From Desulfonatronospira thiodismutans ASO3-1 (lineage in GTDB: Bacteria; Desulfobacterota; Desulfovibrionia; Desulfovibrionales; Desulfonatronovibrionaceae), in assembly GCF_000174435.1 (NCBI RefSeq), contig NZ_ACJN02000003.1, positions 884,263-948,262 on the forward strand: a stretch of 64,000 nucleotides of DNA, in the 5' to 3' direction. Numbering within the stretch: position 1 is the stretch's first letter; each line of letters begins with the position of its first letter. This document shows, one piece after another, positions 1 to 64,000 of the stretch. The position numbers were made by a program, and so were the translations under genes. Under the pieces are notes generated by a model. That model worked only from the letters and a program-made list of their open reading frames with translations. It was not told where the DNA came from and made no database searches.

Positions 1-625
1 ACAGGTCCTTGCGCAGGTTGAGCCCCTTTTCCTCCCCTTTCTGGGCCAGATGCATAAGGTAACTTGGAGTGCCCACAAAACCGGTTACCCTGAGCTTCTG
101 CATCACCTCCAGCTGAGTATTGGTGTTGCCGGGCCCTGCTGGAACCACGGAACAGCCGATATTTCTCAGGGGCTCTTCAAACATGAGTCCGGCCGGGGCC
201 AGGTGGTAGCTGAAGGTGACCTGGACGATGTCCCCTGTCCTGAAACCGGTAGCATAAAAACCTTCCGTCCATCCCCAGTAATCATCAGTACGGTCCTCTG
301 GATCGAAAATGGGACCGGGGGAAAGAAAGATCCGTCTCAGCTCCCCCAGGTCCTTGGTCAACAGGCCCCCCAGGCGTGGTCCCATGGACTGCAGAAATAT
401 AAGCTCTTTTTTCTTTAAAATGGGAATATGCTTCAGATCCCCCAGGGTCTTGAACTTGTCCACGTAAAACTGCGCCCGGTCGAATCTCTTTTTCACGTCC
501 TCGGAGTACCTGTATGCATAGCTCAAAAGATCCTTGAGCTGAATCTGGTAGTATTTCTGCCTTTCGCTTTGATCCAGGACTTCCTTCCTGGTCAGGATGC
601 CTTCGGTTCGATCCTTTCGGGTCAT
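1..625 (-). CDS. PaaK-family AMP-forming CoA ligase, partial (C-terminus off the left edge)
   Basis: The first 208 codons of a gene that runs off the window. The start ATG (623-625) has AGGAGG about 10 nt upstream. The protein resembles the phenylacetate-CoA ligase (PaaK) branch of the adenylate-forming superfamily, which activates a carboxylic acid to an acyl-AMP and then a CoA thioester in the cytoplasm. Visible family features are the WGWTEGFYATGF block, GDIVQVTFSYHL, VVPAGPGNTNTQLE and VGTPSYLMHLAQKG. The usual Ser/Thr/Gly-rich ATP loop (SSGTTGKPT type) is not seen where expected; LSPGPIFDPEDRTDDY stands there instead. I recall this subtype from sulfate reducers, so the substrate should not be assumed to be phenylacetate. 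It is divergent from pilD across a 618-bp spacer. Confidence 0.8.
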   Translation of the reverse strand, partial: MTRKDRTEGILTRKEVLDQSERQKYYQIQLKDLLSYAYRYSEDVKKRFDRAQFYVDKFKTLGDLKHIPILKKKELIFLQSMGPRLGGLLTKDLGELRRIFLSPGPIFDPEDRTDDYWGWTEGFYATGFRTGDIVQVTFSYHLAPAGLMFEEPLRNIGCSVVPAGPGNTNTQLEVMQKLRVTGFVGTPSYLMHLAQKGEEKGLNLRKDL

Positions 626-1243
626 TATGATTTTCCTCCTCCTGAGGGGTGCTTTTCGCAGGATTAGAGTCAGGGATTAAAATTTAAAAAATAACATTAT
701 ACCTATATTCATAAGCAAATTCAAGAAAAATCTACTTCATGCTTCAACCACGCGAGCTTTAATCATTTTCAGTCCCAGGGTATGTGCTGACTGTAACCAT
801 TCAAGGGGTGCCAGCAATCGCCACCGGGAATAGGCCTGAGGCGTACTCCCCAGCCGTGAGCGGCAGAGCCGCCCGTGTGCAACGAAGTTGCCCGTGCCAA
901 AAAAATCTTCTCTGGCACGGGAAGCCTTCAGGCTTCACACCCGACTAAAATGCGCTTTGCTGTCCTGCGGAATTTTAGCGGGCAGGCAGGTGCTCCGCAC
1001 ACACGGTTTTAAAGAATAAAAATCCCCAGCAAGGCATTGCCCACATGGCAGACAGGCAAATTGGCATATCTCCCCCCTGAAGAGTTACTGTTGACTTGTG
1101 TATGTCTACAGGGCTAAGTTAAAGTCTATGTAATGATTTACAATCAACCATGATAACACTTTTGCCAGAACAAGAGTGAACCCAAGGCGTGCTGAACAGT
1201 TACGCCAGTTTTTTTAAACCTGCAAAACCACCCGGACTGCTGC
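626..1243. other. Intergenic spacer with promoter space and a mobile-element-like repeat
   Basis: This 618-bp gap between divergent genes holds no supportable ORF. An AT-rich stretch at about 678-740 is a reasonable place for promoters. From 793 to 1088 it is occupied by a hairpin-rich repeat listed separately. The remaining 155 bp before pilD shows no recognisable site. Confidence 0.6.
793..1088 (+). mobile_element. MITE-like element, copy A (GTAAC-type ends, 8-bp target duplication)
   Basis: The 296-bp element begins GTAACCATTCAAGGGG and ends CCCCTGAAGAGTTAC, an imperfect terminal inverted repeat. It is flanked by TGCTGACT (785-792) and TGTTGACT (1089-1096), an 8-bp direct repeat with one transition. 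It shares its arms with the inverted copy at 29036-29390. The interior is a chain of small palindromes: GCGGCAGAGCCGC, CAACGAAGTTG, an 8-bp CCCGTGCC/GGCACGGG stem, and GAAGCCT/AGGCTTC. Copy A alone carries an extra imperfect hairpin at about 941-987. It has no coding capacity. GTAA tips and 8-bp duplications are traits of IS66-family elements, so mobilisation by an IS66 transposase encoded elsewhere is the inference. Confidence 0.75.
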
Positions 1244-2014
1244 ATGGAATTTGAAAGTTTTTTTCCTGTCCTGGCCCTGATAGTGGGGCTTTGCCTGGGC
1301 AGCTTCTACAACGTCTGCATCCACCGTTATGTTACCGGCCAGTCCATAGTCCTGCCGGGATCTCACTGCCCGGGATGCGGGCACATCCTGTCCTGGTGGG
1401 AAAACATTCCCCTGATCAGTTACGTGCTGCTGCTGGGCAGATGCCGCTCATGCAGACAGGGCATAAGTCCGGTCTACCCTGTCGTGGAAAGCCTGTCGGG
1501 AATACTGGCCCTCTTTCTGGCTCTCAAATTCGGCTTCGGCCTGGAGTGGCTGGCTTACATGCTTTTTTTCGGCCTGCTTATTGTGGCTTCCTTTATTGAC
1601 CTGAAAATATACATACTGCCCGATATCATCACCCTGCCCGGGGCTTTGCTGGCCTTTGGCGCGTCATTTATCCTGCCTGTCTTCTGGCTGGACGCACTGC
1701 TGGGGGCGCTTCTGGGCGCGGGACTGTTCTGGAGCCTGCAATGGGCCTACAGGACATTCAAAAAAGTCGAAGGCCTGGGTACCGGAGACATAAAACTCAT
1801 GCTTATGCTGGGGGCCTTAGTGGGCTGGCAGGGGCTTCCAATCCAGATATTCGCCGCAGCCCTGACCGGACTGGCAGCTTCACTTATATACATGAAAAAG
1901 ACCCCCGGAGGAGGAATGCAGACCCCCATTCCCTTCGGCCCCTTTCTGGCCCTGGGAGCAGTGATATATATCCTGGCCGGCGAAAATATATGGACCTGGT
2001 ATCTGGGTGGTTGA
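1244..2014 (+). CDS. pilD: Prepilin peptidase / N-methyltransferase (type IV pilus)
   Basis: A 256-residue polytopic inner-membrane aspartic protease (A24 family) that cleaves the leader of type IV prepilins and type II secretion pseudopilins, then N-methylates the new N-terminus. The N-terminal zinc-binding loop has two Cys pairs (C42/C45 and C67/C70), as in bifunctional PilD/GspO. The two catalytic aspartates fit D119 (FIDLKIYILPD) and D182 in the GTGDIK motif. Hydrophobic segments fill the rest. No strong ribosome-binding site precedes the ATG. pilT and pilU lie 3 kb downstream on the same strand, which supports a pilus role. Confidence 0.95.
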   Translation: MEFESFFPVLALIVGLCLGSFYNVCIHRYVTGQSIVLPGSHCPGCGHILSWWENIPLISYVLLLGRCRSCRQGISPVYPVVESLSGILALFLALKFGFGLEWLAYMLFFGLLIVASFIDLKIYILPDIITLPGALLAFGASFILPVFWLDALLGALLGAGLFWSLQWAYRTFKKVEGLGTGDIKLMLMLGALVGWQGLPIQIFAAALTGLAASLIYMKKTPGGGMQTPIPFGPFLALGAVIYILAGENIWTWYLGG

Positions 2015-2096
2015 TAAAGCGCTTTTGGCATTGCCTTTTCAAGACGAAAGAATTATCTCTTGTGCCTGAAACAACAACAAAATCACTGGAGAAAAC

Positions 2097-2984
2097 ATGT
2101 TCACACAGCCGGAAAAGTCACTGAAAATCTACAAAAAACGCAAAAAACCCCTGGAACAGAAATCATTTCTCCCTAAAGAACTTACCCAGCTTGTAGACTT
2201 TATCATAAAAAATCAGCTGGAAGCCGCGGAAAAGGCTTCTCCGGAAAACAATCCCCACACATCGCTTGCATCAAGCCATGAAGTACTCAGCGGCAAGCCG
2301 CTTCTACCCAGGGAGGAGTTCCCCCTGGACTTCAAGACGTCCAGAGAACTGGCCCTGAAAATCCTCAAGTTCATGGCTGATTCCAACGAACACCTGGTCC
2401 AGTCAATGGAGGTCATCCAGAAAGAGATGGACAGCGACCCGGAATTTCTGGACATGGCCATGAAAAAATACCTTGAAGGCGACGACGACTTCTTTCGCTC
2501 CTTTGGAGAAAAAACGCCTTCAGCACCCAGGAGTCTGAACTTCCTGGTCCAGTCCGCGGCCGCCCCTTCCCTGGCGAAAACCGCCGACTCCTTAAGCCTG
2601 GCCCTGCCCGCCCAGCAGACTTTTCAGTCAGGGCACTGTCCCGTATGCGGCAGCCTGCCCTATATAGCAGAGTTAAGAGAAAAACAGGGATTTCGCTACC
2701 TGCACTGCAGTTTCTGCCACACCGCATACCGTTTCAAAAGAATGGCCTGCCCGTATTGCGCCGTGGAAAAAAGCGACTCCTTTGAATACTTTCATACGAG
2801 GGAAATTCCCGGGTTCAGGGTGGATCTCTGCACATCCTGCAATATGTACATTAAGACAATGGACTTCAGGGAAATGGACAAAAAGGCACTGCCCCCGCTG
2901 GACGACCTGGAATCACTGCCCCTGGACATCAAGGCCAAGGAAGAGGGATATATCCGCCCCACCCTGTCAGCCTGGGGCTTCTAA
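2097..2984 (+). CDS. fdhE: Formate dehydrogenase accessory protein FdhE
   Basis: 295 residues, close to the family norm. FdhE is a cytoplasmic, rubredoxin-like metal-binding protein needed for maturation of molybdenum- or tungsten-dependent formate dehydrogenase. The C-terminal half carries four Cys pairs in the family arrangement (C181/C184, C204/C207, C218/C221, C245/C248), with the CPVCGSLPYIAEL and CPYC signatures. The N-terminal 140 residues are helical and charged. mobA starts 21 bp after the stop; that pairing makes sense because formate dehydrogenase needs the bis-guanine dinucleotide cofactor. No dehydrogenase subunit gene lies in this window. Confidence 0.92.
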   Translation: MFTQPEKSLKIYKKRKKPLEQKSFLPKELTQLVDFIIKNQLEAAEKASPENNPHTSLASSHEVLSGKPLLPREEFPLDFKTSRELALKILKFMADSNEHLVQSMEVIQKEMDSDPEFLDMAMKKYLEGDDDFFRSFGEKTPSAPRSLNFLVQSAAAPSLAKTADSLSLALPAQQTFQSGHCPVCGSLPYIAELREKQGFRYLHCSFCHTAYRFKRMACPYCAVEKSDSFEYFHTREIPGFRVDLCTSCNMYIKTMDFREMDKKALPPLDDLESLPLDIKAKEEGYIRPTLSAWGF

Positions 2985-3005
2985 GATTTTTGCCTTTTAA
3001 AGCAA

Positions 3006-3608
3006 ATGACTGCTCAAGACTTAAGCGCGGTCATCCTTGCAGGCGGAAAAAGCACCCGCCTGGGCAGGGATAAGACCCGGGTCAGGATACAGGGGCAGAC
3101 CCTGGTCCAGCGCATGGTCTCCCTGGCCCGCAGGTTCTGCCGGAGCACCTGGGTGGTGGGACAGCACCCGGAGCAGGTCGACGCACCCTGGATGCTTGAT
3201 GAAATTCCGGGCATAGGCCCCATGGGAGGGATAATCACAGCCCTTAAAAGGCTCAGCTCTCCCTGCCTTGTCCTGGCCTGTGACCTGCCTGCCATGCATG
3301 AGGACTTGCTTGCCAGGCTTATTGCACACAGAAGCTCCTCTCCCGGCAGACAGTGCATGACCACTTTTATGCAGGAGCAAACCGGTTACATCGAATCCCT
3401 GGTGGCCGTTTACGAAACCCGCTGCCTGGACCTGCTCCTTGCCTCTTATGAGAAGGGATGCTACAGGTTGAGCACAGCCGTGCCTCCGGAATACCGCCTG
3501 CATATCCCTTACGGGATCCAGGAGGAGCACTTTTTCTTCAATGTAAACTACCCCGGGGACCTGGAAAAGATTCTTGCTGAAGTCAATCCAGGCACTCTGA
3601 CAGGGTAA
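3006..3608 (+). CDS. mobA: Molybdenum cofactor guanylyltransferase MobA
   Basis: A 200-residue nucleotidyltransferase that joins GMP from GTP to molybdopterin, giving the guanine dinucleotide cofactor used by formate dehydrogenase and related enzymes. The GTP-binding signature LAGGKSTRLGRDK is at residues 11-23, followed by GPMGG and the metal-binding CDLPAM with D93. It lies just behind fdhE, and the next start codon is 5 bp beyond its stop. moeA, an earlier step in cofactor synthesis, is at 17036. Confidence 0.94.
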   Translation: MTAQDLSAVILAGGKSTRLGRDKTRVRIQGQTLVQRMVSLARRFCRSTWVVGQHPEQVDAPWMLDEIPGIGPMGGIITALKRLSSPCLVLACDLPAMHEDLLARLIAHRSSSPGRQCMTTFMQEQTGYIESLVAVYETRCLDLLLASYEKGCYRLSTAVPPEYRLHIPYGIQEEHFFFNVNYPGDLEKILAEVNPGTLTG

Positions 3609-3613
3609 AGTGT

Positions 3614-4192
3614 ATGTCATTTATTCAAGCCGCAGGAATTATGGGGGCTGTCTATCTCCTTCTTGCCGGACAACCTGCCTGGGCCGGACAGGGGACAATC
3701 TACTACTACCAGGATGAATCCGGTACGCACCATTTCACAGACCTGCCCACTTCGCAGAAATACCGGCCCTTTGCCTTTTTCGGTCGCACCCAGGAGAAGA
3801 CACCCGGACAACTGGAGCAAAGCATAGTGACCTACAGCAGGCGTTACCAGGTGGATCCCGATCTGATCCGGGCCATGATCCAGGTGGAGTCCAATTTCGA
3901 CGCCCGGGCGGTATCTCTGGCCGGAGCCCAGGGTCTGATGCAGATCATGCCCGAGACGCAAAAAGACCTGGGCCTGAAAGACCCCTTTGACGCAGATTCC
4001 AATGTGGAGGCCGGCGTCAGGTACTACAGATGGCTTTTAAACCGCTTTCAGGACACCGAGCTTGCCCTGGCTGCATATAATGCCGGCCCGTCCAGGGTGG
4101 AAAAATATGGTGGCATCCCTCCTTTTGAGGAAACCGTAAACTATGTTGACAGGGTCCTGGACATTTACAACAACTCCAAACAGGTCCGGTGA
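3614..4192 (+). CDS. Secreted lytic transglycosylase (SLT domain) with DUF4124-like N-terminus
   Basis: A 192-residue periplasmic murein lytic transglycosylase. Residues 1-24 form a signal peptide ending PAWA. Residues 28-50 (IYYYQDESGTHHFTDLP) match the small DUF4124 beta module. The Slt/goose-lysozyme domain covers about 67-190, with catalytic Glu E92 in VESNF, then GAQGLMQIMPET and AAYNAGPSRVEKYGGIPPFEET. It cleaves glycan strands with 1,6-anhydro formation, which may make room for trans-envelope machines such as the pilus. Its stop overlaps the GTG start of pgsA, so the two are probably translationally coupled. Confidence 0.92.
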   Translation: MSFIQAAGIMGAVYLLLAGQPAWAGQGTIYYYQDESGTHHFTDLPTSQKYRPFAFFGRTQEKTPGQLEQSIVTYSRRYQVDPDLIRAMIQVESNFDARAVSLAGAQGLMQIMPETQKDLGLKDPFDADSNVEAGVRYYRWLLNRFQDTELALAAYNAGPSRVEKYGGIPPFEETVNYVDRVLDIYNNSKQVR

Positions 4193-4737
4193 AAACCATG
4201 TTCAATCTGCCCAACAGCCTGACATTCGCCCGAATTGCCACTGTTCCCATTATAGTAATCCTTCTCTATTTTCCTTCCAGGACTACTGCGGCGGCAGCCA
4301 TGCTCATCTTTATCATAGCTTCCCTGACCGACCTCTTTGACGGTCTTCTGGCCAGGCGATACAACCAGGTAACCAAAATGGGCAAGTTCCTGGACCCCCT
4401 GGCAGACAAAATCCTCATTACAGCAGTACTCATAATGCTGGTGCACAACAGCTGGCTGCATGCCTGGATTGCCATAGTGATAATCACCAGGGAGATAACC
4501 GTCACCGGATTAAGAGCCATTGCTGCGGAGCAAAGCATTGTCATATCCGCTGACAGGTACGGCAAACTGAAAACCATTTTCCAGGTTGTAGCCCTTTGTC
4601 CTCTGATGCTTCATTACCCCTGGTGGGGTTTTGATCCCACCCTGCTGGGACAGATCCTGATTCACATCGCCATGATCCTGGCGGTTGTTTCCGGGATCAA
4701 TTATCTGAGGGTGTTTTACGTGCAGGCCTTTCGGTAA
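4189..4737 (+). CDS. pgsA: CDP-diacylglycerol--glycerol-3-phosphate 3-phosphatidyltransferase
   Basis: A 182-residue integral membrane enzyme that makes phosphatidylglycerol phosphate, the committed step to phosphatidylglycerol and cardiolipin. The CDP-alcohol phosphotransferase signature D-G-x2-A-R-x8-G-x3-D-x3-D is complete (D51, G52, A55, R56, G65, D69, D73). The start is either GTG 4189, giving a 4-base overlap with the upstream stop, or ATG 4198 (MFNLPNSLTFARI), which fits the usual family start better; neither has a strong ribosome-binding site. Confidence 0.93.
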   Translation: MKTMFNLPNSLTFARIATVPIIVILLYFPSRTTAAAAMLIFIIASLTDLFDGLLARRYNQVTKMGKFLDPLADKILITAVLIMLVHNSWLHAWIAIVIITREITVTGLRAIAAEQSIVISADRYGKLKTIFQVVALCPLMLHYPWWGFDPTLLGQILIHIAMILAVVSGINYLRVFYVQAFR

Positions 4738-4740
4738 CCA

Positions 4741-4848
4741 GAAGACAGGAATCAGGGATCAGGGGTCAGAAGGCAGGAACCAGAAGTCAGAAATAAGAAA
4801 TAAGAGGACAGAGGTCAGAAGGCAGGGGACAAAAACGTTCAAGATACC
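4741..4848. repeat. Degenerate period-7 tract (TCAGAAG/GTCAGAGG type)
   Basis: About 108 bp behind pgsA is built from degenerate units such as GTCAGAAGGCAGG and AATCAGGGATCAGG, roughly seven bases apart. The same kind of tract in the opposite orientation occupies about 16960-17035. It contains no ORF. It ends just before the ribosome-binding site AAGGGAG of pilT. Such low-complexity tracts recur in intergenic DNA of related genomes; their function is unknown. Confidence 0.6.
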
Positions 4849-4862
4849 AAGGGAGATGACAC

Positions 4863-5945
4863 ATGGCTCAGATAGATGCTTTTTTCAAGATGATGCATGA
4901 ACTTGGGGCTTCGGACCTGCATCTTTCCACGGGTTCTCAGCCCATCATCCGCCTGCACGGCGAACTGCAGCGCATCAAGTACAAGGCCCTGGAAAACGAA
5001 GAACTGAAAAAAATGCTTTATGAAATCACCCCGGAAAACAAGGTCAAGGTCTTCGAGGAAACCGGGGATGTGGACTTTTCCTATGAAGTGCCCAACGTGG
5101 CCAGATACAGGGTCAATTTCTTCTGGCAGCGACTGGGCGTAGCTGCAGTCTTCCGGGAGATTCCCCAGAAAATCCTGTCCATTGAGGATCTCGGCCTGCC
5201 CGGGATCATGAAGCGCCTGGCCATGCTGCCCAAGGGGCTGGTCCTGGTCACCGGACCCACCGGAAGCGGAAAATCCACCACCCTGGCCGCATGCATCGAC
5301 TACGCCAACAAGACCCGCAAGGATCATATCCTGACCATTGAAGATCCCATAGAATTTGTGCACCAGCCAGAAAACTGCCTGATAAACCAGCGCGAGGTGG
5401 GCCGGGATACCCAGAGCTTCAAATCCGCCCTTCGCGGAGCCCTGCGCGAAGACCCGGACATCATCCTGGTGGGAGAACTGCGGGACCTGGAAACCATTGA
5501 ACTGGCCCTGGAAGCCTCGGAGACAGGCCACCTGGTATTCGGCACCCTGCATACTATTTCCGCTTCCAAGACCATCGACCGCATTATCGAAGTTTTTCCC
5601 GGTGAAATGCAGGGGCAGATACGATCCAGCCTGTCCGAATCCCTGCGGGCCATCATCGCCCAGAGCCTGTTCAAGCGCATAGACAAGCCCGGAAGGGTGG
5701 CCGCCCTGGAAATTCTCATCGCCACCCCTGCAGTTAGAAACCTCATACGGGAAAACAAAAACTTCCAGATAAATTCCGTCATTGAAACCGGAAAAAAATT
5801 CGGCATGCAGACTCTGGACGAATCCATCATGAAACACCTGCAGCAAAGCCGCATCGACCCTGAAGACGCCTACAACAAGGCCGTTAACAAGGCCAAGTTT
5901 AAAGATTATCTCAAAGACACCCCCCAGGACTTTACAGAGGTGTAA
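4863..5945 (+). CDS. pilT: Type IV pilus retraction ATPase PilT
   Basis: A 360-residue hexameric secretion ATPase that powers pilin depolymerisation and twitching motility at the inner-membrane cytoplasmic face. The N-terminal PAS-like part (ASDLHLSTGSQP) precedes Walker A GPTGSGKST at residues 131-139, the Asp box ILTIEDPIEF, the PilT-diagnostic ELRDLETI, and the His box GHLVFGTLHT. The late motif IIEVFPGEMQGQIRSSLSES is also PilT-type. The next ATPase gene starts 2 bp after the stop. Confidence 0.95.
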   Translation: MAQIDAFFKMMHELGASDLHLSTGSQPIIRLHGELQRIKYKALENEELKKMLYEITPENKVKVFEETGDVDFSYEVPNVARYRVNFFWQRLGVAAVFREIPQKILSIEDLGLPGIMKRLAMLPKGLVLVTGPTGSGKSTTLAACIDYANKTRKDHILTIEDPIEFVHQPENCLINQREVGRDTQSFKSALRGALREDPDIILVGELRDLETIELALEASETGHLVFGTLHTISASKTIDRIIEVFPGEMQGQIRSSLSESLRAIIAQSLFKRIDKPGRVAALEILIATPAVRNLIRENKNFQINSVIETGKKFGMQTLDESIMKHLQQSRIDPEDAYNKAVNKAKFKDYLKDTPQDFTEV

Positions 5946-5947
5946 CT

Positions 5948-7117
5948 ATGCTCAAATCGCAGCTGAATCACATCATTGGACAGATACTCTCAAAGCACCC
6001 GGACCTGTCGGATATCATCCTCACCGCGGGCAAGCCCATCCAGGTAGAGGTCCACGGGCAGCTGGCCGATGCCCGCATCAGCCCGGATATGGGCAACCTG
6101 GTTCCCTTCCAGGTGGAAGCCATGGCTATGGCCATGATGGGAAGCGATCTAAGACTTTACCGGGACCAGGCCCGCACAGGCTCCTGTGATCTGTCCTACG
6201 AACTGCCCGGGCAGTCCAGGTTCAGGGTCAACGTGTTCGGGCAGAAGGGTTCTCTGGCCGTGGTCATGCGCAAGCTTGCCATGCATGTCCCCAGCCTGGA
6301 GGATCTGGCCCTGCCGCAGATATTTCAGGATATGGCCAGGGAAAAATACGGACTGATCCTGGTCACCGGAGGCACCGGAACCGGTAAATCCACCTCCCTT
6401 GCGGCCCTCATCAACGAAATAAACTCCAGGGAAAGCAAGCACATCGTCACCCTGGAAGACCCGGTGGAATTTACCCATCCCCACAAAAAAGGGGTAATCA
6501 ATCAAAGGGAAATGGGCAGGGACTTCGACAGCTTCGCCTCGGGCCTGCGGGCTGCTCTGCGCCAGGCTCCCAAAGTAATCCTGGTGGGGGAAATAAGAGA
6601 CCGGCAAACAGTGGGCATTGCCCTGGAAGCAGCCGAAACAGGCCACTTAGTCCTGGGCACCCTGCATACCAGCGATGCCGGCCAGACCGTCAACCGCATC
6701 ATAGCCATGTTTGAATTAAGCGAAGAACAGCTCATCCGCTCCAGGCTGGCGGACAGCCTCAAATACGTGGTCTCCCAGAGGCTTCTGCCCAGGACTGACG
6801 GCGGACGCGTGGCCGCCTTCGAGATCCTGAGCTCCAACCTGCGCATACGCGACGTAATCATGAACGGGGAAACCGAGGAAAAGACCTTTTACAATGTTAT
6901 TTCCGCAGGAGAGACTTACGGCATGGCCACGTTTGACCAGTACCTCATGCGGCTTTACAAGGAAGGTATAATAGCCGAAGAGACGGCCATGTTAAGCGCC
7001 TCGGACAAGTCCCGTCTGAAGCAGATGATAGACAGGGAGAAATCCCTCAAGGGCGAGAAAGTCACGGATATAGACGGTCTGGAACTGGACCTGGACTATG
7101 AAAACAGAAACAGGTAA
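5948..7117 (+). CDS. pilU: PilT/PilU-family accessory retraction ATPase
   Basis: A 389-residue paralogue of the gene before it. The order is N-terminal domain, Walker A GGTGTGKST (141-149), Asp box IVTLEDPVEFTHPHKKG, the EIRDRQTVGIALEAAETGHLVLGTLHT region, and a C-terminal domain. The GGTGTGKS loop, the greater length and the position directly after pilT favour PilU, which boosts PilT-driven retraction but does not act alone in well-studied species. The acidic C-terminal tail (DGLELDLDYENRNR) is an extension not seen in the upstream copy. Assignment to PilU rather than a second PilT is an inference. Confidence 0.85.
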   Translation: MLKSQLNHIIGQILSKHPDLSDIILTAGKPIQVEVHGQLADARISPDMGNLVPFQVEAMAMAMMGSDLRLYRDQARTGSCDLSYELPGQSRFRVNVFGQKGSLAVVMRKLAMHVPSLEDLALPQIFQDMAREKYGLILVTGGTGTGKSTSLAALINEINSRESKHIVTLEDPVEFTHPHKKGVINQREMGRDFDSFASGLRAALRQAPKVILVGEIRDRQTVGIALEAAETGHLVLGTLHTSDAGQTVNRIIAMFELSEEQLIRSRLADSLKYVVSQRLLPRTDGGRVAAFEILSSNLRIRDVIMNGETEEKTFYNVISAGETYGMATFDQYLMRLYKEGIIAEETAMLSASDKSRLKQMIDREKSLKGEKVTDIDGLELDLDYENRNR

Positions 7118-7266
7118 GATGCACATACACCTTTCATGGACCTTCTTGGGCTTCATGGTGGGCATCTCTTGATCTGCGCGTGTGAACAATTAGAAGACAA
7201 ATATAACACTTATATCGTTACAGATCCTTAGCTGGTACCAACTTTTTTCAATGAGGTTATTAACTC

Positions 7267-7740
7267 ATGAATCAGGATGCAATACCTAACGAAAATGCAT
7301 CAGTAGAGCCGGACCTGTTCCCCCCCGGCTCCAGGGCCTGTTTTATTTTTACTCACGAAAAAGGGCTTACGGAAAAATTAGTTACCATATTCGAATCCCA
7401 GGGGTATTATACAGCCACGGCTGACGATCCGGGACAGGGGGTGGCCAAACTTCGCCTGAACAGGTACGATGTGGCTGTGGTACAGCATAACAGCAGCAAT
7501 GCCTCCATGTTTGAGGAGATAAATTCATGGCCCGGCAACACCAGGCGGGCCATGAACCTGATCGTTCTGGGCGGTGAAGCGCCCAGCATGCACCAGAGCC
7601 AGTCCTTAGTGCTTGGTGCCAACTTTTACCTCAACATCGATGATTCAGACAACCTGGAAGAACTTATTATGCAGTGCCTCAGGGGATACCAGCTTTACTA
7701 TCACCCTTGGCACAAGGTTTTGGAGGAAATGAATGATTAA
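7267..7740 (+). CDS. Stand-alone degenerate receiver-like protein
   Basis: 157 residues. From about residue 23 the predicted strand/helix order fits a CheY-like receiver (ACFIFTHEKG, YDVAVVQHN, LIVLGGEAPS), but the phospho-acceptor position is Q73 instead of Asp. The acidic pair is replaced by THEK, and the conserved Lys near the end is missing (NFYLNIDD). If this fold reading is right, it is a pseudo-receiver that cannot be phosphorylated and more likely acts by protein binding. GAGG lies ahead of the ATG. The 3' end overlaps the next start by 8 bp. The function is not known; the context is behind pilT-pilU. Confidence 0.7.
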   Translation: MNQDAIPNENASVEPDLFPPGSRACFIFTHEKGLTEKLVTIFESQGYYTATADDPGQGVAKLRLNRYDVAVVQHNSSNASMFEEINSWPGNTRRAMNLIVLGGEAPSMHQSQSLVLGANFYLNIDDSDNLEELIMQCLRGYQLYYHPWHKVLEEMND

Positions 7741-8002
7741 TGAAAAGACAATACTTCAGGCCAGGCTCAAAAACTGCCTGTTGACCATTGTAGAAATGGA
7801 ACCCCTGCTGAGCAGGATTTCTGTCCACCATGAACTGAAAAAAGAGTTCAGGCAACTCAAGGAAATTTCCGGTAAAATCGCCGGCATGGAGCTTTCAGAC
7901 GCTGAAGTTGAACGTATTGAAAACGCCACGGAAGTATTTTTGAAAGAACTGGAGATCCCCGGGGAATTTCTGCCCCAGGAAAACCACGAAACTCTGCAGT
8001 AA
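7733..8002 (+). CDS. Small helical protein of unknown function
   Basis: 89 residues, not recognised. It is highly charged and predicted helical (ELKKEFRQLKEISGKIAGMELSD begins at about residue 34), with no membrane segment or signal. Its ATG overlaps the end of the pseudo-receiver gene by 8 bp, so the two products are likely made together and may interact. GGAGG lies about 8 bases before the start (GGAGGAAATG region). Confidence 0.7.
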   Translation: MINEKTILQARLKNCLLTIVEMEPLLSRISVHHELKKEFRQLKEISGKIAGMELSDAEVERIENATEVFLKELEIPGEFLPQENHETLQ

Positions 8003-8063
8003 GCTCCAGGGCTTCAAATTTTTTCGGATATCTTCCAGACCGGCTCCGGATGAAAGAATTACC

Positions 8064-8339
8064 ATGCTCATCAGGCTCATCGTACTTATCCTGCTCGGTG
8101 CAAACATAGTCCTGGCCTACCAGCTTTACTGGGGGCCCAGCAGCGTACCGGTCTACCTGGAAAACAAAGAGACTTTTCAGGAACTCAAGCAGGAAAACAA
8201 GGCGCTTTTAGAGGAAAACAAGCAGCTCAGCAAAGAAATAAAGCACCTGCGCAGCAGAAAGGACTTCATCAAGGAGGCTGTGCGCAAGGAAATGGGATAC
8301 GTACGCGAAGACGAGGTAATGTACTACTTTTCCGATTAA
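8064..8339 (+). CDS. FtsB/DivIC-like septum formation initiator
   Basis: 91 residues. One N-terminal transmembrane helix (about 3-21) is followed by a periplasmic heptad-rich coiled coil (KETFQELKQENKALLEENK..., about 33-66) and a short C-terminal part, KEMGYVREDEVMYYF. That ending matches the FtsB/DivIC family, whose members join FtsL and FtsQ in the divisome and act as a scaffold for septal wall synthesis. It lies inside the uncharacterised run behind pilU, which is not a classic place for ftsB; a division-like role is inferred from the fold alone. Confidence 0.8.
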   Translation: MLIRLIVLILLGANIVLAYQLYWGPSSVPVYLENKETFQELKQENKALLEENKQLSKEIKHLRSRKDFIKEAVRKEMGYVREDEVMYYFSD

Positions 8340-8421
8340 ATGTGCGTGTTTGACTTGTCCGGGGCGGGCTTTTTCCGCAGCAGAAAATCAAAAACCGAAA
8401 AAAGGCACAACGGGACAATGC

Positions 8422-9735
8422 ATGAGCCAAGACAGAATTGACTTCTACGAACAGGTGCTGGAGCTTGAGCCCGGCTCCAAGCTTTTCTACACCCTGGCCA
8501 GACTCTACTGCGAACATGACCACCTGGAAAAAGCCCAGGCAGTTCTGGAATCCGGCCTGGAAAAGCACCCCGAGCACATGCAGGCCAGACTTCTTCTGGC
8601 ATCGGTCATGGAGCGCGCCGGCAATTCAAGTGCCGCCCGGGGGGTTTACCGGGAGATATTCGACAGGGTCCTGGATTCACCGGAATTCTGGTCAGGACTG
8701 GCTGCTGCCTTCAAAGAGGAAGGCCGTGATGAGCCAGCCCTTGCTGCTGCTTTTCTGTCCTCGTGGATATCTGATCATTCCCTTACTTGGTCCCGGGTTT
8801 TTCAAAACGGCCTGGACCATCTAAAAAAATCCCATGTTCCGGAAACACCCCCTGCTGAGCCAGCCCCTGCCCATCCGCACCCGGAACCTGAACCGGACGA
8901 ATCAGATCCAGAACCTGATGAATCAGATCCAGAACCTGACACAGAGCCTGCAAATGACGCCAGCCGGGATTTCTCCTTAGAGCCTCTGGACAGCGAGGAC
9001 ACGCAGATACCTGGCGAGGAAGCTGCTCATGAAGCCCCCCTGGAAAGCATGGATGCCGTAGAGGAAGATGCGCAGCCCGAAGCATCCCATGAGGATTTCC
9101 CCGAGCTTTCCGAACCCCAGAAAGCCCCTGAAGAGGAGCCTGATGCTGTCGAACACGAAATGGAGCATGCCACTACCCAGGCCGGCGAAGATGCGCCTCT
9201 TCATGAAGAAGCAAACCAGCACGATGAACTGCAGGAAATCGAGCCGGGCAGCATCGCCGGGGAAGAAGAGTTCGACGATCCGGAAGAAGTGGAGGATATA
9301 AAATTTGAAGACGATGCCAGGACAAGATCCATGGCTGACCTGCTGGCCGCCCAGGAAGAGTATCAAAAGGCTCTGGACATCTACAGGGAACTCTGGGTTA
9401 GAAGTCTGCCCGGCCCGGAACGACTGGAACTGGAAAGCATTATATCCGGACTGCAACAAACACTGGGCCTGGACCATGATAGCCGGGACCAGTCTCCTGT
9501 GACGGCTGAGATGGAAGAACCTTCAGCCCTCAACACCGATCCTGCTGCCCGGCAGCCTGACAACACAGATGAAAAAGAGCCGCAGCAATTTCTTGAAGAC
9601 CGGGAAAAAAACTTCCTGGAAACTGATCCTGAAGATGCAGGGGAAAAGGAAAAAAGCACAGACAGGGAGGCTTCGGATAAAAAAGAGGTCATGAGTTTTC
9701 TTTCCCGCCTTGCTGACAGACTGGATAAAAAATAG
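8422..9735 (+). CDS. Acidic tetratricopeptide-repeat protein
   Basis: 437 residues from ATG 8422 (MSQDRIDFYEQV); an upstream in-frame TTG at 8350 would overlap spacer and is less likely. Residues 1-105 contain two to three TPR-like helical pairs (KLFYTLARLYCEHDHLEKAQ, then MQARLLLASVMERAGNSS). Residues about 150-300 form a very acidic, Pro/Glu/Asp-rich linker with an in-frame DESDPEP repeat. A third TPR-like hairpin follows (MADLLAAQEEYQKALDIY), then another acidic tail. There is no signal peptide, so it should be a cytoplasmic adaptor. It is the last gene of the run that includes the FtsB-like protein. Confidence 0.8.
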   Translation: MSQDRIDFYEQVLELEPGSKLFYTLARLYCEHDHLEKAQAVLESGLEKHPEHMQARLLLASVMERAGNSSAARGVYREIFDRVLDSPEFWSGLAAAFKEEGRDEPALAAAFLSSWISDHSLTWSRVFQNGLDHLKKSHVPETPPAEPAPAHPHPEPEPDESDPEPDESDPEPDTEPANDASRDFSLEPLDSEDTQIPGEEAAHEAPLESMDAVEEDAQPEASHEDFPELSEPQKAPEEEPDAVEHEMEHATTQAGEDAPLHEEANQHDELQEIEPGSIAGEEEFDDPEEVEDIKFEDDARTRSMADLLAAQEEYQKALDIYRELWVRSLPGPERLELESIISGLQQTLGLDHDSRDQSPVTAEMEEPSALNTDPAARQPDNTDEKEPQQFLEDREKNFLETDPEDAGEKEKSTDREASDKKEVMSFLSRLADRLDKK

Positions 9736-9767
9736 GAAAGGGAAGGGATAAGGAAGGGATCTCATAC

Positions 9768-9804
9768 AACCACCCCCGGCCCCTCCTTGGCTAAGGAGGG
9801 GAGT
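9768..9804. repeat. Dispersed hairpin AACCACCCCCGG-CCCCTCCTT, copy 1
   Basis: AACCACCCCCGG is followed by a perfect 9-bp stem, CCCCTCCTT/AAGGAGGGG, around a 4-nt loop. The same block recurs at 21462-21498 with only the loop changed (GGCT here, AACC there). Both copies lie downstream of + strand genes and are followed at a short distance by CCGTGC. Confidence 0.7.
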
Positions 9805-9904
9805 TTACGCCGTGCACGTAATTCTATCCAGCGGGGCAGGCTGGGTGTCAGATAAAGTTGCCAACATGTTTGTTTGAAATTTGTGCTGATATCGTATCTC
9901 AATT

Positions 9905-9989
9905 GGGGACAGTCCCGCACCTACTTGGGAATGATTTCATGAAATCGCTGGAACTTGCTGAGAAATCAAGTAGGTGCGGGACAGTCCCC
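9905..9989. repeat. Long hairpin with GGGGACAGTCCC arms
   Basis: The arms 9905-9927 and 9967-9989 are perfect 23-bp inverted repeats, beginning GGGGACAGTCCC and ending with inner ACTTG/CAAGT. The 39-nt loop contains a 14-bp palindrome, GATTTCATGAAATC. The architecture (GGGGAC start, ACTTG inner end, loop of about 38 nt) matches the hairpin inside the element at 14269-14419. It looks like a REP/MITE-type structure. Confidence 0.75.
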
Positions 9990-10023
9990 GGAAGTCAGTC
10001 ATAAGTTTCCCTGCAGCATTAAA

Positions 10024-10095
10024 ATGAATTCCTGAATCCCCCAATTCCTGAATTCTTGAATTCCTGAATCCCCCAATCCCCCAATCCCTGAATCT
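10024..10095. repeat. Degenerate GAATTCCTGAAT / CCCCCAATC tract
   Basis: About 70 bp of repeated AATTCCTGAAT and CCCCCAATC units that run up to the stop of the 73-residue protein gene. Similar tracts are at about 14150-14230 (opposite strand sense) and 29418-29475. The function is unknown. Confidence 0.6.
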
Positions 10096-10315
10096 AATCC
10101 TTCAACTGGCCAAGCTCGCTGCTGACCTCCTGGATCTCCTGCTCCAGCTTTTCCTTTTCTTCTTCAAGGCCTTTTATCATCTCCTTTATCCGGGCCTCCT
10201 TGGCGATTATCTTATGCTCCCTGGCCCTTATTTCCGCATGCATCTGGATATACTTGTACCCCAGAAACCAGGAGCAAAAAACCAGCAGCAGCAATGTCCA
10301 AAGAATAAAATACAT
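10094..10315 (-). CDS. Small membrane-anchored coiled-coil protein
   Basis: 73 residues. One N-terminal transmembrane helix (MYFILWTLLLLVFCSWFLGY) is followed by a charged coiled coil of about 50 residues with heptad pattern. Not recognised. Its ATG overlaps the stop of the preceding 159-residue gene by one base (TGATG), so translation is coupled. The two products share the same plan, one TM helix plus coiled coil, and may form a hetero-oligomer at the inner membrane. Confidence 0.75.
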   Translation of the reverse strand: MYFILWTLLLLVFCSWFLGYKYIQMHAEIRAREHKIIAKEARIKEMIKGLEEEKEKLEQEIQEVSSELGQLKD

Positions 10316-10794
10316 CAGTCTTTCTGCACCTTTTTTTTGGCTTTACGCAGATCCTCTGGCTGAACAAAACCCAGAAGAACCATGGCGTCTTCCACTGCAA
10401 GCCCGGCGTTGTCCCCTTTTTCAAGGTACTGCCTGGCCTTTTCAATGTGCTTGTGTTCAACTATACCTTTATTGAGCAGATACGAAAGGCTCTCCGGGAG
10501 CTGATCCTCAGCCCATTCCTGATCATGTTCCTGCTCTTTCTGCCTGGTTTCACTGTTCATGTCCTGAACCTTTTTCCGGTCCTGCAGCTCGCTTCTCAGC
10601 CTGTTTTTCTTGAGCTTGAGATCCCCGACCTCTTTTGTCAGTTCGTTATAATGCTTCTGTGTTTCAGCCAGACGCTGTTCCAGAAGCTTGATATTTCTCT
10701 TTTTCCAGTCCAGCATGCGGGCATAGGCCAGAGCGGTTCCCACCACCGCCGCCAGAAATATCATCAGGTATATAAGAAGATCCCAAGCATCCAT
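10315..10794 (-). CDS. Membrane-anchored coiled-coil protein with T2SSE_N-like C-terminus
   Basis: 159 residues. It has an N-terminal TM helix (about 7-24), a coiled coil (about 30-95) and a C-terminal segment of about 50 residues (SLSYLLNKGIVEHKHIEKAR, then a second half reading AMVLLGFVQPEDLRKA). The repeated 'L-x-x-G-hydrophobic-x-x-x-x-h-x-x-A' pattern is reminiscent of the N-terminal domain of GspE/PilB-type ATPases (MshEN/T2SSE_N). This is pattern recognition, not a proven match. It is first gene of a coupled pair opposite the pilT-pilU cluster. Confidence 0.7.
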   Translation of the reverse strand: MDAWDLLIYLMIFLAAVVGTALAYARMLDWKKRNIKLLEQRLAETQKHYNELTKEVGDLKLKKNRLRSELQDRKKVQDMNSETRQKEQEHDQEWAEDQLPESLSYLLNKGIVEHKHIEKARQYLEKGDNAGLAVEDAMVLLGFVQPEDLRKAKKKVQKD

Positions 10795-11337
10795 AACTGT
10801 CAGCCTTCAGCAGGAAATCCCTTGAAGCAAATCCTGTGCATGTTTAATCTGTCCGTCGAAGCGCAAGGCACTGGACAGGGTTTTTGGTATTGCGTCCTGA
10901 GACACATTTATTTATAGAAAAAGGGAAATAATATCAAACCCGGGATTGATTACAGAACCTGGGCGGGCAGGATAAACCTGCAGAAAGTCTGAATGCAGAC
11001 AGCCATCCCCGACTGGATGCAGCTAACTATTCGATTTTTATATATCATGGCGTCGAACCCCCTGTCCTCTTGTCACACGCCTGACGTGACAAAATGACTT
11101 TTTGCAGAGACATCTGGCAGGGTAGACCCTTGATGAATAGACCCTGTACATGGCCGGGTTCAAGGTATTTCCCGGCATTTTCAATTTCAGGCCAGCATTA
11201 TATGGCCTTATTTTTTGTTGCTGCTAACCAGATATCTATGCGCCGAGTCAGGCTCCCGGCAACCGCGCAAAAAAAAACCTGGGGAGCATTTCTTGTGATA
11301 AACTGCAAAGCTACTTTTTTTTTATAATGGAGGAAGA
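10795..11337. other. Divergent intergenic region
   Basis: 543 bp between divergent genes, so both promoters should lie here. No convincing ORF: a 77-codon + frame at 11094 is Cys/Trp/Pro-mixed and reads like non-coding DNA. Notable points are the palindrome at 11070-11092, homopolymer runs (A9 near 11270, T9 near 11312) and TATAAT immediately before the GGAGG of the lipoprotein gene. Nothing else is recognised. Confidence 0.5.
11070..11092. promoter_or_regulatory. TTGTCAC-N9-GTGACAA palindrome
   Basis: A perfect 7-bp dyad separated by nine bases, in the divergent region before the lipoprotein-fbp-tsaD genes. The symmetry suits a dimeric regulator operator, but spacing and half-site do not match the CRP/FNR consensus closely. 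It could also be a small transcript hairpin. Confidence 0.3.
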
Positions 11338-12084
11338 ATGAATCAGTTCACGTTCCCGGTAATACTCGTCTTGGCCCTGATCCTTCTCACCCCTGGCTGC
11401 GGCGGGATAACGGAACTGAGAGACAGGTACTGGCCCACCGGTCCGTCGGAGTACGAGATGAAAGTTTCCGACAAAGACATGGACAGGCTTCAACTGGAGC
11501 TTGTCCAGAACATATACCCGGTGGATACTGAATTGTCCATGCTCCTGCGCCGGCTGTCTGTCCAGGACGATTACCCGCCGCTGCAATGGAAGGAAAACCT
11601 GGTGCAGGACTTTCCCTGGTTAAACGGCATTGCTGTACTGGACACCGAGAAAAATGTACAGGCCGAGCATCCCCGGGACGGCATCAAACAGCTTGAATAT
11701 TCCCCGCTGTTTCCCAGGGCCCTGGAGCTGCCCCTGGGCCAGACAATGCTTGCAGTGGAAGACACTCCACTGGGGCCGGAAATACTGCTTGCCAGTGCCG
11801 TATACCGGGATTTTGAAATAGAAGGGCTGACAGTGGTTCATTTTGACCCCAGAAGTTTCATAGCCGACAGCGCCGATCCCGATGAAATCGTCATCATCTG
11901 CAGGGAAAAGGTGGTCTGGCCGGGACAGTACCAGGACCTGAAGGAAGAGATGAACGAGGTGGAATGGGGAGAGCTCACCAGGAAAAAAATAAGCGGCACA
12001 ATCGAGGTGGATAACAGCCGGTTTTTCTGGTTTGCCCGGTCTGTGGGCCAGGACTGGCTGATATATCTGCTTAAAGACAAATAA
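11338..12084 (+). CDS. Putative lipoprotein with Cache-like sensor region
   Basis: 248 residues. The N-terminal hydrophobic segment ends in LTPGC, an imperfect lipobox (Cys about residue 21), so it is likely a membrane-anchored periplasmic lipoprotein. Residues about 60-245 alternate strands and helices in a way resembling a Cache/PAS-like ligand-binding fold ([22 protein letters not shown] is its clearest part, about 90-111). No enzymatic motif is seen. GGAGG precedes the ATG, and fbp starts 11 bp after its stop. The function is unknown. Confidence 0.75.
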
Positions 12085-12095
12085 GGGAGGTTGTC

Positions 12096-13106
12096 ATGCG
12101 CCAAATTACAGTAACCGAACATCTGCTTGTACACCAAAAGGCCAGTCCCATGGCCACTGGGCGTTTCACCAGGCTGCTAAACGAACTTATCCTTGCCGCC
12201 AAAATTATATCCAGGGAGGTGAACAAGGCCGGGCTGGTGAATGTCCTGGGTCTTACCGGGGACACCAATGTCCAGGGAGAGGAAGTCCAGAAGCTGGATG
12301 AACTGGCCAACTCCATCCTCATATATCGCATGCAGAGGGCCGGCTTCCTCTGTGCCATGGCTTCCGAGGAAAATGCAGACCTCATAGAAATCCCCTCAAA
12401 GTTCGCCCAGGGTGATTATATTCTGCTTTTCGATCCCCTGGACGGTTCCAGCAACATAGACGTAAACGTAAGTATCGGAACCATTTTTTCCATTTTCCGG
12501 CGCACCCGCGAGAATGGCCCGGTATACATGGAAGAGGTACTGCAGAAAGGCGAGAACCAGGTGGCTGCAGGGTATTTCATTTACGGCTCCTCCACCATGA
12601 TGGTCTATACCACGGGCAGCGGAGTGCACGGGTTTACACTGGATCCCAGCGTGGGGGAATTTCTGCTCTCCCACCCCAACATCAAGACCCCGGAACAGGG
12701 GAAAGTCTACTCTGTGAATGAAAGCTACTGGGACTACTGGGACAAACCCACCCAGGAATGCGTCAACGCCTTCAAGTCCAGCAACAACAGGCGGGGCAAG
12801 CCCTATTCCCTGCGCTACATCGGCTCCCTGGTTTCTGATTTTCACCGCAACCTTTTAAGCGGCGGCATCTTCATGTATCCCAAGGACAACCGCGACCCCA
12901 AAAAAACCAGCGGCAAGCTAAGGCTCATGTGCGAAGCCAATCCACTGGCCTACGTGGTGGAACAGGCCGGCGGGGCGGCCAGCGACGGCCAGAGAAGGAT
13001 ACTGGAAATCGACCCCCATGAACTGCACCAGAGAGTGCCCCTGTTCATAGGCTCCAAAAATGACGTGGAGCAGGCTGTAAGCTTTTACAGGGATCAGGAT
13101 GCTTAG
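12096..13106 (+). CDS. fbp: Fructose-1,6-bisphosphatase, class I
   Basis: A 336-residue cytoplasmic enzyme that hydrolyses fructose-1,6-bisphosphate to fructose-6-phosphate in gluconeogenesis. Metal and substrate motifs are intact: SEEN (90-93), the [11 protein letters not shown] signature (112-122), and the C-terminal [21 protein letters not shown] region. GGGAGG lies 10 bases before the ATG. It overlaps tsaD by 8 bp. A gluconeogenic enzyme together with acs at 34926 fits growth on C1/C2 compounds. Confidence 0.96.
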
Positions 13107-14184
13107 CCTGGGAATAGAGACTTCCTGCGACGAAACCGCCCTGGCCCTTGTTGATGAAGGCCGGATACTGCAGGAGGTCATGTTTTCCCAGGTGGACAAG
13201 CACTCCATTTTCGGTGGCGTAGTGCCTGAAATGGCCTCCCGGGAGCACCTGCGCAAGCTGCAGCCCCTGTGGCACAGCCTTCTTAAGAAAAGCGAACGCC
13301 GGGCCGGGGATGTCGAGCTAATTGCAGTGGCCCGGGGGCCCGGGCTGCTGGGCTGCCTCCTGGTGGGCCTGGGCTTTGCAAAGGGCCTGGCCATGGGCCT
13401 GAAAATCCCCCTGGTGGGAGTAAACCACCTGCATGCCCACCTCATGGCCCCGGCGCTGGAACAGGAGATTGAATTCCCGGCCGTGGGCCTGCTGGTTTCC
13501 GGGGGCCATACCAGCCTGTATAAAATTGACTCCAGCATCGAATTTGAACTGCTGGGCCGTACACTGGACGACGCAGCCGGAGAGGCCTTTGACAAGACGG
13601 CCAGGGCCTTGAACCTGCCGTACCCCGGAGGTGTCTACATTGACCGCTTCGCAAGCTTTGCAGAGCCGGACCCGGATATGTTTCCCAGGCCATACCTGGA
13701 CAACCCGAGCCTCGACTTCAGCTTCAGCGGACTCAAAACAGCCCTGGTCAATCACATCCGCAAGCACCCCGGGCTTGTTCAGGAAAATCCCCTGGAAATA
13801 ACTCCGGACTCCACACCGGACCCGGAACTGGCCAGGGTATGTGCCTCATTCAACCTGGCAGTGGCCGAAACCCTGCAGGCCAAGCTGCAAAGGGCCGTTT
13901 CTGCCACTGGGGTACAAAACGTTATTCTAGCCGGGGGGGTTGCAGCCAATTCCATGATCCGTCAAAAAACAATAAAGCTTTGCAGCAGCATGGGCCTGCG
14001 TCTTATTCTGCCCAGCCTGAACCTCTGCACGGACAACGCCTCCATGATAGCCTGCTGCGGCGAAATTCTGGCCAGGCACGGCCTGTATCACGACCTGGAA
14101 CTGGAAGCAGTGCCCAGGGGTAGAAAAATACCCTGGGACTATTGTGGATTGAAAAATTCGGGGATTGAGGAATTCAGGAATTGA
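13099..14184 (+). CDS. tsaD: tRNA N6-adenosine threonylcarbamoyltransferase TsaD
   Basis: A 361-residue Kae1/Gcp-family protein that transfers threonylcarbamoyl to A37 of ANN-decoding tRNAs, working with TsaB, TsaC and TsaE. Signatures: GIETSCDET at the N-terminus, the metal-binding H110-x3-H114 in [14 protein letters not shown], and the late [13 protein letters not shown] and [10 protein letters not shown]. The start overlaps fbp by 8 bp. The C-terminal codons run into the start of a degenerate GAATTC-type tract, so the last residues (NSGIEEFRN) may be repeat-derived. Confidence 0.95.
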
Positions 14185-14232
14185 GGAATTCAGGAATTGA
14201 GGGATTGAAGGATTCAGGGATTGAGGATTTAA
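14150..14232. repeat. Degenerate GGAATTGAG / GAATTCAGG tract
   Basis: Tandem degenerate units of about 9-10 bp (GGAATTCAG, GGAATTGAG, GGGATTGAA) begin inside the last codons of tsaD and run past its stop. It is the reverse-sense counterpart of the tracts at 10024 and 29418. Confidence 0.6.
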
Positions 14233-14268
14233 TTTCAAACAACTTTACTTGGAAACGTTTGCAATAAG

Positions 14269-14419
14269 GTATCTGTTTAGCGCTTTGCATGTGGCATGGG
14301 GACTGGCTCTTCCGGGACCCACTTGTCCCAAAAAATGAGATGTTTTAAGCACAAAATGATGCTCAAGTGGGTCCCGGAGTGCCTGTCCCCTGCTTTCCTT
14401 AAAAGAGCTAAACAGATAC
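14269..14419. mobile_element. MITE-like element with 13-bp ends and perfect 8-bp target duplication
   Basis: The ends are GTATCTGTTTAGC (14269-14281) and its exact reverse complement (14407-14419). Immediately outside is the direct repeat GCAATAAG (14261-14268 and 14420-14427). This is the classic footprint of DNA transposition. Inside lies a long hairpin (14298-14325 with 14364-14390) that starts GGGGAC and ends with inner ACTTG/CAAGT, like the one at 9905. No coding capacity. It sits in the 287-bp spacer between tsaD and ilvD. Confidence 0.8.
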
Positions 14420-14471
14420 GCAATAAGAGACCAGACAACTTTAGAAATGATAAAACAACGAGGTTAGAGAG

Positions 14472-16139
14472 ATGCGCAGCCACAAAATGACCAGGGGAAT
14501 TGAAAAGGCCCCTCACCGCTCACTGCTTTATTCACTGGGCCTTACCCGGGAGGAGATGGAACGCCCCCTGGTGGGGGTGGTCAACTCGGCCAATGAAATC
14601 GTCCCGGGGCATCAGCACCTGAACAGAATATCCCGGGCGGTCAAGGACGGGATCCGCATGAGCGGTGGCACACCCATGGAATTTTCCACCATCGCTGTTT
14701 GCGACGGCCTGGCCATGAACCATGCCGGGATGCGCTTCAGCCTGCCCAGCCGGGAAATCATCGCCGACTCGGTGGAAATCATGGCCTCAGCGCATCCATT
14801 TGATGCCCTGGTGCTTATCCCCAATTGTGACAAGGCGGTTCCAGGGATGCTCATGGCCATGATCAGGATGAACCTGCCCTCAATAATTGTCAGCGGCGGC
14901 CCCATGCTGGCCGGAGAAGACCGGGGAAAGACCGTGGATCTCATTTCAGTTTTTGAAGGTGTGGGCAGGGTCAAAAGCGGGCAGATAGACCAAGAAGAAC
15001 TGCAAAGCCTGGAACAAAACGCCTGTCCCGGGTGCGGTTCCTGTTCAGGCATGTTCACCGCCAATTCCATGAACTGTCTGTGCGAGGCTATCGGCCTGGG
15101 ACTGCCCGGAAACGGAACGATTCCCGCTGTGTACAGCGAGCGCATCAGGCTGGCCAAGACAGCCGGCATGAAGGTGATGCAGCTTCTAAAGGACGACCTG
15201 CGCCCCAAAAGCATCCTGACACCCAAGAGCGTGGCCAATGCCGTGGCCGTGGACATGGCCCTTGGCTGCTCCACCAATACCGTGCTGCACCTTCCTGCAG
15301 TCTTTGCCGAGGCCGGGCTGGAACTGAACCTGGACATCTTCGATGTCATGAGCAGAAAGACTCCCAACCTCTGCCGTCTTTCACCGGCCGGTCCGCACCA
15401 CCTGCAGGACCTGCACCGCGCCGGGGGCATCCCTGCCGTTGTCTCTGAGCTTGCCGGCAAAAGCATTTTCGACCTCAACTCCATGACCGTAACCGGCAAC
15501 TCCTGGAGAAAGAACCTGGAGGATCTCCAGGCCCGGGTTCTGGACCCTCAGGTAATCCGCTCAATGGACAATCCCTACAGTTCGGGGGGCGGAATAGCCA
15601 TTCTGCGGGGCAATCTCGCCCCTCATGGTGCCGTGGTCAAGCAGTCCGCGGTCACTGCGGAAATGATGGTCCAGACCGGTCCGGCCAGGGTGTTTGAAGG
15701 CGAGGAGGATGCTGTGCAGGCCATTCTTGATGGACAAATCAGGCAGGGGGACATTGTCATCATAAGAAATGAAGGTCCCAAGGGCGGCCCCGGAATGCGC
15801 GAAATGCTGACCCCCACCTCAGCCATAGCAGGGATGGGGCTTGACAAACACGTTTCTCTGATCACTGACGGACGTTTCAGCGGCGGCACCAGGGGGGCGG
15901 CCATAGGCCATGTTTCCCCGGAAGCCGCAGAGGGCGGCCCCATTGCCCTGGTCATGGAGGGTGACGAGATCAGTATAGACATCTACAAGGGATCCTTGAA
16001 CCTTAATGTGTCCGACCAGGAGCTGGAAAAAAGAAGACAGAGCCTGAAACCCCTGGAAAAAGAAGTAGATTCCCCGCTTCTGCGCAGGTATGCCCGCATG
16101 GCCGGATCCGCCTCTACCGGGGCTTCCTTCAGGACTTAG
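14472..16139 (+). CDS. ilvD: Dihydroxy-acid dehydratase
   Basis: A 555-residue iron-sulfur enzyme that dehydrates 2,3-dihydroxy-3-methylbutanoate and the isoleucine counterpart to 2-keto acids, in branched-chain amino-acid synthesis. Conserved blocks: [10 protein letters not shown] near the N-terminus, [11 protein letters not shown] (C119), [19 protein letters not shown] (C185, C188, C191), and a C-terminal [16 protein letters not shown]. The cluster and magnesium ligands appear intact. The length is normal. Other ilv genes are absent from the window. The methyltransferase start is 3 bp after the stop. Confidence 0.95.
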
Positions 16140-16142
16140 TCC

Positions 16143-16883
16143 ATGTTCAACCCGGAAAAAGCAGACAATTATGACCGCTGGTTCACTACTCCCGAGGGGC
16201 GTTTCGCCTTAGAACAGGAAAGAAGGCTCATTCAGCACCTGGTGTCGGGCTGGCCCAGGCGCAGGCAGAGCCTTCTGGAAATCGGCTGCGGAACTGGAAT
16301 TTTCCTGGACATGTTCTGGGAATACGGCTTTGACATCTATGGAATAGATTCTTCCCCGGACATGCTTAGAAAGGCCCGGGACAAGCTCGGCTGCAGGGCG
16401 GATCTGCATCTGGGCAGCGCCGAGAGCCTGCCCTTTGACGACAACGAGTTCGATTTTGCCGCCATGATCACCCTGCTTGAGTTCTGCAGAGATCAGGGGC
16501 AGGTGCTGGCCGAGGCCGGAAGGGTAGCCCGCAAGGGTCTTTTGATCTGCTTTCTGAATAAGAATTCCCTCTACCATATAAGCCACAAGCTGCTGCGGCT
16601 GTGGAGAAGGGACAAGCTGCTGGTGCGGGCCAGGTGGCACTCATACAGGGAAGTCAGGTCCCTGGTGCAGGAAAATCTGGGCAATAAAAAAACCTACGCC
16701 CGCTCGGTACTCCTGGGCACCAGGATACTGTGGCGGGACAGACATGTATTCAAGACACTGAACCGGATGCTCTGGCCCCCGGTATTTGGGGCTTTTACCG
16801 GTATGCGCGTGGACCTGATAGACAGGGAACCTATTAAAACTCCGCTTCTGGCCCCGGTAAAATCAGAAATAAAGGCGGGGTGA
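16143..16883 (+). CDS. Class I SAM-dependent methyltransferase
   Basis: A 246-residue Rossmann-fold methyltransferase of the Methyltransf_11 type. Motif I LLEIGCGTGIFLDMF is at about residues 40-54; the ribose-binding acidic strand is GIDSSPDM; the motif AESLPFDDNEFDFAAM follows. The C-terminal part is basic and lacks a known substrate domain. It follows ilvD by 3 bp and is probably cotranscribed. The substrate cannot be told from sequence. Confidence 0.85.
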   Translation: MFNPEKADNYDRWFTTPEGRFALEQERRLIQHLVSGWPRRRQSLLEIGCGTGIFLDMFWEYGFDIYGIDSSPDMLRKARDKLGCRADLHLGSAESLPFDDNEFDFAAMITLLEFCRDQGQVLAEAGRVARKGLLICFLNKNSLYHISHKLLRLWRRDKLLVRARWHSYREVRSLVQENLGNKKTYARSVLLGTRILWRDRHVFKTLNRMLWPPVFGAFTGMRVDLIDREPIKTPLLAPVKSEIKAG

Positions 16884-16901
16884 GGTCACTACCGTGCACG
16901 C

Positions 16902-16935
16902 GTAACCATTCATCGTGAACCCGGGGACAGTCCCC
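16902..16935. repeat. Fragment resembling one end of the GTAAC-type elements
   Basis: GTAACCATTCA (16902-16912) is followed nine bases later by GGGGACAGTCCCC (16923-16935), the same order as in the left ends of the elements at 43400 and 62231. No matching right end is found nearby, so it looks like a truncated copy. Confidence 0.5.
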
Positions 16936-17035
16936 TTAGCGCTTGAGCGACTTGAGCGACTTCTGACCTCCGCTGTCTCCTGACTCCTGACTCCTGACCT
17001 CTGACATCTGATCACTGACCTCTGACCTCAGAGGC
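16936..17035. repeat. Degenerate CTTGAGCGA and TGACCTC tract
   Basis: Two GCTTGAGCGACTTGAGCGAC units are followed by about 75 bp of TGACCTC/TGACTCC heptamers that run into the moeA stop. This is the reverse-sense version of the tract at 4741-4848. Confidence 0.6.
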
Positions 17036-18274
17036 TCAGGGCAAAGTCATTACCCTGACCTCTTCCCCCCTGGCCAGACCCTCGCAGTTTGAAGGAATCC
17101 AGATAAGACCGTCCGCCTGAAATACAGTCTTAAGCAGCCCTGATTTGCCCAGTACAGGGGTTGCTGTCAGGCCCTGTTCATCCTCTTGAAGCCTGACCCG
17201 CACATAGTCTTTACGTCCGTAACTGGAAGCCAGGTTTCGCGAAAGCCTGGCCCTTACCATGCCTTTTGCGTCTTCTGAAAAAGCATCAGCAGCGCCTTGC
17301 AGGTGATTTAAAAAAGGCAGTACCAGCACCAGCATGACCACCTGGGCTGAACCAACCTGCCCGGGCAGACCCCATATGTACTTGTCGTGCCTCCGGGCGA
17401 AGATGGTGGGTTTGCCCGGGCTGATGGCCAGGCCATGGGCCAGGACCTCAAGCCCTTGGATGCCCTGCATGGCTTTCAGGGTGAAATCGCGCTGTCCCAC
17501 TGAACTCCCGCCCGAGACCAGCAGCACCTCGTTTTTTTCAAGGGCCCTCAAGAGGGCTTTGTTCAAGTCCTCTTCCCGGTCCCTGGTTATCCCGTAAACC
17601 GTGGCCTCACCACCGCACCCCCGAACCAGGTGCGCCAGAGCGTAACTGTTTACATCCCGGATATATCCGGCTTGCAACGGGCTGGATATATCCACCAGTT
17701 CGTCCCCGGTGGAAATAATTCCCACCCTGGGGGTCTTGAAAAAAGCCCATTTGTCCACTCCCAGGGCGGCCATCATGGCTGTCTGCCTGAACCCGGCCCT
17801 CTGCCCGGCAGAAACGGCCACGTCGCCTCCAGCCACGTCCTCCCCCCTGAACATGACATTTTCCCAGGGGGCCACCGGCCTTCTTACTTCCACCGTGCCC
17901 GCCCCCAGTTCCTCTGTATATTCCTGCATAACCACGGCGTCAGCCCCCTGGGGCAGTATTCCGCCTGTGACCACGCCTGCACAGCCTCCCTGATCAATGC
18001 TGAAGTCCGGTATATCACAGATTCCCAGGTCTTTAACCTTTTCCAGATAGGCGGGATTGCTTTCCCCGGCCCCGAAGGTATCCCCGGCCCTAACCGCATA
18101 ACCGTCCATGGAACACCTGTTTGTTGCCGGCAGGTCCCCGGGGGCATGTAAGTCCCGGGCCAGAAACCTGCCCCGGCAGTTTTCCAGGCCAAGCTCTTGC
18201 GTGCCCAGGGCGGGCATTTGCTGTAGTATCCGTGTCAGCTCTTCCACCTGCAGCACATTGAAAAAATCGTCCAT
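17036..18274 (-). CDS. moeA: Molybdopterin molybdenumtransferase MoeA
   Basis: 412 residues from ATG 18274, which has AGAGGG just upstream; an in-frame TTG at 18301 is less likely. MoeA inserts molybdate into adenylylated molybdopterin in the cytoplasm. The order is the N-terminal extended region with LPATNRCSMDGYAVRA, the MoCF-binding domain with ISTGDELVD and VSGGSSVGQRDF, then the C-terminal beta domain. It provides a second cofactor gene besides mobA (3006). It is transcribed away from the methyltransferase at 18327, which lies upstream on the same strand. Confidence 0.95.
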   Translation of the reverse strand: MDDFFNVLQVEELTRILQQMPALGTQELGLENCRGRFLARDLHAPGDLPATNRCSMDGYAVRAGDTFGAGESNPAYLEKVKDLGICDIPDFSIDQGGCAGVVTGGILPQGADAVVMQEYTEELGAGTVEVRRPVAPWENVMFRGEDVAGGDVAVSAGQRAGFRQTAMMAALGVDKWAFFKTPRVGIISTGDELVDISSPLQAGYIRDVNSYALAHLVRGCGGEATVYGITRDREEDLNKALLRALEKNEVLLVSGGSSVGQRDFTLKAMQGIQGLEVLAHGLAISPGKPTIFARRHDKYIWGLPGQVGSAQVVMLVLVLPFLNHLQGAADAFSEDAKGMVRARLSRNLASSYGRKDYVRVRLQEDEQGLTATPVLGKSGLLKTVFQADGLIWIPSNCEGLARGEEVRVMTLP

Positions 18275-18326
18275 GGTTCCCTCTTTATATCCTGGTTTCA
18301 AACAGTTTTATATTATTCGGCGGCAA

Positions 18327-19595
18327 CTACTTATCCGACCAGAAAACTCTGGACTTTTTATGCTTGAGCCACCCCATAGGCAGGCCCTGCCAGTAGAATT
18401 CCACCAGCCCGTTCCGGGTGGATGCATCAAAAAACCTGCTCTGTCCGGACACCAGGGCCCTGACCTCCTGCACATCCCGTACCTGGTACCCCATGGTGCT
18501 GCTTCCTTTTAAGAAAATGCGCATTCTGGGATTTGGAACGAAGCTGTTTTTTTTGAGACTTCCTGCAAACATTCCCTTGATCCTGAGCCCCTGATGCACA
18601 TAAGGCAAGGCCTTATCCGGCACAAAAAAAACTTTGCCTGAAAACCCGTACAGGCCTATTTTTTCAAGTGGTTCAGGCAAATCAAAACCTTCAGGCATCA
18701 ACTTATGCCAGGATGAAGGGGCGTTGACTTTGTCATTTTCTTGAGTCCAGGCCCTTTTTCCGGGCTTTTCCAGGGCAGCCATGAAAAAACTCTGTGAACC
18801 AGACTCGTCTCCTTTCATGACCAGCATGCCAGGGGCTGTGCTCTCCAGACCGGGCAGACCCAGTTCACTCTGCATATGCTGCGCCCGCGGGGACCCTGCC
18901 AGGCTGGTGCGCTTAAGAATCCAGTGCACCTGGTTTTGGTTTTCCTCTTCATTGGTGGTACACGTGGAGTAAACCAGCCTCCCGCCGGGGGCAAGCATTT
19001 TGTAAGCCTTCTCCAGGAGCTTTCTCTGCACTTCTATCAGGGTATGCAGGTTTTCTTTTTTCCATACCCTGGTCACTGCGGGGTTTTTGCCCACAGTACC
19101 CCATCCGCTGCACGGGGCATCCACCAGGATGCAGTCAAAGACAGGTCCTTGAGGAAAAGCCTGGCCTGCATAATTCGTGGTGACCACGTTGGCCGCATTC
19201 AGTCTTTCCAGGTTGGCCCGTAAAGTACCCAGCCTGTCCCTGGATGGTTCATTGGCAATGACCAGGCCGCCCTCTCCTGTCATCTCTGCAAGCTGAACGC
19301 TTTTCCCTCCCGGAGCAGCGCACATGTCCAGTACAGCTTGACCCGGGCCCGGTGCCAGAAGAATGGGCGGAAGCATGGAGGAAAGATCCTGGATATATAA
19401 AAAACCGAAATACCCGGCCAGGCTTGCCCCCAGGCCAAAGGGACCGTTTTCTTCCACCCAGGCCCCGGGAACCTCCGGGACAGGGGCGAAGTCAAAGCCC
19501 TCGCTACTTAATAAGTCGTGGCATTTTTCCTGTTCAGCACCCCGGCACACCCAGCGGAAAAAGCGCTTATAGCCTGTTTTCTGGTACACTTGCAT
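18327..19595 (-). CDS. RsmB/RsmF (NOL1/NOP2/Sun)-family RNA m5C methyltransferase
   Basis: A 422-residue cytosine-5 RNA methyltransferase. Motif I is DMCAAPGGKSVQLAEM, the motif IV catalytic region is DAPCSGWGTVGKNP, and motif VI is YSTCTTNEEENQNQV; both cysteines (PCSG and STCT) are present. The C-terminal 150 residues form an RsmF/PUA-like domain (GFSGKVFFVP and beyond). Targets in the family are 16S rRNA or tRNA; which one cannot be said here. The ATG at 19593-19595 is divergent from the FG-GAP protein gene. Confidence 0.88.
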   Translation of the reverse strand: MQVYQKTGYKRFFRWVCRGAEQEKCHDLLSSEGFDFAPVPEVPGAWVEENGPFGLGASLAGYFGFLYIQDLSSMLPPILLAPGPGQAVLDMCAAPGGKSVQLAEMTGEGGLVIANEPSRDRLGTLRANLERLNAANVVTTNYAGQAFPQGPVFDCILVDAPCSGWGTVGKNPAVTRVWKKENLHTLIEVQRKLLEKAYKMLAPGGRLVYSTCTTNEEENQNQVHWILKRTSLAGSPRAQHMQSELGLPGLESTAPGMLVMKGDESGSQSFFMAALEKPGKRAWTQENDKVNAPSSWHKLMPEGFDLPEPLEKIGLYGFSGKVFFVPDKALPYVHQGLRIKGMFAGSLKKNSFVPNPRMRIFLKGSSTMGYQVRDVQEVRALVSGQSRFFDASTRNGLVEFYWQGLPMGWLKHKKSRVFWSDK

Positions 19596-19704
19596 TATCT
19601 CTGTTATTTGATATTATTTACTTTCTTATTGACAAACAAGCCCCCGGTCTTGAACAATAACGAGGTTGTCCAAGCACAAGCCCCATATGTGGAGGAACCC
19701 ATAA

Positions 19705-21303
19705 ATGATTAAAAAAATCTTAGTTTTATTGTCTTTTCTGCTGGTCTTCAGCGCCCAGGCCTGGTCCGGGCAGGAGCCCAAAAAGTATGCAGTAATGCCC
19801 ATTGAGATCCACGGTCCGCAGGAATACGCCTACCTGAAGCAGGGCATTCAATCCATGCTCAGCTCCAGGCTGACCCGCACCGGGGAAACTTCTCCCATAC
19901 CCCCGGGTGAAGTCAACCAGCAAGTCGAGGCCCCCCCGGCCTCAGAAGAAGAGGCCCGGGAACTGCTCACCGCCCTTGGAGTCGACTTCCTGGTTTACGG
20001 GTCAGCCACTATCGTGAATGACAGCTGCAACCTGGAAATATATGTCCTGGACGCAGACATGGAACGTCACAGACTGGACAGGGAAAGCTCCCTGGGCCAG
20101 CTTATCCCGGACCTGGAGGACCTGGCCCAGGATTTGACAGCCATGGTTGTGGACGATGCAGAAGCCCGGGCCGAACCAGATGATCTGGAACCGGTGGCCC
20201 CGGTGGCCGAGGCCCCTCCCCAGGACGAGGCATACGTAAGCCCCCATTTTGAATTCAGAGACGACCCCCAGGCTGCCGGCAGGTGGCGCAGCCAGACCCT
20301 GCCCTTTTCCAGCGTGGGCATCGCCGTGGGAGATACACAGGGCGACGGCGAGCAGAACATCTTCATCCTGGCCGACCGCAGGGTACACGCCTACCGCATG
20401 CATGAAGAAAGACTTGACCATCTGAGCACCTACGAGGCCCCCGGCACTTATCAGAATCTGAACATCAATGTCCTGGACACCAATCGCGACGGAAAAAAAG
20501 AAATCATCGTCTCAGCCGTGCAGGACAAGCGGGCCAGATCATATATCCTGGGATTCGAGGACAACGAGTTCAAGGAACTTCATAGAAGAATCGGCTTTTT
20601 CATGAACGTGACCAAAACTCCTCCAAACTATGAGCAGACCCTGGTGGGGCAGCGCATAGCCAGTGGATCAAGGCTCTTCCGGCCTGGAGCCGTCCAGGAG
20701 GTCATATTTACAGACGGCGAACCTGAACTGGGCCCGGGAATATCCCTGCCGGACAGGGCCAACATTTTCAATTTCGCCTTTCTTCCAAGAAATGACGATC
20801 ACCTTGTGGTGGTGGCCGAAAATGACCGCCTGGAAGTGTATTCCTCGGACGACCGCCGCCGTTATACCACCAGTGAAGAATATGCCGGATCAGGACTGGG
20901 CCTGGAGATAGACGATACCATGCCCGGCATGGGGCAGACTTCCCCCAGCGAAAGAGAAGTGAGTTACTACTATATCCCCACAAGGCTCGTGACCACCAGG
21001 CTGGAGGGGCAGGATGAGTATCAGCTGCTGGCCCACAAGCACTTTTCAGGCCGCCTGGCCAGCGTTTTCCAGCGCTACCGTAATTTCCCCGAAGGCGAGA
21101 TACATGCCTTGTTCTGGGACGACGTAGGCCTGAACATACACTGGAACACCCGGCGTATCCAGGCCAGCATCGAGGACTTCGGTCTCTACGATATGGACGG
21201 CGACGGCAATAAGGAACTTGTGGTCTGTGTGAATACACATCCGGGCATAACCGGAATGCAGCAGCAAAGAACCATAGTCCTGGCCTACAAGATGGACCAG
21301 TAA
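19705..21303 (+). CDS. Exported protein: TolB/CsgG-like N-terminal domain plus FG-GAP/VCBS repeats
   Basis: 532 residues with a signal peptide (about 1-22, ending AQAWSG). Residues 25-150 (KKYAVMPIEIHGPQ... LGVDFLVYGSATI) look like the alpha/beta lipoprotein domain seen in TolB-N/FlgO/CsgG-type proteins. After a Pro/Glu linker, the remainder contains FG-GAP/VCBS calcium-loop repeats: GDTQGDGEQNIFI, DTNRDGKKEIIV and DMDGDGNKELVV. It probably folds as a periplasmic beta-propeller. The product is likely structural or binding; no catalytic motif is visible. Confidence 0.8.
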   Translation: MIKKILVLLSFLLVFSAQAWSGQEPKKYAVMPIEIHGPQEYAYLKQGIQSMLSSRLTRTGETSPIPPGEVNQQVEAPPASEEEARELLTALGVDFLVYGSATIVNDSCNLEIYVLDADMERHRLDRESSLGQLIPDLEDLAQDLTAMVVDDAEARAEPDDLEPVAPVAEAPPQDEAYVSPHFEFRDDPQAAGRWRSQTLPFSSVGIAVGDTQGDGEQNIFILADRRVHAYRMHEERLDHLSTYEAPGTYQNLNINVLDTNRDGKKEIIVSAVQDKRARSYILGFEDNEFKELHRRIGFFMNVTKTPPNYEQTLVGQRIASGSRLFRPGAVQEVIFTDGEPELGPGISLPDRANIFNFAFLPRNDDHLVVVAENDRLEVYSSDDRRRYTTSEEYAGSGLGLEIDDTMPGMGQTSPSEREVSYYYIPTRLVTTRLEGQDEYQLLAHKHFSGRLASVFQRYRNFPEGEIHALFWDDVGLNIHWNTRRIQASIEDFGLYDMDGDGNKELVVCVNTHPGITGMQQQRTIVLAYKMDQ

Positions 21304-21461
21304 GGAGCTGAGACTTTGAAAACTTCTCGCCCGGGCGATCTGAAATCCAGCACTCACTTAAGATGCCGGTAAATGATTTTGCCGAAAATATCCACTTGTG
21401 TGTGCTGAACACTGCAGAACCTGCGAATCACTGGAAAATATGGAAGTTATTATTTAGATCG

Positions 21462-21498
21462 AACCACCCCCGGCCCCTCCTTAACCAAGGAGGGGAGT
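21462..21498. repeat. Dispersed hairpin AACCACCCCCGG-CCCCTCCTT, copy 2
   Basis: The second copy of the element at 9768-9804: an identical left block and stem (CCCCTCCTT/AAGGAGGGG), with loop AACC. It lies about 160 bp after the FG-GAP gene and ahead of the pseudouridine synthase gene. Confidence 0.7.
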
Positions 21499-21544
21499 AG
21501 ACCGTGCTGTACTCATAAAATGACTAAACTGAAATTGTAGTTAC

Positions 21545-22501
21545 ATGCAAGATATGCAGAAGCAGACAGCACAGCAGTGCCTGGTTTCCTCCACGGAGTC
21601 CGGGCAGAAGCTTTTCTCCTACCTTAAAAGGCGGCTGGGCAGAGAATTTCCCGGATCTGGGCTCATGCGCCTTATCCGCACTGGACAGGTCCGGGTCAAC
21701 AGTAAGAGGAAGAAGCCTTATGACCGGGTCTATGCCGGGGATACTGTCCGCATTCCCCCGCATTTTCCGGAGACCGGTGACGACCCTCAAAGGGCCGGAG
21801 AGCTGCAAATCGTATTTGAAAACCCGGATTTCACTGTCCTTGACAAGCCCGCCGGAGTGCCGGTGCACTCCGGAACATCGGCCCGCAGGGACAACATGGT
21901 TCTTCGCCTTCGCAAGCACTATGCCGGGGCAGACTTCTCCCCTGCACTGGTACACAGGCTGGACAAGGAGACTTCAGGCCTTCTTCTGGCAGCCAAAAAC
22001 TACGCCTGGCTCAGAAGAATTCAGGCCATGTGGAACAAAAACCTGGTGGAGAAGACCTATCTGGCATGGGTTCATGGCTCCTGGCCATCAAGGTGGGTAA
22101 ATCTGGAGCACAGGCTGATAAAAACTTTTGAAAAAATGCAGCCTTCCCCGGAGGGCAGACCTGCTCTTTCCCGGGTCAGGTCCATAGCCTCCAGCCGGGA
22201 TAAAACCCTTGTCCAGATCCGAATTATCACCGGACGCACGCACCAGATCAGAACCCAGCTGTCCCTCAGCGGTCATCCTGTTATAGGCGATGGCAAATAC
22301 GGCAAAGATTCAGGGTATGCTGAAATGTATCTGCATGCCTATATGCTGGCATGGCCCGGGCATGTATTTTGTCTGCCCCCGGGCTGGACAGGTGATTTTA
22401 CAACTCCGGGGGACCTGGAAAAAAGGGTCAGGAAACCTGAATCTGGGAGAGGGGGAAGGTCTCGCTGTAAAGAAGACGCCTGTCATCATCCCTGGCCTTG
22501 A
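21545..22501 (+). CDS. RluC/RluD-family pseudouridine synthase with S4 domain
   Basis: A 318-residue rRNA-modifying enzyme. An S4 RNA-binding domain (about 20-85, LMRLIRTGQVRVNSKRKKPYDRVYAGDTVRI in part) is followed by the catalytic domain with HRLDKETSGLLLAAKN, whose Asp is the nucleophile, and the GRTHQIRTQLSLSGHPVIGD signature. The last 25 residues (KPESGRGGRSRCKEDACHHP...) lie beyond the usual family end and are antisense to the end of the facing gene over 74 bp, suggesting a lost stop codon. Target uridines (23S sites) cannot be assigned. Confidence 0.9.
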   Translation: MQDMQKQTAQQCLVSSTESGQKLFSYLKRRLGREFPGSGLMRLIRTGQVRVNSKRKKPYDRVYAGDTVRIPPHFPETGDDPQRAGELQIVFENPDFTVLDKPAGVPVHSGTSARRDNMVLRLRKHYAGADFSPALVHRLDKETSGLLLAAKNYAWLRRIQAMWNKNLVEKTYLAWVHGSWPSRWVNLEHRLIKTFEKMQPSPEGRPALSRVRSIASSRDKTLVQIRIITGRTHQIRTQLSLSGHPVIGDGKYGKDSGYAEMYLHAYMLAWPGHVFCLPPGWTGDFTTPGDLEKRVRKPESGRGGRSRCKEDACHHPWP

Positions 22502-23123
22502 CTCTCAAGGCGAATATACTTTCCGGGCTTAGTTCTTCCGGCAGTTCAAAAGTCACATCCACGTTTTTAAACCTTGATATGGCGTAATCAAGGTCGTCAT
22601 GGTCCAGGTCAAGGTCCACCTGTTGACCATCCCTGCGCACAAGGTGCAGAAATATGCGTCCGCTTATGGTTTCTCCTTCAGCCATGTTGTTGACGTCAAG
22701 GCGCACACGCATCCGGTCACCGTTAAAACCGGCCTGGACATTATCCACCCCGACAATGCCCCTGTCTTTGTATTCGAATACTTCTACCAGGTCCACCGGA
22801 GGGACAATGTTGCGCCTGGTATCGTTGACAGTCAAAAAGGAATGCAGGTCTTGGGACTCGTAGGTCTCGAAAATTTTCTGGATGTTTCTCTTTTTTTCCA
22901 GTTCTTCAGCAGTCTGTTCCAGGTTTTTGGAGACAACCTGCAGATCTTCTCTGACATGCCTCTTTTCCTGGTAAAAAGTGATGGTAAAATAACCCCCCAG
23001 TGCAGCAGCGGTCACGGCAAGAAAAAACAAGGCAATAAAAAACTTGATCCAGAAAGGACGTATCCGGAATTTTCTGACGGAAGTATCATCACGCATCAGG
23101 ATAACGCTGTACTTCTTGCTCAT
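22428..23123 (-). CDS. Membrane protein with coiled coil and beta-rich periplasmic domain
   Basis: 231 residues. A cytoplasmic basic stretch is followed by one TM helix (about 25-47), a coiled coil (55-85, EDLQVVSKNLEQTAEELEKK) and a C-terminal beta-rich domain of about 110 residues (RMRVRLDVNNMAEGETISGRI and on). Not recognised at family level. Its ATG overlaps the stop of the L,D-transpeptidase gene by one base (TAATG), so the pair is translationally coupled and the product may assist cell-wall remodelling. Its 3' end overlaps the convergent pseudouridine synthase gene by 74 bp. Confidence 0.75.
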   Translation of the reverse strand: MSKKYSVILMRDDTSVRKFRIRPFWIKFFIALFFLAVTAAALGGYFTITFYQEKRHVREDLQVVSKNLEQTAEELEKKRNIQKIFETYESQDLHSFLTVNDTRRNIVPPVDLVEVFEYKDRGIVGVDNVQAGFNGDRMRVRLDVNNMAEGETISGRIFLHLVRRDGQQVDLDLDHDDLDYAISRFKNVDVTFELPEELSPESIFALRVKARDDDRRLLYSETFPLSQIQVS

Positions 23124-24388
23124 TATCCCGTCTCTCTCCAGTCCTCGCGCAGAATAAGCCAGCTGTCCCCGGAACCGGGAACAAACTGCAGTGTTTTTAT
23201 CCCCTTGTCGCTGTATCCCGACCGGCTTGCGTATTCCTGCTTGAAACGAACCTCAAACCCATCTCTGCCCACATGGGCCTCTATATCAGATATTTCAATC
23301 TCGGCCGGCTCGTTGCCGCGTTCCCAGAGATCCTTCTTATCCTTCAGGATGCTGTCCAGCCCTCTTACATTTCCCTGCACAGCATCGGGGTGATAAAAGG
23401 AGGCGTACTTGTCAACATCTGCTTCCAGCCAGGCCTGCCGCCATTTTTCAACTACCTGCTTGAGCCTTTGTCCCCTGTCCTTAATATAACTGTCTTTCAG
23501 GCCGGGCTTGTTGTAATTTCTGAACTCTTCTCCCACAATCCTTAAATCGCCGGCTTCATCCTTTTGCCAGTACAACCGCTTTACACCGCTGGAGAAAAAG
23601 CCCGAGGAATTGAATACCTGCCCGAAGTAGCTGACCCAGTAATCTGGCCCTGCCAGAACCTTGGGCTGCTCTATGTATACATCCATCCAGTCGTAGGTAT
23701 TGAAAAGACCCTGTTTGTGATTTTTGAAGCTGGAAAAACTTTTGCCGCTGCTTCTGGCAAACCTGTCAGGTAAATAAAACTCAAAGTATTCCCCTGTTCC
23801 GTCACTCCAGGCTGCTGCCCAGTCCAGACTCAAATCCGCAATCTTGCGGGACTTTTCCAGCTCTATCTCGTCTTCTTCCCAGCTCATGGTAGAGGTAATA
23901 ACCACCGGCGTGTTCTGAAGCTGCACCATATCCTCCAGCCTGTGCATGTACTTCATATCCATGGCCACGCAGCCTTCCGTATCAAAGGGCACAACTTCCT
24001 TTCCCCGCCCATGCAGCCAGATGCCGAACCCTGTCTTTCCCTTGGCCCTGTCCACCGGGTTGGGATAATTCAGGGTAAGCCCCATCTCACCGTATAGATC
24101 GCGGTCCAGGTGCCTGGTATCTATTTGGCGCTCAATAAAATATATGCCTTCAGGAGTCTTGAGATCCCCCTCGACCTCCTTGTCACCCACTCCCTCACCA
24201 GTAGTGACTTCCCATTTATACTCTTTGCGCAGGGGGCTTTTGTTTGAAAAAACGAAAAATGTCTGGTTTTTCTTATCCACGACGAACAGATCTTCCGGGG
24301 CCCTTGAATCACCTGTTATCAACGGTTCCCAGGCCATGGCCGGCAGGGACCACGTCAGGATCAACAATAAAAAAAGAATGGTTCGCAA
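23123..24388 (-). CDS. L,D-transpeptidase (YkuD) with NTF2-like C-terminal domain
   Basis: 421 residues with a signal peptide (1-19, ending AMA). The YkuD domain spans about 30-170: LFVVDKKNQTFFVF, then the active-site region WLHGRGKEVVPFDTEGCVAM with the His and catalytic Cys in place. Family members crosslink peptidoglycan stem peptides or attach proteins to the wall in the periplasm. The last 110 residues (WRQAWLEADVDKYASFYHPDA) look like an NTF2/SnoaL-type domain, an uncommon partner. It starts 7 bp after the lipoprotein gene. Confidence 0.88.
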   Translation of the reverse strand: MRTILFLLLILTWSLPAMAWEPLITGDSRAPEDLFVVDKKNQTFFVFSNKSPLRKEYKWEVTTGEGVGDKEVEGDLKTPEGIYFIERQIDTRHLDRDLYGEMGLTLNYPNPVDRAKGKTGFGIWLHGRGKEVVPFDTEGCVAMDMKYMHRLEDMVQLQNTPVVITSTMSWEEDEIELEKSRKIADLSLDWAAAWSDGTGEYFEFYLPDRFARSSGKSFSSFKNHKQGLFNTYDWMDVYIEQPKVLAGPDYWVSYFGQVFNSSGFFSSGVKRLYWQKDEAGDLRIVGEEFRNYNKPGLKDSYIKDRGQRLKQVVEKWRQAWLEADVDKYASFYHPDAVQGNVRGLDSILKDKKDLWERGNEPAEIEISDIEAHVGRDGFEVRFKQEYASRSGYSDKGIKTLQFVPGSGDSWLILREDWRETG

Positions 24389-24395
24389 GAATACC

Positions 24396-24977
24396 TCACC
24401 AGTTAAGTTCCACCCTGCCCAGGGGGCCGGACATGACTAAGTCAATGGAGTCCCCGTTTACCGGGGGGAATCTCAGGACATAATGATCCTGCCACCTGTT
24501 GACGTAAGGATAGAACGATTCCAGTTTTGCCAGGGGCTCCCTGCTTTCACGAATCTCTAAGGGATATATTTTTCTGCCCTCGTGCAGCAGAAATATTGAC
24601 CACAGGGGATCGTCGAATTTTAAGCTGCCCCTGGCCTTATGCCCCTTGGCCAGGGCCAGGAAAAAACGGGTTTCGTGTTCCAGGGAGTCTTCCAGGTTTT
24701 GCCGCAGCTGCACTTTTTCATCAGAAGTCAGTCCATATACTTCGGCCCTCTTCTTTATGTAGGCCTGCATCCATTCCGGGCTCTTGTAGGTGGCCCTGGC
24801 AATGATCTCCGTATCCAGGCCCGAATGCAGGGAATCCTTTCTGGTCCACTCATTGGTGGTCTGCACGTAAGGATCGCCCAGGTCCGGCCATAAAAACTCC
24901 GCTGCCTTATGTCCACGGCAGCCGGCCAGCAGCAAAGCCAGGACCAGAAAAATGGTTATCTTGCCCCATGGTGGCAT
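24396..24977 (-). CDS. Lipoprotein of unknown function
   Basis: 193 residues with a good lipobox, LLAGC, with Cys at about residue 19. The mature part is helical and charged and contains no known motif; it ends in a short beta-rich segment. Its ATG follows the pyrE stop directly (TAA-ATG), and the L,D-transpeptidase follows 7 bp later. That suggests a periplasmic partner in envelope work rather than in pyrimidine synthesis. Confidence 0.75.
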   Translation of the reverse strand: MPPWGKITIFLVLALLLAGCRGHKAAEFLWPDLGDPYVQTTNEWTRKDSLHSGLDTEIIARATYKSPEWMQAYIKKRAEVYGLTSDEKVQLRQNLEDSLEHETRFFLALAKGHKARGSLKFDDPLWSIFLLHEGRKIYPLEIRESREPLAKLESFYPYVNRWQDHYVLRFPPVNGDSIDLVMSGPLGRVELNW

Positions 24978-25553
24978 TTAACCCCCTTTTGCTGCTCTAA
25001 GCAGACTCTGGCGAGTAAATATGCACTTGATGTCAAAACCGGCCCGGACTATGTTTTCCGCACCGCCCTCTTCACGGTCCAGAACGCAGAGTATGGGACC
25101 GATTGCCAGACCGGCATCACGGACTCTCTCGCAGGCGGATAAAAGTGTGCCTCCAGTGGTTATCACATCTTCCAGCATACAGACCCTTTGCCCCGGGCTG
25201 AAATTGGCCATACCCTCCAGGAATTGTCCTGTACCATGCCCCTTGGCCTTTTTCCGGACAATAAAACCGGGCAGAGGACGATTATCAAGATAGGACATGA
25301 CTGTGACAGCGCTCACAAGTGGATCAGCACCCAGGGTCATACCGCCCACCCCTTCCGGATACTTTTCATACGCATAAAGCATATCTAAGAAAATACGCCC
25401 CAGTAGAAAAGCGCCTTCTGGATGCAGGGCGGTCTGCTTGCAGTCGAAATAATAATCGCTTTTTTTGCCGGAGGTCAGGGTGAAATTCCCTTCCTGATAA
25501 GACTTATTGTAAAGCAGCTCAGCCAGCCTGGACTTTGCGTCAAAATTTTGCAC
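24978..25553 (-). CDS. pyrE: Orotate phosphoribosyltransferase
   Basis: A 191-residue cytoplasmic enzyme that makes orotidine-5'-phosphate from orotate and PRPP. The PRPP-binding motif CMLEDVITTGGTLLSA is intact, and the N-terminal FTLTSGKKSDYYFDCKQ matches the family. The C-terminus is normal in length. The start ATG overlaps the purB stop at 25553. Pairing with purB puts purine and pyrimidine genes in one operon. Confidence 0.95.
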   Translation of the reverse strand: MQNFDAKSRLAELLYNKSYQEGNFTLTSGKKSDYYFDCKQTALHPEGAFLLGRIFLDMLYAYEKYPEGVGGMTLGADPLVSAVTVMSYLDNRPLPGFIVRKKAKGHGTGQFLEGMANFSPGQRVCMLEDVITTGGTLLSACERVRDAGLAIGPILCVLDREEGGAENIVRAGFDIKCIFTRQSLLRAAKGG

Positions 25554-26845
25554 TATTTAAACACCCTCTGAAATACTAAGTCTTCATGCTTGAGATAGTA
25601 GCCCATATCAAAGACTGCATCCAGCTCATCCAGTGGAATATGCTTAAGGATCTCCTGGTTCTCCCGGATCCTGTCGGGAAAATATACCTTGTTCTCCCAG
25701 CAGTACATGGCATCCTCCTGCACCAGTTCATAGGCCTTTTGCCGCTCCAGACCCTTTTCCACCAGGGCCAGCAGAACTCTCTGGGAAAAGTAAAGCCCCA
25801 TGGAAAGATCCAGGTTGTACTCCATATTGGCGTCATTTACCTGCAGCTTGTCCAGAAGGTTCGTGAGCCTGGTAAGCATGTAGTGGATAAGGATGGTGGA
25901 ATCGGGCATGATCACCCTTTCCACAGAGGAATGACTGATATCGCGTTCGTGCCACAGGGCCATGTTTTCCATGGCTGCCAGGGCATTGCTTCGCACCAGC
26001 CGGGACAGTCCGGTGAGGTTCTCAGCGGAAATGGGATTCTTCTTGTGCGGCATGGCTGAAGACCCCTTCTGCCCCTTGGAAAAGCCTTCTTCGGCTTCCA
26101 GTACTTCGGTGCGCTGCAAGTGTCTGAGCTCCACGCACAGACGCTCAATACCACCTGCCATCAGGGCCAGAGCGGTGAAATACTCAGCATAGCGATCGCG
26201 CTGCACTATCTGGGTGGATACAGGGTCCACCTCAAGACCCAGCTTCCGGCAGGCCAGCTCTTCCAGCCGGGGGTCCAGATGGGCATAAGTGCCCACTGCA
26301 CCGGATATCTTGCCCACCCGGATCTGCTCCAGCGCCCTTTGCCACCTGGCCTCGTGTCTGCGCATTTCAGCATAAAAACCGGCCATTTTCTGCCCGAAAC
26401 TGATGGGCTCGGCATGAATGCCGTGAGTACGCCCCATCATGAGCCGGCCCTTGTACTCGTGGGATATCCGGTCCAGAGACTGAAGAAGCCCGTCCAGGGC
26501 TTTGGCGATTATCTCACCTGCCCTGTAGAGCGAAAGGGCATTGGCAGTATCAACAATATCCGAGGAAGTGCATCCCAGGTGAATATATCTGGCCGAAGGC
26601 CCTACCTTTTCTTCCACAGCTGTTAGAAAGGCGATGACATCGTGCCTGGTCCGCTCTTCGATTTCCAGAATGCGGTCCAGGTCAAAGTCGGCCCTGGCAC
26701 GGATATTTTCCATGTCCTGAGCCGGGATTGCACCCAGTTCATGCCAGGCTTCGCAGATGGCCAGTTCCACTTCCAGCCAGGCCCTGAATCTTTTCTCCTG
26801 GGTCCAGAGCTCACCCATTTCCTTTCGGGTATATCTTTCTATCAT
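25553..26845 (-). CDS. purB: Adenylosuccinate lyase
   Basis: 430 residues of the fumarase/aspartase superfamily. It acts twice in purine synthesis: SAICAR to AICAR plus fumarate, and adenylosuccinate to AMP plus fumarate. Signatures: TSSDIVDTANAL, the GRTHGIHAEPISFG block, and the mobile-loop signature GSSAMPHKKNPISAEN. It is the first gene of a five-gene coupled operon that continues through pyrE, a lipoprotein, an L,D-transpeptidase and a coiled-coil membrane protein. Confidence 0.95.
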   Translation of the reverse strand: MIERYTRKEMGELWTQEKRFRAWLEVELAICEAWHELGAIPAQDMENIRARADFDLDRILEIEERTRHDVIAFLTAVEEKVGPSARYIHLGCTSSDIVDTANALSLYRAGEIIAKALDGLLQSLDRISHEYKGRLMMGRTHGIHAEPISFGQKMAGFYAEMRRHEARWQRALEQIRVGKISGAVGTYAHLDPRLEELACRKLGLEVDPVSTQIVQRDRYAEYFTALALMAGGIERLCVELRHLQRTEVLEAEEGFSKGQKGSSAMPHKKNPISAENLTGLSRLVRSNALAAMENMALWHERDISHSSVERVIMPDSTILIHYMLTRLTNLLDKLQVNDANMEYNLDLSMGLYFSQRVLLALVEKGLERQKAYELVQEDAMYCWENKVYFPDRIRENQEILKHIPLDELDAVFDMGYYLKHEDLVFQRVFK

Positions 26846-26935
26846 GGTCAGTTTCCAGGCGGATTTTCAGGGCTGTTTAAGGCCCTGCAGACTTAACCTG
26901 TGGAGGTGCAGGAATTGAATCTCAGCTTATAGTTC

Positions 26936-26963
26936 AAAAAAGGCAGCTTGAAAGCTGCCTTTT
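26936..26963 (-). terminator. Rho-independent terminator behind the FmdB-type gene
   Basis: The hairpin AAGGCAGCTT/AAGCTGCCTT has a GA-type loop and, on the minus strand, a run of Ts. It lies 6 bp past the stop of the zinc-ribbon gene and separates it from purB. The A run on the other side could let it work in both directions. Confidence 0.85.
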
Positions 26964-26968
26964 AAAAG

Positions 26969-27274
26969 TTAAGTGTTGGATGTGTCCTGGGATGACGGGG
27001 TACTGCTTTCTGAGCTGGTCGAGGCCGAGTTATCGCTCTTGGCTTCGCCGTTTTTGGCGGTGGTTTTGCCGTTGCCGTTGCCGACCTCGCTTTTGCGGTT
27101 GCAGTAATCCGTCACATACCAGCCACTGCCTTTAAGCACAAAGGCTGAATTGGAAATAAGTCTTGAAGATGCGCCCCCGCAAATGGGGCAGTTGACCTCA
27201 CGTTCCTTGAAGTCCTTCTGCCACTCCTCAAAAAGCTGTTGGCATTCGTTGCACCTGTACTCGTAAATAGGCAT
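26969..27274 (-). CDS. FmdB-family zinc-ribbon protein
   Basis: 101 residues. The N-terminal half is the conserved FmdB/CxxC zinc ribbon (MPIYEYRCNECQQLFEEWQ, then CPICGG), with two Cys pairs that should bind one zinc. Residues 60-101 are a low-complexity Gly/Asn/Ser/Thr tail. The family name comes from a putative regulator of amide metabolism; the role here is unknown. A terminator follows directly. GGAGG is present upstream of the ATG. Confidence 0.85.
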   Translation of the reverse strand: MPIYEYRCNECQQLFEEWQKDFKEREVNCPICGGASSRLISNSAFVLKGSGWYVTDYCNRKSEVGNGNGKTTAKNGEAKSDNSASTSSESSTPSSQDTSNT

Positions 27275-27501
27275 TTTTTCCTCCTTAGACAGGTTTGAAA
27301 TATATTTTTCCTGATGTTTTTTTAGTATCTGTCAAGCAGTTGCCTCATAAAAAGATTTGAACAAAACATTGACGCAAAATCCTTCCACAATGCAGAATTC
27401 ATTTATCGCCAAAAAAAGATTTGTCAAGACTTCCGGTGCCAGCTGACACTTAACCCATCAGGCTTGAGATCCCTGCCTGAAAACATCCAGAACCGGCCAG
27501 G

Positions 27502-27618
27502 CTAGGCCTTGCCAGCGGCCTGGATAGCTTCTTTCTTGCGCTGTTTGAGGCGCTTTTTCTTTCTGCGGCGGCGCCGGTCAATTTCCTTGTGACGTTCAAT
27601 CTTCTTGTGCCTGCTCAT
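27502..27618 (-). CDS. 38-residue very basic conserved-type small protein
   Basis: ATG 27616-27618 is preceded by GGGAGG at a good distance and followed by 38 codons to TAG. The product, MSRHKKIERHKEIDRRRR and onward, is nearly half Lys/Arg and ends IQAAGKA. It resembles tiny basic RNA-associated proteins such as those filed as DUF6800, but that match is from memory. Binding to RNA or ribosomes is plausible. It is monocistronic and sits between the FmdB-type and DUF362 genes. Confidence 0.65.
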   Translation of the reverse strand: MSRHKKIERHKEIDRRRRRKKKRLKQRKKEAIQAAGKA

Positions 27619-27708
27619 TATTTCAATCCTCCCTTTCAATTTCTAAAAAAATAATTTTAATACATAACATTACGGCATGTCCAGTACTTTGTTGGCCTGA
27701 GCCGGAGA

Positions 27709-28812
27709 TTAAATCCCAGCCAGTTCATAGCTCTGTGATCCAAGGCCCAGATCATGTGCATAGTCCAGGGCGTGAGAGCCGTTGGTCTTGGGATGCGCTG
27801 CAGTAAACTTGTCCTGGCCCGGTGTTATATCTTTGGGCAAAGCACTGGGATGCAAAGGCTGGGCCTGGTTCACCAGGTCCAGGCAGGCCCTGTCCAGGGC
27901 CACCGGATCCAGGGAGGCCAGAACCCCCAGATCCGGGCACAGAGGGGCATCGCTGAATCCCGGACAGTCGCAGTCCGGGGTGACGTTAAAAATATAATTT
28001 ATATGCACGCACCTGTCTTTTTTCCGGGAAAGTACAGCAGCAGAGTACTCCATCATGCGCTCCAGGAAGGCATTGCCTTCTGTCTCCCAGTTGATCTGCA
28101 GGGCCCCTGTTTTGCACACCAGAATGCAGGCAGCGCAACCCACGCATTTTTCCGGGTCCATGCGCACTTTCTCGTCAACAAGAGTCAGAGCCCCGGATGC
28201 ACAGACCTGCATGCACAGGCCGCAGCCCTGGCAATGGGAATCATCCACCTTGGGAGCCAGGCCGGAATGCTGGTGCATTTTGCCCTGCCTGGTGGCGCAG
28301 CCCATGGCCAGGTTTTTCAGGGCTCCGCCGAAACCGGAAAGCTCGTGCCCCTTGAAATGGCTGACATTGACCATGAAATCAGCATCCATTATATCGCCTG
28401 CCAGGTAAAATTCGGACAGGTGCCTGCCCTCAAAGCTCACCCTTCTCTGGTTGTTGCTCCTGAGCCCGTCGGCAATGATCACCGGGGCTCCCAGCACATT
28501 GGGGTCGAAACCGTGCATTGCTGCCTGCATGTGGTGGGATACGGCCTCCCCCCTGTTGCCCACATAAAGGGTGTTGGTATCGGTAAGAAATGGCCTGGCC
28601 CCGGTCTTCTTTATAAATTCCACCACGGGCCTGACCCACAGCGGGGAAACAAAGCCGGTGGTGCCTCCCTCCCCGAAATGGATCTTTACCGCAGTGAGCA
28701 TGCCCGGCTCCAGCATGGAACCCAGGTCGATCTTCTTCAGCAGCTTTTTCAAGCGCAGGTCATAGGGCATCTTGCGCGAGGCCCGCAGGTTCCAGAAATA
28801 TACTTTGCTCAT
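27709..28812 (-). CDS. DUF362 protein with two [4Fe-4S] ferredoxin motifs
   Basis: 367 residues from ATG 28812 (MSKVYFWNLRAS), which has AGGAG 8 bases upstream; an upstream in-frame start would overlap the hairpin leader. The DUF362 domain covers about 35-190 (VKIHFGEGGTTGFVSPLWVRP, DADFMVNVSHFKGHELSGFGGALKN). Two full cluster motifs follow: CQGCGLCMQVCASGAL and CVGCAACILVCKTGAL. The family is common in anaerobes and proposed to work in electron transfer or metal handling; no precise role is established. Confidence 0.88.
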   Translation of the reverse strand: MSKVYFWNLRASRKMPYDLRLKKLLKKIDLGSMLEPGMLTAVKIHFGEGGTTGFVSPLWVRPVVEFIKKTGARPFLTDTNTLYVGNRGEAVSHHMQAAMHGFDPNVLGAPVIIADGLRSNNQRRVSFEGRHLSEFYLAGDIMDADFMVNVSHFKGHELSGFGGALKNLAMGCATRQGKMHQHSGLAPKVDDSHCQGCGLCMQVCASGALTLVDEKVRMDPEKCVGCAACILVCKTGALQINWETEGNAFLERMMEYSAAVLSRKKDRCVHINYIFNVTPDCDCPGFSDAPLCPDLGVLASLDPVALDRACLDLVNQAQPLHPSALPKDITPGQDKFTAAHPKTNGSHALDYAHDLGLGSQSYELAGI

Positions 28813-28844
28813 AAAAATTCTCCTTTGCCCCTTTACTGCCAGAA

Positions 28845-28881
28845 ATAAAAACAGGGAACAACCCCCGGGGCTGCTCCCTGT
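28845..28881 (-). terminator. Terminator-like hairpin in the leader of the DUF362 gene
   Basis: The stem 28851-28866/28867-28881 has two A-C mismatches on the + strand that become G-U pairs on the minus strand. The minus-strand copy is followed by a T-rich run (28845-28850 complement). It therefore works as a minus-strand terminator. It lies 38 bp upstream of the DUF362 ATG and far from the next minus-strand gene (29483), so it could be an attenuator. Confidence 0.6.
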
Positions 28882-28904
28882 CAAAACCGATTCGTGTGAT
28901 CTTT

Positions 28905-29018
28905 ATCGAAGTCGGAGTCGGGATCGGTATCGGCTTCGGAAAAAATAGAAGTGATAATCAAGCGGGTTAAAAACCCAAAACCTTCGATACCGATGCCGAT
29001 CCCGATACCGACCCCGAC
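28905..29018. repeat. Hexamer-based inverted repeat (GATACC/GGTATC type)
   Basis: The left arm 28910-28939 (GTCGGAGTCGGGATCGGTAT...) and right arm 28981-29018 (ending CCCGATACCGACCCCGAC) are imperfect inverted repeats built from GATACC-like hexamers around a 40-bp AT-rich core. It adjoins element copy B, whose left flank begins 18 bp away. Confidence 0.6.
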
Positions 29019-29035
29019 AAGAGCCTCATACTGAT

Positions 29036-29390
29036 GTAACTCTTCAGGGGGGGAGATATGCCAATTTGCCTGTCTGCCAGACGGGTAATGCCTTGCTGGG
29101 GATCTTTTATTCTTCAAAACCGTGTGTGCGGAGCACCAGTGTGAAGCCTGAAGGCTTCCCGTGCCGGAGAAGATTTTTTGGCACGGGCAACTTCGTTGCT
29201 CATCCCAGTGAAACCAGCTACGCTGACCCAGCACTCACTTTTCCATTTGTTTGCTTGTGATGAAACCGAAATTATTAAAGTGAGTGCTGGGTGTTTCACG
29301 GGACAGGCGGGCGGCTCTGCCGCTCACGGCTGGGGAGTACGCCTCAAGTCTATTCCCGGTGGGGATTGCTGGCACCCCCTGAATGGTTAC
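29036..29390 (-). mobile_element. MITE-like element, copy B (inverted relative to copy A)
   Basis: 355 bp, with ends GTAACTCTTCAGGGG and CCCCTGAATGGTTAC. The flanks ATACTGAT (29028-29035) and ATATTGAT (29391-29398) are an 8-bp direct repeat with one transition. The arms match copy A (793-1088) in reverse. It lacks the hairpin that is special to copy A but has its own insertion of about 107 bp holding a perfect 16-bp inverted repeat (29226-29241 and 29277-29292). No ORF. Confidence 0.75.
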
Positions 29391-29410
29391 ATATTGATGA
29401 GGGGTTACAC

Positions 29411-29475
29411 CACCTTCTCCCCAAATCCCCCAATTCCTCGATTCCCCAATTCCTGAATACCTCAATCCCATCATC
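29411..29475. repeat. Degenerate CCCCAATTCCTGAAT tract
   Basis: About 65 bp of CCCCAATTCC, TCGATTCC and TCCTGAATACC units next to the FadL stop codon, similar to the tracts at 10024 and 14150. Confidence 0.55.
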
Positions 29476-29482
29476 CTTAAAC

Positions 29483-30748
29483 TCAAAACTGATAGCTGAA
29501 GCTCATACTCCCGATGTGGGTATGTCCATCCTTGAACCTGCTGTCCAGTATATCTATAGTGCCGTCATCGGTGCTGTCCCTGGCGTCAATACTGCGGTTG
29601 GCGAACCACAGGTAGGAATAGGACAGATCCAGGCTGGCCTGGTCCCAGCTGAATCCGATGCCGGAGGTAATAATATGTCTATCGTTGGTAGGAGTCATGT
29701 AGTCGGCATACTTGTCCCGGTCAGGGATCTGGTCAAATACATACCCCAGCCTCAGATCTATAAGCTCTGTCAGGTCGTATTCCGCGCCGAACTGAAAACG
29801 CCACACATCCTCCCACTTTTTATCAATAGCTCGCTCTTCAAAACCTGGAAAGAGAGGTTCACTGTACTCAATTTTCAGCTCATCATAAGTACTCCACAAG
29901 GTATATATGGCGTTGGCTTCCAGGGTCAGCCTTTCCAGGGGCCGATACATTACCCCCAAGCCAAAGGAATCAGGCAATGTGATGTCACCCTCTGCGGAGG
30001 TGTTCTGGAAAAAACCTGGAGGAGTACCCGCAGGTCGATCAAACTTTGCATCGCCGGAGACTGTCTGCTTTACCCGGCTTTTGTAGGTCAGGCCCACCGC
30101 CCAGGTGTCGCTGGGCTTGTAGTGCAGGGCTGCGTTGGCTCCAAACCCGAAACTGTCTCCGTGGACTTCGGCATCTATATCTGAAAGTCCAAAAGCCTGT
30201 CCATTAACAGCTCTTTCCTGCTTGAAATCAAACCACATTACTTCAATCCCGAATGCCATGGACCATGAATCACTGATCTTCAGGGCCAGGTTGGGGTTGA
30301 AGGACAGGGACTGTACCCTGTTGTAATATGAATTATATCTGCCGGGCCAGTCATCGGGATATTCAGTCCCCAGTCCGAACCTGGAGTATATGCCCAGACC
30401 CAGCCAGGCCTGGTCTGTCAGTTGATGGGTCAAAAATGCATGCGGCGGAATCCAGTAATTGCTCTCTATACTGGTGGTCTCAGTATTTCCCGTCTCATCA
30501 GTGGTCCTTATGTCTCCGCCCGGGGCCACCACAGAAAAACCCAGCTTGGTCCTGGTGCCCTCAAGCTGGGTTATTCCCGCCGGATTATAGGCCACTGCCG
30601 AAGCATCGTCCGCTCTGCCGATCATGGTGCCCCCCAGCGCCGTTCCCCTGGCCCCCCACTCATAAAGGGCAAAGCCGGCTGCGTGGACACTTCCCCCGTA
30701 CCCGAAACACATGAACAAAAACAGCACAACAACTCTTTTCCAGTTCAT
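29483..30748 (-). CDS. OmpP1/FadL-family outer-membrane transporter
   Basis: 421 residues with a signal peptide (1-23, ending HAA). FadL-type proteins are 14-strand barrels that carry long-chain fatty acids or other hydrophobic compounds across the outer membrane. The N-terminal plug pattern GFALYEWGARGTALGGTMIGRADDASAVAYNPAGIT is diagnostic, broken here for length at GGTM. Alternating strands and a terminal Phe (MSFSYQF) fit a barrel assembled by BAM. GGAGGGG precedes the ATG. A toluene-, hydrocarbon- or lipid-uptake role cannot be separated by sequence. Confidence 0.9.
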   Translation of the reverse strand: MNWKRVVVLFLFMCFGYGGSVHAAGFALYEWGARGTALGGTMIGRADDASAVAYNPAGITQLEGTRTKLGFSVVAPGGDIRTTDETGNTETTSIESNYWIPPHAFLTHQLTDQAWLGLGIYSRFGLGTEYPDDWPGRYNSYYNRVQSLSFNPNLALKISDSWSMAFGIEVMWFDFKQERAVNGQAFGLSDIDAEVHGDSFGFGANAALHYKPSDTWAVGLTYKSRVKQTVSGDAKFDRPAGTPPGFFQNTSAEGDITLPDSFGLGVMYRPLERLTLEANAIYTLWSTYDELKIEYSEPLFPGFEERAIDKKWEDVWRFQFGAEYDLTELIDLRLGYVFDQIPDRDKYADYMTPTNDRHIITSGIGFSWDQASLDLSYSYLWFANRSIDARDSTDDGTIDILDSRFKDGHTHIGSMSFSYQF

Positions 30749-30927
30749 TTCCCCTCCAAGTCAGTTTCACGGATTTTATGCCATTTTTCAACCGCACCCA
30801 AAAAACTGACTGCCTAATACCTTCAGGAAAAAAAGGCAATATCTGCATACAATTTTAATTCCAGACATAATCGGAAGGGATAGTCGTCATGCATTAGCAC
30901 CGGATACCGGCCGGAAGACAACACGCT

Positions 30928-31320
30928 CTATTCCCAGCGGTTTCCGCGCTTTTTGAGCTCTATGTATTCCAGCCGGCCCTGGTCACTGACAAAGGAACTC
31001 AAGGCCCAGCTCACCAGGGCTATAATCAGAGCCCCGCCCATGGCCGACCAGAAACCGTGGATCTCCAGTCCGGAGACGACTCCGGAGACCATCAGCAGAA
31101 GTACAGCGTTGATTACAAAGGTAAAAAGACCGAAGGTGAGGACATTTAACGGCAGGGTCACCAGCAGGAGTATGGGACGGAAAAGGGCATTAAGGATACC
31201 CAGAAAGGCGGCAGCCACGAAAGCTGAAAAAAATCCGGCCACATGGATTCCGCCCACTATGTAGGCGCAGATTATGACCGCCACTGTCAAAATCAGCCAG
31301 CGTATAATAATTCCAGGCAT
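30928..31320 (-). CDS. Small four-TM membrane protein (Phage_holin_4_2-like, PF04020)
   Basis: 130 residues with four hydrophobic helices and the family pattern IRWLILTVAVIICAYIVGGI, LGILNALFRPILLLVTLPLN and a charged C-terminus. The family is widespread in bacterial chromosomes and named after holins only by resemblance; no phage genes surround it. The function is unknown. Confidence 0.85.
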   Translation of the reverse strand: MPGIIIRWLILTVAVIICAYIVGGIHVAGFFSAFVAAAFLGILNALFRPILLLVTLPLNVLTFGLFTFVINAVLLLMVSGVVSGLEIHGFWSAMGGALIIALVSWALSSFVSDQGRLEYIELKKRGNRWE

Positions 31321-32029
31321 GGGATCACCTCTTGGGGCAAGAATTGAAGTTCTGAATTATTGTTTTTGAAGCCTTGCTTTGGATTACTTATGTCAGTGAC
31401 TTACTCCTGAAACCCTGTCATAAAAAACAAGAACCACGCGCTGCGCGTGGCAGGCCTTAGACAGGATTAACAGGATGGATAGGATAATCAGCCACCGGCC
31501 TGATGCCGCTGACTGAATTTACCATCGCCAAAGGCGATTGAAGACCTTTTGGCCTGGCTTCCGCCTGTCCCGTTTAATTGCTCGCAGAGCAAGCCCGAAG
31601 GGCATTAAACTGGGAGCCAGGACAAAAATATTTTTCTCTTAATCCATCTCTTAATCCTGTTAATCCTGTCTAAAATACTCTTTTCTTTATTGGGTTGCGG
31701 GCATATCCCGCGTTAGCATAGCTCCTATATATGAAAAATATTGTCAAGTTTTTACAAGACCATATCGCGCTTGAGCAGCCGGCCATGTTATAGGGCAGGT
31801 TTGGATACATACCCGGCTGCAAAATAATTAAGTAGACATTTTCACGGAATTGGGGGACTATCACAAGTGACAAGACTATTTCCGGGCTTGCCGCAAGACC
31901 CGTATACTCCCCTTCTCAAGGGATCTTTGTGCCTGGTGCACAAACAGACCTCAACTGACTACATGAGACTGCGGCAACCAAGCATAACAACCCCACAATC
32001 CTGGCCCGGCCTGAATCAGGAGGACTCGC
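31321..32029. other. Long intergenic spacer with a 217-bp element
   Basis: 709 bp between divergent genes. It contains a CCACGCG/CGCGTGG mini-hairpin at 31434-31450, the element with 20-bp ends at 31457-31673, and then about 350 bp with no recognised feature apart from a GCAGCCGG/CCCGGCTGC dyad near 31775-31820. A 67-codon minus frame at 31670 lacks coding features. Confidence 0.55.
31457..31673. repeat. Element with 20-bp terminal inverted repeats (TTAGACAGGATTAACAGGAT)
   Basis: The end 31457-31476 is the exact reverse complement of 31654-31673. The units ACAGGATTA/ACAGGAT repeat at nine-base spacing on both sides. Inside are further dyads (TCGCCAAAGGCGA; CCCGTTTAAT with ATTAAACTGGG). No flanking duplication was found. 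There is no ORF. It may be a MITE or a structured non-coding unit. Confidence 0.6.
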
Positions 32030-32743
32030 ATGCGTGAAAACTGGACCAGTAATTTTTCAGCAGGCCTGCTTATCGGCGTGGCCCTGGTCATCAGCTCCCT
32101 GGTTCTTGGAGGGGCTGTCAAAGATTTTAGATCCTACGACAGATACGTAAGCGTACGCGGATTTGCTGAGAGGGAAGTGCCTGCAGACCTGGCCTACTGG
32201 CCCATCTCCTTCAGCGCGGCGGGAAACGACTTGCAGAAAATTCAGGAAGAGCTGGACACTTCCGCTGATAAAGTCATGGCTTTTTTAGACAGGCAGGGCC
32301 TTGGGGAGGCCGAGGCATCCATCTCATCCCCCAGGATAAACGACCAGCACGCCTTTGGTGCTTCTCCTCAGCACTTGCCGGCCAACAGGTTTACCGCCCA
32401 GAGTGTAATAACCGTGCGCACAGGGGATGCAAAAGCGGTCAAGGAAGCCATGTCCGCCGCAGGAGAACTCCTTTCAGAGGGGGTGGTCCTGGTGCACTCT
32501 TACGAGTTTCAGCCCAGGTTTGAATTCACAGGCCTGGCGGAAATCAAGCCGGAAATGATAGCCGAGGCCACACGCGATGCCCGAAGCGCAGCCAGGCAGT
32601 TCGCCCGGGATTCAGAAAGCAGTGTTGGAGCCATTAGAAGGGCGAGCCAGGGACTGTTCACCATCAACGACCGGGACGATTTCACCCCGGAAATCAAGCG
32701 GGTCAGAGTGGTGACCAGCGTGGATTATTTCCTGGAAGACTGA
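32030..32743 (+). CDS. SIMPL-domain (DUF541/YggE-like) protein
   Basis: 237 residues. One N-terminal TM/signal-anchor helix (about 12-28) is followed by the SIMPL domain (SVRGFAEREVPADLAYWPISFSA and on), ending RVRVVTSVDYFLED. The family, named for an IRAK-interacting relative, is mostly periplasmic in bacteria; E. coli YggE has been linked to oxidative stress. AGGAGG-like CAGGAGG lies before the ATG. Monocistronic. Confidence 0.88.
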   Translation: MRENWTSNFSAGLLIGVALVISSLVLGGAVKDFRSYDRYVSVRGFAEREVPADLAYWPISFSAAGNDLQKIQEELDTSADKVMAFLDRQGLGEAEASISSPRINDQHAFGASPQHLPANRFTAQSVITVRTGDAKAVKEAMSAAGELLSEGVVLVHSYEFQPRFEFTGLAEIKPEMIAEATRDARSAARQFARDSESSVGAIRRASQGLFTINDRDDFTPEIKRVRVVTSVDYFLED

Positions 32744-32854
32744 CTGCAGGATAAATGATGATATCATTTTGCAGCGATGCCTGTTTTCTTTGACCATAAA
32801 GCATGAAAATACCGACATCATGCCTTCGATGTGAACATTTGTCTTCCCTGCTTC

Positions 32855-33526
32855 CTACCTGGCGATCATGGTCCGCAGTATTTCGGCGCACTTGCTGCTG
32901 TTGAAGGCCATGAGGTACAGCTTGTCCACGTAGTGAATCAGCTGGTAGATATCCTTGAATTCCAGATCTGAATTGAAGACTTTCCGGGTAATCTCGTTCT
33001 TGTTCCTGAAGACCTTGTCCTTTTGTTCCCTGATCTTGCGCAGGCTTTCCTTGAGTTCTTCGCGGTTCATGCTTTCCATGTGCACTAAGGCTGTAGTCTC
33101 CCTAAGGGCCGGCCCCACCATGGCCAGGGTCTTGACCACATCACCCTGTAAAAACAAGAGATCTCGCTGAAACTCCTCCGGGATATTCACCTCGCGCATG
33201 CCCAGCCAGTTCAGGGCTTCCTGGGCGGCATCCAGGATATTGTCCTGCACGCTGGTGTAATTGAGAAACTGGATCTTATCCACGGTCATAAAAAGACCTC
33301 GCGGCAGGTGATTGCGTATATGCCGGATAATCTTGTCCGCCTGGCTCTCCAGTTCATTTATGCGGCTCTGCAGGGATATAAATTCCGGGCATTTGTCCCC
33401 CCCGCCGATATAGCACTCCAGTGCTTCGTTTATAACCTCGATGGATTCATGGATTTTTTCATAGTGATCATGCAATCCTTCCATGGGGGATTTGTTGGAC
33501 AAAAGTCCGAAAAAATTCATTCTCAT
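32855..33526 (-). CDS. DUF47/PhoU-like protein (TIGR00153 type), Pit-associated
   Basis: A 223-residue all-helical protein. The family shares the PhoU three-helix bundle and is typically encoded beside Pit phosphate transporters, where it is thought to tune transport. Features: LHDHYEKIHESIEVINEAL, ELESQADKIIRHIRNHLPRGLFMTVDK, and the C-terminal LIHYVDKLYLMAFNSSKCAEILRTM. It starts 30 bp after the transporter gene. Confidence 0.88.
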   Translation of the reverse strand: MRMNFFGLLSNKSPMEGLHDHYEKIHESIEVINEALECYIGGGDKCPEFISLQSRINELESQADKIIRHIRNHLPRGLFMTVDKIQFLNYTSVQDNILDAAQEALNWLGMREVNIPEEFQRDLLFLQGDVVKTLAMVGPALRETTALVHMESMNREELKESLRKIREQKDKVFRNKNEITRKVFNSDLEFKDIYQLIHYVDKLYLMAFNSSKCAEILRTMIAR

Positions 33527-33556
33527 GGGGCACCTCGCATTTGGAGTCGATTAAAT

Positions 33557-34795
33557 CTATAAGACAAAAGTCCAGCGCAATGTCTGGAAAATAACAATGC
33601 AGGTCAGAGCGGCTATAGGCACCGTCAACACCCAGTAAGCCACGATACGCAAAAGCACAGTCAGGTCGATGGCGCTGAATCCCCGGGCCAGGCCGACTCC
33701 TGTAACTCCCCCAACGCAGGCATGGGTGGTGGAAACCGGCATTCCCAGCATGGAGGCCACCAGGACAGCTGTAGCAGAGCCGTAATTAACAGAAAATCCC
33801 CGGGTATGGGTCAGGGTGGTTATTCGCGTTCCCACCGTCCGGATGACCCTGGCCCCAAGAAGGGCTATGCCAAGGGCTATGCCAAGCCCCCCCATTACCA
33901 GCAGAAAGATTGGGATATCAGCCTGCTCCACAAGCTCCTGCTGCCGGACAATGATATAAATTACAGCCACCGGGCCTACTGCGTTGGCAACATCATTGGC
34001 TCCAAGAGAAAGAGAAACATAGGACGAAGTCATGATCTGCAGCTTGCGGAAAATGCCCTCTACATTCTCCACATTTTGCTCCATGTGCCTGGTGATTTTA
34101 TTAATCAAATATCTGAAAAAAGCCCAGGCCAGGCACGCCAGAGCCACAATCAAAAACACGGCAAACGGCACACCCATATCTATAGCATCATACAGCGGAG
34201 TTTTGAAAACAAATGAAAAGCCCAGGATCAAAACGGTCAACCCGATCCATCGGGGGGCCCAGATTCTGGCCTGCTCTAAATAATGCTTCTGATAAAAAAT
34301 AAACTTTCTGATATGAGTAAATATCAGATACGCCAGGGCACCTGCAAAAATCGGCGAAATGAGCCAGGAAAGAACCACCACCAGTAGAATCGCCCAGTTC
34401 ACAACCTCCGGACCGCCGGCCACAATTCCAAAACCCAGGACGCTGCCCACAATGGAGTGGGTTGTGGATACCGGCAGAGAAGCCACGCTGGCGATGAACA
34501 CCCATAAGGCAGCCGCCAGCAGGGCGGAAAACATACCCAGGACCATCAGCTTGGGATCGGCTATATGTTCTGGATTGACCACTCCCCTGGTTATAGTTGC
34601 CGTGACATGGGCTCCCAGAAATACAGCCCCGACAAAAGTCAGGGGGGCGGCGATCATCACCGCCTGACGCACGGTCAAAGCCTTGGAACCTACTGCAGTA
34701 GCCATGGTATTGGCCAGGTCATTTGCTCCCAGGCTGAAGGCCATGAGCAGTCCGGCCAGCATGGACAGATAAAATATCAGATCGTAAAACTCCAA
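33557..34795 (-). CDS. Pit-family inorganic phosphate transporter
   Basis: 412 residues from a TTG at 34795, whose product LEFYDLIFYLSMLAGLLMA aligns with normal Pit N-termini; AGGGG lies upstream. An ATG at 34837 directly abuts the U-run of the acs terminator and adds 14 unrelated residues. About 10-12 TM helices and the two inverted PHO4 signatures (SLGANDLANTMATAVGSKALT; SLGANDVANAVGPVAVI) are present, with VSTTHSIVG and VSTTHACVGG. It imports phosphate with protons or sodium. Confidence 0.9.
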   Translation of the reverse strand: MEFYDLIFYLSMLAGLLMAFSLGANDLANTMATAVGSKALTVRQAVMIAAPLTFVGAVFLGAHVTATITRGVVNPEHIADPKLMVLGMFSALLAAALWVFIASVASLPVSTTHSIVGSVLGFGIVAGGPEVVNWAILLVVVLSWLISPIFAGALAYLIFTHIRKFIFYQKHYLEQARIWAPRWIGLTVLILGFSFVFKTPLYDAIDMGVPFAVFLIVALACLAWAFFRYLINKITRHMEQNVENVEGIFRKLQIMTSSYVSLSLGANDVANAVGPVAVIYIIVRQQELVEQADIPIFLLVMGGLGIALGIALLGARVIRTVGTRITTLTHTRGFSVNYGSATAVLVASMLGMPVSTTHACVGGVTGVGLARGFSAIDLTVLLRIVAYWVLTVPIAALTCIVIFQTLRWTFVL

Positions 34796-34837
34796 GCTAC
34801 ACCCCTGTTTCAGTTGGATGCCCGGAAAACAAGACAT

Positions 34838-34884
34838 AAAAAACTTGAGGGCGAAACCGAAAAAAAACGAATTTCGCCCTCAAG
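34838..34884 (-). terminator. Rho-independent terminator of acs
   Basis: A perfect 13-bp stem (34844-34856 with 34872-34884, CTTGAGGGCGAAA type) is followed on the minus strand by six Ts (34838-34843). It lies 42 bp after the acs stop codon and immediately before the Pit gene. Confidence 0.9.
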
Positions 34885-34925
34885 TCAACTGTTTTTTGAC
34901 CTCCAATATCAGAGGCCTCTTGGGA

Positions 34926-36845
34926 TCAATCTTCCAGTGTGGAGGTATCTCCCACGTCCTCGCCCAGTTCCTGAGCCTTGAGCACCCGGCGCATGATCTT
35001 GCCGCTGCGGGTCTTGGGCAGGGTGTCCCTGAACTCAATACCCTTGATTACCGCAACAGGTCCAAGCTCGGATCTTACATGGGACTTGAGAGTCTTGATG
35101 AGTTCATCCGGATCGTCAACTGTGTATTCAGCACTAAGAGTGACAAAGGCCTTGGCCACTTCGCCCTTGATCTTGTCCGGCACTCCGATGACTGCAGCCT
35201 CGGACACGGCCTTGTGAGCCACCAGGGCGCTTTCGATTTCAGCAGAACCCACCCTGTGCCCGGCGATACTGATGACGTCGTCGGAGCGGCCCTGGATCCA
35301 GAAATAGCCGTCCTCGTCCTTGCGGGCCACGTCCCCGGCCAGGTAAACTCCGGGGATCTTTTCCCAGTAGGTCTTTTTGTAGCGCTCCGGGTCCTTGTAC
35401 AGGGTCCGCAGCATGGAGGGCCAGGGCTTCTTGATGATGAGCTGGCCACCCTTGCCCGGAGGCACTGGATTGCCCTCCTCGTCCACCACGTCAGCCTCGA
35501 TGCCCGGCAGGGGTTTACTGCAGGACCCGGGTTTGAGCAGAGTTATGGGAAAGGGGCTGATCATAACCGAACCGGTCTCAGTCTGCCACCAGGTGTCAAT
35601 AATGGGACATTCGGCCCGGCCTATATTGTTGTAGTACCACATCCAGGCTTCAGGATTGATGGGCTCGCCTACGCTTCCCAGAAGCCTCAGGGTGGATAGA
35701 TCGTGCTGCTTGGGATACTGGCTGCCGAAACGCATAAGCATGCGTATCAGGGTGGGCGCGGTGTAAAAAATGGTTACACCGTAGCGGGCTACCATCTGCC
35801 AAAGCCGGTCCGCCTGGGGATACAGGGGGTGTCCCTCAAAGAGCATGGTGGTGGTACCGGCCATAAGCGGACCGTATACCACGTAGCTGTGACCGGTGAT
35901 CCAGCCCATGTCCGCAGTGCACCAGAAAATATCCGTGGGCTTGATGTCGAAAATCCAGTTCAGGGTACGGTGCACCCCTACCATATACCCGCCGTGGGTA
36001 TGCACGATCCCCTTGGGCTTGCCCGTGGTCCCGGAACTGTAAAGCAAAAAGAGCATGTCCTCGGAGTCCATGACCTCGGTTTCGGATACCGGGCTTTCCT
36101 GGCGCACCAGGTCTTCATACCAGATATCGCGCATCTCGGTCATTTCCACTTCCACGCCTGCCCGGTGAACTACCACCACGGTATCCACGGTTTCGCAGCC
36201 GCCCACCAGGGCCTTGTCCACCAGGTTCTTGACATTGGCCGGCCGGCCGTTGCGGTAAAATCCGTCGGCAGTAATGACCAGCTTGGCCTCGGCGTCCTGA
36301 ATGCGCTCGCGCAGGGCCTTGGCGGAAAAGCCGGCAAAGACCATGCTGTGCACCGCTCCAATCTTGGCCACCGCCAGGATGGAAATCATAGTCTCCGGCA
36401 ATGGCGGCATGTAGAGCACCACCCGGTCGCCCTTCTTGATGCCCAGGGACCGCAGGGCGTTGGCAAAGCGGTTTACAGCCCGGTAGAGCTCATAATAGGT
36501 GAACTTCTTGGTATCCCCGGGCTCGCCCTCCCAGATCAAGGCCAGCTTGTTCTTGTTGGCCGTATTGATGTGCCTGTCCAGGGCATTGTAAACAATGTTG
36601 CACTTGGCACCGGTAAACCACTTGTAGAACGGGGCCTCGGAATCATCCAGGACCTTGTCCCATTTCTTGAACCAGTCCATCTCCTTGGCTGCATCTTCCC
36701 AGTAGTCCAGGTAGTTTTCCTGGCACTGTTTCATCACCGCCGAATATTCCTGCGGATTGATGTTGGCATCGATTACCATCTGGGGCAACGGCCGAAAAAT
36801 CCTCTCCTCTTGCAGCAAAGAGTCAAGGGCTCCTTTGTCTTCCAT
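34926..36845 (-). CDS. acs: Acetyl-CoA synthetase (AMP-forming)
   Basis: A 639-residue cytoplasmic enzyme that activates acetate to acetyl-CoA with ATP. The P-loop is [19 protein letters not shown]; the acetate-specific WWQTETG motif is present; the C-terminal acetylatable Lys lies in TRSGKIMRR. Full length, intact. AAAGGAGGAGTG gives a strong ribosome-binding site 4-5 bases before the ATG. It is preceded on the same strand by a LytTR regulator gene and closed by a strong terminator, so acs is probably its own transcription unit, with a promoter in the 213-bp spacer. Confidence 0.96.
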
Positions 36846-37058
36846 AACACTCCTCCTTTAAACTCAGTCCGAATAGTAATCATTAAAAAACGTTCTGGAG
36901 TTTTTTCCCGGACCTCCAGACAACCGGTTCATCAGGCGGTTTGCGGCTGATATGCAACTGCTTACGCCGCAAGTTCCGGTGCATGTTTATATCATACAAG
37001 AAAAATCGACATAGATTATCGACTAAAGGCTGATAGGTCACGTTGAACGGTGAGGCAG

Positions 37059-37922
37059 TTAGAGTCCCAGAATCTGCTTCAGGTCGTTGATTCTCCTTCG
37101 GCTGATGGGCAGCTCGATTTTCGTTTTACCGGCGGTTCTGAGCATGAAATTGCTGCCGGGCATGGAGGCTATCTCCGTGACCATCTCCAGGTTCACCAGG
37201 TACTTTCTGTGCACCCGGAAAAAACCGTGCTTGTTCAGTCTTTCTTCAAGACTTTTGAGACGGTAGGAGGTCAAAAATTTCTCCTTGAAGGTATGTACAA
37301 AGCTGTAGTCTTCGTAGGCCTCCACAAAGACTATCTGATTGTAGGGTACCAAAAGAAGCTTTCCTTCCTGGTTAATGGGCAGTTTTTCAATCTCAAGCTG
37401 CTTTCTGGGCGAAACATCCCAGGCCTGGCGCAGGGCATTGAGAAAAGAATCCTCATCAGCATCGGCCATGGGCAGGTGAACGGTTCCCTCATCCCGGGAA
37501 CGCTCAGAACCCTGGGAGTCGTAAACCTCTTTTTCGGCCGTGTGCGGCATTTCGGTATAACGAAGCAGCCTGTCCACTGTATTTTCCAGTCTGCCTGTCT
37601 CAAAAGGCCAGATCAGGTAGTCGGCCACGCCCAGTTCAAAGGCCTTGTAGGCGTGCTGCTGGTCAAGGGCGATGAGTACTATGTGCGGCCTGAACTTTCT
37701 TTGAGCCAGCATCTGGGTAAGCTCCATGCCGCTGACTCCGTCGGGCAGATCTATCCCCAGGAAAAACACATCGTAGGATATGCTTTCCAGGAGTTCCAAG
37801 GCCTCATTGGAACTGACAGCCTCGCCCAGGATTTTTATCCTCTTCTCCCCCGCGAAAAATTCGCGCAGCTTGAGGGTCACCTCGCGGTCGGGATGTACGA
37901 TCAAAGCTTTTAAAGTAGACAT
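37059..37922 (-). CDS. LytTR-family regulator with a non-phosphorylatable receiver domain
   Basis: 287 residues. A receiver-like domain (about 5-125) is joined by a linker to a C-terminal LytTR DNA-binding domain (about 185-287, IVFVEAYEDYSFVHT, FFRVHRKYLVNLEMV, ELPISRRR). The receiver lacks all the switch residues: the acidic pair is H10/P11, the acceptor is G56 (FFLGIDLP), the Thr position is A85 and the Lys position is W105. It should thus be active or regulated without phosphorylation. No histidine kinase is adjacent. It sits directly upstream of acs, suggesting but not proving control of acetate use. Confidence 0.88.
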   Translation of the reverse strand: MSTLKALIVHPDREVTLKLREFFAGEKRIKILGEAVSSNEALELLESISYDVFFLGIDLPDGVSGMELTQMLAQRKFRPHIVLIALDQQHAYKAFELGVADYLIWPFETGRLENTVDRLLRYTEMPHTAEKEVYDSQGSERSRDEGTVHLPMADADEDSFLNALRQAWDVSPRKQLEIEKLPINQEGKLLLVPYNQIVFVEAYEDYSFVHTFKEKFLTSYRLKSLEERLNKHGFFRVHRKYLVNLEMVTEIASMPGSNFMLRTAGKTKIELPISRRRINDLKQILGL

Positions 37923-38016
37923 CTTCCAGGCCCCGGACTATTATCCTTCTCCTGGCAGTTTACCCTGGCCAGGATGCGGATCGCCCTTGAATTCTGAGTA
38001 AAAGTAAAAGCCGTCA

Positions 38017-38286
38017 TCAGCCGATGCTTACATCTCCCCGGGGTTTTCCCTCTTCACCTTCAGGCCATTCAATCTCGATCTCCAGTGATTTCTTGGTGCT
38101 CCTCTTGGTTTCCTCCTCCACCTTGAGTTCCAGAGTCACATTAGGAGGTATCTGCAGCCGGACCTCCTCCTGTCCCCGGGTCAGCACCACTTCACCGGAT
38201 TCCACCTTGTCCGCAATCTGGCGCAGGATTGCGGCCACTTCCTGGGTACTTTTCTTTTCTTCGCTTTTAAACAGTACAACTTCCAT
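38017..38286 (-). CDS. amphi-Trp domain protein
   Basis: An 89-residue protein with the amphi-Trp domain pattern (VVLFKSEEKKSTQEVAAILRQIADKVESG), an amphipathic helix then strands ending in IEIEWPEGE. The family is small, conserved in anaerobes and archaea, and its role is unknown. It is last gene in the mlaE-mlaF-mlaD run (25 bp after mlaD), so a link to lipid transport is possible. Confidence 0.82.
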   Translation of the reverse strand: MEVVLFKSEEKKSTQEVAAILRQIADKVESGEVVLTRGQEEVRLQIPPNVTLELKVEEETKRSTKKSLEIEIEWPEGEEGKPRGDVSIG

Positions 38287-38311
38287 CTTGCAAAGCCTCC
38301 TGTATAAGTTT

Positions 38312-39829
38312 TTAAAAATTGCCGTCAGGTACAGGCACCGATGACATGAGATACTTCAGATCCTCGTCTGTAAAGTAAAATCCAAGCCCTCCAAAAAACG
38401 AACTGTCCCCGTGCTTGCTCAGATAATCGTCAAATCCGGCGGTGAGGTAAAAATTGTCCAGAAAATAGAGGTTGGCCCCGGATTTAACATGCGGGCGGTC
38501 CGCTCCCAGATCAAAAACATCTGTATAGAGCTTGATGCGCTCATCCCAGAGAAAATAATCCATGCCGAATCCCCCGGTGGATTCGATAAGCCCCCCGCGC
38601 AGGATGAAGTCGTTCCATCTTTTGGCCAGCTGGGCGGAGAACTTGAGCCGGTCCTTGTAGGTCTTTTCCTCTTCGGTTTCCGTTACCGTCCATTGTCCGC
38701 CATCCACCCTTTCGCGCTCCACTGTCTCCGTGGTCCGGGTGCGCCCCTTGGGATCATCGATGAGGGAGAGCATGTAGAACCTGTCCTCGGCCGGCTGCAG
38801 GGTCAGGTCCAGGTAGGATTTCATATCTCCGGTGCTGGCCATGTATTCGCTGCGAAAATCCACCACTGTCTGAAAACGGTCATAGCGGTCCAGGAACTCA
38901 TTGATCCCATCCAGGGCATCATCAATCTTTCTGCCGGTGTCATCCTCGCTAATGAGTTTGCCCAGGGTACCTTCGCCCTCGTCCAGCTTGCGGGTAAGGC
39001 TCTCCAGTGATGCAGCAGTGCGGCGCATGTCCTCGCTCATCTGGCGGTCTTCCAGGAGGGTGGCCACAGGCCCCTCTCCGTGCTGGGCCGTGTCCATTAT
39101 CTCTCCCAGTTGTTCCAGGGAAACATTGAGCTGGCTGGAGGCCTGGGAAAAATTGTCCACAATATGAGTTATGCCTTCTTTGTTGGTCTCGCTTATTGTT
39201 TTCAGATCCCCGGAAAAGTCCTGCAGGTTGGCCACGATCTTTTCAATGCCCCGGGCATTGGTCTGTACTATCTGGTTCATATGCACCGCTGCTTCGCGCA
39301 GGTTGTCGAAAAACTCGCGCATATCCTGCTCGCCTTCAGGTCCTCCGAATACATTGGATACACTCCTGGAGACCTCGCTTATATCATCTGCAATATCTCC
39401 TATTCGGGCCATGACCTGGTCCAGGTCCGTGGGCTGCACCCCGCGGGATACGACTCCACCGTCCTCAAGGGTGGGCTCGGTGGCGCTGCCGGGGTTGACC
39501 TCCACGAACTTGTCTCCCAGAACCCCCCTGGTACGGATGGTTGCCTGTGAATCGGCGTGTACGTCAATGTCCGGACGTATGGCCATGGTTACCCTGGCCC
39601 TGTTCTCATGCAGGGTGATGTCCTTGACCGTACCTACATCGATCCCGGCAATTTCCACCGGGGAATTGGTGCGAAGACCGGTGACATTATCAAAATAGGC
39701 ATGGATCTCGTAAGTGTCCCTGGTGATTATCCGATCTCTGGTAAGTACTGTGGTCAGATACCCCAGAAGCACGATGGCTATGAGGACAAAAATGCCCACC
39801 TTGATTTCCACGCTGGCAGTCTTGGCCAT
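38312..39829 (-). CDS. mlaD: MlaD/MCE-family lipid transport protein with long beta-rich C-terminus
   Basis: 505 residues, against under 200 in E. coli MlaD. One TM helix (about 9-28), then the MCE domain (about 38-120, YFDNVTGLRTNSPVEIAG, TRGVLGDKFVEVNPG), a helical coiled region (about 135-300) and a C-terminal region of about 160 residues of alternating beta strands (FSAQLAKRWNDFILRGGLIES, GGLGFYFTDEDL). The MCE hexamer forms a periplasmic lipid channel; the C-terminal part looks like an outer-membrane or barrel-like module. It replaces the usual MlaC shuttle, which is not encoded here. The start follows mlaF by 60 bp. Confidence 0.88.
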   Translation of the reverse strand: MAKTASVEIKVGIFVLIAIVLLGYLTTVLTRDRIITRDTYEIHAYFDNVTGLRTNSPVEIAGIDVGTVKDITLHENRARVTMAIRPDIDVHADSQATIRTRGVLGDKFVEVNPGSATEPTLEDGGVVSRGVQPTDLDQVMARIGDIADDISEVSRSVSNVFGGPEGEQDMREFFDNLREAAVHMNQIVQTNARGIEKIVANLQDFSGDLKTISETNKEGITHIVDNFSQASSQLNVSLEQLGEIMDTAQHGEGPVATLLEDRQMSEDMRRTAASLESLTRKLDEGEGTLGKLISEDDTGRKIDDALDGINEFLDRYDRFQTVVDFRSEYMASTGDMKSYLDLTLQPAEDRFYMLSLIDDPKGRTRTTETVERERVDGGQWTVTETEEEKTYKDRLKFSAQLAKRWNDFILRGGLIESTGGFGMDYFLWDERIKLYTDVFDLGADRPHVKSGANLYFLDNFYLTAGFDDYLSKHGDSSFFGGLGFYFTDEDLKYLMSSVPVPDGNF

Positions 39830-39889
39830 AACACCCCTGATTCATGAACCGGTGCAGCAGAATACACAGGTCATGTTTGTGGTTGAAAA

Positions 39890-40654
39890 TTAATTGACCT
39901 TGATGGGACCCCGGGCTTCACCCCTGATGAACTGCCTGACCACTGGATCAGTGTTTTCGTTTAGTTCCTCGGGACTGCCCCGGGCGATAATCTTGCCCTC
40001 ATAAAGCATGAATATATTGTCGGCTATCTTCATGGTGGCGTCAATATCGTGACTGATCACTATGCAGGTGGCCCCGAATTCCTGCCTGGTCCTCTGTATA
40101 AGTTCATTGATGGCCGCGGCCATAACCGGATCAAGACCGGAAGTCGGCTCATCAAAGAGAACGATTTTCGGCTCCAGGGCTAAGGCCCTGGCCAGGCCGA
40201 CCCTTTTGCGCATTCCCCCTGAAAGCTCCGCCGGCATTTTTTTATCCATGCCCTGCAGCCCCACAGCCGCAAGTTTGGCCTGCACCACCTCGTCAATCTC
40301 GCTATAACTTTTGGAGGTATGTTCATGCAAGGGAAAAGCCACATTCTCATGCACATTCAGGGAATCAAAAAGAGCAGCCTCCTGAAAGAGCATGCCGAAA
40401 TCCCTGCGCACCCGGGCCATTGCCCCTTCATCCATGGGCACTATATCTTCCCCGCGCACCAGGATCCGGCCCCTGTCCGGCTTCAAAAGCCCGATAATGT
40501 GCTTAATGAGCACACTTTTGCCACCACCGCTTCTGCCTATAATAATATTCACCCGGTCCTTTTCCAGGGTGAGATCCAGCCCGTCCAGCACCCGGAAATC
40601 CCCGAAGCTCTTGTACAGGCTCTCGATATGTATAATGTCCCTGTCCTGCTGCAT
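39890..40654 (-). CDS. mlaF: Mla-type ABC transporter ATPase
   Basis: 254 residues. Walker A is GRSGGGKS, the signature is LSGGMRKRVGLARAL, Walker B is PKIVLFDEPTSGLDPV with an intact His loop (VISHD). It energises phospholipid movement by the MlaE permease at the inner membrane. The GMRKR variant of the signature is typical of MlaF and Ttg2A. It lies 15 bp behind mlaE. No MlaB (STAS) gene is present in the cluster. Confidence 0.93.
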   Translation of the reverse strand: MQQDRDIIHIESLYKSFGDFRVLDGLDLTLEKDRVNIIIGRSGGGKSVLIKHIIGLLKPDRGRILVRGEDIVPMDEGAMARVRRDFGMLFQEAALFDSLNVHENVAFPLHEHTSKSYSEIDEVVQAKLAAVGLQGMDKKMPAELSGGMRKRVGLARALALEPKIVLFDEPTSGLDPVMAAAINELIQRTRQEFGATCIVISHDIDATMKIADNIFMLYEGKIIARGSPEELNENTDPVVRQFIRGEARGPIKVN

Positions 40655-40669
40655 ACTGACCTCTGTCCT

Positions 40670-41440
40670 CTAAAACATGAGCGCAGTCAGAAAATAATCG
40701 CTTACCAGAATCAGTACCGAAGACATGACCACTGCCTGGGTGGTGGATCTGCCCACGCCTTCTGCACCGCCACGGGTGTAAAAACCTTTGTAGCATCCCA
40801 CCAGGGTAAGGATCCCTCCGAACGCCGAGGCCTTGATAAGCCCGTTGTAAACATCGGCCATAGTCACGTGCTCCTGGATTTTGTTCAAAAACATGCCCCC
40901 GTGGATATCCAGAAGCTGTACTCCCACGAGGTAACCCCCCAGGATTCCCATGGTATTGCTGATAATGGTCAAAAGAGGCAGCATAATGACCCCGGCCACG
41001 ATTCTTGGCAATACCAGGTACTGTACCGGATTTATGGCCATGACCGTCAGGGCGTCCACCTGTTCAGTGACCCGCATGGTCCCAATCTCGGCACAGATGG
41101 CCGAACCCGCCCTGCCTGTTACCATGAGCCCGGTAATCACCGGACCCAGCTCCCGGGTCATGGACAGGGCCACTGTAGCCCCCACCAGGGTCTCGGCCCC
41201 GAACATGCTGAAGGCGTAAAAAGTCTGCAGGGCCAGGACCATGCCTGTAAAAAGGGAAGTCAGGGCCACCACGAACAGGGAATTGACCCCGATGAACTCC
41301 ATCTGCTTGAAGAAAAGCCTGATCCTGAAGGGAGGTCTTACCAGCCAGGACAGGGCCTGGAGAAAAAGCACCATAATCCGGCCCAGTTCCTGGAGAAATC
41401 CCAGGGTCTGATGTCCCAGCCAGCCAAGTATTGATTTCAT
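40670..41440 (-). CDS. mlaE: Mla-type ABC permease
   Basis: A 256-residue inner-membrane permease of the MlaE/Ttg2B family, with about five TM helices. The family signature region AGSAICAEIGTMRVTEQVDALTVMAINPVQYL is intact. It is first gene of the mlaE-F-D set that moves phospholipids between membranes, important for outer-membrane asymmetry. A gap of 46 bp separates it from ptsI. Confidence 0.93.
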   Translation of the reverse strand: MKSILGWLGHQTLGFLQELGRIMVLFLQALSWLVRPPFRIRLFFKQMEFIGVNSLFVVALTSLFTGMVLALQTFYAFSMFGAETLVGATVALSMTRELGPVITGLMVTGRAGSAICAEIGTMRVTEQVDALTVMAINPVQYLVLPRIVAGVIMLPLLTIISNTMGILGGYLVGVQLLDIHGGMFLNKIQEHVTMADVYNGLIKASAFGGILTLVGCYKGFYTRGGAEGVGRSTTQAVVMSSVLILVSDYFLTALMF

Positions 41441-41486
41441 ACTATAAGCACTTTAAATTTTAGATCTTGCAGACTCATTCGTCCCC

Positions 41487-43256
41487 TCAGGATTCTTCTA
41501 TCAGTGAAGTATAAAACATGAGCTCCTCTGGAAAGCGGGTGAAAATCTTTTCCCGAACCAGGCGGTTGCTTTGCTGAACCTGGCTGCAGCTGAGCACCTG
41601 TTTCAATAGGTCCTTGCACTCATCCATGGTGGTCTGACGGATTATGCGCTTGATGCCCGGGATAGCCTGGGGATTGAGGCTTATGGAATCCAGCTGCATG
41701 CCCATGAGTATTGGTATGCAGTAGGGATCAGCTGCCACCTCTCCGCAGACATTGACCTCTATCCCTGCCTCGTGACCTGCATCAACCACATACTTGATGC
41801 TTCGCAGGATGGCCGGGTGCAGGGGCTGATAAAGATAGGATACATACCTGTTGGTGCGGTCTATTCCCAGTGAATACTGAATGAGGTCATTGGTGCCGAT
41901 GCTGAAAAAGTCCACCTCCCTGGCCAGAACATCGGCAATAAAAACCGCGCTGGGAAGCTCGATCATAATCCCGAAGGGGACCTCTTCGTTAAAAGGCTGG
42001 CCCTGTCTGCGCATCTCCTCCCGGACGTCGAAATATATCTCCTTGACCTCCCGCAGTTCCTGCAGTCCGGAAATCATGGGAAACATAACTGCAACATTCC
42101 CCAGTGTGCTGGCCCTTAAAATCGCTCGCAGCTGAGCCTTGAAAAGCCCCAGGTTCTGCTGGCAGAACCTGATGGCCCGCAGTCCAAGTGCGGGGTTGAC
42201 CTCTTCCAGGGGTCCGAAGTGAGGCGATATCTTGTCCGCTCCCAGGTCCAGAGTACGAAACACTACCTTCTGGGGATAAACAATGGAAGCCATGTCCCGG
42301 TATTCTTCGTAAAGCTCCTCTTCCGACGGCCAGCTGTTGCGGTTTAAAAAGCTGTACTCGGTACGATAGAGACCTATACCCTCCCCGCCGTTGTCAATTA
42401 CCGAGGTCACTTCTTCAAAGAGCTCTATGTTCGCCAGCACCTGCATCTGGTAGCCGTCTATGGTTTCCGCAGGCAGGTAGCAGTTGCGCTTGATCTGGGA
42501 ATAGTATTCAGAAAAGCGCTGTTTGAGATCGGTGTAATGGGTAAGTTCTTCCGCATCCGGCTCAACGATGATCTTGCCGCTGAACCCGTCCAGAATCACT
42601 ACATGATCGTCCTGGATCTCTTCCAGGCCTTCTGCGCCCACGATGGCGGGTATCTGCAGGGAACGGGCGATTATGCCGGCATGGGAAGTCTTGCCGCCGG
42701 TGGCCGTGGCAAAGGCCATAATCTTGTCCAGCTTGAGCTCTATGGTATCGGCCGGAGAAAGGTCATGTGCCAGCAGGATCATTCTCTCGGGCTTGCTGTC
42801 GTAACTTTTGGACTGACCGTAGAGCTTGCTGCGCACCCGGCCTGCAACCAGCCGCACATCCTGTGTCCTGCTGCGGATGTATTCGTCCTCTATCCGGCTG
42901 AAGGCCTTTTCTATGTCGCTGACTGCATTGTCCAGGGCCCACTCCGCGTTTATCAGCCTGGAGTGCACATAGTCGCAGGCCGATTGCTGAAACTTTTCGT
43001 CCCGCAATATCATTATGTGTGAATCAATTATGGCGGCCTGCTCCTTCAGGTCCCCGGGAACCTTCCTGAGGATGCTTTCCAGCTCCTCAAGGGCTGAATT
43101 AAACCCCTGCTTGAGCCTGGCCGTCTCCTGAGGGACCTGTTCCGGAACTATGTTGATCCGGACTATAGATGTACCGGCTTCACGATTCAGAAAATAGGTC
43201 CTGCCTATGGCCAGTCCTGCTGAAACCGGAATGCCTTTGAATATCTTTGAGGCCAT
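41487..43256 (-). CDS. ptsI: PTS enzyme I (phosphoenolpyruvate-protein phosphotransferase)
   Basis: A 589-residue cytoplasmic phosphotransferase that takes phosphate from phosphoenolpyruvate and passes it to HPr. The phosphorylated His is in GGKTSHAGIIARS; the PEP-binding C-terminal TIM barrel has SIGTNDLIQYSLGIDRTNRYVSYLY and NVCGEVAADP. Length and motifs are normal. It lies downstream of ptsH but separated by 328 bp that include a mobile-element-like repeat (43400-43576). Confidence 0.95.
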   Translation of the reverse strand: MASKIFKGIPVSAGLAIGRTYFLNREAGTSIVRINIVPEQVPQETARLKQGFNSALEELESILRKVPGDLKEQAAIIDSHIMILRDEKFQQSACDYVHSRLINAEWALDNAVSDIEKAFSRIEDEYIRSRTQDVRLVAGRVRSKLYGQSKSYDSKPERMILLAHDLSPADTIELKLDKIMAFATATGGKTSHAGIIARSLQIPAIVGAEGLEEIQDDHVVILDGFSGKIIVEPDAEELTHYTDLKQRFSEYYSQIKRNCYLPAETIDGYQMQVLANIELFEEVTSVIDNGGEGIGLYRTEYSFLNRNSWPSEEELYEEYRDMASIVYPQKVVFRTLDLGADKISPHFGPLEEVNPALGLRAIRFCQQNLGLFKAQLRAILRASTLGNVAVMFPMISGLQELREVKEIYFDVREEMRRQGQPFNEEVPFGIMIELPSAVFIADVLAREVDFFSIGTNDLIQYSLGIDRTNRYVSYLYQPLHPAILRSIKYVVDAGHEAGIEVNVCGEVAADPYCIPILMGMQLDSISLNPQAIPGIKRIIRQTTMDECKDLLKQVLSCSQVQQSNRLVREKIFTRFPEELMFYTSLIEES

Positions 43257-43399
43257 AATTTATTACACCTTTAGCAAAGAGCCTCCCCGAGGGTGTCTAG
43301 ATGCCATGAGACTGGTCTGTTTAAAGTGGGCAAAACCGTTTGCTGCTGAATCTGACCTGAATTCAGAGAGTCCGCGGCCCTGAATCCACTGACGGGCAG

Positions 43400-43576
43400 G
43401 TAACCATTCAGGGGGATGCCGGAATCGGCCTGGGGACAGTCCCCGCGACACCTTGCCTTCACAATCGCCAAAATTACAAGCGCAAAATTCCGTGATCCTG
43501 CACAGACCTACACAGCGAGGGACAGTCCCCAGGCCTTGTGCCAGTAATCAACACCGAGGACCCCCTGAATGGTTAC
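43400..43576. mobile_element. MITE-like element, copy C, between ptsH and ptsI
   Basis: The 177-bp element starts GTAACCATTCAGGGGG and ends with its reverse complement. Inner GGGGACAGTCCC modules lie near each end (43432-43444 and about 43518-43530). The outer arms of about 45 bp match the element at 62231-62403, while the middle differs. The flanks (ACGGGCAG, CCGTCCAG) match at only five of eight positions, so a target duplication is not clear. Its right end is 8 bp from the ptsH stop codon. Confidence 0.72.
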
Positions 43577-43584
43577 CCGTCCAG

Positions 43585-43875
43585 TTATCCGTCCTCTCTT
43601 AGCTTTTCCCGGAATATATTTTCAAGATGTTCCACTGCATGCCTGGCATCATTACCCTGGGCATGGATGCGCAGGGCGCTTCCATTGGGTGCGGCCAGGC
43701 TTAGTATGTCCAGGATGCTCTTGGCATCCACTTCCCGCCCGTCAAAACCTATCATTATCCTGGCCTCGAACTGCTGGGCCGCTTTGGCTATCCTCCCGGC
43801 AGGACGGGCATGAAGACCAAACTCGTTATGCAGGCTTATTGTTGTCTCGCAGATGTTTTCTTCCGCCATATCCAT
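43585..43875 (-). CDS. ptsH: HPr phosphocarrier protein
   Basis: 96 residues. The phosphorylated His is H22 in LHARPAGRIAKAA; the region AKSILDIL contains S53, the counterpart of the HPr kinase site in Firmicutes. The C-terminus is EHLENIFREKL, normal for HPr. It receives phosphate from EI (ptsI) and would pass it on to an EIIA, which is not encoded nearby. Confidence 0.93.
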   Translation of the reverse strand: MDMAEENICETTISLHNEFGLHARPAGRIAKAAQQFEARIMIGFDGREVDAKSILDILSLAAPNGSALRIHAQGNDARHAVEHLENIFREKLREDG

Positions 43876-43916
43876 TAAAATACCCCCGGCAGATTGTATT
43901 CACTGGTGGAAAAAGA

Positions 43917-44678
43917 TTAAAATACGAAATTGTTAACCATCTGATCCCAGGGCAGCAGGAGACTCAGCAATAGAACCCCTGTCAGAAAAATCTCCCGGCT
44001 CCATTGAATCCTTCTGAACACCCAGGCCATTATAAGTCCCAGAAAACATACCCCGATAAAGTTTAATATATGCCACTTAAACGGCCAGATTACAAGCCAA
44101 AAACAAAGAACCAGCAAGGCATTGACAACCTTTAGCCTGGTACCCCAGTTAATGAGATTCCAGCGCTTTAGCCGCTGCACAAACACTATGCCCTGCACAT
44201 ATCCCTGGTGAAAAATGTACATTTTAAACAGTTGCAGAGCCAGAAAAAAAATTATGCCCAGGATGATGGCCGGCCAGAAAAACCCGGCCATAACCAGGAC
44301 CATGGTCACCAAGGCCCAGGTGACCAGGAGACTGCCGCTGAAAAAGGAGTCCCCAATGGCTGACAGGGTATACACAAGAGTGGATTTGACTCCAGGAAGA
44401 GATGCGGGTGGGAAAAGCTCCCTGGAAATCTTGTTTTCCAGTGTCAGAAAAATTCCCACCAGCAAAGGATTCCAGAAGGGGTGAGTGTTGTAGAACTTGA
44501 GATGCCTGCGCCTTGCTTTCTGCAGCCCCTGGGGATCACCGGAATAAATCTTCTGCAGGCCGGGTTCCAGGGCATAGGCCAGGCCGATATTCTGCAGTCC
44601 CCGGGTGTTGAAGGCGCATCCCACTAACTGACTGCGCAACAGGCATCTGCTGAGGGTTTTAAAGTCCAGATGGGCCAT
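43917..44678 (-). CDS. PTS mannose/fructose/sorbose-family EIID component
   Basis: A 253-residue membrane protein of the EIID (ManZ-like) family. The N-terminal RCLLRSQLVGCAFNTRGLQNIGLAYALEPGL and the HPFWNPLLVGIFLTLENK block are family hallmarks, and about four hydrophobic segments close the protein. EIID normally works with EIIC, EIIA and EIIB, none of which is encoded here. Either they are elsewhere or this set is a regulatory remnant. It is followed 41 bp later by ptsH. Confidence 0.88.
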   Translation of the reverse strand: MAHLDFKTLSRCLLRSQLVGCAFNTRGLQNIGLAYALEPGLQKIYSGDPQGLQKARRRHLKFYNTHPFWNPLLVGIFLTLENKISRELFPPASLPGVKSTLVYTLSAIGDSFFSGSLLVTWALVTMVLVMAGFFWPAIILGIIFFLALQLFKMYIFHQGYVQGIVFVQRLKRWNLINWGTRLKVVNALLVLCFWLVIWPFKWHILNFIGVCFLGLIMAWVFRRIQWSREIFLTGVLLLSLLLPWDQMVNNFVF

Positions 44679-44749
44679 AGACTGATCTTGTTCCAGAACC
44701 GGTTTGTTTGTTACCGGCCTTTTTTACAGAAAAAAACGTGCTGTCCACG

Positions 44750-45622
44750 CTATCTTGAACGTATATCCTGCATCAGGGCATAAATATCCTTGCCGCTCCA
44801 CCCTTTGGCCTCCTTTCGCACTTCGCGTACAACATCTCTGGGCAGAAGCCCCTGCTCCAGATACCTGGTTATCAAATCCTTCACGTTTTCAGCGTCTTTT
44901 GTCAAGTCAGCCGGATCAGGCGGGCCGATGATGACGGTTATTTCCCCTCGCAGACTATCCTGGTCCAGTTCAATCCTGTCCAGCCTGCCCCGGATAAATT
45001 CCTCGAATGTCTTGGTCAGCTCCCTGGCCAGGCAGAACTCCCTGTTGCCAAGCACCCTGTATGCCTTGTCCAGTGTGCTTTGCACCCTGTTTTTGCGCTC
45101 AAAGAAAACCAGGGTTGCAGGCATTTCCTGCCAGTTTTTAAAAACCTTCTCCAGTTCAGCCGGCTTTCTGGGCAAAAATCCCAAAAACGCAAAGGGATAG
45201 GGGGGAAGCCCGGATGCAGTCAGGGCGGCTACAAAGGAACAGGGGCCGGGTATGGGCACCACCCTGATTCCAGACTCGCGGCAGTGGCGCACCAGGCGGT
45301 AGCCAGGGTCGGCCATGAGAGGAGTGCCGGCATCACTTATGAGTGCACAGTTTTCCCCGGCCTGGATTCTGTCAGCCACTCTGTGCATGCGCTTTTCTTC
45401 ATTGTGCTCATGAAAGCTCAAAAGCTCACCGGCTTTAATGTCCAGGTTTTTGAACAATAACCCGGCCCGCCTGGTATCTTCAGCCAGAACAAAATCGCAT
45501 CCGGACAGGACCTCTGCAGCCCTGGGGGACAGATCACCAGGGTTGCCAAGGGGTGTGGCCACGACCCACAGAGCTGAACTCGATGGCGTTTTGGATATGC
45601 TCAATTTGTACTTCCCGGCCAA
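44750..45622 (-). CDS. rsmI: 16S rRNA (cytidine1402-2'-O)-methyltransferase RsmI
   Basis: A 290-residue tetrapyrrole-methylase-fold enzyme that methylates C1402 near the ribosomal P site. Motifs: VVATPLGNPGDLSPRA, AEDTRRAGLL, ISDAGTPLMADPGYRLV and FVAALTASGLPPYPFAFLGFLPRK. The first start, TTG 45622, overlaps yraN by 89 bp; a later TTG (45604) or GTG (45562) would shorten this, and family alignment favours a start near 45562-45604. Confidence 0.93.
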   Translation of the reverse strand: MAGKYKLSISKTPSSSALWVVATPLGNPGDLSPRAAEVLSGCDFVLAEDTRRAGLLFKNLDIKAGELLSFHEHNEEKRMHRVADRIQAGENCALISDAGTPLMADPGYRLVRHCRESGIRVVPIPGPCSFVAALTASGLPPYPFAFLGFLPRKPAELEKVFKNWQEMPATLVFFERKNRVQSTLDKAYRVLGNREFCLARELTKTFEEFIRGRLDRIELDQDSLRGEITVIIGPPDPADLTKDAENVKDLITRYLEQGLLPRDVVREVRKEAKGWSGKDIYALMQDIRSR

Positions 45623-45932
45623 CAGTTACACAGATGAAATCAAAACGGCTCTGACTGGACCACATATTGTGCCTGCTCAGGTAAAGCCCGGCCGTGCGCA
45701 GCAGTTTTTTCTGCTGCTTGAACCCAAGGCTCTCTAAGGGATGCCCCATGCCTTCCTCGGCCCGGGTCTTGACCTCGACAAAAACGATACAGTCACCACA
45801 TGTGCATACCAGATCCAGCTCGCCGCCCCGTGCTCTCCAGTTGCGCTCCTTTATCCTGTACCCATTTTCCGTGAGATAATCCCTGGCGACTTCTTCACCG
45901 TAGCGGCCAAGATTCAGGTTATGGGCAGACAA
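45534..45932 (-). CDS. yraN: YraN-family (UPF0102) nuclease-like protein
   Basis: 132 residues from TTG 45932. The fold is PD-(D/E)xK-like: GRYGEEVARDYLTENGYRI, GELDLVCTCGDCIVFVEVKTR with the Asp, Glu and Lys of the core. Family members are often next to rsmI and rnhB, as here, but the biological role is uncertain (possible DNA processing). It overlaps rnhB by 19 bp at its start and rsmI at its end, pointing to tight coupling. Confidence 0.85.
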   Translation of the reverse strand: MSAHNLNLGRYGEEVARDYLTENGYRIKERNWRARGGELDLVCTCGDCIVFVEVKTRAEEGMGHPLESLGFKQQKKLLRTAGLYLSRHNMWSSQSRFDFICVTVGREVQIEHIQNAIEFSSVGRGHTPWQPW

Positions 45933-46558
45933 GGCACTTTCTCCCGCGGTCTTGGCAGCACTCCTTTAAAGCTTTTCCTGTGCATGGGCGAAGCCCCAAG
46001 GCTTTTGAGGGCCTGCAGGTGCTTTCTTGTGCCGTAGCCCTTGTGCTGGCCAAACCCGTATCCCGGATAGCGCCTGTCCAGCTTGGTCATGAGCATATCT
46101 CTGAAAGTTTTGGCCAGGATTGAGGCTGCAGAGATACAGGGCTCGGTCATATCGCCACCGACAATGCATTTCTGGGGAATATTCAATGGAATTTTCTGGT
46201 TGCCGTCGACAAGTAGCTGTCCAGGGGTAAGGCCAAGGTGCAGTACTGCCCTTTTCATGGCGGTCATGGTGGCCTGCAGGATATTTATGCGGTCGATTTC
46301 CCGGGGCCAGGCAAGGCCCAGGGACCAGGCAAGGCAGGTGGATTTAATTTCCGGAATCAGGGATTCACGTACTTTCGAGGTGATCTTTTTGGAGTCGGTG
46401 AGGCGGGCGATTTGCGCATCAAGGGGCAACACCACAACGGCTGCCACCACAGGCCCGGCCAGACAACCCCTGCCGGCCTCATCAAGACCTGCTGGAGGCA
46501 CAGGGTCGAAGCCCGACTGAAGATTCAAAGCGGGATGCCCGTATGCTTTCACCCACAC
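45914..46558 (-). CDS. rnhB: Ribonuclease HII
   Basis: A 214-residue endonuclease that cleaves the RNA strand of RNA-DNA hybrids and single ribonucleotides in DNA. The signature GLDEAGRGCLAGPV supplies the first Asp and Glu; LLVDGNQKIP supplies a third acid; the C-terminal EPCISAASILAKTFRD fits RNase HII. The start is GTG 46558 or the in-frame GTG 46552, which has AGGGG at better distance. It lies in the rplS-rnhB-yraN-rsmI order typical of proteobacteria. Confidence 0.94.
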   Translation of the reverse strand: MWVKAYGHPALNLQSGFDPVPPAGLDEAGRGCLAGPVVAAVVVLPLDAQIARLTDSKKITSKVRESLIPEIKSTCLAWSLGLAWPREIDRINILQATMTAMKRAVLHLGLTPGQLLVDGNQKIPLNIPQKCIVGGDMTEPCISAASILAKTFRDMLMTKLDRRYPGYGFGQHKGYGTRKHLQALKSLGASPMHRKSFKGVLPRPREKVPCLPIT

Positions 46559-46570
46559 CCCTGTTTCCAG

Positions 46571-46614
46571 GCGGATAAAGATGAGTACCAGCCGGTTATT
46601 TCATCTTTATCCGC
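46571..46614 (-). other. Perfect 14-bp stem between rplS and rnhB
   Basis: GCGGATAAAGATGA (46571-46584) is the exact reverse complement of 46601-46614 around a 16-nt loop. No T run follows, so it is not a typical terminator. It may protect the 3' end of the ribosomal-protein message or set the rplS to rnhB expression ratio. Confidence 0.5.
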
Positions 46615-46636
46615 TGCAATAGACTTAGGTTTGGTA

Positions 46637-46996
46637 TCAGTTGCCCTTGTGCCAGTCGGTCCTGGCCTTGATACGGGCAGCCTTGCCCCTGAGCTTGCGC
46701 AGGAAGTAGATGCGGCCCTGTCTGACCTTGCCCCGGGTAACCACTTCCACTTTCTCGATAAAAGGAGAGTTCAGGGGAAAAACCCTCTCCACTCCCACTC
46801 CATCGGAAATCTTGCGCACCAGAAAGGTGGAGTTCGTTGTTCCGCGCTTAACCCTGAGCACGGTGCCCTGAAAAACCTGAACCCTTTCCTTCTCACCTTC
46901 TATGATACGAACGTGGACTTTAACCGTATCTCCGGCCTTGAAGCCGGGGATATCCGTACGCATCTGTTCCTGCTGGATCTGCTGCATGATATTCAT
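46637..46996 (-). CDS. rplS: 50S ribosomal protein L19
   Basis: 119 residues, the normal length. L19 sits at the 30S-50S interface. Signatures: IPGFKAGDTVKVHVRIIEGEKERVQ and the FPLNSPFIEKVEVV... KVRQGRIYFLRKLRGKAARIK end. It follows trmD by 95 bp, the classic rpsP-rimM-trmD-rplS order. Confidence 0.97.
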   Translation of the reverse strand: MNIMQQIQQEQMRTDIPGFKAGDTVKVHVRIIEGEKERVQVFQGTVLRVKRGTTNSTFLVRKISDGVGVERVFPLNSPFIEKVEVVTRGKVRQGRIYFLRKLRGKAARIKARTDWHKGN

Positions 46997-47091
46997 GGTT
47001 CTTGCTCCTGAAGAAAAACTGATTGATTTTAAATTTGAATCCTGGGCAGCCTCTTTAAGCCCTGTAAACCGTGGCAGTTGATAACAACGGG

Positions 47092-48369
47092 TCAGGCAAA
47101 ATCCCCCAGAATGCGGTCCACTATGGTTGAGGCAGCGGAACGTACAGAGAGATGATTATATCCACCAAGAAGCCGCAAAGGGGTAAGCAGGTTGTCCGCT
47201 TCCTGAACAACCCTGTCCGAAAGCCCGTATCCTGTGCCCAGCACCATCAAAACCGGCTCCTTTTCCAGACGCTCGAAAACCTGCCCGCAGTCAATATCCC
47301 CGGCTCCGGAAGCGCTGGTGGCTACAATGCGGGGTCTTCGACCGGCAAGGCTCTCTACATTTTCAACTGCATCCTGAAGCGATGAAACAACGTTGACGCC
47401 CGCAAGTGCCAGGGCCCGATCCGGATTGGCCCGTGCTCCTGGACCTTCCCTCCAGTGACTGAGAAGCCTTCGGGCCAGGACCTGCTGATCCTTGAGAGGC
47501 GTGCACAGGTAGTATCCTCCAAGCCCATAAGTGGCACAAACGCGTCCTATATCGTGAATATCTAAGTTTGTCAAAGAAGTTGTGCTCTCCTGGCCCATCT
47601 TATTTTTAACCGGGTGATGAACCAGGGCCAGATAAAGATTGCGCGCGGGGCGGGTCTTTTGCAGTCCATGGAGAAAATCAAGGTCGTTAGAAGTTAGAGG
47701 CCTGGTGGTTAGAAGCTCGGGGCGCTGCCTGAAAGTATTTTCCAGGGCTTTTTGCCAGCGCCATGCAGCTATACGGCCATGATCCCCGGAGAGAAGGACC
47801 TCTGGCACCTTAAGCCCGGCGTACTCCTCCGGCCGGGTATAATGTGGATATTCCAGAAGGCCCGAGGAAAAACTCTCTTCACCCGCTGATTCCTGCTTGC
47901 CCAGAAAACCCGGCAGAAACCTGGCCACAGACTCCATGAGGCAAAGGGCTGCCGCCTCTCCTCCGTTTAAGACAAAATCTCCTGCTGACACGAGGTCCAG
48001 GTCAAAAAGCTCTTCCAGGCGGGCGTCAATACCTTCGTAGCGCCCGCATACAAGGGCCAGGTCATTCTCTTTGGCCAGGCTTGCGGCCAGAGACTGATCC
48101 AGGGGTTTTCCCTTGGGAGTCAGAAGGACCTTTCTGCAGCCTGGAGGCATTGCATTCAGGGCCTGAACCAGGGGGTCCAGGAGCATGACCATGCCCGGAC
48201 CTCCACCGTATGGGCGGTCATCCACGGTCCTGTGCCTGTCCCGGGTAAATTCGCGGGGATTGATCCTGGAAACCTCCAGGACATCTTTTTCCAGGGCCTT
48301 GCCCATAAGCCCGCAGGACAGGGGGGAATCAAAATATTCCGGGAAAAGGGTAATAATATGGAAATGCAC
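47092..48369 (-). CDS. trmD: tRNA (guanine37-N1)-methyltransferase TrmD fused to a second RNA methyltransferase domain
   Basis: 425 residues from GTG 48369 (HFHIITLFPEYF aligns with normal TrmD starts; AGGAA lies upstream). Residues about 1-235 are TrmD, with its knotted SAM site: DDRPYGGGPGMVM, LVCGRYEGIDAR, FVLNGGEAAAL. Residues about 245-425 match the Methyltrn_RNA_4 type (PF09936) knotted methyltransferase domain: LYLALVHHPVKNK, GLGGYYLCTPLKDQQ, LGTGYGLSDRV. Free-standing TrmD is about 240-250 residues; the fusion has been seen in some deltaproteobacteria. The target of the second domain is unknown. Confidence 0.93.
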   Translation of the reverse strand: MHFHIITLFPEYFDSPLSCGLMGKALEKDVLEVSRINPREFTRDRHRTVDDRPYGGGPGMVMLLDPLVQALNAMPPGCRKVLLTPKGKPLDQSLAASLAKENDLALVCGRYEGIDARLEELFDLDLVSAGDFVLNGGEAAALCLMESVARFLPGFLGKQESAGEESFSSGLLEYPHYTRPEEYAGLKVPEVLLSGDHGRIAAWRWQKALENTFRQRPELLTTRPLTSNDLDFLHGLQKTRPARNLYLALVHHPVKNKMGQESTTSLTNLDIHDIGRVCATYGLGGYYLCTPLKDQQVLARRLLSHWREGPGARANPDRALALAGVNVVSSLQDAVENVESLAGRRPRIVATSASGAGDIDCGQVFERLEKEPVLMVLGTGYGLSDRVVQEADNLLTPLRLLGGYNHLSVRSAASTIVDRILGDFA

Positions 48370-48431
48370 GCTTGTTCCTGGATTGAAGTAAACTCCCTGC
48401 CTGCTGCCCTGCAGCCACCTGGGCCTCAGGC

Positions 48432-48968
48432 TCAATCTTCCCCGAGATAAAGTTCCAGAAGTCCTCCCGGAGGGGAAATAACAGCTTTTTTGGCCTCTGG
48501 GTCAAGATGGACAATAAACTCATCCTCTGCCGGGAATAAAATCTCTCTTCCCTTTTCGTCGACTATCTCCCAGACTTCTCCATTTTTCCTGGGCACAAAG
48601 CCCTGCAGCACACCCAGGTATTCTCCGCTGTCCAGGAAGACACTACAACCCAGGAGTTCGTGCAGGTATATCTCGTTATCATCATCGCGGGGCAGGTCTT
48701 TGGAGTCCGCAAGGATTTCCGCACCCCGCCATTTTTCGGCCTGATCCCGGCCGGTGATCTGTTCCAGTTGAAGCAACAGTCTGCTCCCGTGTTCTCTTGA
48801 GGACTCGGGAGTGAATGCCCTGGGGCGCTTTCCAGGCATCCGCAAATATATTTTCTCTGCTTTCTTCAACAATAAAGGGGAGTCTGCATACCAGATTATG
48901 CAGATCTCCCCTTTGAGTCCATGTGGTTTGACCACCTTCCCGCAGGTCAACAGGTCTTTGGCAGACAT
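48432..48968 (-). CDS. rimM: Ribosome maturation factor RimM
   Basis: 178 residues. RimM binds S19 and helps mature the 30S head. The N-terminal RimM domain is KVVKPHGLKGEICI, followed by a PRC-barrel domain (EIYLHELLGCSVFL... PAEDEFIVHLDPEAKKAVISPPGGLLEL). It follows khpA by 8 bp. Confidence 0.94.
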   Translation of the reverse strand: MSAKDLLTCGKVVKPHGLKGEICIIWYADSPLLLKKAEKIYLRMPGKRPRAFTPESSREHGSRLLLQLEQITGRDQAEKWRGAEILADSKDLPRDDDNEIYLHELLGCSVFLDSGEYLGVLQGFVPRKNGEVWEIVDEKGREILFPAEDEFIVHLDPEAKKAVISPPGGLLELYLGED

Positions 48969-48976
48969 TTTATCAG

Positions 48977-49207
48977 TTATTCAATTATTTCCAGAACAGT
49001 CCTCTTTTGAGCCTTGGTGGAGGCAGCGCCCAGGATGGTGCGCATGGCCCGCGCTGTCCGTCCCTGCCTGCCGATGACCTTGCCCAGGTCTTCTTTGGCC
49101 ACCTTGAGTTCAATAACTGAAGTCTGCTCTCCTTCAACTTCGGCAACCTCGACCTGATCCGGATTATCCACCAGCGATTTGGCAATGTATTCAATCAGTT
49201 CCTTCAT
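48977..49207 (-). CDS. khpA: KH-domain RNA-binding protein KhpA
   Basis: 76 residues from ATG 49207, which has GGAGG five bases upstream; an in-frame GTG two codons earlier is less suitable. One KH domain with GxxG loop in [17 protein letters not shown]. KhpA pairs with KhpB/EloR and binds many small RNAs and messages. It lies between rpsP and rimM as in many bacteria. Confidence 0.92.
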
Positions 49208-49454
49208 AACCACCTCCGATTATCGATTCAATAGAGATTTTCAGGTGATTGCCCAGTAATCAATTGACTGCAGAGACTTTAAAAGCAAGTTCAATTCAAT
49301 GAATTTTATCTTATAATTACTTGATTTTGCCTGTCACTCACTTACATCGCAACGCTCCAGGCATGGTTCGGGCGGCAAGACAGAACACTTGCAGACCCAC
49401 CTTTTCAGACCATGGCAGCCAGGCATTCTCCTGCACAGGCCTCTGAAGCCTTTC

Positions 49455-49694
49455 TCAGGCGCTGGCCTTCTTTATAAGCGAGCGTACTGTATCTGTGGGC
49501 TTTGCACCCTTGTCCATCCAGGCCTTGACCTTGTCCATGTTGATCTTGATCTCAGGCGGATCCTGCAAAGGATTGTAGTACCCGAGATATTCCAGAGCGC
49601 GCCCGTCGCGTCTGGTCTCGCTGTCCAATGCCACCAGGCGGTAGAAAGGTTTCTTTTTGGATCCCATCCTGGTGAGTCTAAGTCTAACAGCCAT
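49455..49694 (-). CDS. rpsP: 30S ribosomal protein S16
   Basis: 79 residues, of normal length: [24 protein letters not shown], then [16 protein letters not shown]16 stabilises the 16S rRNA body during assembly. It lies 174 bp downstream of ffh and opens the rpsP-khpA-rimM-trmD-rplS order. Confidence 0.97.
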
Positions 49695-49868
49695 GTAATC
49701 GTCCCCCGTTTATTCTTTTGTAGTTTGCTCTGTTTTGCTCAACCCTGGAAGCCTCAAATCAAATTCCAGTGTATTCCCGGTTTGATTTAACATGGGCCGA
49801 ACAGAATAGACCCTGAAAACGGCAAGTTTTCAGGAAAAATATATACTTGAATACTGTTTTGTCCAGAT

Positions 49869-51266
49869 TTATTTTTTCTTTTTTCTGCGCTTGACTTTTT
49901 TGCGTTTGGTCTTGGTCCTTCCAGGCACAGGCATTCCCTGACTGTTCATATCCAGCTGGGGCTGACCATCCTTGCCCACCATCTTTTTCATCATCTTCTG
50001 CATCTGGTCGAAGTTGGTCAGAAGCTGGTTTACATCCTGGACCGTAGTCCCGCTGCCCCTGGCCACCCTCTGCTTGCGCGAGGCATTGAAAATCTTGGGG
50101 TTGCTGCGCTCCTGCCGGGTCATGGAGTTGATCATGGCATCCATCTTGCCCATCTCTTTTTCCGGCATCTGCACATTCTTAAGCTTGTCCCGCATCTTGC
50201 CCATGCCGGGAATCATCTTTAAGAGCCCTTCGATGGAGCCCATTTTCTTCAGCCGGCCCATCTGCTTGCGAAAATCATCCAGGTCGAACTTGGACTTCTG
50301 GAACTTCTCCTGCATGGCCCTGGCTTCATCCTGGTCCATGTCTTCCTGGGCCTTTTCAATGAGGGTAAGTACGTCCCCCATGCCCAGGATCCTGGAAGCA
50401 ACGCGGTCCGGGTGAAAAACTTCCAGGTCGGTGAGCTTTTCCCCGGTGCCCACAAACTTGATGGGCTTGTTGGTAATGGACTTGATGGAGAGGGCGGCAC
50501 CGCCCCTGGCATCGCCTTCCATCTTGGTCAGCACCACCCCGGTAATGTCCAGCAGGTCATTGAAGCGCTGGGCCACTGTAACCGCGTCCTGCCCGGTCAT
50601 GGCATCGGCCACGAAAAGTATCTCATGGGGGGAGCACTTCTCCTTGATGGAAACCAGCTCCTGCATGAGGGTCTCGTCAATGTGCAGACGTCCGGCGGTA
50701 TCAAATATCACCGCAGTATATGCCTTCTGCCTGGCTTCTTCCAGGGCGCGCATGCAGATATCCACCGGGTTGTCGCTGGAGGTGGAAGGATAGGCGGGCA
50801 TGTTCAGATCCCCGGCCAGCTTGTGCAGCTGGTCAATGGCCGCCGGACGGTAAACGTCCGCAGGCACAAGATAGGGCGAATATTTGAGCCCCTTTAAATG
50901 CAGGGCCAGCTTGCCCGCGGAAGTGGTCTTACCCGAGCCCTGCAGGCCAACCATCATAATGACCACCGGCGGCTTGGCCTTGAGGTCCAGTCCCTGCTGC
51001 TCGCCGCCCAGGAGTTCTTCCAGTTCCTCCTTGACAATCTTGACCACCTGCTGGCCGGGCGTAAGGCTTTTGAGCACCTCCTGGCCCAGGGCTCGCTCCT
51101 TGACCCGCTGGGTGAAGTCCTTGACGACCTTGTAGTTGACGTCTGCTTCCAGCAGGGCCAGGCGCACCTCGCGCATCCCCGCCTGGATATTCTGCTCATC
51201 CAGACGGCCGTGGCCCTTGAGCTTTTTAAAAACGGAATTTAACCGTTCAGATAGACTATCAAACAT
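49869..51266 (-). CDS. ffh: Signal recognition particle GTPase Ffh
   Basis: 465 residues. The N domain is followed by the G domain with GLQGSGKTTSAGKL, DTAGRLHIDE, and TKMEGDARGGAAL, then the Met-rich M domain (GMGKMRDKLKNVQMPEKEMGKMD and MQKMMKKM), which binds the 4.5S RNA and signal sequences. A very basic tail closes the protein. It targets inner-membrane proteins to FtsY and SecYEG. The 4.5S RNA gene was not found in the window. Confidence 0.96.
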   Translation of the reverse strand: MFDSLSERLNSVFKKLKGHGRLDEQNIQAGMREVRLALLEADVNYKVVKDFTQRVKERALGQEVLKSLTPGQQVVKIVKEELEELLGGEQQGLDLKAKPPVVIMMVGLQGSGKTTSAGKLALHLKGLKYSPYLVPADVYRPAAIDQLHKLAGDLNMPAYPSTSSDNPVDICMRALEEARQKAYTAVIFDTAGRLHIDETLMQELVSIKEKCSPHEILFVADAMTGQDAVTVAQRFNDLLDITGVVLTKMEGDARGGAALSIKSITNKPIKFVGTGEKLTDLEVFHPDRVASRILGMGDVLTLIEKAQEDMDQDEARAMQEKFQKSKFDLDDFRKQMGRLKKMGSIEGLLKMIPGMGKMRDKLKNVQMPEKEMGKMDAMINSMTRQERSNPKIFNASRKQRVARGSGTTVQDVNQLLTNFDQMQKMMKKMVGKDGQPQLDMNSQGMPVPGRTKTKRKKVKRRKKKK

Positions 51267-51346
51267 TTATATTGAATCACCCTTGAAAATGGACGCAAAA
51301 ACGAAGTATATTAGCCTCGAACAAGGCACAAGTCAAGCAGTTAGAA

Positions 51347-51607
51347 TCAGGCCACCTTTAGGGAAAGACCGTCGATTCTTGACTTACGCAGCTTCTCCAC
51401 CCTGACATAAACAACAACCTGTCCAGCCTCTTTCTGAACCTGTGCAATCTCCATATTTCTGGAGGCCAACTCCTGATCATAATCTGGAAGCAGAACAAGC
51501 ACAGCATTGTCAGGAATTTTTTCTTCCACCTCGGGATGTTCAAGCAGGTACAGCTCAAATTCAGTGGAAAGCTGCTGATTTTTCTTGAATAATTCTTCCC
51601 TGGTCAT
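51347..51607 (-). CDS. DUF5647 small protein
   Basis: 86 residues from ATG 51607, with AGGAGA nearby upstream; the same frame is open further upstream but only as the antisense of the aminotransferase end. MTREELFKKNQQLSTEFELY, PDNAVLVLLP and VVVYVRVEKLRKSRI fit the DUF5647 family, whose function is unknown. It lies between the aminotransferase and ffh genes. Confidence 0.8.
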   Translation of the reverse strand: MTREELFKKNQQLSTEFELYLLEHPEVEEKIPDNAVLVLLPDYDQELASRNMEIAQVQKEAGQVVVYVRVEKLRKSRIDGLSLKVA

Positions 51608-51638
51608 TTTTTTCTTCTCCTGAGATAGCTGCCTTCTT

Positions 51639-52826
51639 TCAGCCATTACCAACAGCCCGCACAAGCCCTGTCTCTGCCCTGCGGATGACTTCCTCGGAGA
51701 TGCAGAAAGAAAAGCGCACAAAACCGGGGTATCCAAATCCCGACCCGGGTACGGCCAGGATATTTTCTTCGAAAAGATCCCGGACGAATTTCTGATCATC
51801 TCCGTCCGGAGCCTTGGGGAAAAAGTAAAATCCGCCCTTGGGCAGAGAAAACTCCAGTCCGGCCTTGTCCATGATTTCGGCCATGGCCTGCCTTCTGGCG
51901 GAATAAACCCCGGTATCCACAGTGACATGCAGGGCCTTTTCCAGGAGGATCTGACCGATAACCGGAGCGTTTACAAAACCCAGGATACGGTTGGTCAGGT
52001 TCAGACCCTGAAGCAGCTCATCTCCTCCGGGCATTTCCGGGTGCACCGCCAGGTACCCTACCCTTTCTCCGGCCATGGACAGGCTCTTGGAGTAGGAACT
52101 GACCACCAGGCTATAGGGATAAAGAGCCATGACCGGAGGCACCACTGTGTCGTCATAGGTCAAAAAGCGGTATGGCTCATCCGAAATAAGCAGAATGGGC
52201 TGTCCGTACTCTTTGCTTTTGTCCTCAAGGATTCTTACCAGGCCTTCCAGCTCTTCCCGGGAATACACCTGTCCGCTGGGATTGTTGGGGGAATTGATGA
52301 GCACCACCCTGGTATTGGGAGTTATGGCCCTTTGCATGGCCTCCAGGTCCAGCTCAAAGCTAACCGGCTTCGACGGGACCGGCACGAAGACTCCCTGAAA
52401 ATTTTCGGTATAAAAATAGTATTCCACAAAAAATGGGGCCGGGCAGACCACTTCATCCCCGGGACGAAGCACGGCCCGGAAAAAGGCATTGAGCCCGCCG
52501 GCGGCCCCGCAGGTGACCACAATATTTTCCGGGGCAACCTCGGTGTCCTGTTCCCTGGAAACTACCCCGGCCAGGGCCTTGCGCACTCCAGGCAGTCCTG
52601 CGTTGGGCATGTATCCCAGGGCGTAGGGCTTGCAGGCGTTTCTGCCCAGCTCCTCCAGTCCCTGCCCCACTTCAGTCGGTGGAGGCAGATCCGGATTGCC
52701 CAGGCTGAAATCAAAAACATTTTCCGGCCCGTATTTCTGCTTTAATTCGCTTCCGGCCTCGAACATTCTCCTGATCCATGAGGCTTTTTCCAGATAATCC
52801 GCCACCTGTGGATTCAAAACAGACAT
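51639..52826 (-). CDS. Class I/II aminotransferase (PLP-dependent)
   Basis: 395 residues of fold type I. Features: FSLGNPDLPPP, the SPNNPSGQVYSREEL region, SDEPYRFL and the PLP Lys in SSYSKSLSMAGERVGYLAV. Related proteins are aspartate- or aromatic-type aminotransferases; the specific substrate cannot be assigned. GGAGA is present before the ATG. It is 20 bp downstream of the NtrC-type regulator gene, which may control it. Confidence 0.9.
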   Translation of the reverse strand: MSVLNPQVADYLEKASWIRRMFEAGSELKQKYGPENVFDFSLGNPDLPPPTEVGQGLEELGRNACKPYALGYMPNAGLPGVRKALAGVVSREQDTEVAPENIVVTCGAAGGLNAFFRAVLRPGDEVVCPAPFFVEYYFYTENFQGVFVPVPSKPVSFELDLEAMQRAITPNTRVVLINSPNNPSGQVYSREELEGLVRILEDKSKEYGQPILLISDEPYRFLTYDDTVVPPVMALYPYSLVVSSYSKSLSMAGERVGYLAVHPEMPGGDELLQGLNLTNRILGFVNAPVIGQILLEKALHVTVDTGVYSARRQAMAEIMDKAGLEFSLPKGGFYFFPKAPDGDDQKFVRDLFEENILAVPGSGFGYPGFVRFSFCISEEVIRRAETGLVRAVGNG

Positions 52827-52846
52827 ATATTCTCCTTTACATATTT

Positions 52847-54268
52847 TTACGAAACAACCAGTCCCTGCTTCTTGTACTCGCTCAATTTATTACGCAGGGT
52901 ACGTACGGAAATGCCTAAAAGCTCAGAGGCCTGGGTGCGGTTGCCCCCTGTCTTTTTCAGACTCTTCATGATCATACGTTTTTCCATTTCATGTATGGGA
53001 TAAATCTCGTCATCTCCCCCGGGGTCAATTGCTGCTACTGCTGCATCGTCTTGTGTAAAGGGCAGGGATTCTTCTTCTGCGTGGTTTCCCTGGCTTTCTT
53101 CGAGTATATCCTGAAGATCATCTTCTTCCAGGAGAAAATGCCTGGTGCGGATCACCCCTGACTGCCCTGCCAGCAGTACCGCCCTTTCCATAAGGTTTTG
53201 CAGCTCCCGGACATTACCCGGCCAGTCGTACTCCACAAGCCACCCGGCGGCCTCTTCATCCGGCTCCATGGCCGGCAGCCCGTACTGGGTGCTGTAATGG
53301 CGGATAAAGTGCCCGGCCAGGACCAGTATGTCATCTTTCCTTTCCCGCAAAGGAGGCAGCCTCAGGGGGATGACATTTAAGCGGTAAAACAGGTCCTGTC
53401 GAAACTCCCCCCTGCGGGCGCATTCCTCGATGTTGCGGTTGGTGGTGGCCAGGACCCGGACATCCACCCGGACAGTATCCGTGCCGCCCACCCGGTCGAT
53501 CTCGCTTTCCTGGAGTACCCGCAAAAGCTTGGCTTGCAGGGCCAGGTCCATTTCTGATATCTCATCCAGGAGGATGGTGCCCTGGTGGGCCAACTCGAAC
53601 TTGCCCACTTTTCTGCTGATGGCCCCGGTGAATGCACCTTTTTCATGGCCGAAAAGCTCGCTCTCCAGCAGGTGCTCGGGCAGTGCGGCACAGTTGACCG
53701 CGACAAAAGGCCCGGCATGACGGGGACTGTTGTTGTGCAGGAACCTGGCGAACATTTCCTTGCCTGTTCCGGATTCACCGCTTATAAGGACCGAGGCCTT
53801 GGAAGAAGCCACCTGCCTGGCCAGGGCCATGACCTTCTGCATGGCGGGGTGCGACCCGATGATCTCATGCTTGCCCGGCTCTGAAACAGAAGTCCGGTTT
53901 TGAGCCTGCTGCGGGGATGAACCGGGCAGCACAGCCTTGACCTTATCCCATTGCAAAGGGGCAAGCCAGTAGTCGCCGGCACCGGCCTCCAGGATCTGCT
54001 GAGCCTCACGGGCAGTGCCCTGCTCAGCCACGGCAATAACCCTGCGCTGCATCTCCTGGCTCTCCAGGGCGTCCAGGAGATCATGAATCCTGAAGCCGGG
54101 CATGGCTACCTGAGAAAAAATCAGGGCCGGGCTTTTCTGACTGATAATTTTCAGTGCCCCTTCCAGGCTCTCGCTCATGAGAAGCTCGTACCCCTCCTGT
54201 CTGAGCCTGGACAGAACAGGGCTTATCAGTTCGGATCTGGCAATGAAAAGGATTCTCTTTGAAGACAT
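52847..54268 (-). CDS. Sigma54-dependent transcriptional regulator with degenerate receiver
   Basis: 473 residues from ATG 54268. A receiver-like domain (about 4-115) lacks the acidic pair (A10/R11) and has Q53 at the phospho-acceptor position. The AAA+ domain (about 143-380) is complete: GESGTGKE Walker A, GAFTGA sigma54-contact loop, ILLDEI Walker B, and the R-finger region. The C-terminal Fis-type HTH is GNRTQASELLGISVRTLRNKL. It should open sigma54 promoters by a phosphorylation-independent signal. The nearest target could be the adjoining aminotransferase gene. Confidence 0.9.
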   Translation of the reverse strand: MSSKRILFIARSELISPVLSRLRQEGYELLMSESLEGALKIISQKSPALIFSQVAMPGFRIHDLLDALESQEMQRRVIAVAEQGTAREAQQILEAGAGDYWLAPLQWDKVKAVLPGSSPQQAQNRTSVSEPGKHEIIGSHPAMQKVMALARQVASSKASVLISGESGTGKEMFARFLHNNSPRHAGPFVAVNCAALPEHLLESELFGHEKGAFTGAISRKVGKFELAHQGTILLDEISEMDLALQAKLLRVLQESEIDRVGGTDTVRVDVRVLATTNRNIEECARRGEFRQDLFYRLNVIPLRLPPLRERKDDILVLAGHFIRHYSTQYGLPAMEPDEEAAGWLVEYDWPGNVRELQNLMERAVLLAGQSGVIRTRHFLLEEDDLQDILEESQGNHAEEESLPFTQDDAAVAAIDPGGDDEIYPIHEMEKRMIMKSLKKTGGNRTQASELLGISVRTLRNKLSEYKKQGLVVS

Positions 54269-54399
54269 GACTTGGGCAACATACAGGCATTGCATCAACT
54301 TTTCAATGCATATCTGTACTCCCGGGCCGCATAAAATGGTTTTTTAACCGGAAAACAATGCTCGTCCACCGGATAACCGGGTAGACTTACGAGGTTTTC

Positions 54400-55179
54400 A
54401 TGCAAAGAAATGAGCTTGCGCAACTGCTTCAGGACCTGCTGGACGGGCACACGTCCATGGATAAGGCCATGGAACGTATAGGGCTGGAGCCCTACCTGGA
54501 AACCGGTCAGGGGCTGAACCTGGACATGCGCCGCGGGATACGCACCGGCATCCCGGAAGTCGTATTTGGTGCGGGCAAGAGCAAAAAGCAGCTTTTCACG
54601 GCAGTAAAGCACCTGGCCGGCAGACAGCAAAAGGTCCTGGTAACCAGGCTGGGCGCGGATGCCGGAAACGCCCTGGCTCAAGAGTTCCCTGAAGGCAGAT
54701 ATTTTGAAGTACCAGGCCTGTTCGAGCTCAACAGCAGCATCGACCTGGACCACCCCTGGAACGGGGAAGCCGAGGCCATGATTATATCCGCCGGCGGAGC
54801 GGACCTTCCGGTGGCCCTGGAAGCCTATGCCTGCCTGGAGTTTTTCGGGCACACTCCCGGCCTGGTTTCTGATGTCGGGGTAGCCGGGTTGCACAGGCTC
54901 TTTCCCCATCTGCCCAAAATCTCTAAAGCCAGAATCCTGATAGTCATAGCCGGAATGGAAGGTGCCCTGCCCTCAGTACTGGCAGGCCTCTGTCCTGTGC
55001 CCATCGTGGGCGTTCCCACTTCCGTGGGTTACGGTACCAGCCTGAATGGAATCACACCCATGCTGGCCATGCTCACCTCGTGCGCCCCGGGCATATCAGT
55101 GGTCAATATCGACAACGGGTTCGGAGCTGCCTGCTTCGCCTTCAAGGTGCTCAGTAGGCAAAGGGCAGAAAGCAGCTGA
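54400..55179 (+). CDS. larB: Nickel-pincer cofactor biosynthesis protein LarB
   Basis: 259 residues. LarB carboxylates and hydrolyses nicotinic acid adenine dinucleotide in the first step of the nickel-pincer nucleotide cofactor of lactate racemase and relatives. The C-terminal AIR-carboxylase (PurE-like) fold carries VVFGAGKS, VSDVGVAGLHRL, VIAGMEGALPSVLAGL, and VGVPTSVGYG with NIDNGFGAA. GAGG precedes the ATG. larC and larE are not in the window. Confidence 0.92.
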   Translation: MQRNELAQLLQDLLDGHTSMDKAMERIGLEPYLETGQGLNLDMRRGIRTGIPEVVFGAGKSKKQLFTAVKHLAGRQQKVLVTRLGADAGNALAQEFPEGRYFEVPGLFELNSSIDLDHPWNGEAEAMIISAGGADLPVALEAYACLEFFGHTPGLVSDVGVAGLHRLFPHLPKISKARILIVIAGMEGALPSVLAGLCPVPIVGVPTSVGYGTSLNGITPMLAMLTSCAPGISVVNIDNGFGAACFAFKVLSRQRAESS

Positions 55180-55267
55180 AAAATATTACTGCGCCAGGAA
55201 AACATGCGTGGCGGTGAATGCGCTGAAAGCAGCAGAGACTTCTGACACAGCTTTTTTATAAAAGCAG

Positions 55268-55317
55268 TTGACAGCTCCTTCTTTAAAAACTAACAAAAAA
55301 GTAGTGAACTGAACTAC
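55268..55317 (+). promoter_or_regulatory. Predicted promoter and operator of the antitoxin gene
   Basis: TTGACA (55268-55273), 17-bp spacing and TAACAA (55291-55296) form a reasonable sigma70-type promoter. Immediately after, GTAGT-N7-ACTAC (55301-55317) is a short dyad of the kind bound by Phd/YefM antitoxins for autorepression. This is inferred from pattern only. Confidence 0.4.
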
Positions 55318-55340
55318 ATTTAGAATGAAAAGGTAAAATC

Positions 55341-55574
55341 ATGAAAACAGTGACAGCTTCTGAAGCCAATCGCAGTTTCTCCAGTATATTGCGCGGGGTA
55401 GCTGAAGGCGAATCATACACCATTATTTCCCGAGGCAGAGCAGTTGCAGCCATTCATCCCGGCGCGCCTGAGGCTGCTCAGCGCAGGCAGGCAAAATCTA
55501 TCCTGCTGGAGCGTCTAAACCACCAGCCCATAACCGGGAACCGGCAGTGGACCAGAGAAGAGCTTTACGAGTGA
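55341..55574 (+). CDS. Phd/YefM-family antitoxin, apparently without its toxin
   Basis: 77 residues: MKTVTASEANRSFSSILRGV, then GESYTIISRGRAVAAIHPG. This is the N-terminal DNA-binding antitoxin fold that pairs with PIN- or RelE-type toxins. AAAGG lies near the ATG. A possible partner starts in the overlapping ATG at 55574 but reads only about 28 codons (MMQTKTRLAFNS...) before a stop inside the facing plsC-like gene. The antitoxin thus looks orphaned; its toxin may have been deleted. Confidence 0.85.
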   Translation: MKTVTASEANRSFSSILRGVAEGESYTIISRGRAVAAIHPGAPEAAQRRQAKSILLERLNHQPITGNRQWTREELYE

Positions 55575-55601
55575 TGATGCAAACCAAAACCCGCCTTGCT
55601 T

Positions 55602-56411
55602 TTAATTCATCCCGAACCAGCGGGCATAGCCCTGCCAGGCATCCAGCCTGTAGGAAATGAAATCAACTATCTCTTGATGCTCGGCCCTGCCGTTTCCCTG
55701 AACCTGCATGGCCGGTCCGAAATCCATGCGAATGGGCCTGTTGGGCCTGATCCAGCCGAAATCCTTGATTATGCTGCCCTGCCCCCAGGCATCGGTCTTC
55801 AGGGCCAGGGGCACCACAGGGACCCCGGCTTTTTTGGCCAGCTTGACACCCATGGAGTTGAAGCGCTGCAGATCCAGCACCCTGGATCTCTCGGCCTGGG
55901 GAAAGACCACCACTGAAATTCCCCGGTTAAGCCTGTCCAGTCCCTCCTGCATGACCACCTTGAAATCGTCCCTGGGATTTTGTCTTTTGACCACCACCGG
56001 GTCCCTGGAGATCATCACGTGCTTGAAGACCGGATAGCGCACCAGGCCCTCCTTGACCACGAAAGTCACCTGCCTGTGAGGACATACTACTGCTGCCAGG
56101 GCAAAGGTCTCCAGAGTGCTCATGTGATTGCCCACAAAGACGCAGGGTTCGTCCAGATCAATGAAGTTCTTCTTGCCCCGGATAATAAACCTGCAGTCCA
56201 CCTTTTCCAGGTGCCGGAAAATGTCCACGCTTCTTAAAATCCAGTCATGGTCGGTAAACCCTTTCCATCTGGCTTTGGCCCAGGACCGCAAAACTGTGCC
56301 CAGCATTCTAGGATAAAAGTAAAGACTAGGGGTTCTGGAAAAAATCCAGGATGCCCCGCTTGGGTGAGTTACATAATTGTCCCGGTTTTCAGTAACGCTC
56401 ATGGTTCTCAC
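55602..56411 (-). CDS. PlsC-like 1-acylglycerol-3-phosphate acyltransferase
   Basis: 269 residues of the PlsC/AGPAT family, probably membrane-associated. The catalytic motif reads NHMSTLETF: the usual His-x4-Asp is His-x4-Glu, a variant I believe is shared with related sulfate reducers. The second block FPQAERSR replaces FPEGTRS. The protein contributes to phospholipid synthesis or a similar O-acylation. ATG 56411 overlaps the msbA-like stop by four bases (ATGA), so translation is coupled; MSVTENR three codons later is an alternative start. Confidence 0.85.
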   Translation of the reverse strand: MRTMSVTENRDNYVTHPSGASWIFSRTPSLYFYPRMLGTVLRSWAKARWKGFTDHDWILRSVDIFRHLEKVDCRFIIRGKKNFIDLDEPCVFVGNHMSTLETFALAAVVCPHRQVTFVVKEGLVRYPVFKHVMISRDPVVVKRQNPRDDFKVVMQEGLDRLNRGISVVVFPQAERSRVLDLQRFNSMGVKLAKKAGVPVVPLALKTDAWGQGSIIKDFGWIRPNRPIRMDFGPAMQVQGNGRAEHQEIVDFISYRLDAWQGYARWFGMN

Positions 56412-58225
56412 TGTCTCTCTCCAGCATCGACCTCCAGGCCAGCATTCTGATCCTGGAACTGCATTTCATATAGTTTTTTGTATAAAGAGCACTTGTGCAA
56501 AAGCTGTTCATGACTGCCCTGAGAAATTATGCTGCCCTGGTCCAGGACCACGATACTGTCCGCGGACAAAATGGTGGAAAGCCTGTGGGCAATCACAATG
56601 CTGGTGCGCTGTCGCATGAGGTTTTCCAGGGCCTGCTGCACAATGCGCTCGGACTCGGTGTCCAGGGCCGAGGTGGCCTCGTCCAGGATGAGCAGGGCCG
56701 GGTCCTTTAAAATGGCCCGGGCGATGGTGATGCGCTGCTTCTGCCCCCCGGACAGTCTCACTCCGCGCTCGCCAAGCACTGTGTCGTAACCATCGCTTAG
56801 CTCCATAATGAAATCATGGGCAAAGGCGGCCCTGGCCGCGGCCTCCACCTGTTCAGGCTCCGCATGGTCCAGGCCATAGGCTATGTTTTCGCTTACAGTT
56901 GTATTGAACAAAAAATTGTCCTGGGAGACGATGCCCATGAACCTGCGCAGGCTGTGCAGAGTGTACTCCGAGGTGGGCCGGCCGTTTATATACACCTCCC
57001 CTTCCTGCTGCACGTAAAACCTGGGCAGGATATTTATCAAAGTGGACTTTCCCGCCCCGCTGGGACCGACAATGGCAATCTTCTGTCCCTGAATGATATT
57101 TAGATTCACCCTGTCCAGGGCAGGATGCTGACTCTCAGGATAATAAAAGCTCACATTTTTCATCTCCAGGCTCTCAAAAGGAGGCCTGAGCTCCACATCA
57201 CCACCTTTTTCTTCCTTTATCTCATCAGAATCCAGTACCTGGAACACCCGCTCCGCCCCGGCCAGGGCCTGCTGAATCTGCAGGTTGGTTTTGTTCAGTT
57301 TCTTAATGGGCTGATAAAGCATGAAAAGGGCTGTCAAAAAAGAAAAAAATGTGCCCGGCGTGGTCTCGCCAGCCATGACCTGGCTGCCCCCATACCAGAT
57401 TATAAGGCCCATACCCACAGCCCCCAGAACCTCCATTACCGGGGTGGCCAGGGAATTGTACTTAAGCTGCTTAAGAGCATTGGCCACCAGTTTTTGATTT
57501 TCCTTTGCAAAATTCTGATGTTCCCGGTTTTCGGCTGCAAAGGCTTTGATCACCTTAATCCCGCTCAGAGTCTCCTGCAAAAAGCCTGTAATCTGTGAGA
57601 GCTTGACCTGCTTTTTACGGCCAAGCTTGCGGATCTTGTTGCTGAAATGTATAAACGGATATACTGCAAGGGGATAAATTACCAGAGAAATGGTGGCCAG
57701 AAAGGCGTCCTGATAGAAAACCACCACTAGCAGGCCCAGCATGGTCAAAAAGTCTCTTATGAGATCAATAAAATGGGGCAGGCTGGCTCTAAGCAGATTG
57801 ACGTCATTGACTATCCTGGACATGAGCATGCCTACGCGATTATGGTCGAAGAAGTTCACCGGAAGTCCGGTAAACTTGTAATACAGCTCATTTCGCAACT
57901 GCTGCAGGACCTTCAGCCCGCAATAGTTCATAAGATATTTTTGCAGAAACTGAAATACACTCATGACCATTACAGCCATAAAGAGCAGAAAGGGGATAAC
58001 CATCAAGGCCCTTTCGTCCTGAGCTATGAATATATCGTCCAGTGCCGGCTTTACCAGGAACGCTGCGGCTGCTGTAGCCCCTGAAACAGCCAGCAGAGAA
58101 AGCAGGGAGACAATAATATAAATTTTGTAAGGCACAAAATAACCCAGGCACCTTTTGACCAGAGGCCAGGTGTCCCCCTTAGGTTTATTATATTTTACTT
58201 TATCTTTTTTACTGTCGTCTTCCAT
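56408..58225 (-). CDS. msbA: MsbA-like ABC exporter (lipid A flippase type)
   Basis: 605 residues from ATG 58225 (MEDDSKKDKVKY); a longer in-frame version would need 30 extra, poorly conserved residues. Six TM helices (about 25-320) precede the nucleotide-binding domain, with GPSGAGKST, LSGGQKQRITIARAIL signature, LLILDEATSALDTESE and IAHRLST. The half-transporter flips lipid A-core or other lipids across the inner membrane. It lies next to LPS genes and a PlsC-like gene, which supports MsbA; a general lipid or drug exporter is the alternative. Confidence 0.88.
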   Translation of the reverse strand: MEDDSKKDKVKYNKPKGDTWPLVKRCLGYFVPYKIYIIVSLLSLLAVSGATAAAAFLVKPALDDIFIAQDERALMVIPFLLFMAVMVMSVFQFLQKYLMNYCGLKVLQQLRNELYYKFTGLPVNFFDHNRVGMLMSRIVNDVNLLRASLPHFIDLIRDFLTMLGLLVVVFYQDAFLATISLVIYPLAVYPFIHFSNKIRKLGRKKQVKLSQITGFLQETLSGIKVIKAFAAENREHQNFAKENQKLVANALKQLKYNSLATPVMEVLGAVGMGLIIWYGGSQVMAGETTPGTFFSFLTALFMLYQPIKKLNKTNLQIQQALAGAERVFQVLDSDEIKEEKGGDVELRPPFESLEMKNVSFYYPESQHPALDRVNLNIIQGQKIAIVGPSGAGKSTLINILPRFYVQQEGEVYINGRPTSEYTLHSLRRFMGIVSQDNFLFNTTVSENIAYGLDHAEPEQVEAAARAAFAHDFIMELSDGYDTVLGERGVRLSGGQKQRITIARAILKDPALLILDEATSALDTESERIVQQALENLMRQRTSIVIAHRLSTILSADSIVVLDQGSIISQGSHEQLLHKCSLYKKLYEMQFQDQNAGLEVDAGERQ

Positions 58226-58482
58226 GAAATTTCTCGGTTGAATGTTTGCAAAGGACAGGTTCAAGTCACTACGCCAAGAGACACATGTCAATACTAGCAA
58301 TCGACAGTCTGTCAAGAACTCTGGTCTTGAAACTCCTTATCTGCCCGGAAGGTTTACTTCCTCCAGGCAGGCTTTACAGTCTTCCGCAAACTTTCTTGAT
58401 CAAGGACGGTTAAGGTTTACTTTGCTTTTCAGAAACAATATAAGCCCCTGCAGCATGACTTCGGCACCTGAGGATATACCCA

Positions 58483-59517
58483 TTGAACAAGCCTTCTTTC
58501 CACCCATCCAATACCATAAAGCAGATTCTTGAGTCCCTGGACCCCGAGCACTCAATAGTCAAGACCATCCGGAACAAAGAGCCCAGGATGGTTATGCACC
58601 TCAAAATAAAGGGGCGTGATTGTCTGCTCAAGGCCCTTACGACCCCATATCCCTGGAAAAAACCAGGACGACGTTTCAGGCTGCAAAAAGAGATATTTAT
58701 TTACAACCAGCTGAATAATATCAGCCTTTTCTCATTTCTTTACCCCCAGGTACTGCATACTGACGGCAAAAACTACATCATAACGGACTTTATCCCAAAC
58801 AACCCATCCCTTGGAAGAAATGACTCACTTTTTTACAATCAGGCTGTCAAGTCAATCCAGGATTTAAACACCTGCGACTTTCCCTTTAAAACTTTCTACT
58901 GTAAAGGCTGGGTGTGGGAACGAGTCAACAGGTGGAAATGTTCCAGATCAGCAAAAACCCTGCGCAACCTCCTGGAAGGGGCCGTTATCAAAGGGAATGT
59001 ACCTGTATCTTCATGCCCCAGACTTTTGAGTTTCTGGGCCAAAGCCTTATTTGCAACAAAACAGCTGAAAAAACCCCTGCTGGTGCACCGGGATATTTTC
59101 AAAGCCAATATACTGCGCCCTGAACCGGACAAGATATATTTTGTTGATTTTGAAAAAGCAGGAATTGAGAAAAGGTGGGTCTTCGTGGACGCCCTGAAAA
59201 TCGCCCAGGCCGAACCTTTGTTCTTTAATTGTAACGATAATAAACTAAATGGTTTCCCCCGATTTTACAAGTGTCTGCTTCAGCAATACTGGCAAGGTCT
59301 GCAGACACGGCGCACCGATATAAACCCGGATTTTCATCATTTCAAACTGCAGCTAAAATTCTGTCTTATGGGCTGGACCCTGAAAAAGCTGGTCAAGGAA
59401 AACCCTGGGCCAAAAAAAGCTAAAAATCTGATCAGATTCATGGAGACCGTGATCACAGGAGACGACAGTTGTTTTGATAAATGGTTCTCCAAACTGCCAC
59501 GGTTGCCCGAGCCTTGA
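58483..59517 (+). CDS. Kinase-fold protein of the LPS locus (APH/choline-kinase-like)
   Basis: 344 residues from TTG 58483; no in-frame start lies upstream before a stop. The catalytic loop is LVHRDIFKANIL (His-Arg-Asp, then Asn) and the metal-binding Asp is in IYFVDFEKAG. Those fit the small-molecule kinase branch near aminoglycoside and lipopolysaccharide kinases. Likely to phosphorylate a sugar or lipid A-linked core sugar in the cytoplasm. The composition becomes AT-richer here than in the preceding genes. A 90-bp gap follows. Confidence 0.8.
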   Translation: MNKPSFHPSNTIKQILESLDPEHSIVKTIRNKEPRMVMHLKIKGRDCLLKALTTPYPWKKPGRRFRLQKEIFIYNQLNNISLFSFLYPQVLHTDGKNYIITDFIPNNPSLGRNDSLFYNQAVKSIQDLNTCDFPFKTFYCKGWVWERVNRWKCSRSAKTLRNLLEGAVIKGNVPVSSCPRLLSFWAKALFATKQLKKPLLVHRDIFKANILRPEPDKIYFVDFEKAGIEKRWVFVDALKIAQAEPLFFNCNDNKLNGFPRFYKCLLQQYWQGLQTRRTDINPDFHHFKLQLKFCLMGWTLKKLVKENPGPKKAKNLIRFMETVITGDDSCFDKWFSKLPRLPEP

Positions 59518-59605
59518 CAGAAAGCCCTCCTGCTGACAAAAAGTCAAATATTATCAGGTTGCTTCAAAAAAACTATACACATTATGCCTGCTATCTCAAA
59601 CAGTA

Positions 59606-60532
59606 ATGAAAAATATAAAAAAAAATTTGAAAAAAACTCTTAAACGCATGAGCTATCCGGTTACAGCCGGGCTGTTCGTGCTTTTGGGCCAATTGGTCAG
59701 AAGAATGTCCCGGGGGCAGGCCTTGAGACTAGGCAGACTTCTTGGCTATCTGGCCTGCGACGTATTCAGGATCAGGCGAAATCTGGTACAGGACAACCTT
59801 AAACAGGCATTCCCGGAAAAAACAGAAACCCAAATCCAGCATCTTACCCGGCAGACCTATATTACCCAGGCCAGAAACGTAATCGAGCTCCTGCGCATCC
59901 CCCTGATTCGCAACGAGCAGGACGCCCAGGAACTGCTTGATATCCAGGCTGATGCCTCCTTTTATGAAGCCATAAATCAAAGCCGGGGTGCAGTGGTGGT
60001 TCCGGCGCACCTGAGCAGCTGGGAAGCAATAGCTGTATGCGCTGGGATACTTCTAAAACCCTTGCATATCGTGGTCAAACCGATTAAAAACAGATATCTG
60101 GACAGGCAAATCAATCGGTTGCGAACCATGCACGGCAACAGCCTTATACAAAAGGACCAGGCCCTGCGTCAGGGGCGTAGCGCCCTGGAGACAGGCGGTA
60201 TTTTAGTTTTATTAGGCGACCAGTCCAATAAACATGGCAACTTTTATACCGAATTTCTTGGCCGCAAAGCCAGAGTGGCCCAGGGGCCGGCCTTTCTGGC
60301 TCTGAAGGCCGGATTGCCATTATTTGTAGAAACCTGCCGCAGCCTGGACAACGGGAGGTACCAGGTGGATATCAACCAGATCGCAACAAATGACCTCGAC
60401 TACACCAGAGAATCCATCAGGACTTTGACTGTGCGCTATACAAGGGTGCTGGATAAGTTCATCCGCGACCACCCTGAAGAGTGGCTCTGGCTGCATGATC
60501 GATGGAAAAAACCAAAAGTCCGCAAAATCTAA
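59606..60532 (+). CDS. LpxL/HtrB-like lysophospholipid (lipid A) acyltransferase
   Basis: 308 residues: an N-terminal hydrophobic helix (about 17-32) anchors it to the inner membrane, and the family motif HLSSWE (His/Glu, usually HxxxxE) follows at about 132-137, with GDQSNKHGNFYTEFLG as the second block. Such enzymes add a secondary acyl chain to lipid A. It follows the kinase-fold gene and precedes a sulfotransferase gene, a setting that supports lipid A. Confidence 0.88.
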   Translation: MKNIKKNLKKTLKRMSYPVTAGLFVLLGQLVRRMSRGQALRLGRLLGYLACDVFRIRRNLVQDNLKQAFPEKTETQIQHLTRQTYITQARNVIELLRIPLIRNEQDAQELLDIQADASFYEAINQSRGAVVVPAHLSSWEAIAVCAGILLKPLHIVVKPIKNRYLDRQINRLRTMHGNSLIQKDQALRQGRSALETGGILVLLGDQSNKHGNFYTEFLGRKARVAQGPAFLALKAGLPLFVETCRSLDNGRYQVDINQIATNDLDYTRESIRTLTVRYTRVLDKFIRDHPEEWLWLHDRWKKPKVRKI

Positions 60533-60601
60533 AAAAGTTTGCCAGACTTCATGCTGCCCCTGTCATTTTAAACCTGGACAATATTGATTGTACCGCTGAC
60601 T

Positions 60602-61360
60602 ATGGCCATAATCTCACACAAAAATAAATTTATTTTTTTAAAAACCCGAAAAACAGCTAGCGGCAGTGTGGAAGTAGCTCTGGCTGGTGTGTGTGGTGAA
60701 CAGGACCAGCTCTGCCCCACAGGCGATGGCAAAGAACTGGGAATCACCGAACAAAACAATCAAAAACCCCTGAAGCAAGTAGATGTAAAAGACCTTGGAA
60801 ACTTTTTTGCTGCCATGTGGAAAAACACCATTAAAGCCGGCAATCCAGAGGTGCGGCATTCCTGGAACAAGACGCGGCGTATAATTAAAAGCAGCCATTT
60901 TAACGCAGAGAATATGCAAAAGGTTTGCGGAAAAGAAGTTTGGAACACATATTACAAGTTTTGTTTTGAGCGTAATCCCTTTGACCGTCTGGTCTCTTTT
61001 TACCACTGGCGAACCAAGAAGTTTAAGAATCCTCCTTCTTTTAGAGATTTTGCCCTTGCAGTTATTGGGAAAAACAAAAAGCAAGCATCCAGGTTGAAAG
61101 CTACCAACTTTTCCAACAGGCCCTTTTACGAAATTGACGGCGAAATTGTTGTGGATAGAATATTTCACTTTGAAAATCTGCACGAGGATTTGAGTACTTT
61201 TTTCATGTCCAAAAAAATACCCTGGAATGGTGAATTGCTGCATACCAAGGCGGGATTTCGCCCCAAAAAGGATTACAGGGAATACTATGATCCTGAACTG
61301 CGCAGGCTATGCGAAAAAGCATTCAAATTTGAAATGGAACATTTTAAATATGAATTTTAA
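60602..61360 (+). CDS. Sulfotransferase family protein
   Basis: 252 residues from ATG 60602; an in-frame TTG at 60584 precedes it. The PAPS 5'-phosphosulfate loop is KFIFLKTRKTASGS and the 3'-phosphate loop is CFERNPFDRLVSFYHWR, as in Sulfotransfer_2-type carbohydrate or LPS sulfotransferases. No signal peptide, so it acts in the cytoplasm, using PAPS that a sulfate reducer might spare. The LPS setting suggests transfer to a core sugar, lipid A or O-chain. Confidence 0.82.
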   Translation: MAIISHKNKFIFLKTRKTASGSVEVALAGVCGEQDQLCPTGDGKELGITEQNNQKPLKQVDVKDLGNFFAAMWKNTIKAGNPEVRHSWNKTRRIIKSSHFNAENMQKVCGKEVWNTYYKFCFERNPFDRLVSFYHWRTKKFKNPPSFRDFALAVIGKNKKQASRLKATNFSNRPFYEIDGEIVVDRIFHFENLHEDLSTFFMSKKIPWNGELLHTKAGFRPKKDYREYYDPELRRLCEKAFKFEMEHFKYEF

Positions 61361-61404
61361 GCCTGGATGCAAACATTTTTTTGCTGCATTCAATAAACAT
61401 ATTA

Positions 61405-62226
61405 ATGACTGAAAAAAGTTGTCATCATCGCCGATACGGAAGTCTTTATACATTATACCTTGATCAGCAGGCAATTGAATTTCTTGATTCCGGGCTGAGT
61501 CCAGAAGAATGGTTCCGTTGCAATATCTGCAATATCAAGTCCGATGAGAAAAAAGAATCCGGCATTGTAAATATTTCCAGCAGCAAAGCAGTCTTTGTTA
61601 AACGATTTTTCATAGACAACGCATGGCAAAAGATACTTTATGCATTGTACAAAGACCAGGCCCTTCAGACTTTCAAGCTCTCTTTGGACATGGCATCTGC
61701 AGGCGTACCCATACCCAGGCCTTTAGCGGTCATAAGGGACCCTGAAAGAAAAAAAAAGTCTGTATACCTCCTTAGTGAAGCACTAAGGCATTACCGGACT
61801 CTAAAAAAAACAATCATAGACCTAAAAGATCCTGCGCAGGTCCAGGATGTTCTGGATTATTTAGCAGTTTTGCTTGCCAAAATGCACAATGCGGGTTTTT
61901 TTCACGGCGATATGAAATGGAAAAATATCATGATTGATGCCCGATCAAAAAATTCGGCTTGCTTCATAGATCTGGATACCGCCGGAAGACTAATTTCCCG
62001 CAGGGACAGGCGCTATGCCAGGGACCTGGCCCGTTTCTGCATTGATATACAGGAAAGCCTGCCCCAGCAAGAACAGGTATGTCGCTTCATAACGGCCTAT
62101 TCGCGTTTTGCGACAAGAACCCCAAAGTCTATCATGGAGCATACCCTCCCCTATCATATGAAAATCGCTGCCAAACACAGGGCAAAGTATGGCATAGAGC
62201 CAACCCCACTAAAACTGGATCCATAA
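61405..62226 (+). CDS. Lipopolysaccharide kinase (InaA/WaaP/KdkA-like)
   Basis: 273 residues from ATG 61405 (MTEKSCHHRRYG). The eukaryotic-kinase-like fold has FFHGDMKWKNIMIDA as the catalytic loop (His-Gly-Asp, Asn) and FIDLDTAGR as the metal motif. WaaP- and KdkA-type enzymes phosphorylate heptose or Kdo of the LPS core. It is the second kinase-fold gene of this locus and only weakly alike to the one at 58483. Confidence 0.85.
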   Translation: MTEKSCHHRRYGSLYTLYLDQQAIEFLDSGLSPEEWFRCNICNIKSDEKKESGIVNISSSKAVFVKRFFIDNAWQKILYALYKDQALQTFKLSLDMASAGVPIPRPLAVIRDPERKKKSVYLLSEALRHYRTLKKTIIDLKDPAQVQDVLDYLAVLLAKMHNAGFFHGDMKWKNIMIDARSKNSACFIDLDTAGRLISRRDRRYARDLARFCIDIQESLPQQEQVCRFITAYSRFATRTPKSIMEHTLPYHMKIAAKHRAKYGIEPTPLKLDP

Positions 62227-62230
62227 ACAT

Positions 62231-62403
62231 GTAACCATTCAGGGGTCTGTTACCGGCCATGGGACAGTCCCAGCGAAACTTTTCCTGCACAATACAAAAA
62301 GTGCAGACGGGAAATTTTATGAAACTGCATAATCATTACTTAGCGGGGACAGTCCCCTGGCCTTGTGCAATTAGTCACCACTGAAGACCCACTGAATGGT
62401 TAC
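62231..62403. mobile_element. MITE-like element, copy D, inserted at a start codon
   Basis: The 173-bp element has ends GTAACCATTCAGGGG and its reverse complement with one mismatch (CCCACTGAATGGTTAC). GGGACAGTCCC modules lie at 62261-62271 and 62345-62357. Flanks ATAAACAT (62223-62230) and ATGAATAT (62404-62411) are an 8-bp direct repeat with two transitions. The right-hand repeat is the start of the glycosyltransferase gene, so the original target was the gene's own ATG. Confidence 0.75.
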
Positions 62404-63471
62404 ATGAATATCCTGTTTGTAAACACTTCAAGAATCTGGGGCGGCAACGAGAAATGGACTCATATGGCCAGCCATGCTCTGGCCAGCCGACACAATGTCC
62501 TTCTGGTTTACCGCTGTCCTTATCTTGGCAGTCGCTTCTCCATAAAAAAAATGAAGCTGCCCTTCATCAACAGAGTTGATCTTTTCACGCTGTATTGTCT
62601 TAAAAAAATAATACAAAGAGAACATATAGACATACTGATATCTACCAACAGAAAGCATTATCTTCTGGGTGTACTGGCCTCTAAAATCACTGGCTGTAGA
62701 CATTTTGTACGTTGCGGAATAGTCTGGAATGTTCCGGATAATATATATAATCGCTTTTTGTTTCGTGAAATCGACGGCATAATAGTAAATGCCCGGGCAA
62801 TACAAGACATGCTCATCAAAAGCGGGGTTGTTCGCAAAGACAAGATTCATGTCGTTTATAATGGACTGGATACTGACATTCTGGATAAATCAAAACTTAA
62901 ATATAAAAGCAGGGATGAATTTGTTATCATATCCAGCGGCGAACTCGTGCCCAGAAAAGGCTATATTTTTTTGCTTCATGCATTTGCGAAATTTCTTAAA
63001 ATGCAGCCAGACTCCAATGTTCAACTTATATTAATAGGCAAGGGAAGGCAGGAACAAGAACTCAAGTCTGTTGCAAAAAAACTTGGCATTGAACAACAGG
63101 TAACATTTGCTGGATTTCTGGACGATCCATACTCTTTGATAATTCAAAGCAATCTTTTTGTTTCAGTGTCACAAAATGAAGGCATCTCAAATGCCTTGCT
63201 GGAAGCTATGTACCTGGGTATTCCTGTTGTCACCACTCCTGCCGGAGGCAGCTTGGAAGTCATCTCACACGGGGAAAACGGTTTTTTGATTAAAAACAGC
63301 AGTGAAAAGTATTTAGCGGACATCTTCAGGCAGGCATACTTGAACAGCAGCTTATTTCAGGATATAGGACGTGCTGGCCAAAGTACAGTTAAAAGTAAAT
63401 TTTCTTTAGCAAGCATGAGTTCTCATTTAGAAAACATATTTAAGTCATATTTAGGCAGAAAAAAAACTTAG
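62404..63471 (+). CDS. GT4-type glycosyltransferase (family 1 / GT-B fold)
   Basis: 355 residues from ATG 62404 (MNILFVNTSRIWGGNEKWTHM). GT-B fold; the C-terminal nucleotide-sugar domain has SSGELVPRKGYIFLLHAFAKF, VTFAGFLDDPY and the EGISNALLEAM E-x7-E motif. It would extend an LPS core or O-antigen from a nucleotide sugar. An in-frame GTG at 62365 would add 13 residues encoded by the adjoining mobile element. It has no ordinary ribosome-binding site because the element replaced its leader. The next gene starts 1 bp after the stop. Confidence 0.88.
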   Translation: MNILFVNTSRIWGGNEKWTHMASHALASRHNVLLVYRCPYLGSRFSIKKMKLPFINRVDLFTLYCLKKIIQREHIDILISTNRKHYLLGVLASKITGCRHFVRCGIVWNVPDNIYNRFLFREIDGIIVNARAIQDMLIKSGVVRKDKIHVVYNGLDTDILDKSKLKYKSRDEFVIISSGELVPRKGYIFLLHAFAKFLKMQPDSNVQLILIGKGRQEQELKSVAKKLGIEQQVTFAGFLDDPYSLIIQSNLFVSVSQNEGISNALLEAMYLGIPVVTTPAGGSLEVISHGENGFLIKNSSEKYLADIFRQAYLNSSLFQDIGRAGQSTVKSKFSLASMSSHLENIFKSYLGRKKT

Positions 63472-63472
63472 T

Positions 63473-64000
63473 ATGGCACACCAATTAGATAGTACACAAC
63501 ATAGAACATTATTGCATGTACCTGCTCGCATGGCAAAGTTGCTTCATTTTTTCCTGATCAGCACTTTTCCACAATCTTCCAGGGTAAAAAGAACTGATAA
63601 CTTGTACCTGGAGGTTCTGGGACTGGGAGGACTTTTTCTTTTTCTTGCCACCCTGAACCTGTCAACTGACTTGAACCGTTACGGCGAGTTCATGCTTATA
63701 GCCGCTTTTGTGCTCAGTTGGAAATACTGGGGGAAAATCCTTGTAAAACAGCCGCTTTTCTGGCTGATGATAGCATTTGCTCTGTCCCTGGTTATTTCTA
63801 CTCTAATCGGCATGCACCTGTTTCCAGAGGTCCGACACTATGCCGAAGCCAGAACCATGGCTAGATTCTGCCTGTTTGTTCCCATTGCTTGGTGGATTGG
63901 AACAAACCCGGCCTCTATCCGCAATGCTTTTTTTGTAGTGTGCCTTTTTTTCACCCTGAGCAGCATGATCTGGATTCTGGACTGGAACACCCTAAACTAT
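63473..64000 (+). CDS. O-antigen ligase/polymerase-like membrane protein, partial (runs off the right edge)
   Basis: The first 176 codons. ATG 63473 is one base past the glycosyltransferase stop. After a basic N-terminus of about 45 residues come hydrophobic segments with YLEVLGLGGLFLFLATL, YGEFMLIAAFVLSW, LFWLMIAFALSLVIS and IRNAFFVVCLFFTL. The arrangement suits the WaaL/O-antigen ligase or Wzy-type polymerase family, but the diagnostic later loop is beyond the window. It would join O-chain to lipid A-core. Confidence 0.7.
   Translation, partial: MAHQLDSTQHRTLLHVPARMAKLLHFFLISTFPQSSRVKRTDNLYLEVLGLGGLFLFLATLNLSTDLNRYGEFMLIAAFVLSWKYWGKILVKQPLFWLMIAFALSLVISTLIGMHLFPEVRHYAEARTMARFCLFVPIAWWIGTNPASIRNAFFVVCLFFTLSSMIWILDWNTLNY

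Follow-up and report, generated by a model that had tools for sequence, protein, structure and literature searches.

A MITE between tsaD and ilvD in Desulfonatronospira thiodismutans and the probably separate hairpin unit at its center

Results

The element and its surroundings

The window analyzed here is a stretch of 64,000 nucleotides from Desulfonatronospira thiodismutans ASO3-1 (contig NZ_ACJN02000003.1, positions 884,263 to 948,262); its own genome is called G000 below. Within it, tsaD (13099-14184, forward strand; NCBIfam TIGR03723) and ilvD (14472-16139, forward strand; NCBIfam TIGR00110) are the upstream and downstream neighbors of a 151-bp element and both lie outside it. The element is bounded by 13-bp terminal inverted repeats, GTATCTGTTTAGC on the left (14269-14281, forward strand) and its complement on the right (14407-14419, reverse strand), which are flanked by two perfect copies of the 8-bp target duplication GCAATAAG (14261-14268 and 14420-14427, both forward strand). 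These ends and this duplication had been proposed in a sequence-only reading of the window, whose coordinates proved exact to the base. The inner hairpin spans 14298-14390 (forward strand), where a middle layer, GGGGACTGGCTC and GTGCCTGTCCCC, encloses a core hairpin at 14311-14378 (forward strand) of the form TCCG-GGACCCACTTG ... CAAGTGGGTCC-CGGA. This core is a member of a family that we write YCCN-GCAC-YYAYTT-K, with GGAC in place of GCAC. Each strand of the 151-bp element folds into a single long arm, with energies of -79.1 and -80.5 kcal/mol for the two strands (z about -10). The 151 bp contain no ORF of at least 80 aa, no run of T follows the hairpin, and an Rfam scan of the window returned no match. 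Like MITEs, the element is short, noncoding, and ends in perfect inverted repeats.

Copies, duplications, and empty sites

The element end matched 53 + 48 times in G000 (at most one mismatch), compared to 1 + 0 times for the pattern read backwards; with 101 matches against one in the control, the end is not a product of chance. Searching the genome and its relatives for the same ends recovered other copies, the lack of which would have told against the sequence-only reading, and G000 contains 40 full matches to the complete 151 bp. Identity is 98-100% over all or almost all of the length in 30 of these and 86-98% in the other 10; the near-identity of the copies therefore points to recent spread. 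A perfect 8-bp duplication flanks 34 of the 40 (L061 and L062 were read by eye), three have one mismatch (L033, L053, L074), one has two (L060), one duplicates 7 bp (L018), and one has no duplication (L013). The duplicated 8-mers vary among the copies. When loci were pooled, an exact 8-bp duplication was present at 65 of 132 distinct sites and at none with shuffled partners.

An orthologous empty site exists in genome G042, whose tsaD-ilvD spacer lacks the element and matches the joined flanks from the window at 79% over 57 bp spanning the insertion point. The sequence-only reading had named, as an observation that would speak against it, an 8-mer doubled in a relative without the insertion; G042 carries one GCAACAAA, not two. 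In four further genomes (G022, G037, G032, G069), 29-44 bp without the element lie between the matched stretches of tsaD and ilvD. There are also two paralogous empty sites. The surroundings of the copy at L012 have an uninterrupted version in L013 (99% over 107 bp), and the copy at L016 sits inside a GTAAC-type MITE of which L243, L201, and L256 hold uninterrupted versions (91-94%). The orthologous and paralogous empty sites and the 34 perfect duplications bear out the proposal of a mobile element that duplicates 8 bp. By these comparisons, the 151-bp element is a non-autonomous DNA transposon (MITE), intergenic here, which duplicates 8 bp of its target.

Among the 297 genomes of the order, GTATCTGTTYAGC is abundant in only five, all of one family, with exact counts of 87 (G000), 423 (G022), 8 (G032), 85 (G017), and 25 (G054). 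Most contigs matching the end motif are recorded as Desulfonatronospira and Desulfonatronovibrio. The motif also occurs on three contigs (L157, L226, L237) filed under Actinomycetota, Methanomassiliicoccaceae, and the PVC group, which are possibly misbinned. The MITE variants at L060, L062, L054, L071, and L250 contain TCACGCC...GGCGTGA palindromes, either instead of one arm of the core or in addition to it; a further small palindrome apparently occupies this position. Taken alone, the 151-bp MITE adds a new family to a kind of element already known.

Search for a partner transposase

The sequence-only reading had pointed to a transposase with the same ends as a thing to look for; none was found among the IS66, DDE_Tnp_1, Mutator, and IS6 genes searched (PF03050, PF01609, PF00872, PF13610). 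None of the 16 PF03050 matches in G000 and the three in five relatives has GTATC ends; the ends at L275 and L276 could not be fixed. The IS66 genes of G000 have ends of their own (GTAAGCGTCCA; GTGTRCTTTCGGCAG), and five of nine IS66-A copies have 8-bp duplications. A scan of L144-L234 for inverted ends that have matching 8-mers and lie 50-7000 bp from each other gave no pair longer than 364 bp. Near unpaired ends (L144-L274) there were 37 candidate ORFs of at least 200 aa, none of which was recognizable as a transposase from 70 residues each. ISL3 and IS1595 are further transposase families with 8-bp duplications.

At L277 (genome G022, 242-3009), a GTATC-like MITE has a 2622-bp IS66 with ends GTAACTTCTCAATAG and the 8-bp duplication CAAAAACA in its loop. 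This pair was considered as partner of the 151-bp MITE and rejected; it is an IS66 with ends GTAACTTCTCA that went into a related MITE at the loop. IS200-like (REP-associated) tyrosine transposase genes form clusters in G000, some of them tandem, at about 18-32 kb of C2 and about 275-294 kb of C3.

Other hairpins of the window and other end types

A second hairpin lies at 9905-9989 (forward strand), with its core, TCCC-GCACCTACTTG ... CAAGTAGGTGC-GGGA, at 9913-9981. As had been claimed, it shares with the hairpin at 14298-14390 the GGGGAC start and the inner ACTTG/CAAGT. Its assignment to the GTAAC type has to be corrected: from flanks read by eye, the hairpin seems to lie in the remains of a decayed element of a third, CACTAC type (CACTACAGCGAAAC, 4-bp duplication). 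No intact CACTAC end was found there. AT-rich near-tandem repeats of the GGATTGAGGAATTCA type adjoin both hairpin elements (14150-14240 and 10030-10090) and are matched elsewhere in the genus.

A third core hairpin, absent from the sequence-only reading, occupies 29227-29291 (forward strand; CCCA-GCACTCACTTT ... AAAGTGAGTGC-TGGG, hairpin proper 29231-29287) and sits between GTAAC-type ends at 29036 and 29378. The stretch 29036-29390, with these ends about 355 bp apart, holds further palindromic material as well as this hairpin. Two GTAAC-type MITEs of about 175 bp each lie at 43400-43576 and 62231-62403; across G000, ends of this type number 203 + 203 (at most one mismatch) versus 0 + 2 in the control. 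In G000, L374, L375, and L376 hold GCACTCACTTT...AAAGTGAGTGC hairpins with TCCA/TGGA flanks, and the surroundings are nearly alike in the three places, which therefore represent a further repeat that hosts the hairpin.

The GTAACCATTCAGGGG end type has an exact 8-bp duplication at 29 of 76 sites (none when shuffled), and the CACTACAGCGA[AC]AC end type has an exact 4-bp duplication at 27 of 51 sites (6 when shuffled), mostly [TAC]TAN. Contexts of these end types contain 125 distinct GGGGAC hairpins. The earlier count of two end types with related hairpin cores was thus right and understated; at least three end types carry such cores, with duplications of 8 bp and 4 bp. Since elements that share the middle layer and the cores have at least two duplication lengths, different transposases probably move them. 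Nested MITE copies were seen in L191 and L243, and elements whose left and right halves are of different end types in L220, L265, L150, and L227. We infer that MITEs first became nested and then recombined through the middle layer that they share, which gave the mixed elements.

The core hairpin as an order-wide repeat

Features common to the core at 14311-14378, the one at 9913-9981, and the GCACTTATTTTT core were combined into a search pattern (GSACYYAYTTK, 20-50 nt, complement). This pattern occurs in 23 of the 297 genomes of the order: 13 in the family of the window, six in f2, three in f4, and one in f5. There are 185 matches in G000 and 283 in G022, compared to one match per strand for the backward control in each of three genomes. 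Exact GTATCTGTTYAGC is found once or not at all in 17 of the 23 genomes with the core hairpin.

In 28 unrelated flank groups the conservation outside the core is 96% G at +2, 89% G at +3, and 97% A/G at +4, and the sequence is mixed from +5. These sharp edges delimit the unit as YCCN-GCAC-YYAYTT-K ... plus complement; the conservation inside the core is in part by construction, because some stem letters were specified in the pattern, which also required 20-50 nt of loop. Beyond 4-5 nt, the flanks pair at a mean of 8.4 of 20 positions (7.2 when shuffled), with at least 12 pairs in 5 of 28, and at L366 not even the first 4-5 nt pair. Most flanks are thus not palindromic beyond 4-5 nt, and insertion at a stem tip is demonstrated for some contexts only. 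Neither a clean empty/filled pair that fixes the insertion site of the hairpin itself nor a duplication at the hairpin edges was found, and the alignment of empty and filled GTAACTATTCAGCAC MITEs with a loose motif gave no hairpin insertion site. Nine viral contigs match the bare arms; none had YCC/GGR flanks by eye, and viral hairpins were set aside as chance matches. Two of these contigs, L379 and L384, look like tandem repeats.

Rfam placed the core hairpin within class A RNase P RNA at three loci (L330, L315, L336) and within a cobalamin riboswitch at five (L331, L333, L334, L347, L351). These eight placements are from 40 loci scanned, a scan that left out L321, L325, L326, and most of L354-L376; L332, L335, and L337 had no Rfam match at E<=0.1. 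In the Rfam alignment of RNase P RNA, the L330 hairpin forms the tip of an arm, which we take to be P12, at model position 136, and hairpins like it occur in L315 at positions 30, 136, and 335. L334 has a second riboswitch in which this arm lacks the hairpin.

Stem variation between lineages and within MITE copies

The sequence-only reading had suggested that the stems co-vary. For the comparison between lineages, the free columns of 51 representative stems were set against shuffles. Position 6 is paired in 51 of 51 stems (shuffled mean 26.3, max 37), positions 5 and 8 in 50 each (mean 28.3, max 36, and mean 27.3, max 40, respectively), position 11 in 47 (mean 30.9, max 39), and position 12 in 34 (mean 19.2, max 27). 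Position -1 is paired in 37 of the 51 (mean 14.8, max 25; G 13, C 15, A 5, T 4). Within MITEs, 52 distinct A-core copies (out of 53 elements, 146-156 bp) showed 39 one-sided changes and no compensated change in 728 cells. Co-variation therefore holds between hairpin lineages, with up to 51 of 51 paired where about 27 are expected, and does not hold within MITE copies, so that it is no sign of selection on each copy. Together, the compensation between lineages and the one-sided changes within MITEs imply a stem that is renewed from one lineage to another and decays within the copies. The pattern fits a unit whose active source depends on the hairpin; it does not suit selection on every copy.

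Discussion

We favor, with a probability of about 0.8, a reading in which two things are nested at 14261-14427: an outer, recent MITE and an inner, separate mobile hairpin unit. Mobilization of the 151-bp MITE presumably depends on a DDE transposase, acting in trans, that would read GTATCTGTTTAGC. The inner unit is a hairpin, about 50-75 nt long, whose edges are fixed and whose stem follows the pattern YCCN-GCAC-YYAYTT-K; that it is a repeat family is observed, that it moves we infer. Its separateness is supported by its presence in genomes with at most one GTATCTGTTYAGC, in RNase P RNA, and in cobalamin riboswitches, by its sharp edges in the 28 unrelated flank groups, by the compensated variation between lineages, and by the elements with mixed ends. 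Most likely the hairpin entered palindromic centers and stem tips separately and later rode on each MITE, and nesting plus recombination via the shared middle layer would have given the mixed elements. Alternatively, each MITE center could have been filled once and then copied.

A wider version of this reading is tentative. Possibly, a mobile hairpin of about 50-75 nt inserts specifically at stem-loop tips throughout the order. Its hosts would include RNase P RNA, at the P3, P12, and 3' arms, one arm of the cobalamin riboswitch, and unrelated MITEs at their centers, and its stem, under the fixed rule YCCN-GCAC-YYAYTT-K, may change along with a lineage-specific enzyme that reads it.

Somewhat unlikely, in our estimate, is a REP-like palindrome that owes its spread to a RAYT/TIRYT enzyme, an IS200-like tyrosine (HUH) transposase that works on single-stranded hairpins. 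Such a transposase is a candidate for the hairpin mover, as a hypothesis: G000 has 31 PF01797 matches, three tested proteins match NCBIfam REP_Tyr_transpos below the cut-off, the GGGGACAG arm fits the published GGGGWSAS, and GGGGACAGTCTC lies upstream of one gene type in G000. However, the core hairpin is beside the gene at none of 20 loci (the match at L097 is a nearby MITE copy), so that adjacency lends no support to mobilization by neighboring Y1 transposases, and the foot of the hairpin has no GTAG-type tag.

It is unlikely that the element is an ordinary MITE only, with the hairpin as its palindromic center and the likeness of the cores due to recombination between nested MITEs. Nested and mixed elements are indeed plentiful (L191, L220, L227, L243, L265, L269, L273), and short derivatives of 64-75 bp look like loss of the hairpin; nevertheless, the same stem and edges occur in genomes where the GTATC end is present once at most, in RNase P RNA, and in riboswitches. 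Least probable is a hairpin kept for an RNA role (as protein site, terminator, or processing signal) that spreads by selection and does not move, which its strong folds, compensated variation between lineages, and presence in functional RNAs would suit, but not the one-sided decay of stems within MITE copies (39 to 0), nor the window hairpin, which has no T run after it and lies in a window without an Rfam match.

If the nested reading is true, the hairpin matters more than the MITE alone. As one short unit shared by the centers of unrelated transposons, an essential ribozyme, and a riboswitch, it would offer a natural example of a mobile element that is tolerated for extending a stem, and would allow a direct test of how structured RNAs gain variable arms and of the choice of hairpin tips by some transposases. 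The literature that we searched, to which subscription papers mostly did not belong, yielded no description of the hairpin family or of the MITE ends.

As for known systems, PMC3733652 describes bacterial MITEs as having 70-300 bp, inverted ends of 15-30 bp, and no coding capacity. The element resembles them in its 151 bp, the lack of a gene, inverted ends, target duplication, and many copies; it differs in its 13-bp ends, in having no partner transposase in the families searched, and in its center, a hairpin common to other end types and to RNA genes. IS66 elements share with the MITE an 8-bp duplication and ends that start with GTA, and the ends of its sister MITEs, GTAACCATTCAGG and GTAACTATTCAGC, start with GTAA, as do the IS66 ends exemplified by GTAAGCGTCC and GTAACCGTCC in PMC12888890. 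In contrast, the end of the 151-bp MITE starts with GTAT, and no examined IS66 gene bears it. Ends and duplication length thus resemble those of IS66 without equaling them, and we do not file the MITE under IS66.

Like REP and TIR palindromes, the hairpins are small, have many copies, and form lineage-specific variants. In PMC3733652 and PMC6006769, GGGGWSAS is shared by the inverted repeats flanking TIRYT genes; it fits the right arm GGGGACAG, not the left arm GGGGACTG, and many hairpins in other genomes lack it. Unlike REPs, the hairpins have no GTAG/CGTC tag, the flanks at their foot reading N-G-G-A/G and then mixed in the 28 flank groups, and, save for the MITE at L097, their copies do not flank the examined tyrosine transposase genes. 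Their loops have 20-50 nt, as our pattern demanded, compared to the 2-5 nt used to find short hairpins in the REP search described in PMC6006769. Rickettsia palindromic elements and the cyanobacterial repeats known from arm P12 of RNase P RNA are two groups of repeats for which we know of neither a GCAC-YYAYTT stem rule nor a place in MITE centers. Likened by description, they and the hairpin are palindromes inserted in genes, RNA genes included.

Follow-up and report, generated by a model that had tools for sequence, protein, structure and literature searches.

Probable insertion of an IS66-like MITE into the stop/start overlap of a lipopolysaccharide kinase-like gene and a glycosyltransferase gene

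The locus and its element

A mobile element that lies directly against the first codon of a gene raises the question of how it came to stand there and what its position means for the genes on both sides. In the window, i.e., the whole stretch of 64,000 nucleotides of Desulfonatronospira thiodismutans ASO3-1 DNA that was analyzed, a gene of the Kdo/WaaP-type lipopolysaccharide kinase family (61381-62226; Pfam PF06293, E 3e-14) is followed by an intact gene for a glycosyltransferase of family 4 (GT4, 355 aa; 62404-63471; Pfam PF00534, E 6e-36). These genes and all features between them are given on the plus strand. The kinase gene stops with TAA at 62224-62226, the ATG of the GT4 gene is located at 62404-62406 and its ORF ends at 63471. 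Between both genes lies a non-coding MITE of 173 bp (62231-62403, GTAACCATTCAG...CTGAATGGTTAC), the terminal inverted repeats of which, GTAACCATTCAGGGG on the left (62231-62245) and CCACTGAATGGTTAC on the right (62389-62403), are perfect over 12 bp. It is bordered by a putative 8-bp target-site duplication, with ATAAACAT on the left (62223-62230), holding the upstream stop codon, and ATGAATAT on the right (62404-62411), holding the start codon. A first-pass annotation had placed the element, both duplications, and the gene start at exactly these positions and an in-frame GTG at 62365, all of which were verified on the sequence, and had rightly described the two differences between left and right duplication as transitions. 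Within the MITE two near-invariant GGGACAGTCCC palindromes (62261-62271 and 62345-62357) are, in the family alignment, the best conserved part after the ends.

The family is large. In the genome 40 BLAST-alignable places were detected, plus fragments; the homologous copies retrieved besides the one at the GT4 start number about 39. Terminal inverted repeat ends with at most one mismatch occur 366 times in the genome versus once for a reversed-pattern control, which corresponds to about 180 elements. Exact 8/8 duplications were present at 26 of the 39 measured copies, 7/8 matches at four and 6/8 matches at three, so that a match of at least 6/8 is seen at 33 of the 39; six copies match at 3/8 or less, three of these being clear 7-bp duplications. 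No duplication at all was seen at copies L020, L023 and L030. As is typical of MITEs, the elements are short, non-coding and dispersed in many copies, and carry terminal inverted repeats and a duplication of fixed length (8 bp). Outside this genome, copies occur in three further species of its genus and in one further species of its family. A search of 23 order-level relatives detected no copy, and the search of plasmids gave no match. The literature on IS66-derived MITEs with these ends, or on the genus, yielded nothing about this MITE. At 17 of the 40 copies examined the empty site has a stop-to-stop frame of at least 120 codons, a crude count that takes in the window copy, where the kinase ORF is the frame that spans the site; the family therefore also hits coding sequence.

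Some copies are identical in pairs (L043/L044, L015/L021 and L023/L025) and for others the divergence from the consensus reaches 19%, so the family had more than one period of activity, unless copies were duplicated together with the DNA around them. Copies L009 (G000:C3:456489) and L023 (G000:C2:425887) have the left flank in common and differ in the right one, suggesting that a duplication took place, or that recombination went through the MITE. The window itself holds a further copy of 177 bp at 43400-43576, the flanks of which match at only about 5/8. Two longer elements at 793-1088 (about 296 bp) and 29036-29390 (about 355 bp) are oriented in opposite directions and have internal sequence in common. 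Their ends are mixed, GTAACYMTTCA(A/G)GGG, and their 8-bp duplications, TGCTGACT/TGTTGACT and ATACTGAT/ATATTGAT, match at 7/8, and based on ends and duplications they represent a second family of MITEs, the ends of which are related to those of the first.

The empty site

The left and right duplications of the MITE at the GT4 start match at 6/8. Unrelated 8-mers reach 6/8 or more in 0.94% of between-copy comparisons and in 0.67% of local random ones, and with a chance of less than 1% the 6/8 match is best read as a decayed duplication. The copy differs by 8.7% from the family consensus, and two changes among the 16 positions of both duplicates fit this level; judged from this divergence the insertion is not recent.

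Relatives within the genus and the family have orthologous junctions without the MITE, with a protein identity of only about 50-54%. As ATGAATAT stands at the homologous GT4 start in four relatives (L064, L065, L066 and L067), the right duplication is the ancestral copy, from which the left one has decayed. In L064, L065, L066 and L068 the kinase frame is open for 275-312 codons before a TGA that lies within ATGA(A) and overlaps the GT4 start by 4 nt, and none of these four junctions shows MITE ends. In L051 and L052/L067 a short spacer of about 17 nt takes the place of the overlap. When the flanks of the window element are joined, GGATCC is followed by ATGAATATCC and the upstream frame ends in LKLDP and a TGA overlapping the ATG, so that the 4-nt ATGA overlap of the empty site is found in the joined flanks as well as in four relatives. 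The proposal of the first-pass annotation that the element landed on the start codon is supported by these comparisons, since relatives without the MITE carry ATGAATAT at this place and joining the flanks recreates it. No related strain with the same spacer and without an element end at 62404 was encountered. Among the sequences found, contig L048 alone is from the same species; it carries the same MITE and is 99.9% identical over 2050 bp, with two differences; a same-species allele without the MITE was not found. L048 (PWGJ01000001.1) is filed under a Candidatus Nealsonbacteria MAG, and from its identity to the window it is probably a mis-binned contig of the window's species.

Taken together, the MITE was probably inserted into the 4-nt ATGA overlap of the kinase-like and GT4 genes, with both proteins kept intact. 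In this model a non-autonomous IS66-type MITE would have entered the overlap, and the 8-bp target duplication would have copied stop and start together. The left duplicate would then supply the stop, its TGA having drifted to TAA, and the right duplicate the start; because both codons were copied, neither protein would be changed. The ancestral junction of the species would read GGATCCATGAATAT, and an empty allele with the ATGA target GGATCCATGAATATCC. Alternatively, the left flank ATAAACAT could be native, with a MITE that arrived via recombination or target deletion at a junction that had another spacer before. Two of eight duplication positions differ, copies such as L020, L023 and L030 lack any duplication and one type of relative has a short spacer, all of which would suit a native flank. 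However, a match of at least 6/8 is found in less than 1% of unrelated pairs, most copies of the family have 8-bp duplications, and the ATGA junction that results from the duplication model is exactly the one of four relatives, which makes the native flank very unlikely.

Chance or targeting

Insertion at a start codon might point to target preference. If insertion is uniform and the 4.1 Mb contain about 3,600 genes, a typical number that was assumed, the roughly 180 elements should by chance give about one duplication containing a start, and start-codon targeting was therefore rejected. At 31 element ends an ATG follows within 6 nt, a number that includes the window copy more than once, and only the window copy sits at a clear gene start. 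L131 was considered as a second start-codon hit and dismissed, as it encodes a protein of the FrhB/FdhB type, the true start of which is probably located further downstream. The MITE at the GT4 start probably came to its place by chance and was tolerated since no protein was broken.

Translation start of the glycosyltransferase gene

The N-terminus of the GT4 protein (MNILF.NTS.IWGGNEKW) is conserved in relatives, and in those compared MNILFVNTSRIWGGNEKW is conserved up to residue 1; translation must therefore start at AUG 62404 or upstream of it. The only upstream in-frame ATG, GTG or TTG start is GTG 62365, which with 13 codons inside the MITE (62365-62403) would add the peptide MQLVTTEDPLNGY-M as a possible, weakly supported extension. 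This codon exists in frame, as annotated before, but it would be a weak start, since a well-spaced Shine-Dalgarno is absent and the nearest GGGG is 15 nt away and itself in a stem. AUG 62404 has no useful Shine-Dalgarno either. The earlier view that the gene lost its native ribosome-binding site needs to be modified: a strong site is improbable, because the empty site offers only a GGAT that is weak and too close, and with the ATGA overlap in four relatives the coupling to the kinase gene is the likelier loss. The distance from stop to start (TAA end 62226, ATG from 62404) is now 177 nt. In E. coli and Haloferax reinitiation is nearly abolished at gaps of about 20 nt (PMC10666635), and the ancestral overlap coupling is thus probably lost. 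An unseen signal may drive transcription or translation of the GT4 gene.

The MITE RNA is predicted to fold with -77.8 kcal/mol (z -8.2), with AUG 62404 inside the terminal-repeat stem and paired with the left arm. The predicted probability of the AUG being unpaired is 0.003 with the MITE vs 0.93 at the empty site; directly after insertion it would have been 0.08. With a ribosome footprint reaching 6-18 nt past the upstream stop the probability for the present sequence is predicted to rise to 0.53-0.62. In this fold a change from T to C in the left duplicate replaces a G-U pair over the AUG by G-C. Covariation in the family fold (2 of 43 pairs) is not informative, and transposition alone leads one to expect pairing of the terminal repeats. 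Rfam gave nothing above chance, so that a known structured RNA was rejected, and no promoter-like or terminator-like site above the shuffled expectation was detected in the MITE.

Termination-reinitiation coupling would be lost over the 177-nt gap with no good Shine-Dalgarno. With the AUG paired, translation of GT4 would be reduced, or would depend on the left arm being opened by ribosomes that terminate upstream. We put forward such a translational consequence, with coupling lost and the AUG in a hairpin, tentatively, at somewhat below even chances. Alternatively, the insertion could be neutral for expression. If GTG 62365 were used or ribosomes kept the hairpin open, the output would be unchanged; two assemblies that carry the MITE have an intact ORF that hardly differs between them (the two differences to L048), and the insertion is not recent by its divergence. 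Yet the GTG has no suitably placed Shine-Dalgarno and the predicted stem hides the AUG, and we consider a neutral insertion rather unlikely. The main effect might also be on the mRNA and not on initiation, for which other bacterial MITE RNAs (Correia/NEMIS, ERIC) provide precedent. Here, RNase III might cut the long terminal-repeat stem, or the stem might protect the upstream message, and either would separate the expression of the two genes. The z-score of the fold and this precedent speak for such a main effect on mRNA and the lack of terminator-like or promoter-like sites speaks against it; we regard it as unlikely.

A more far-reaching possibility is that the MITE turned an overlap-coupled pair into a pair coupled via a transposon hairpin that is opened by terminating ribosomes, which we consider quite improbable. 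If true, the change from T to C noted above would be part of it, and a mobile element could rewire the mode of translational coupling with neither protein altered.

Relation to known systems

By its GTAA-type ends and 8-bp duplication the MITE resembles an IS66-derived element. ISDge4 of the ISBst12 group of the IS66 family has the end GTAACTGCTCAGCA and an 8-bp repeat (PMC12898284); the MITE, with GTAACCATTCAGGGG as its end, has GTAAC...TCAG ends and the 8-bp duplication in common with this group, and unlike IS66-family insertion sequences it has no transposase. The genome contains two IS66 transposase families, of which the nine-copy one has ends, GTAAGCGTCCA, that differ from those of the MITE. 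Among the PF03050 loci of this genome and 17 relatives, no autonomous partner with the MITE ends as termini was detected.

An upstream ribosome that opens long-range structure is a known mode of coupling (PMC6728339). The GT4 junction resembles this mode in that the start region lies in a long-range structure which an upstream ribosome would open, and differs in that the predicted structure comes from a mobile element. If the hairpin gates translation, the locus would be a natural test of overlap-based versus structure-based coupling in one gene pair. The locus is also a clean illustration of how an element can land safely on a stop/start overlap thanks to its 8-bp target duplication, with both proteins surviving while their coupling would be broken.

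The window MITE is an ordinary element of a known kind in a neat but chance position. Correia/NEMIS, ERIC and REPIN are likewise short palindromic repeats that lie in transcribed gaps and are able to fold as RNA hairpins. Their sequences are unrelated to the MITE, and in the window the edge of the element coincides with a stop/start overlap.
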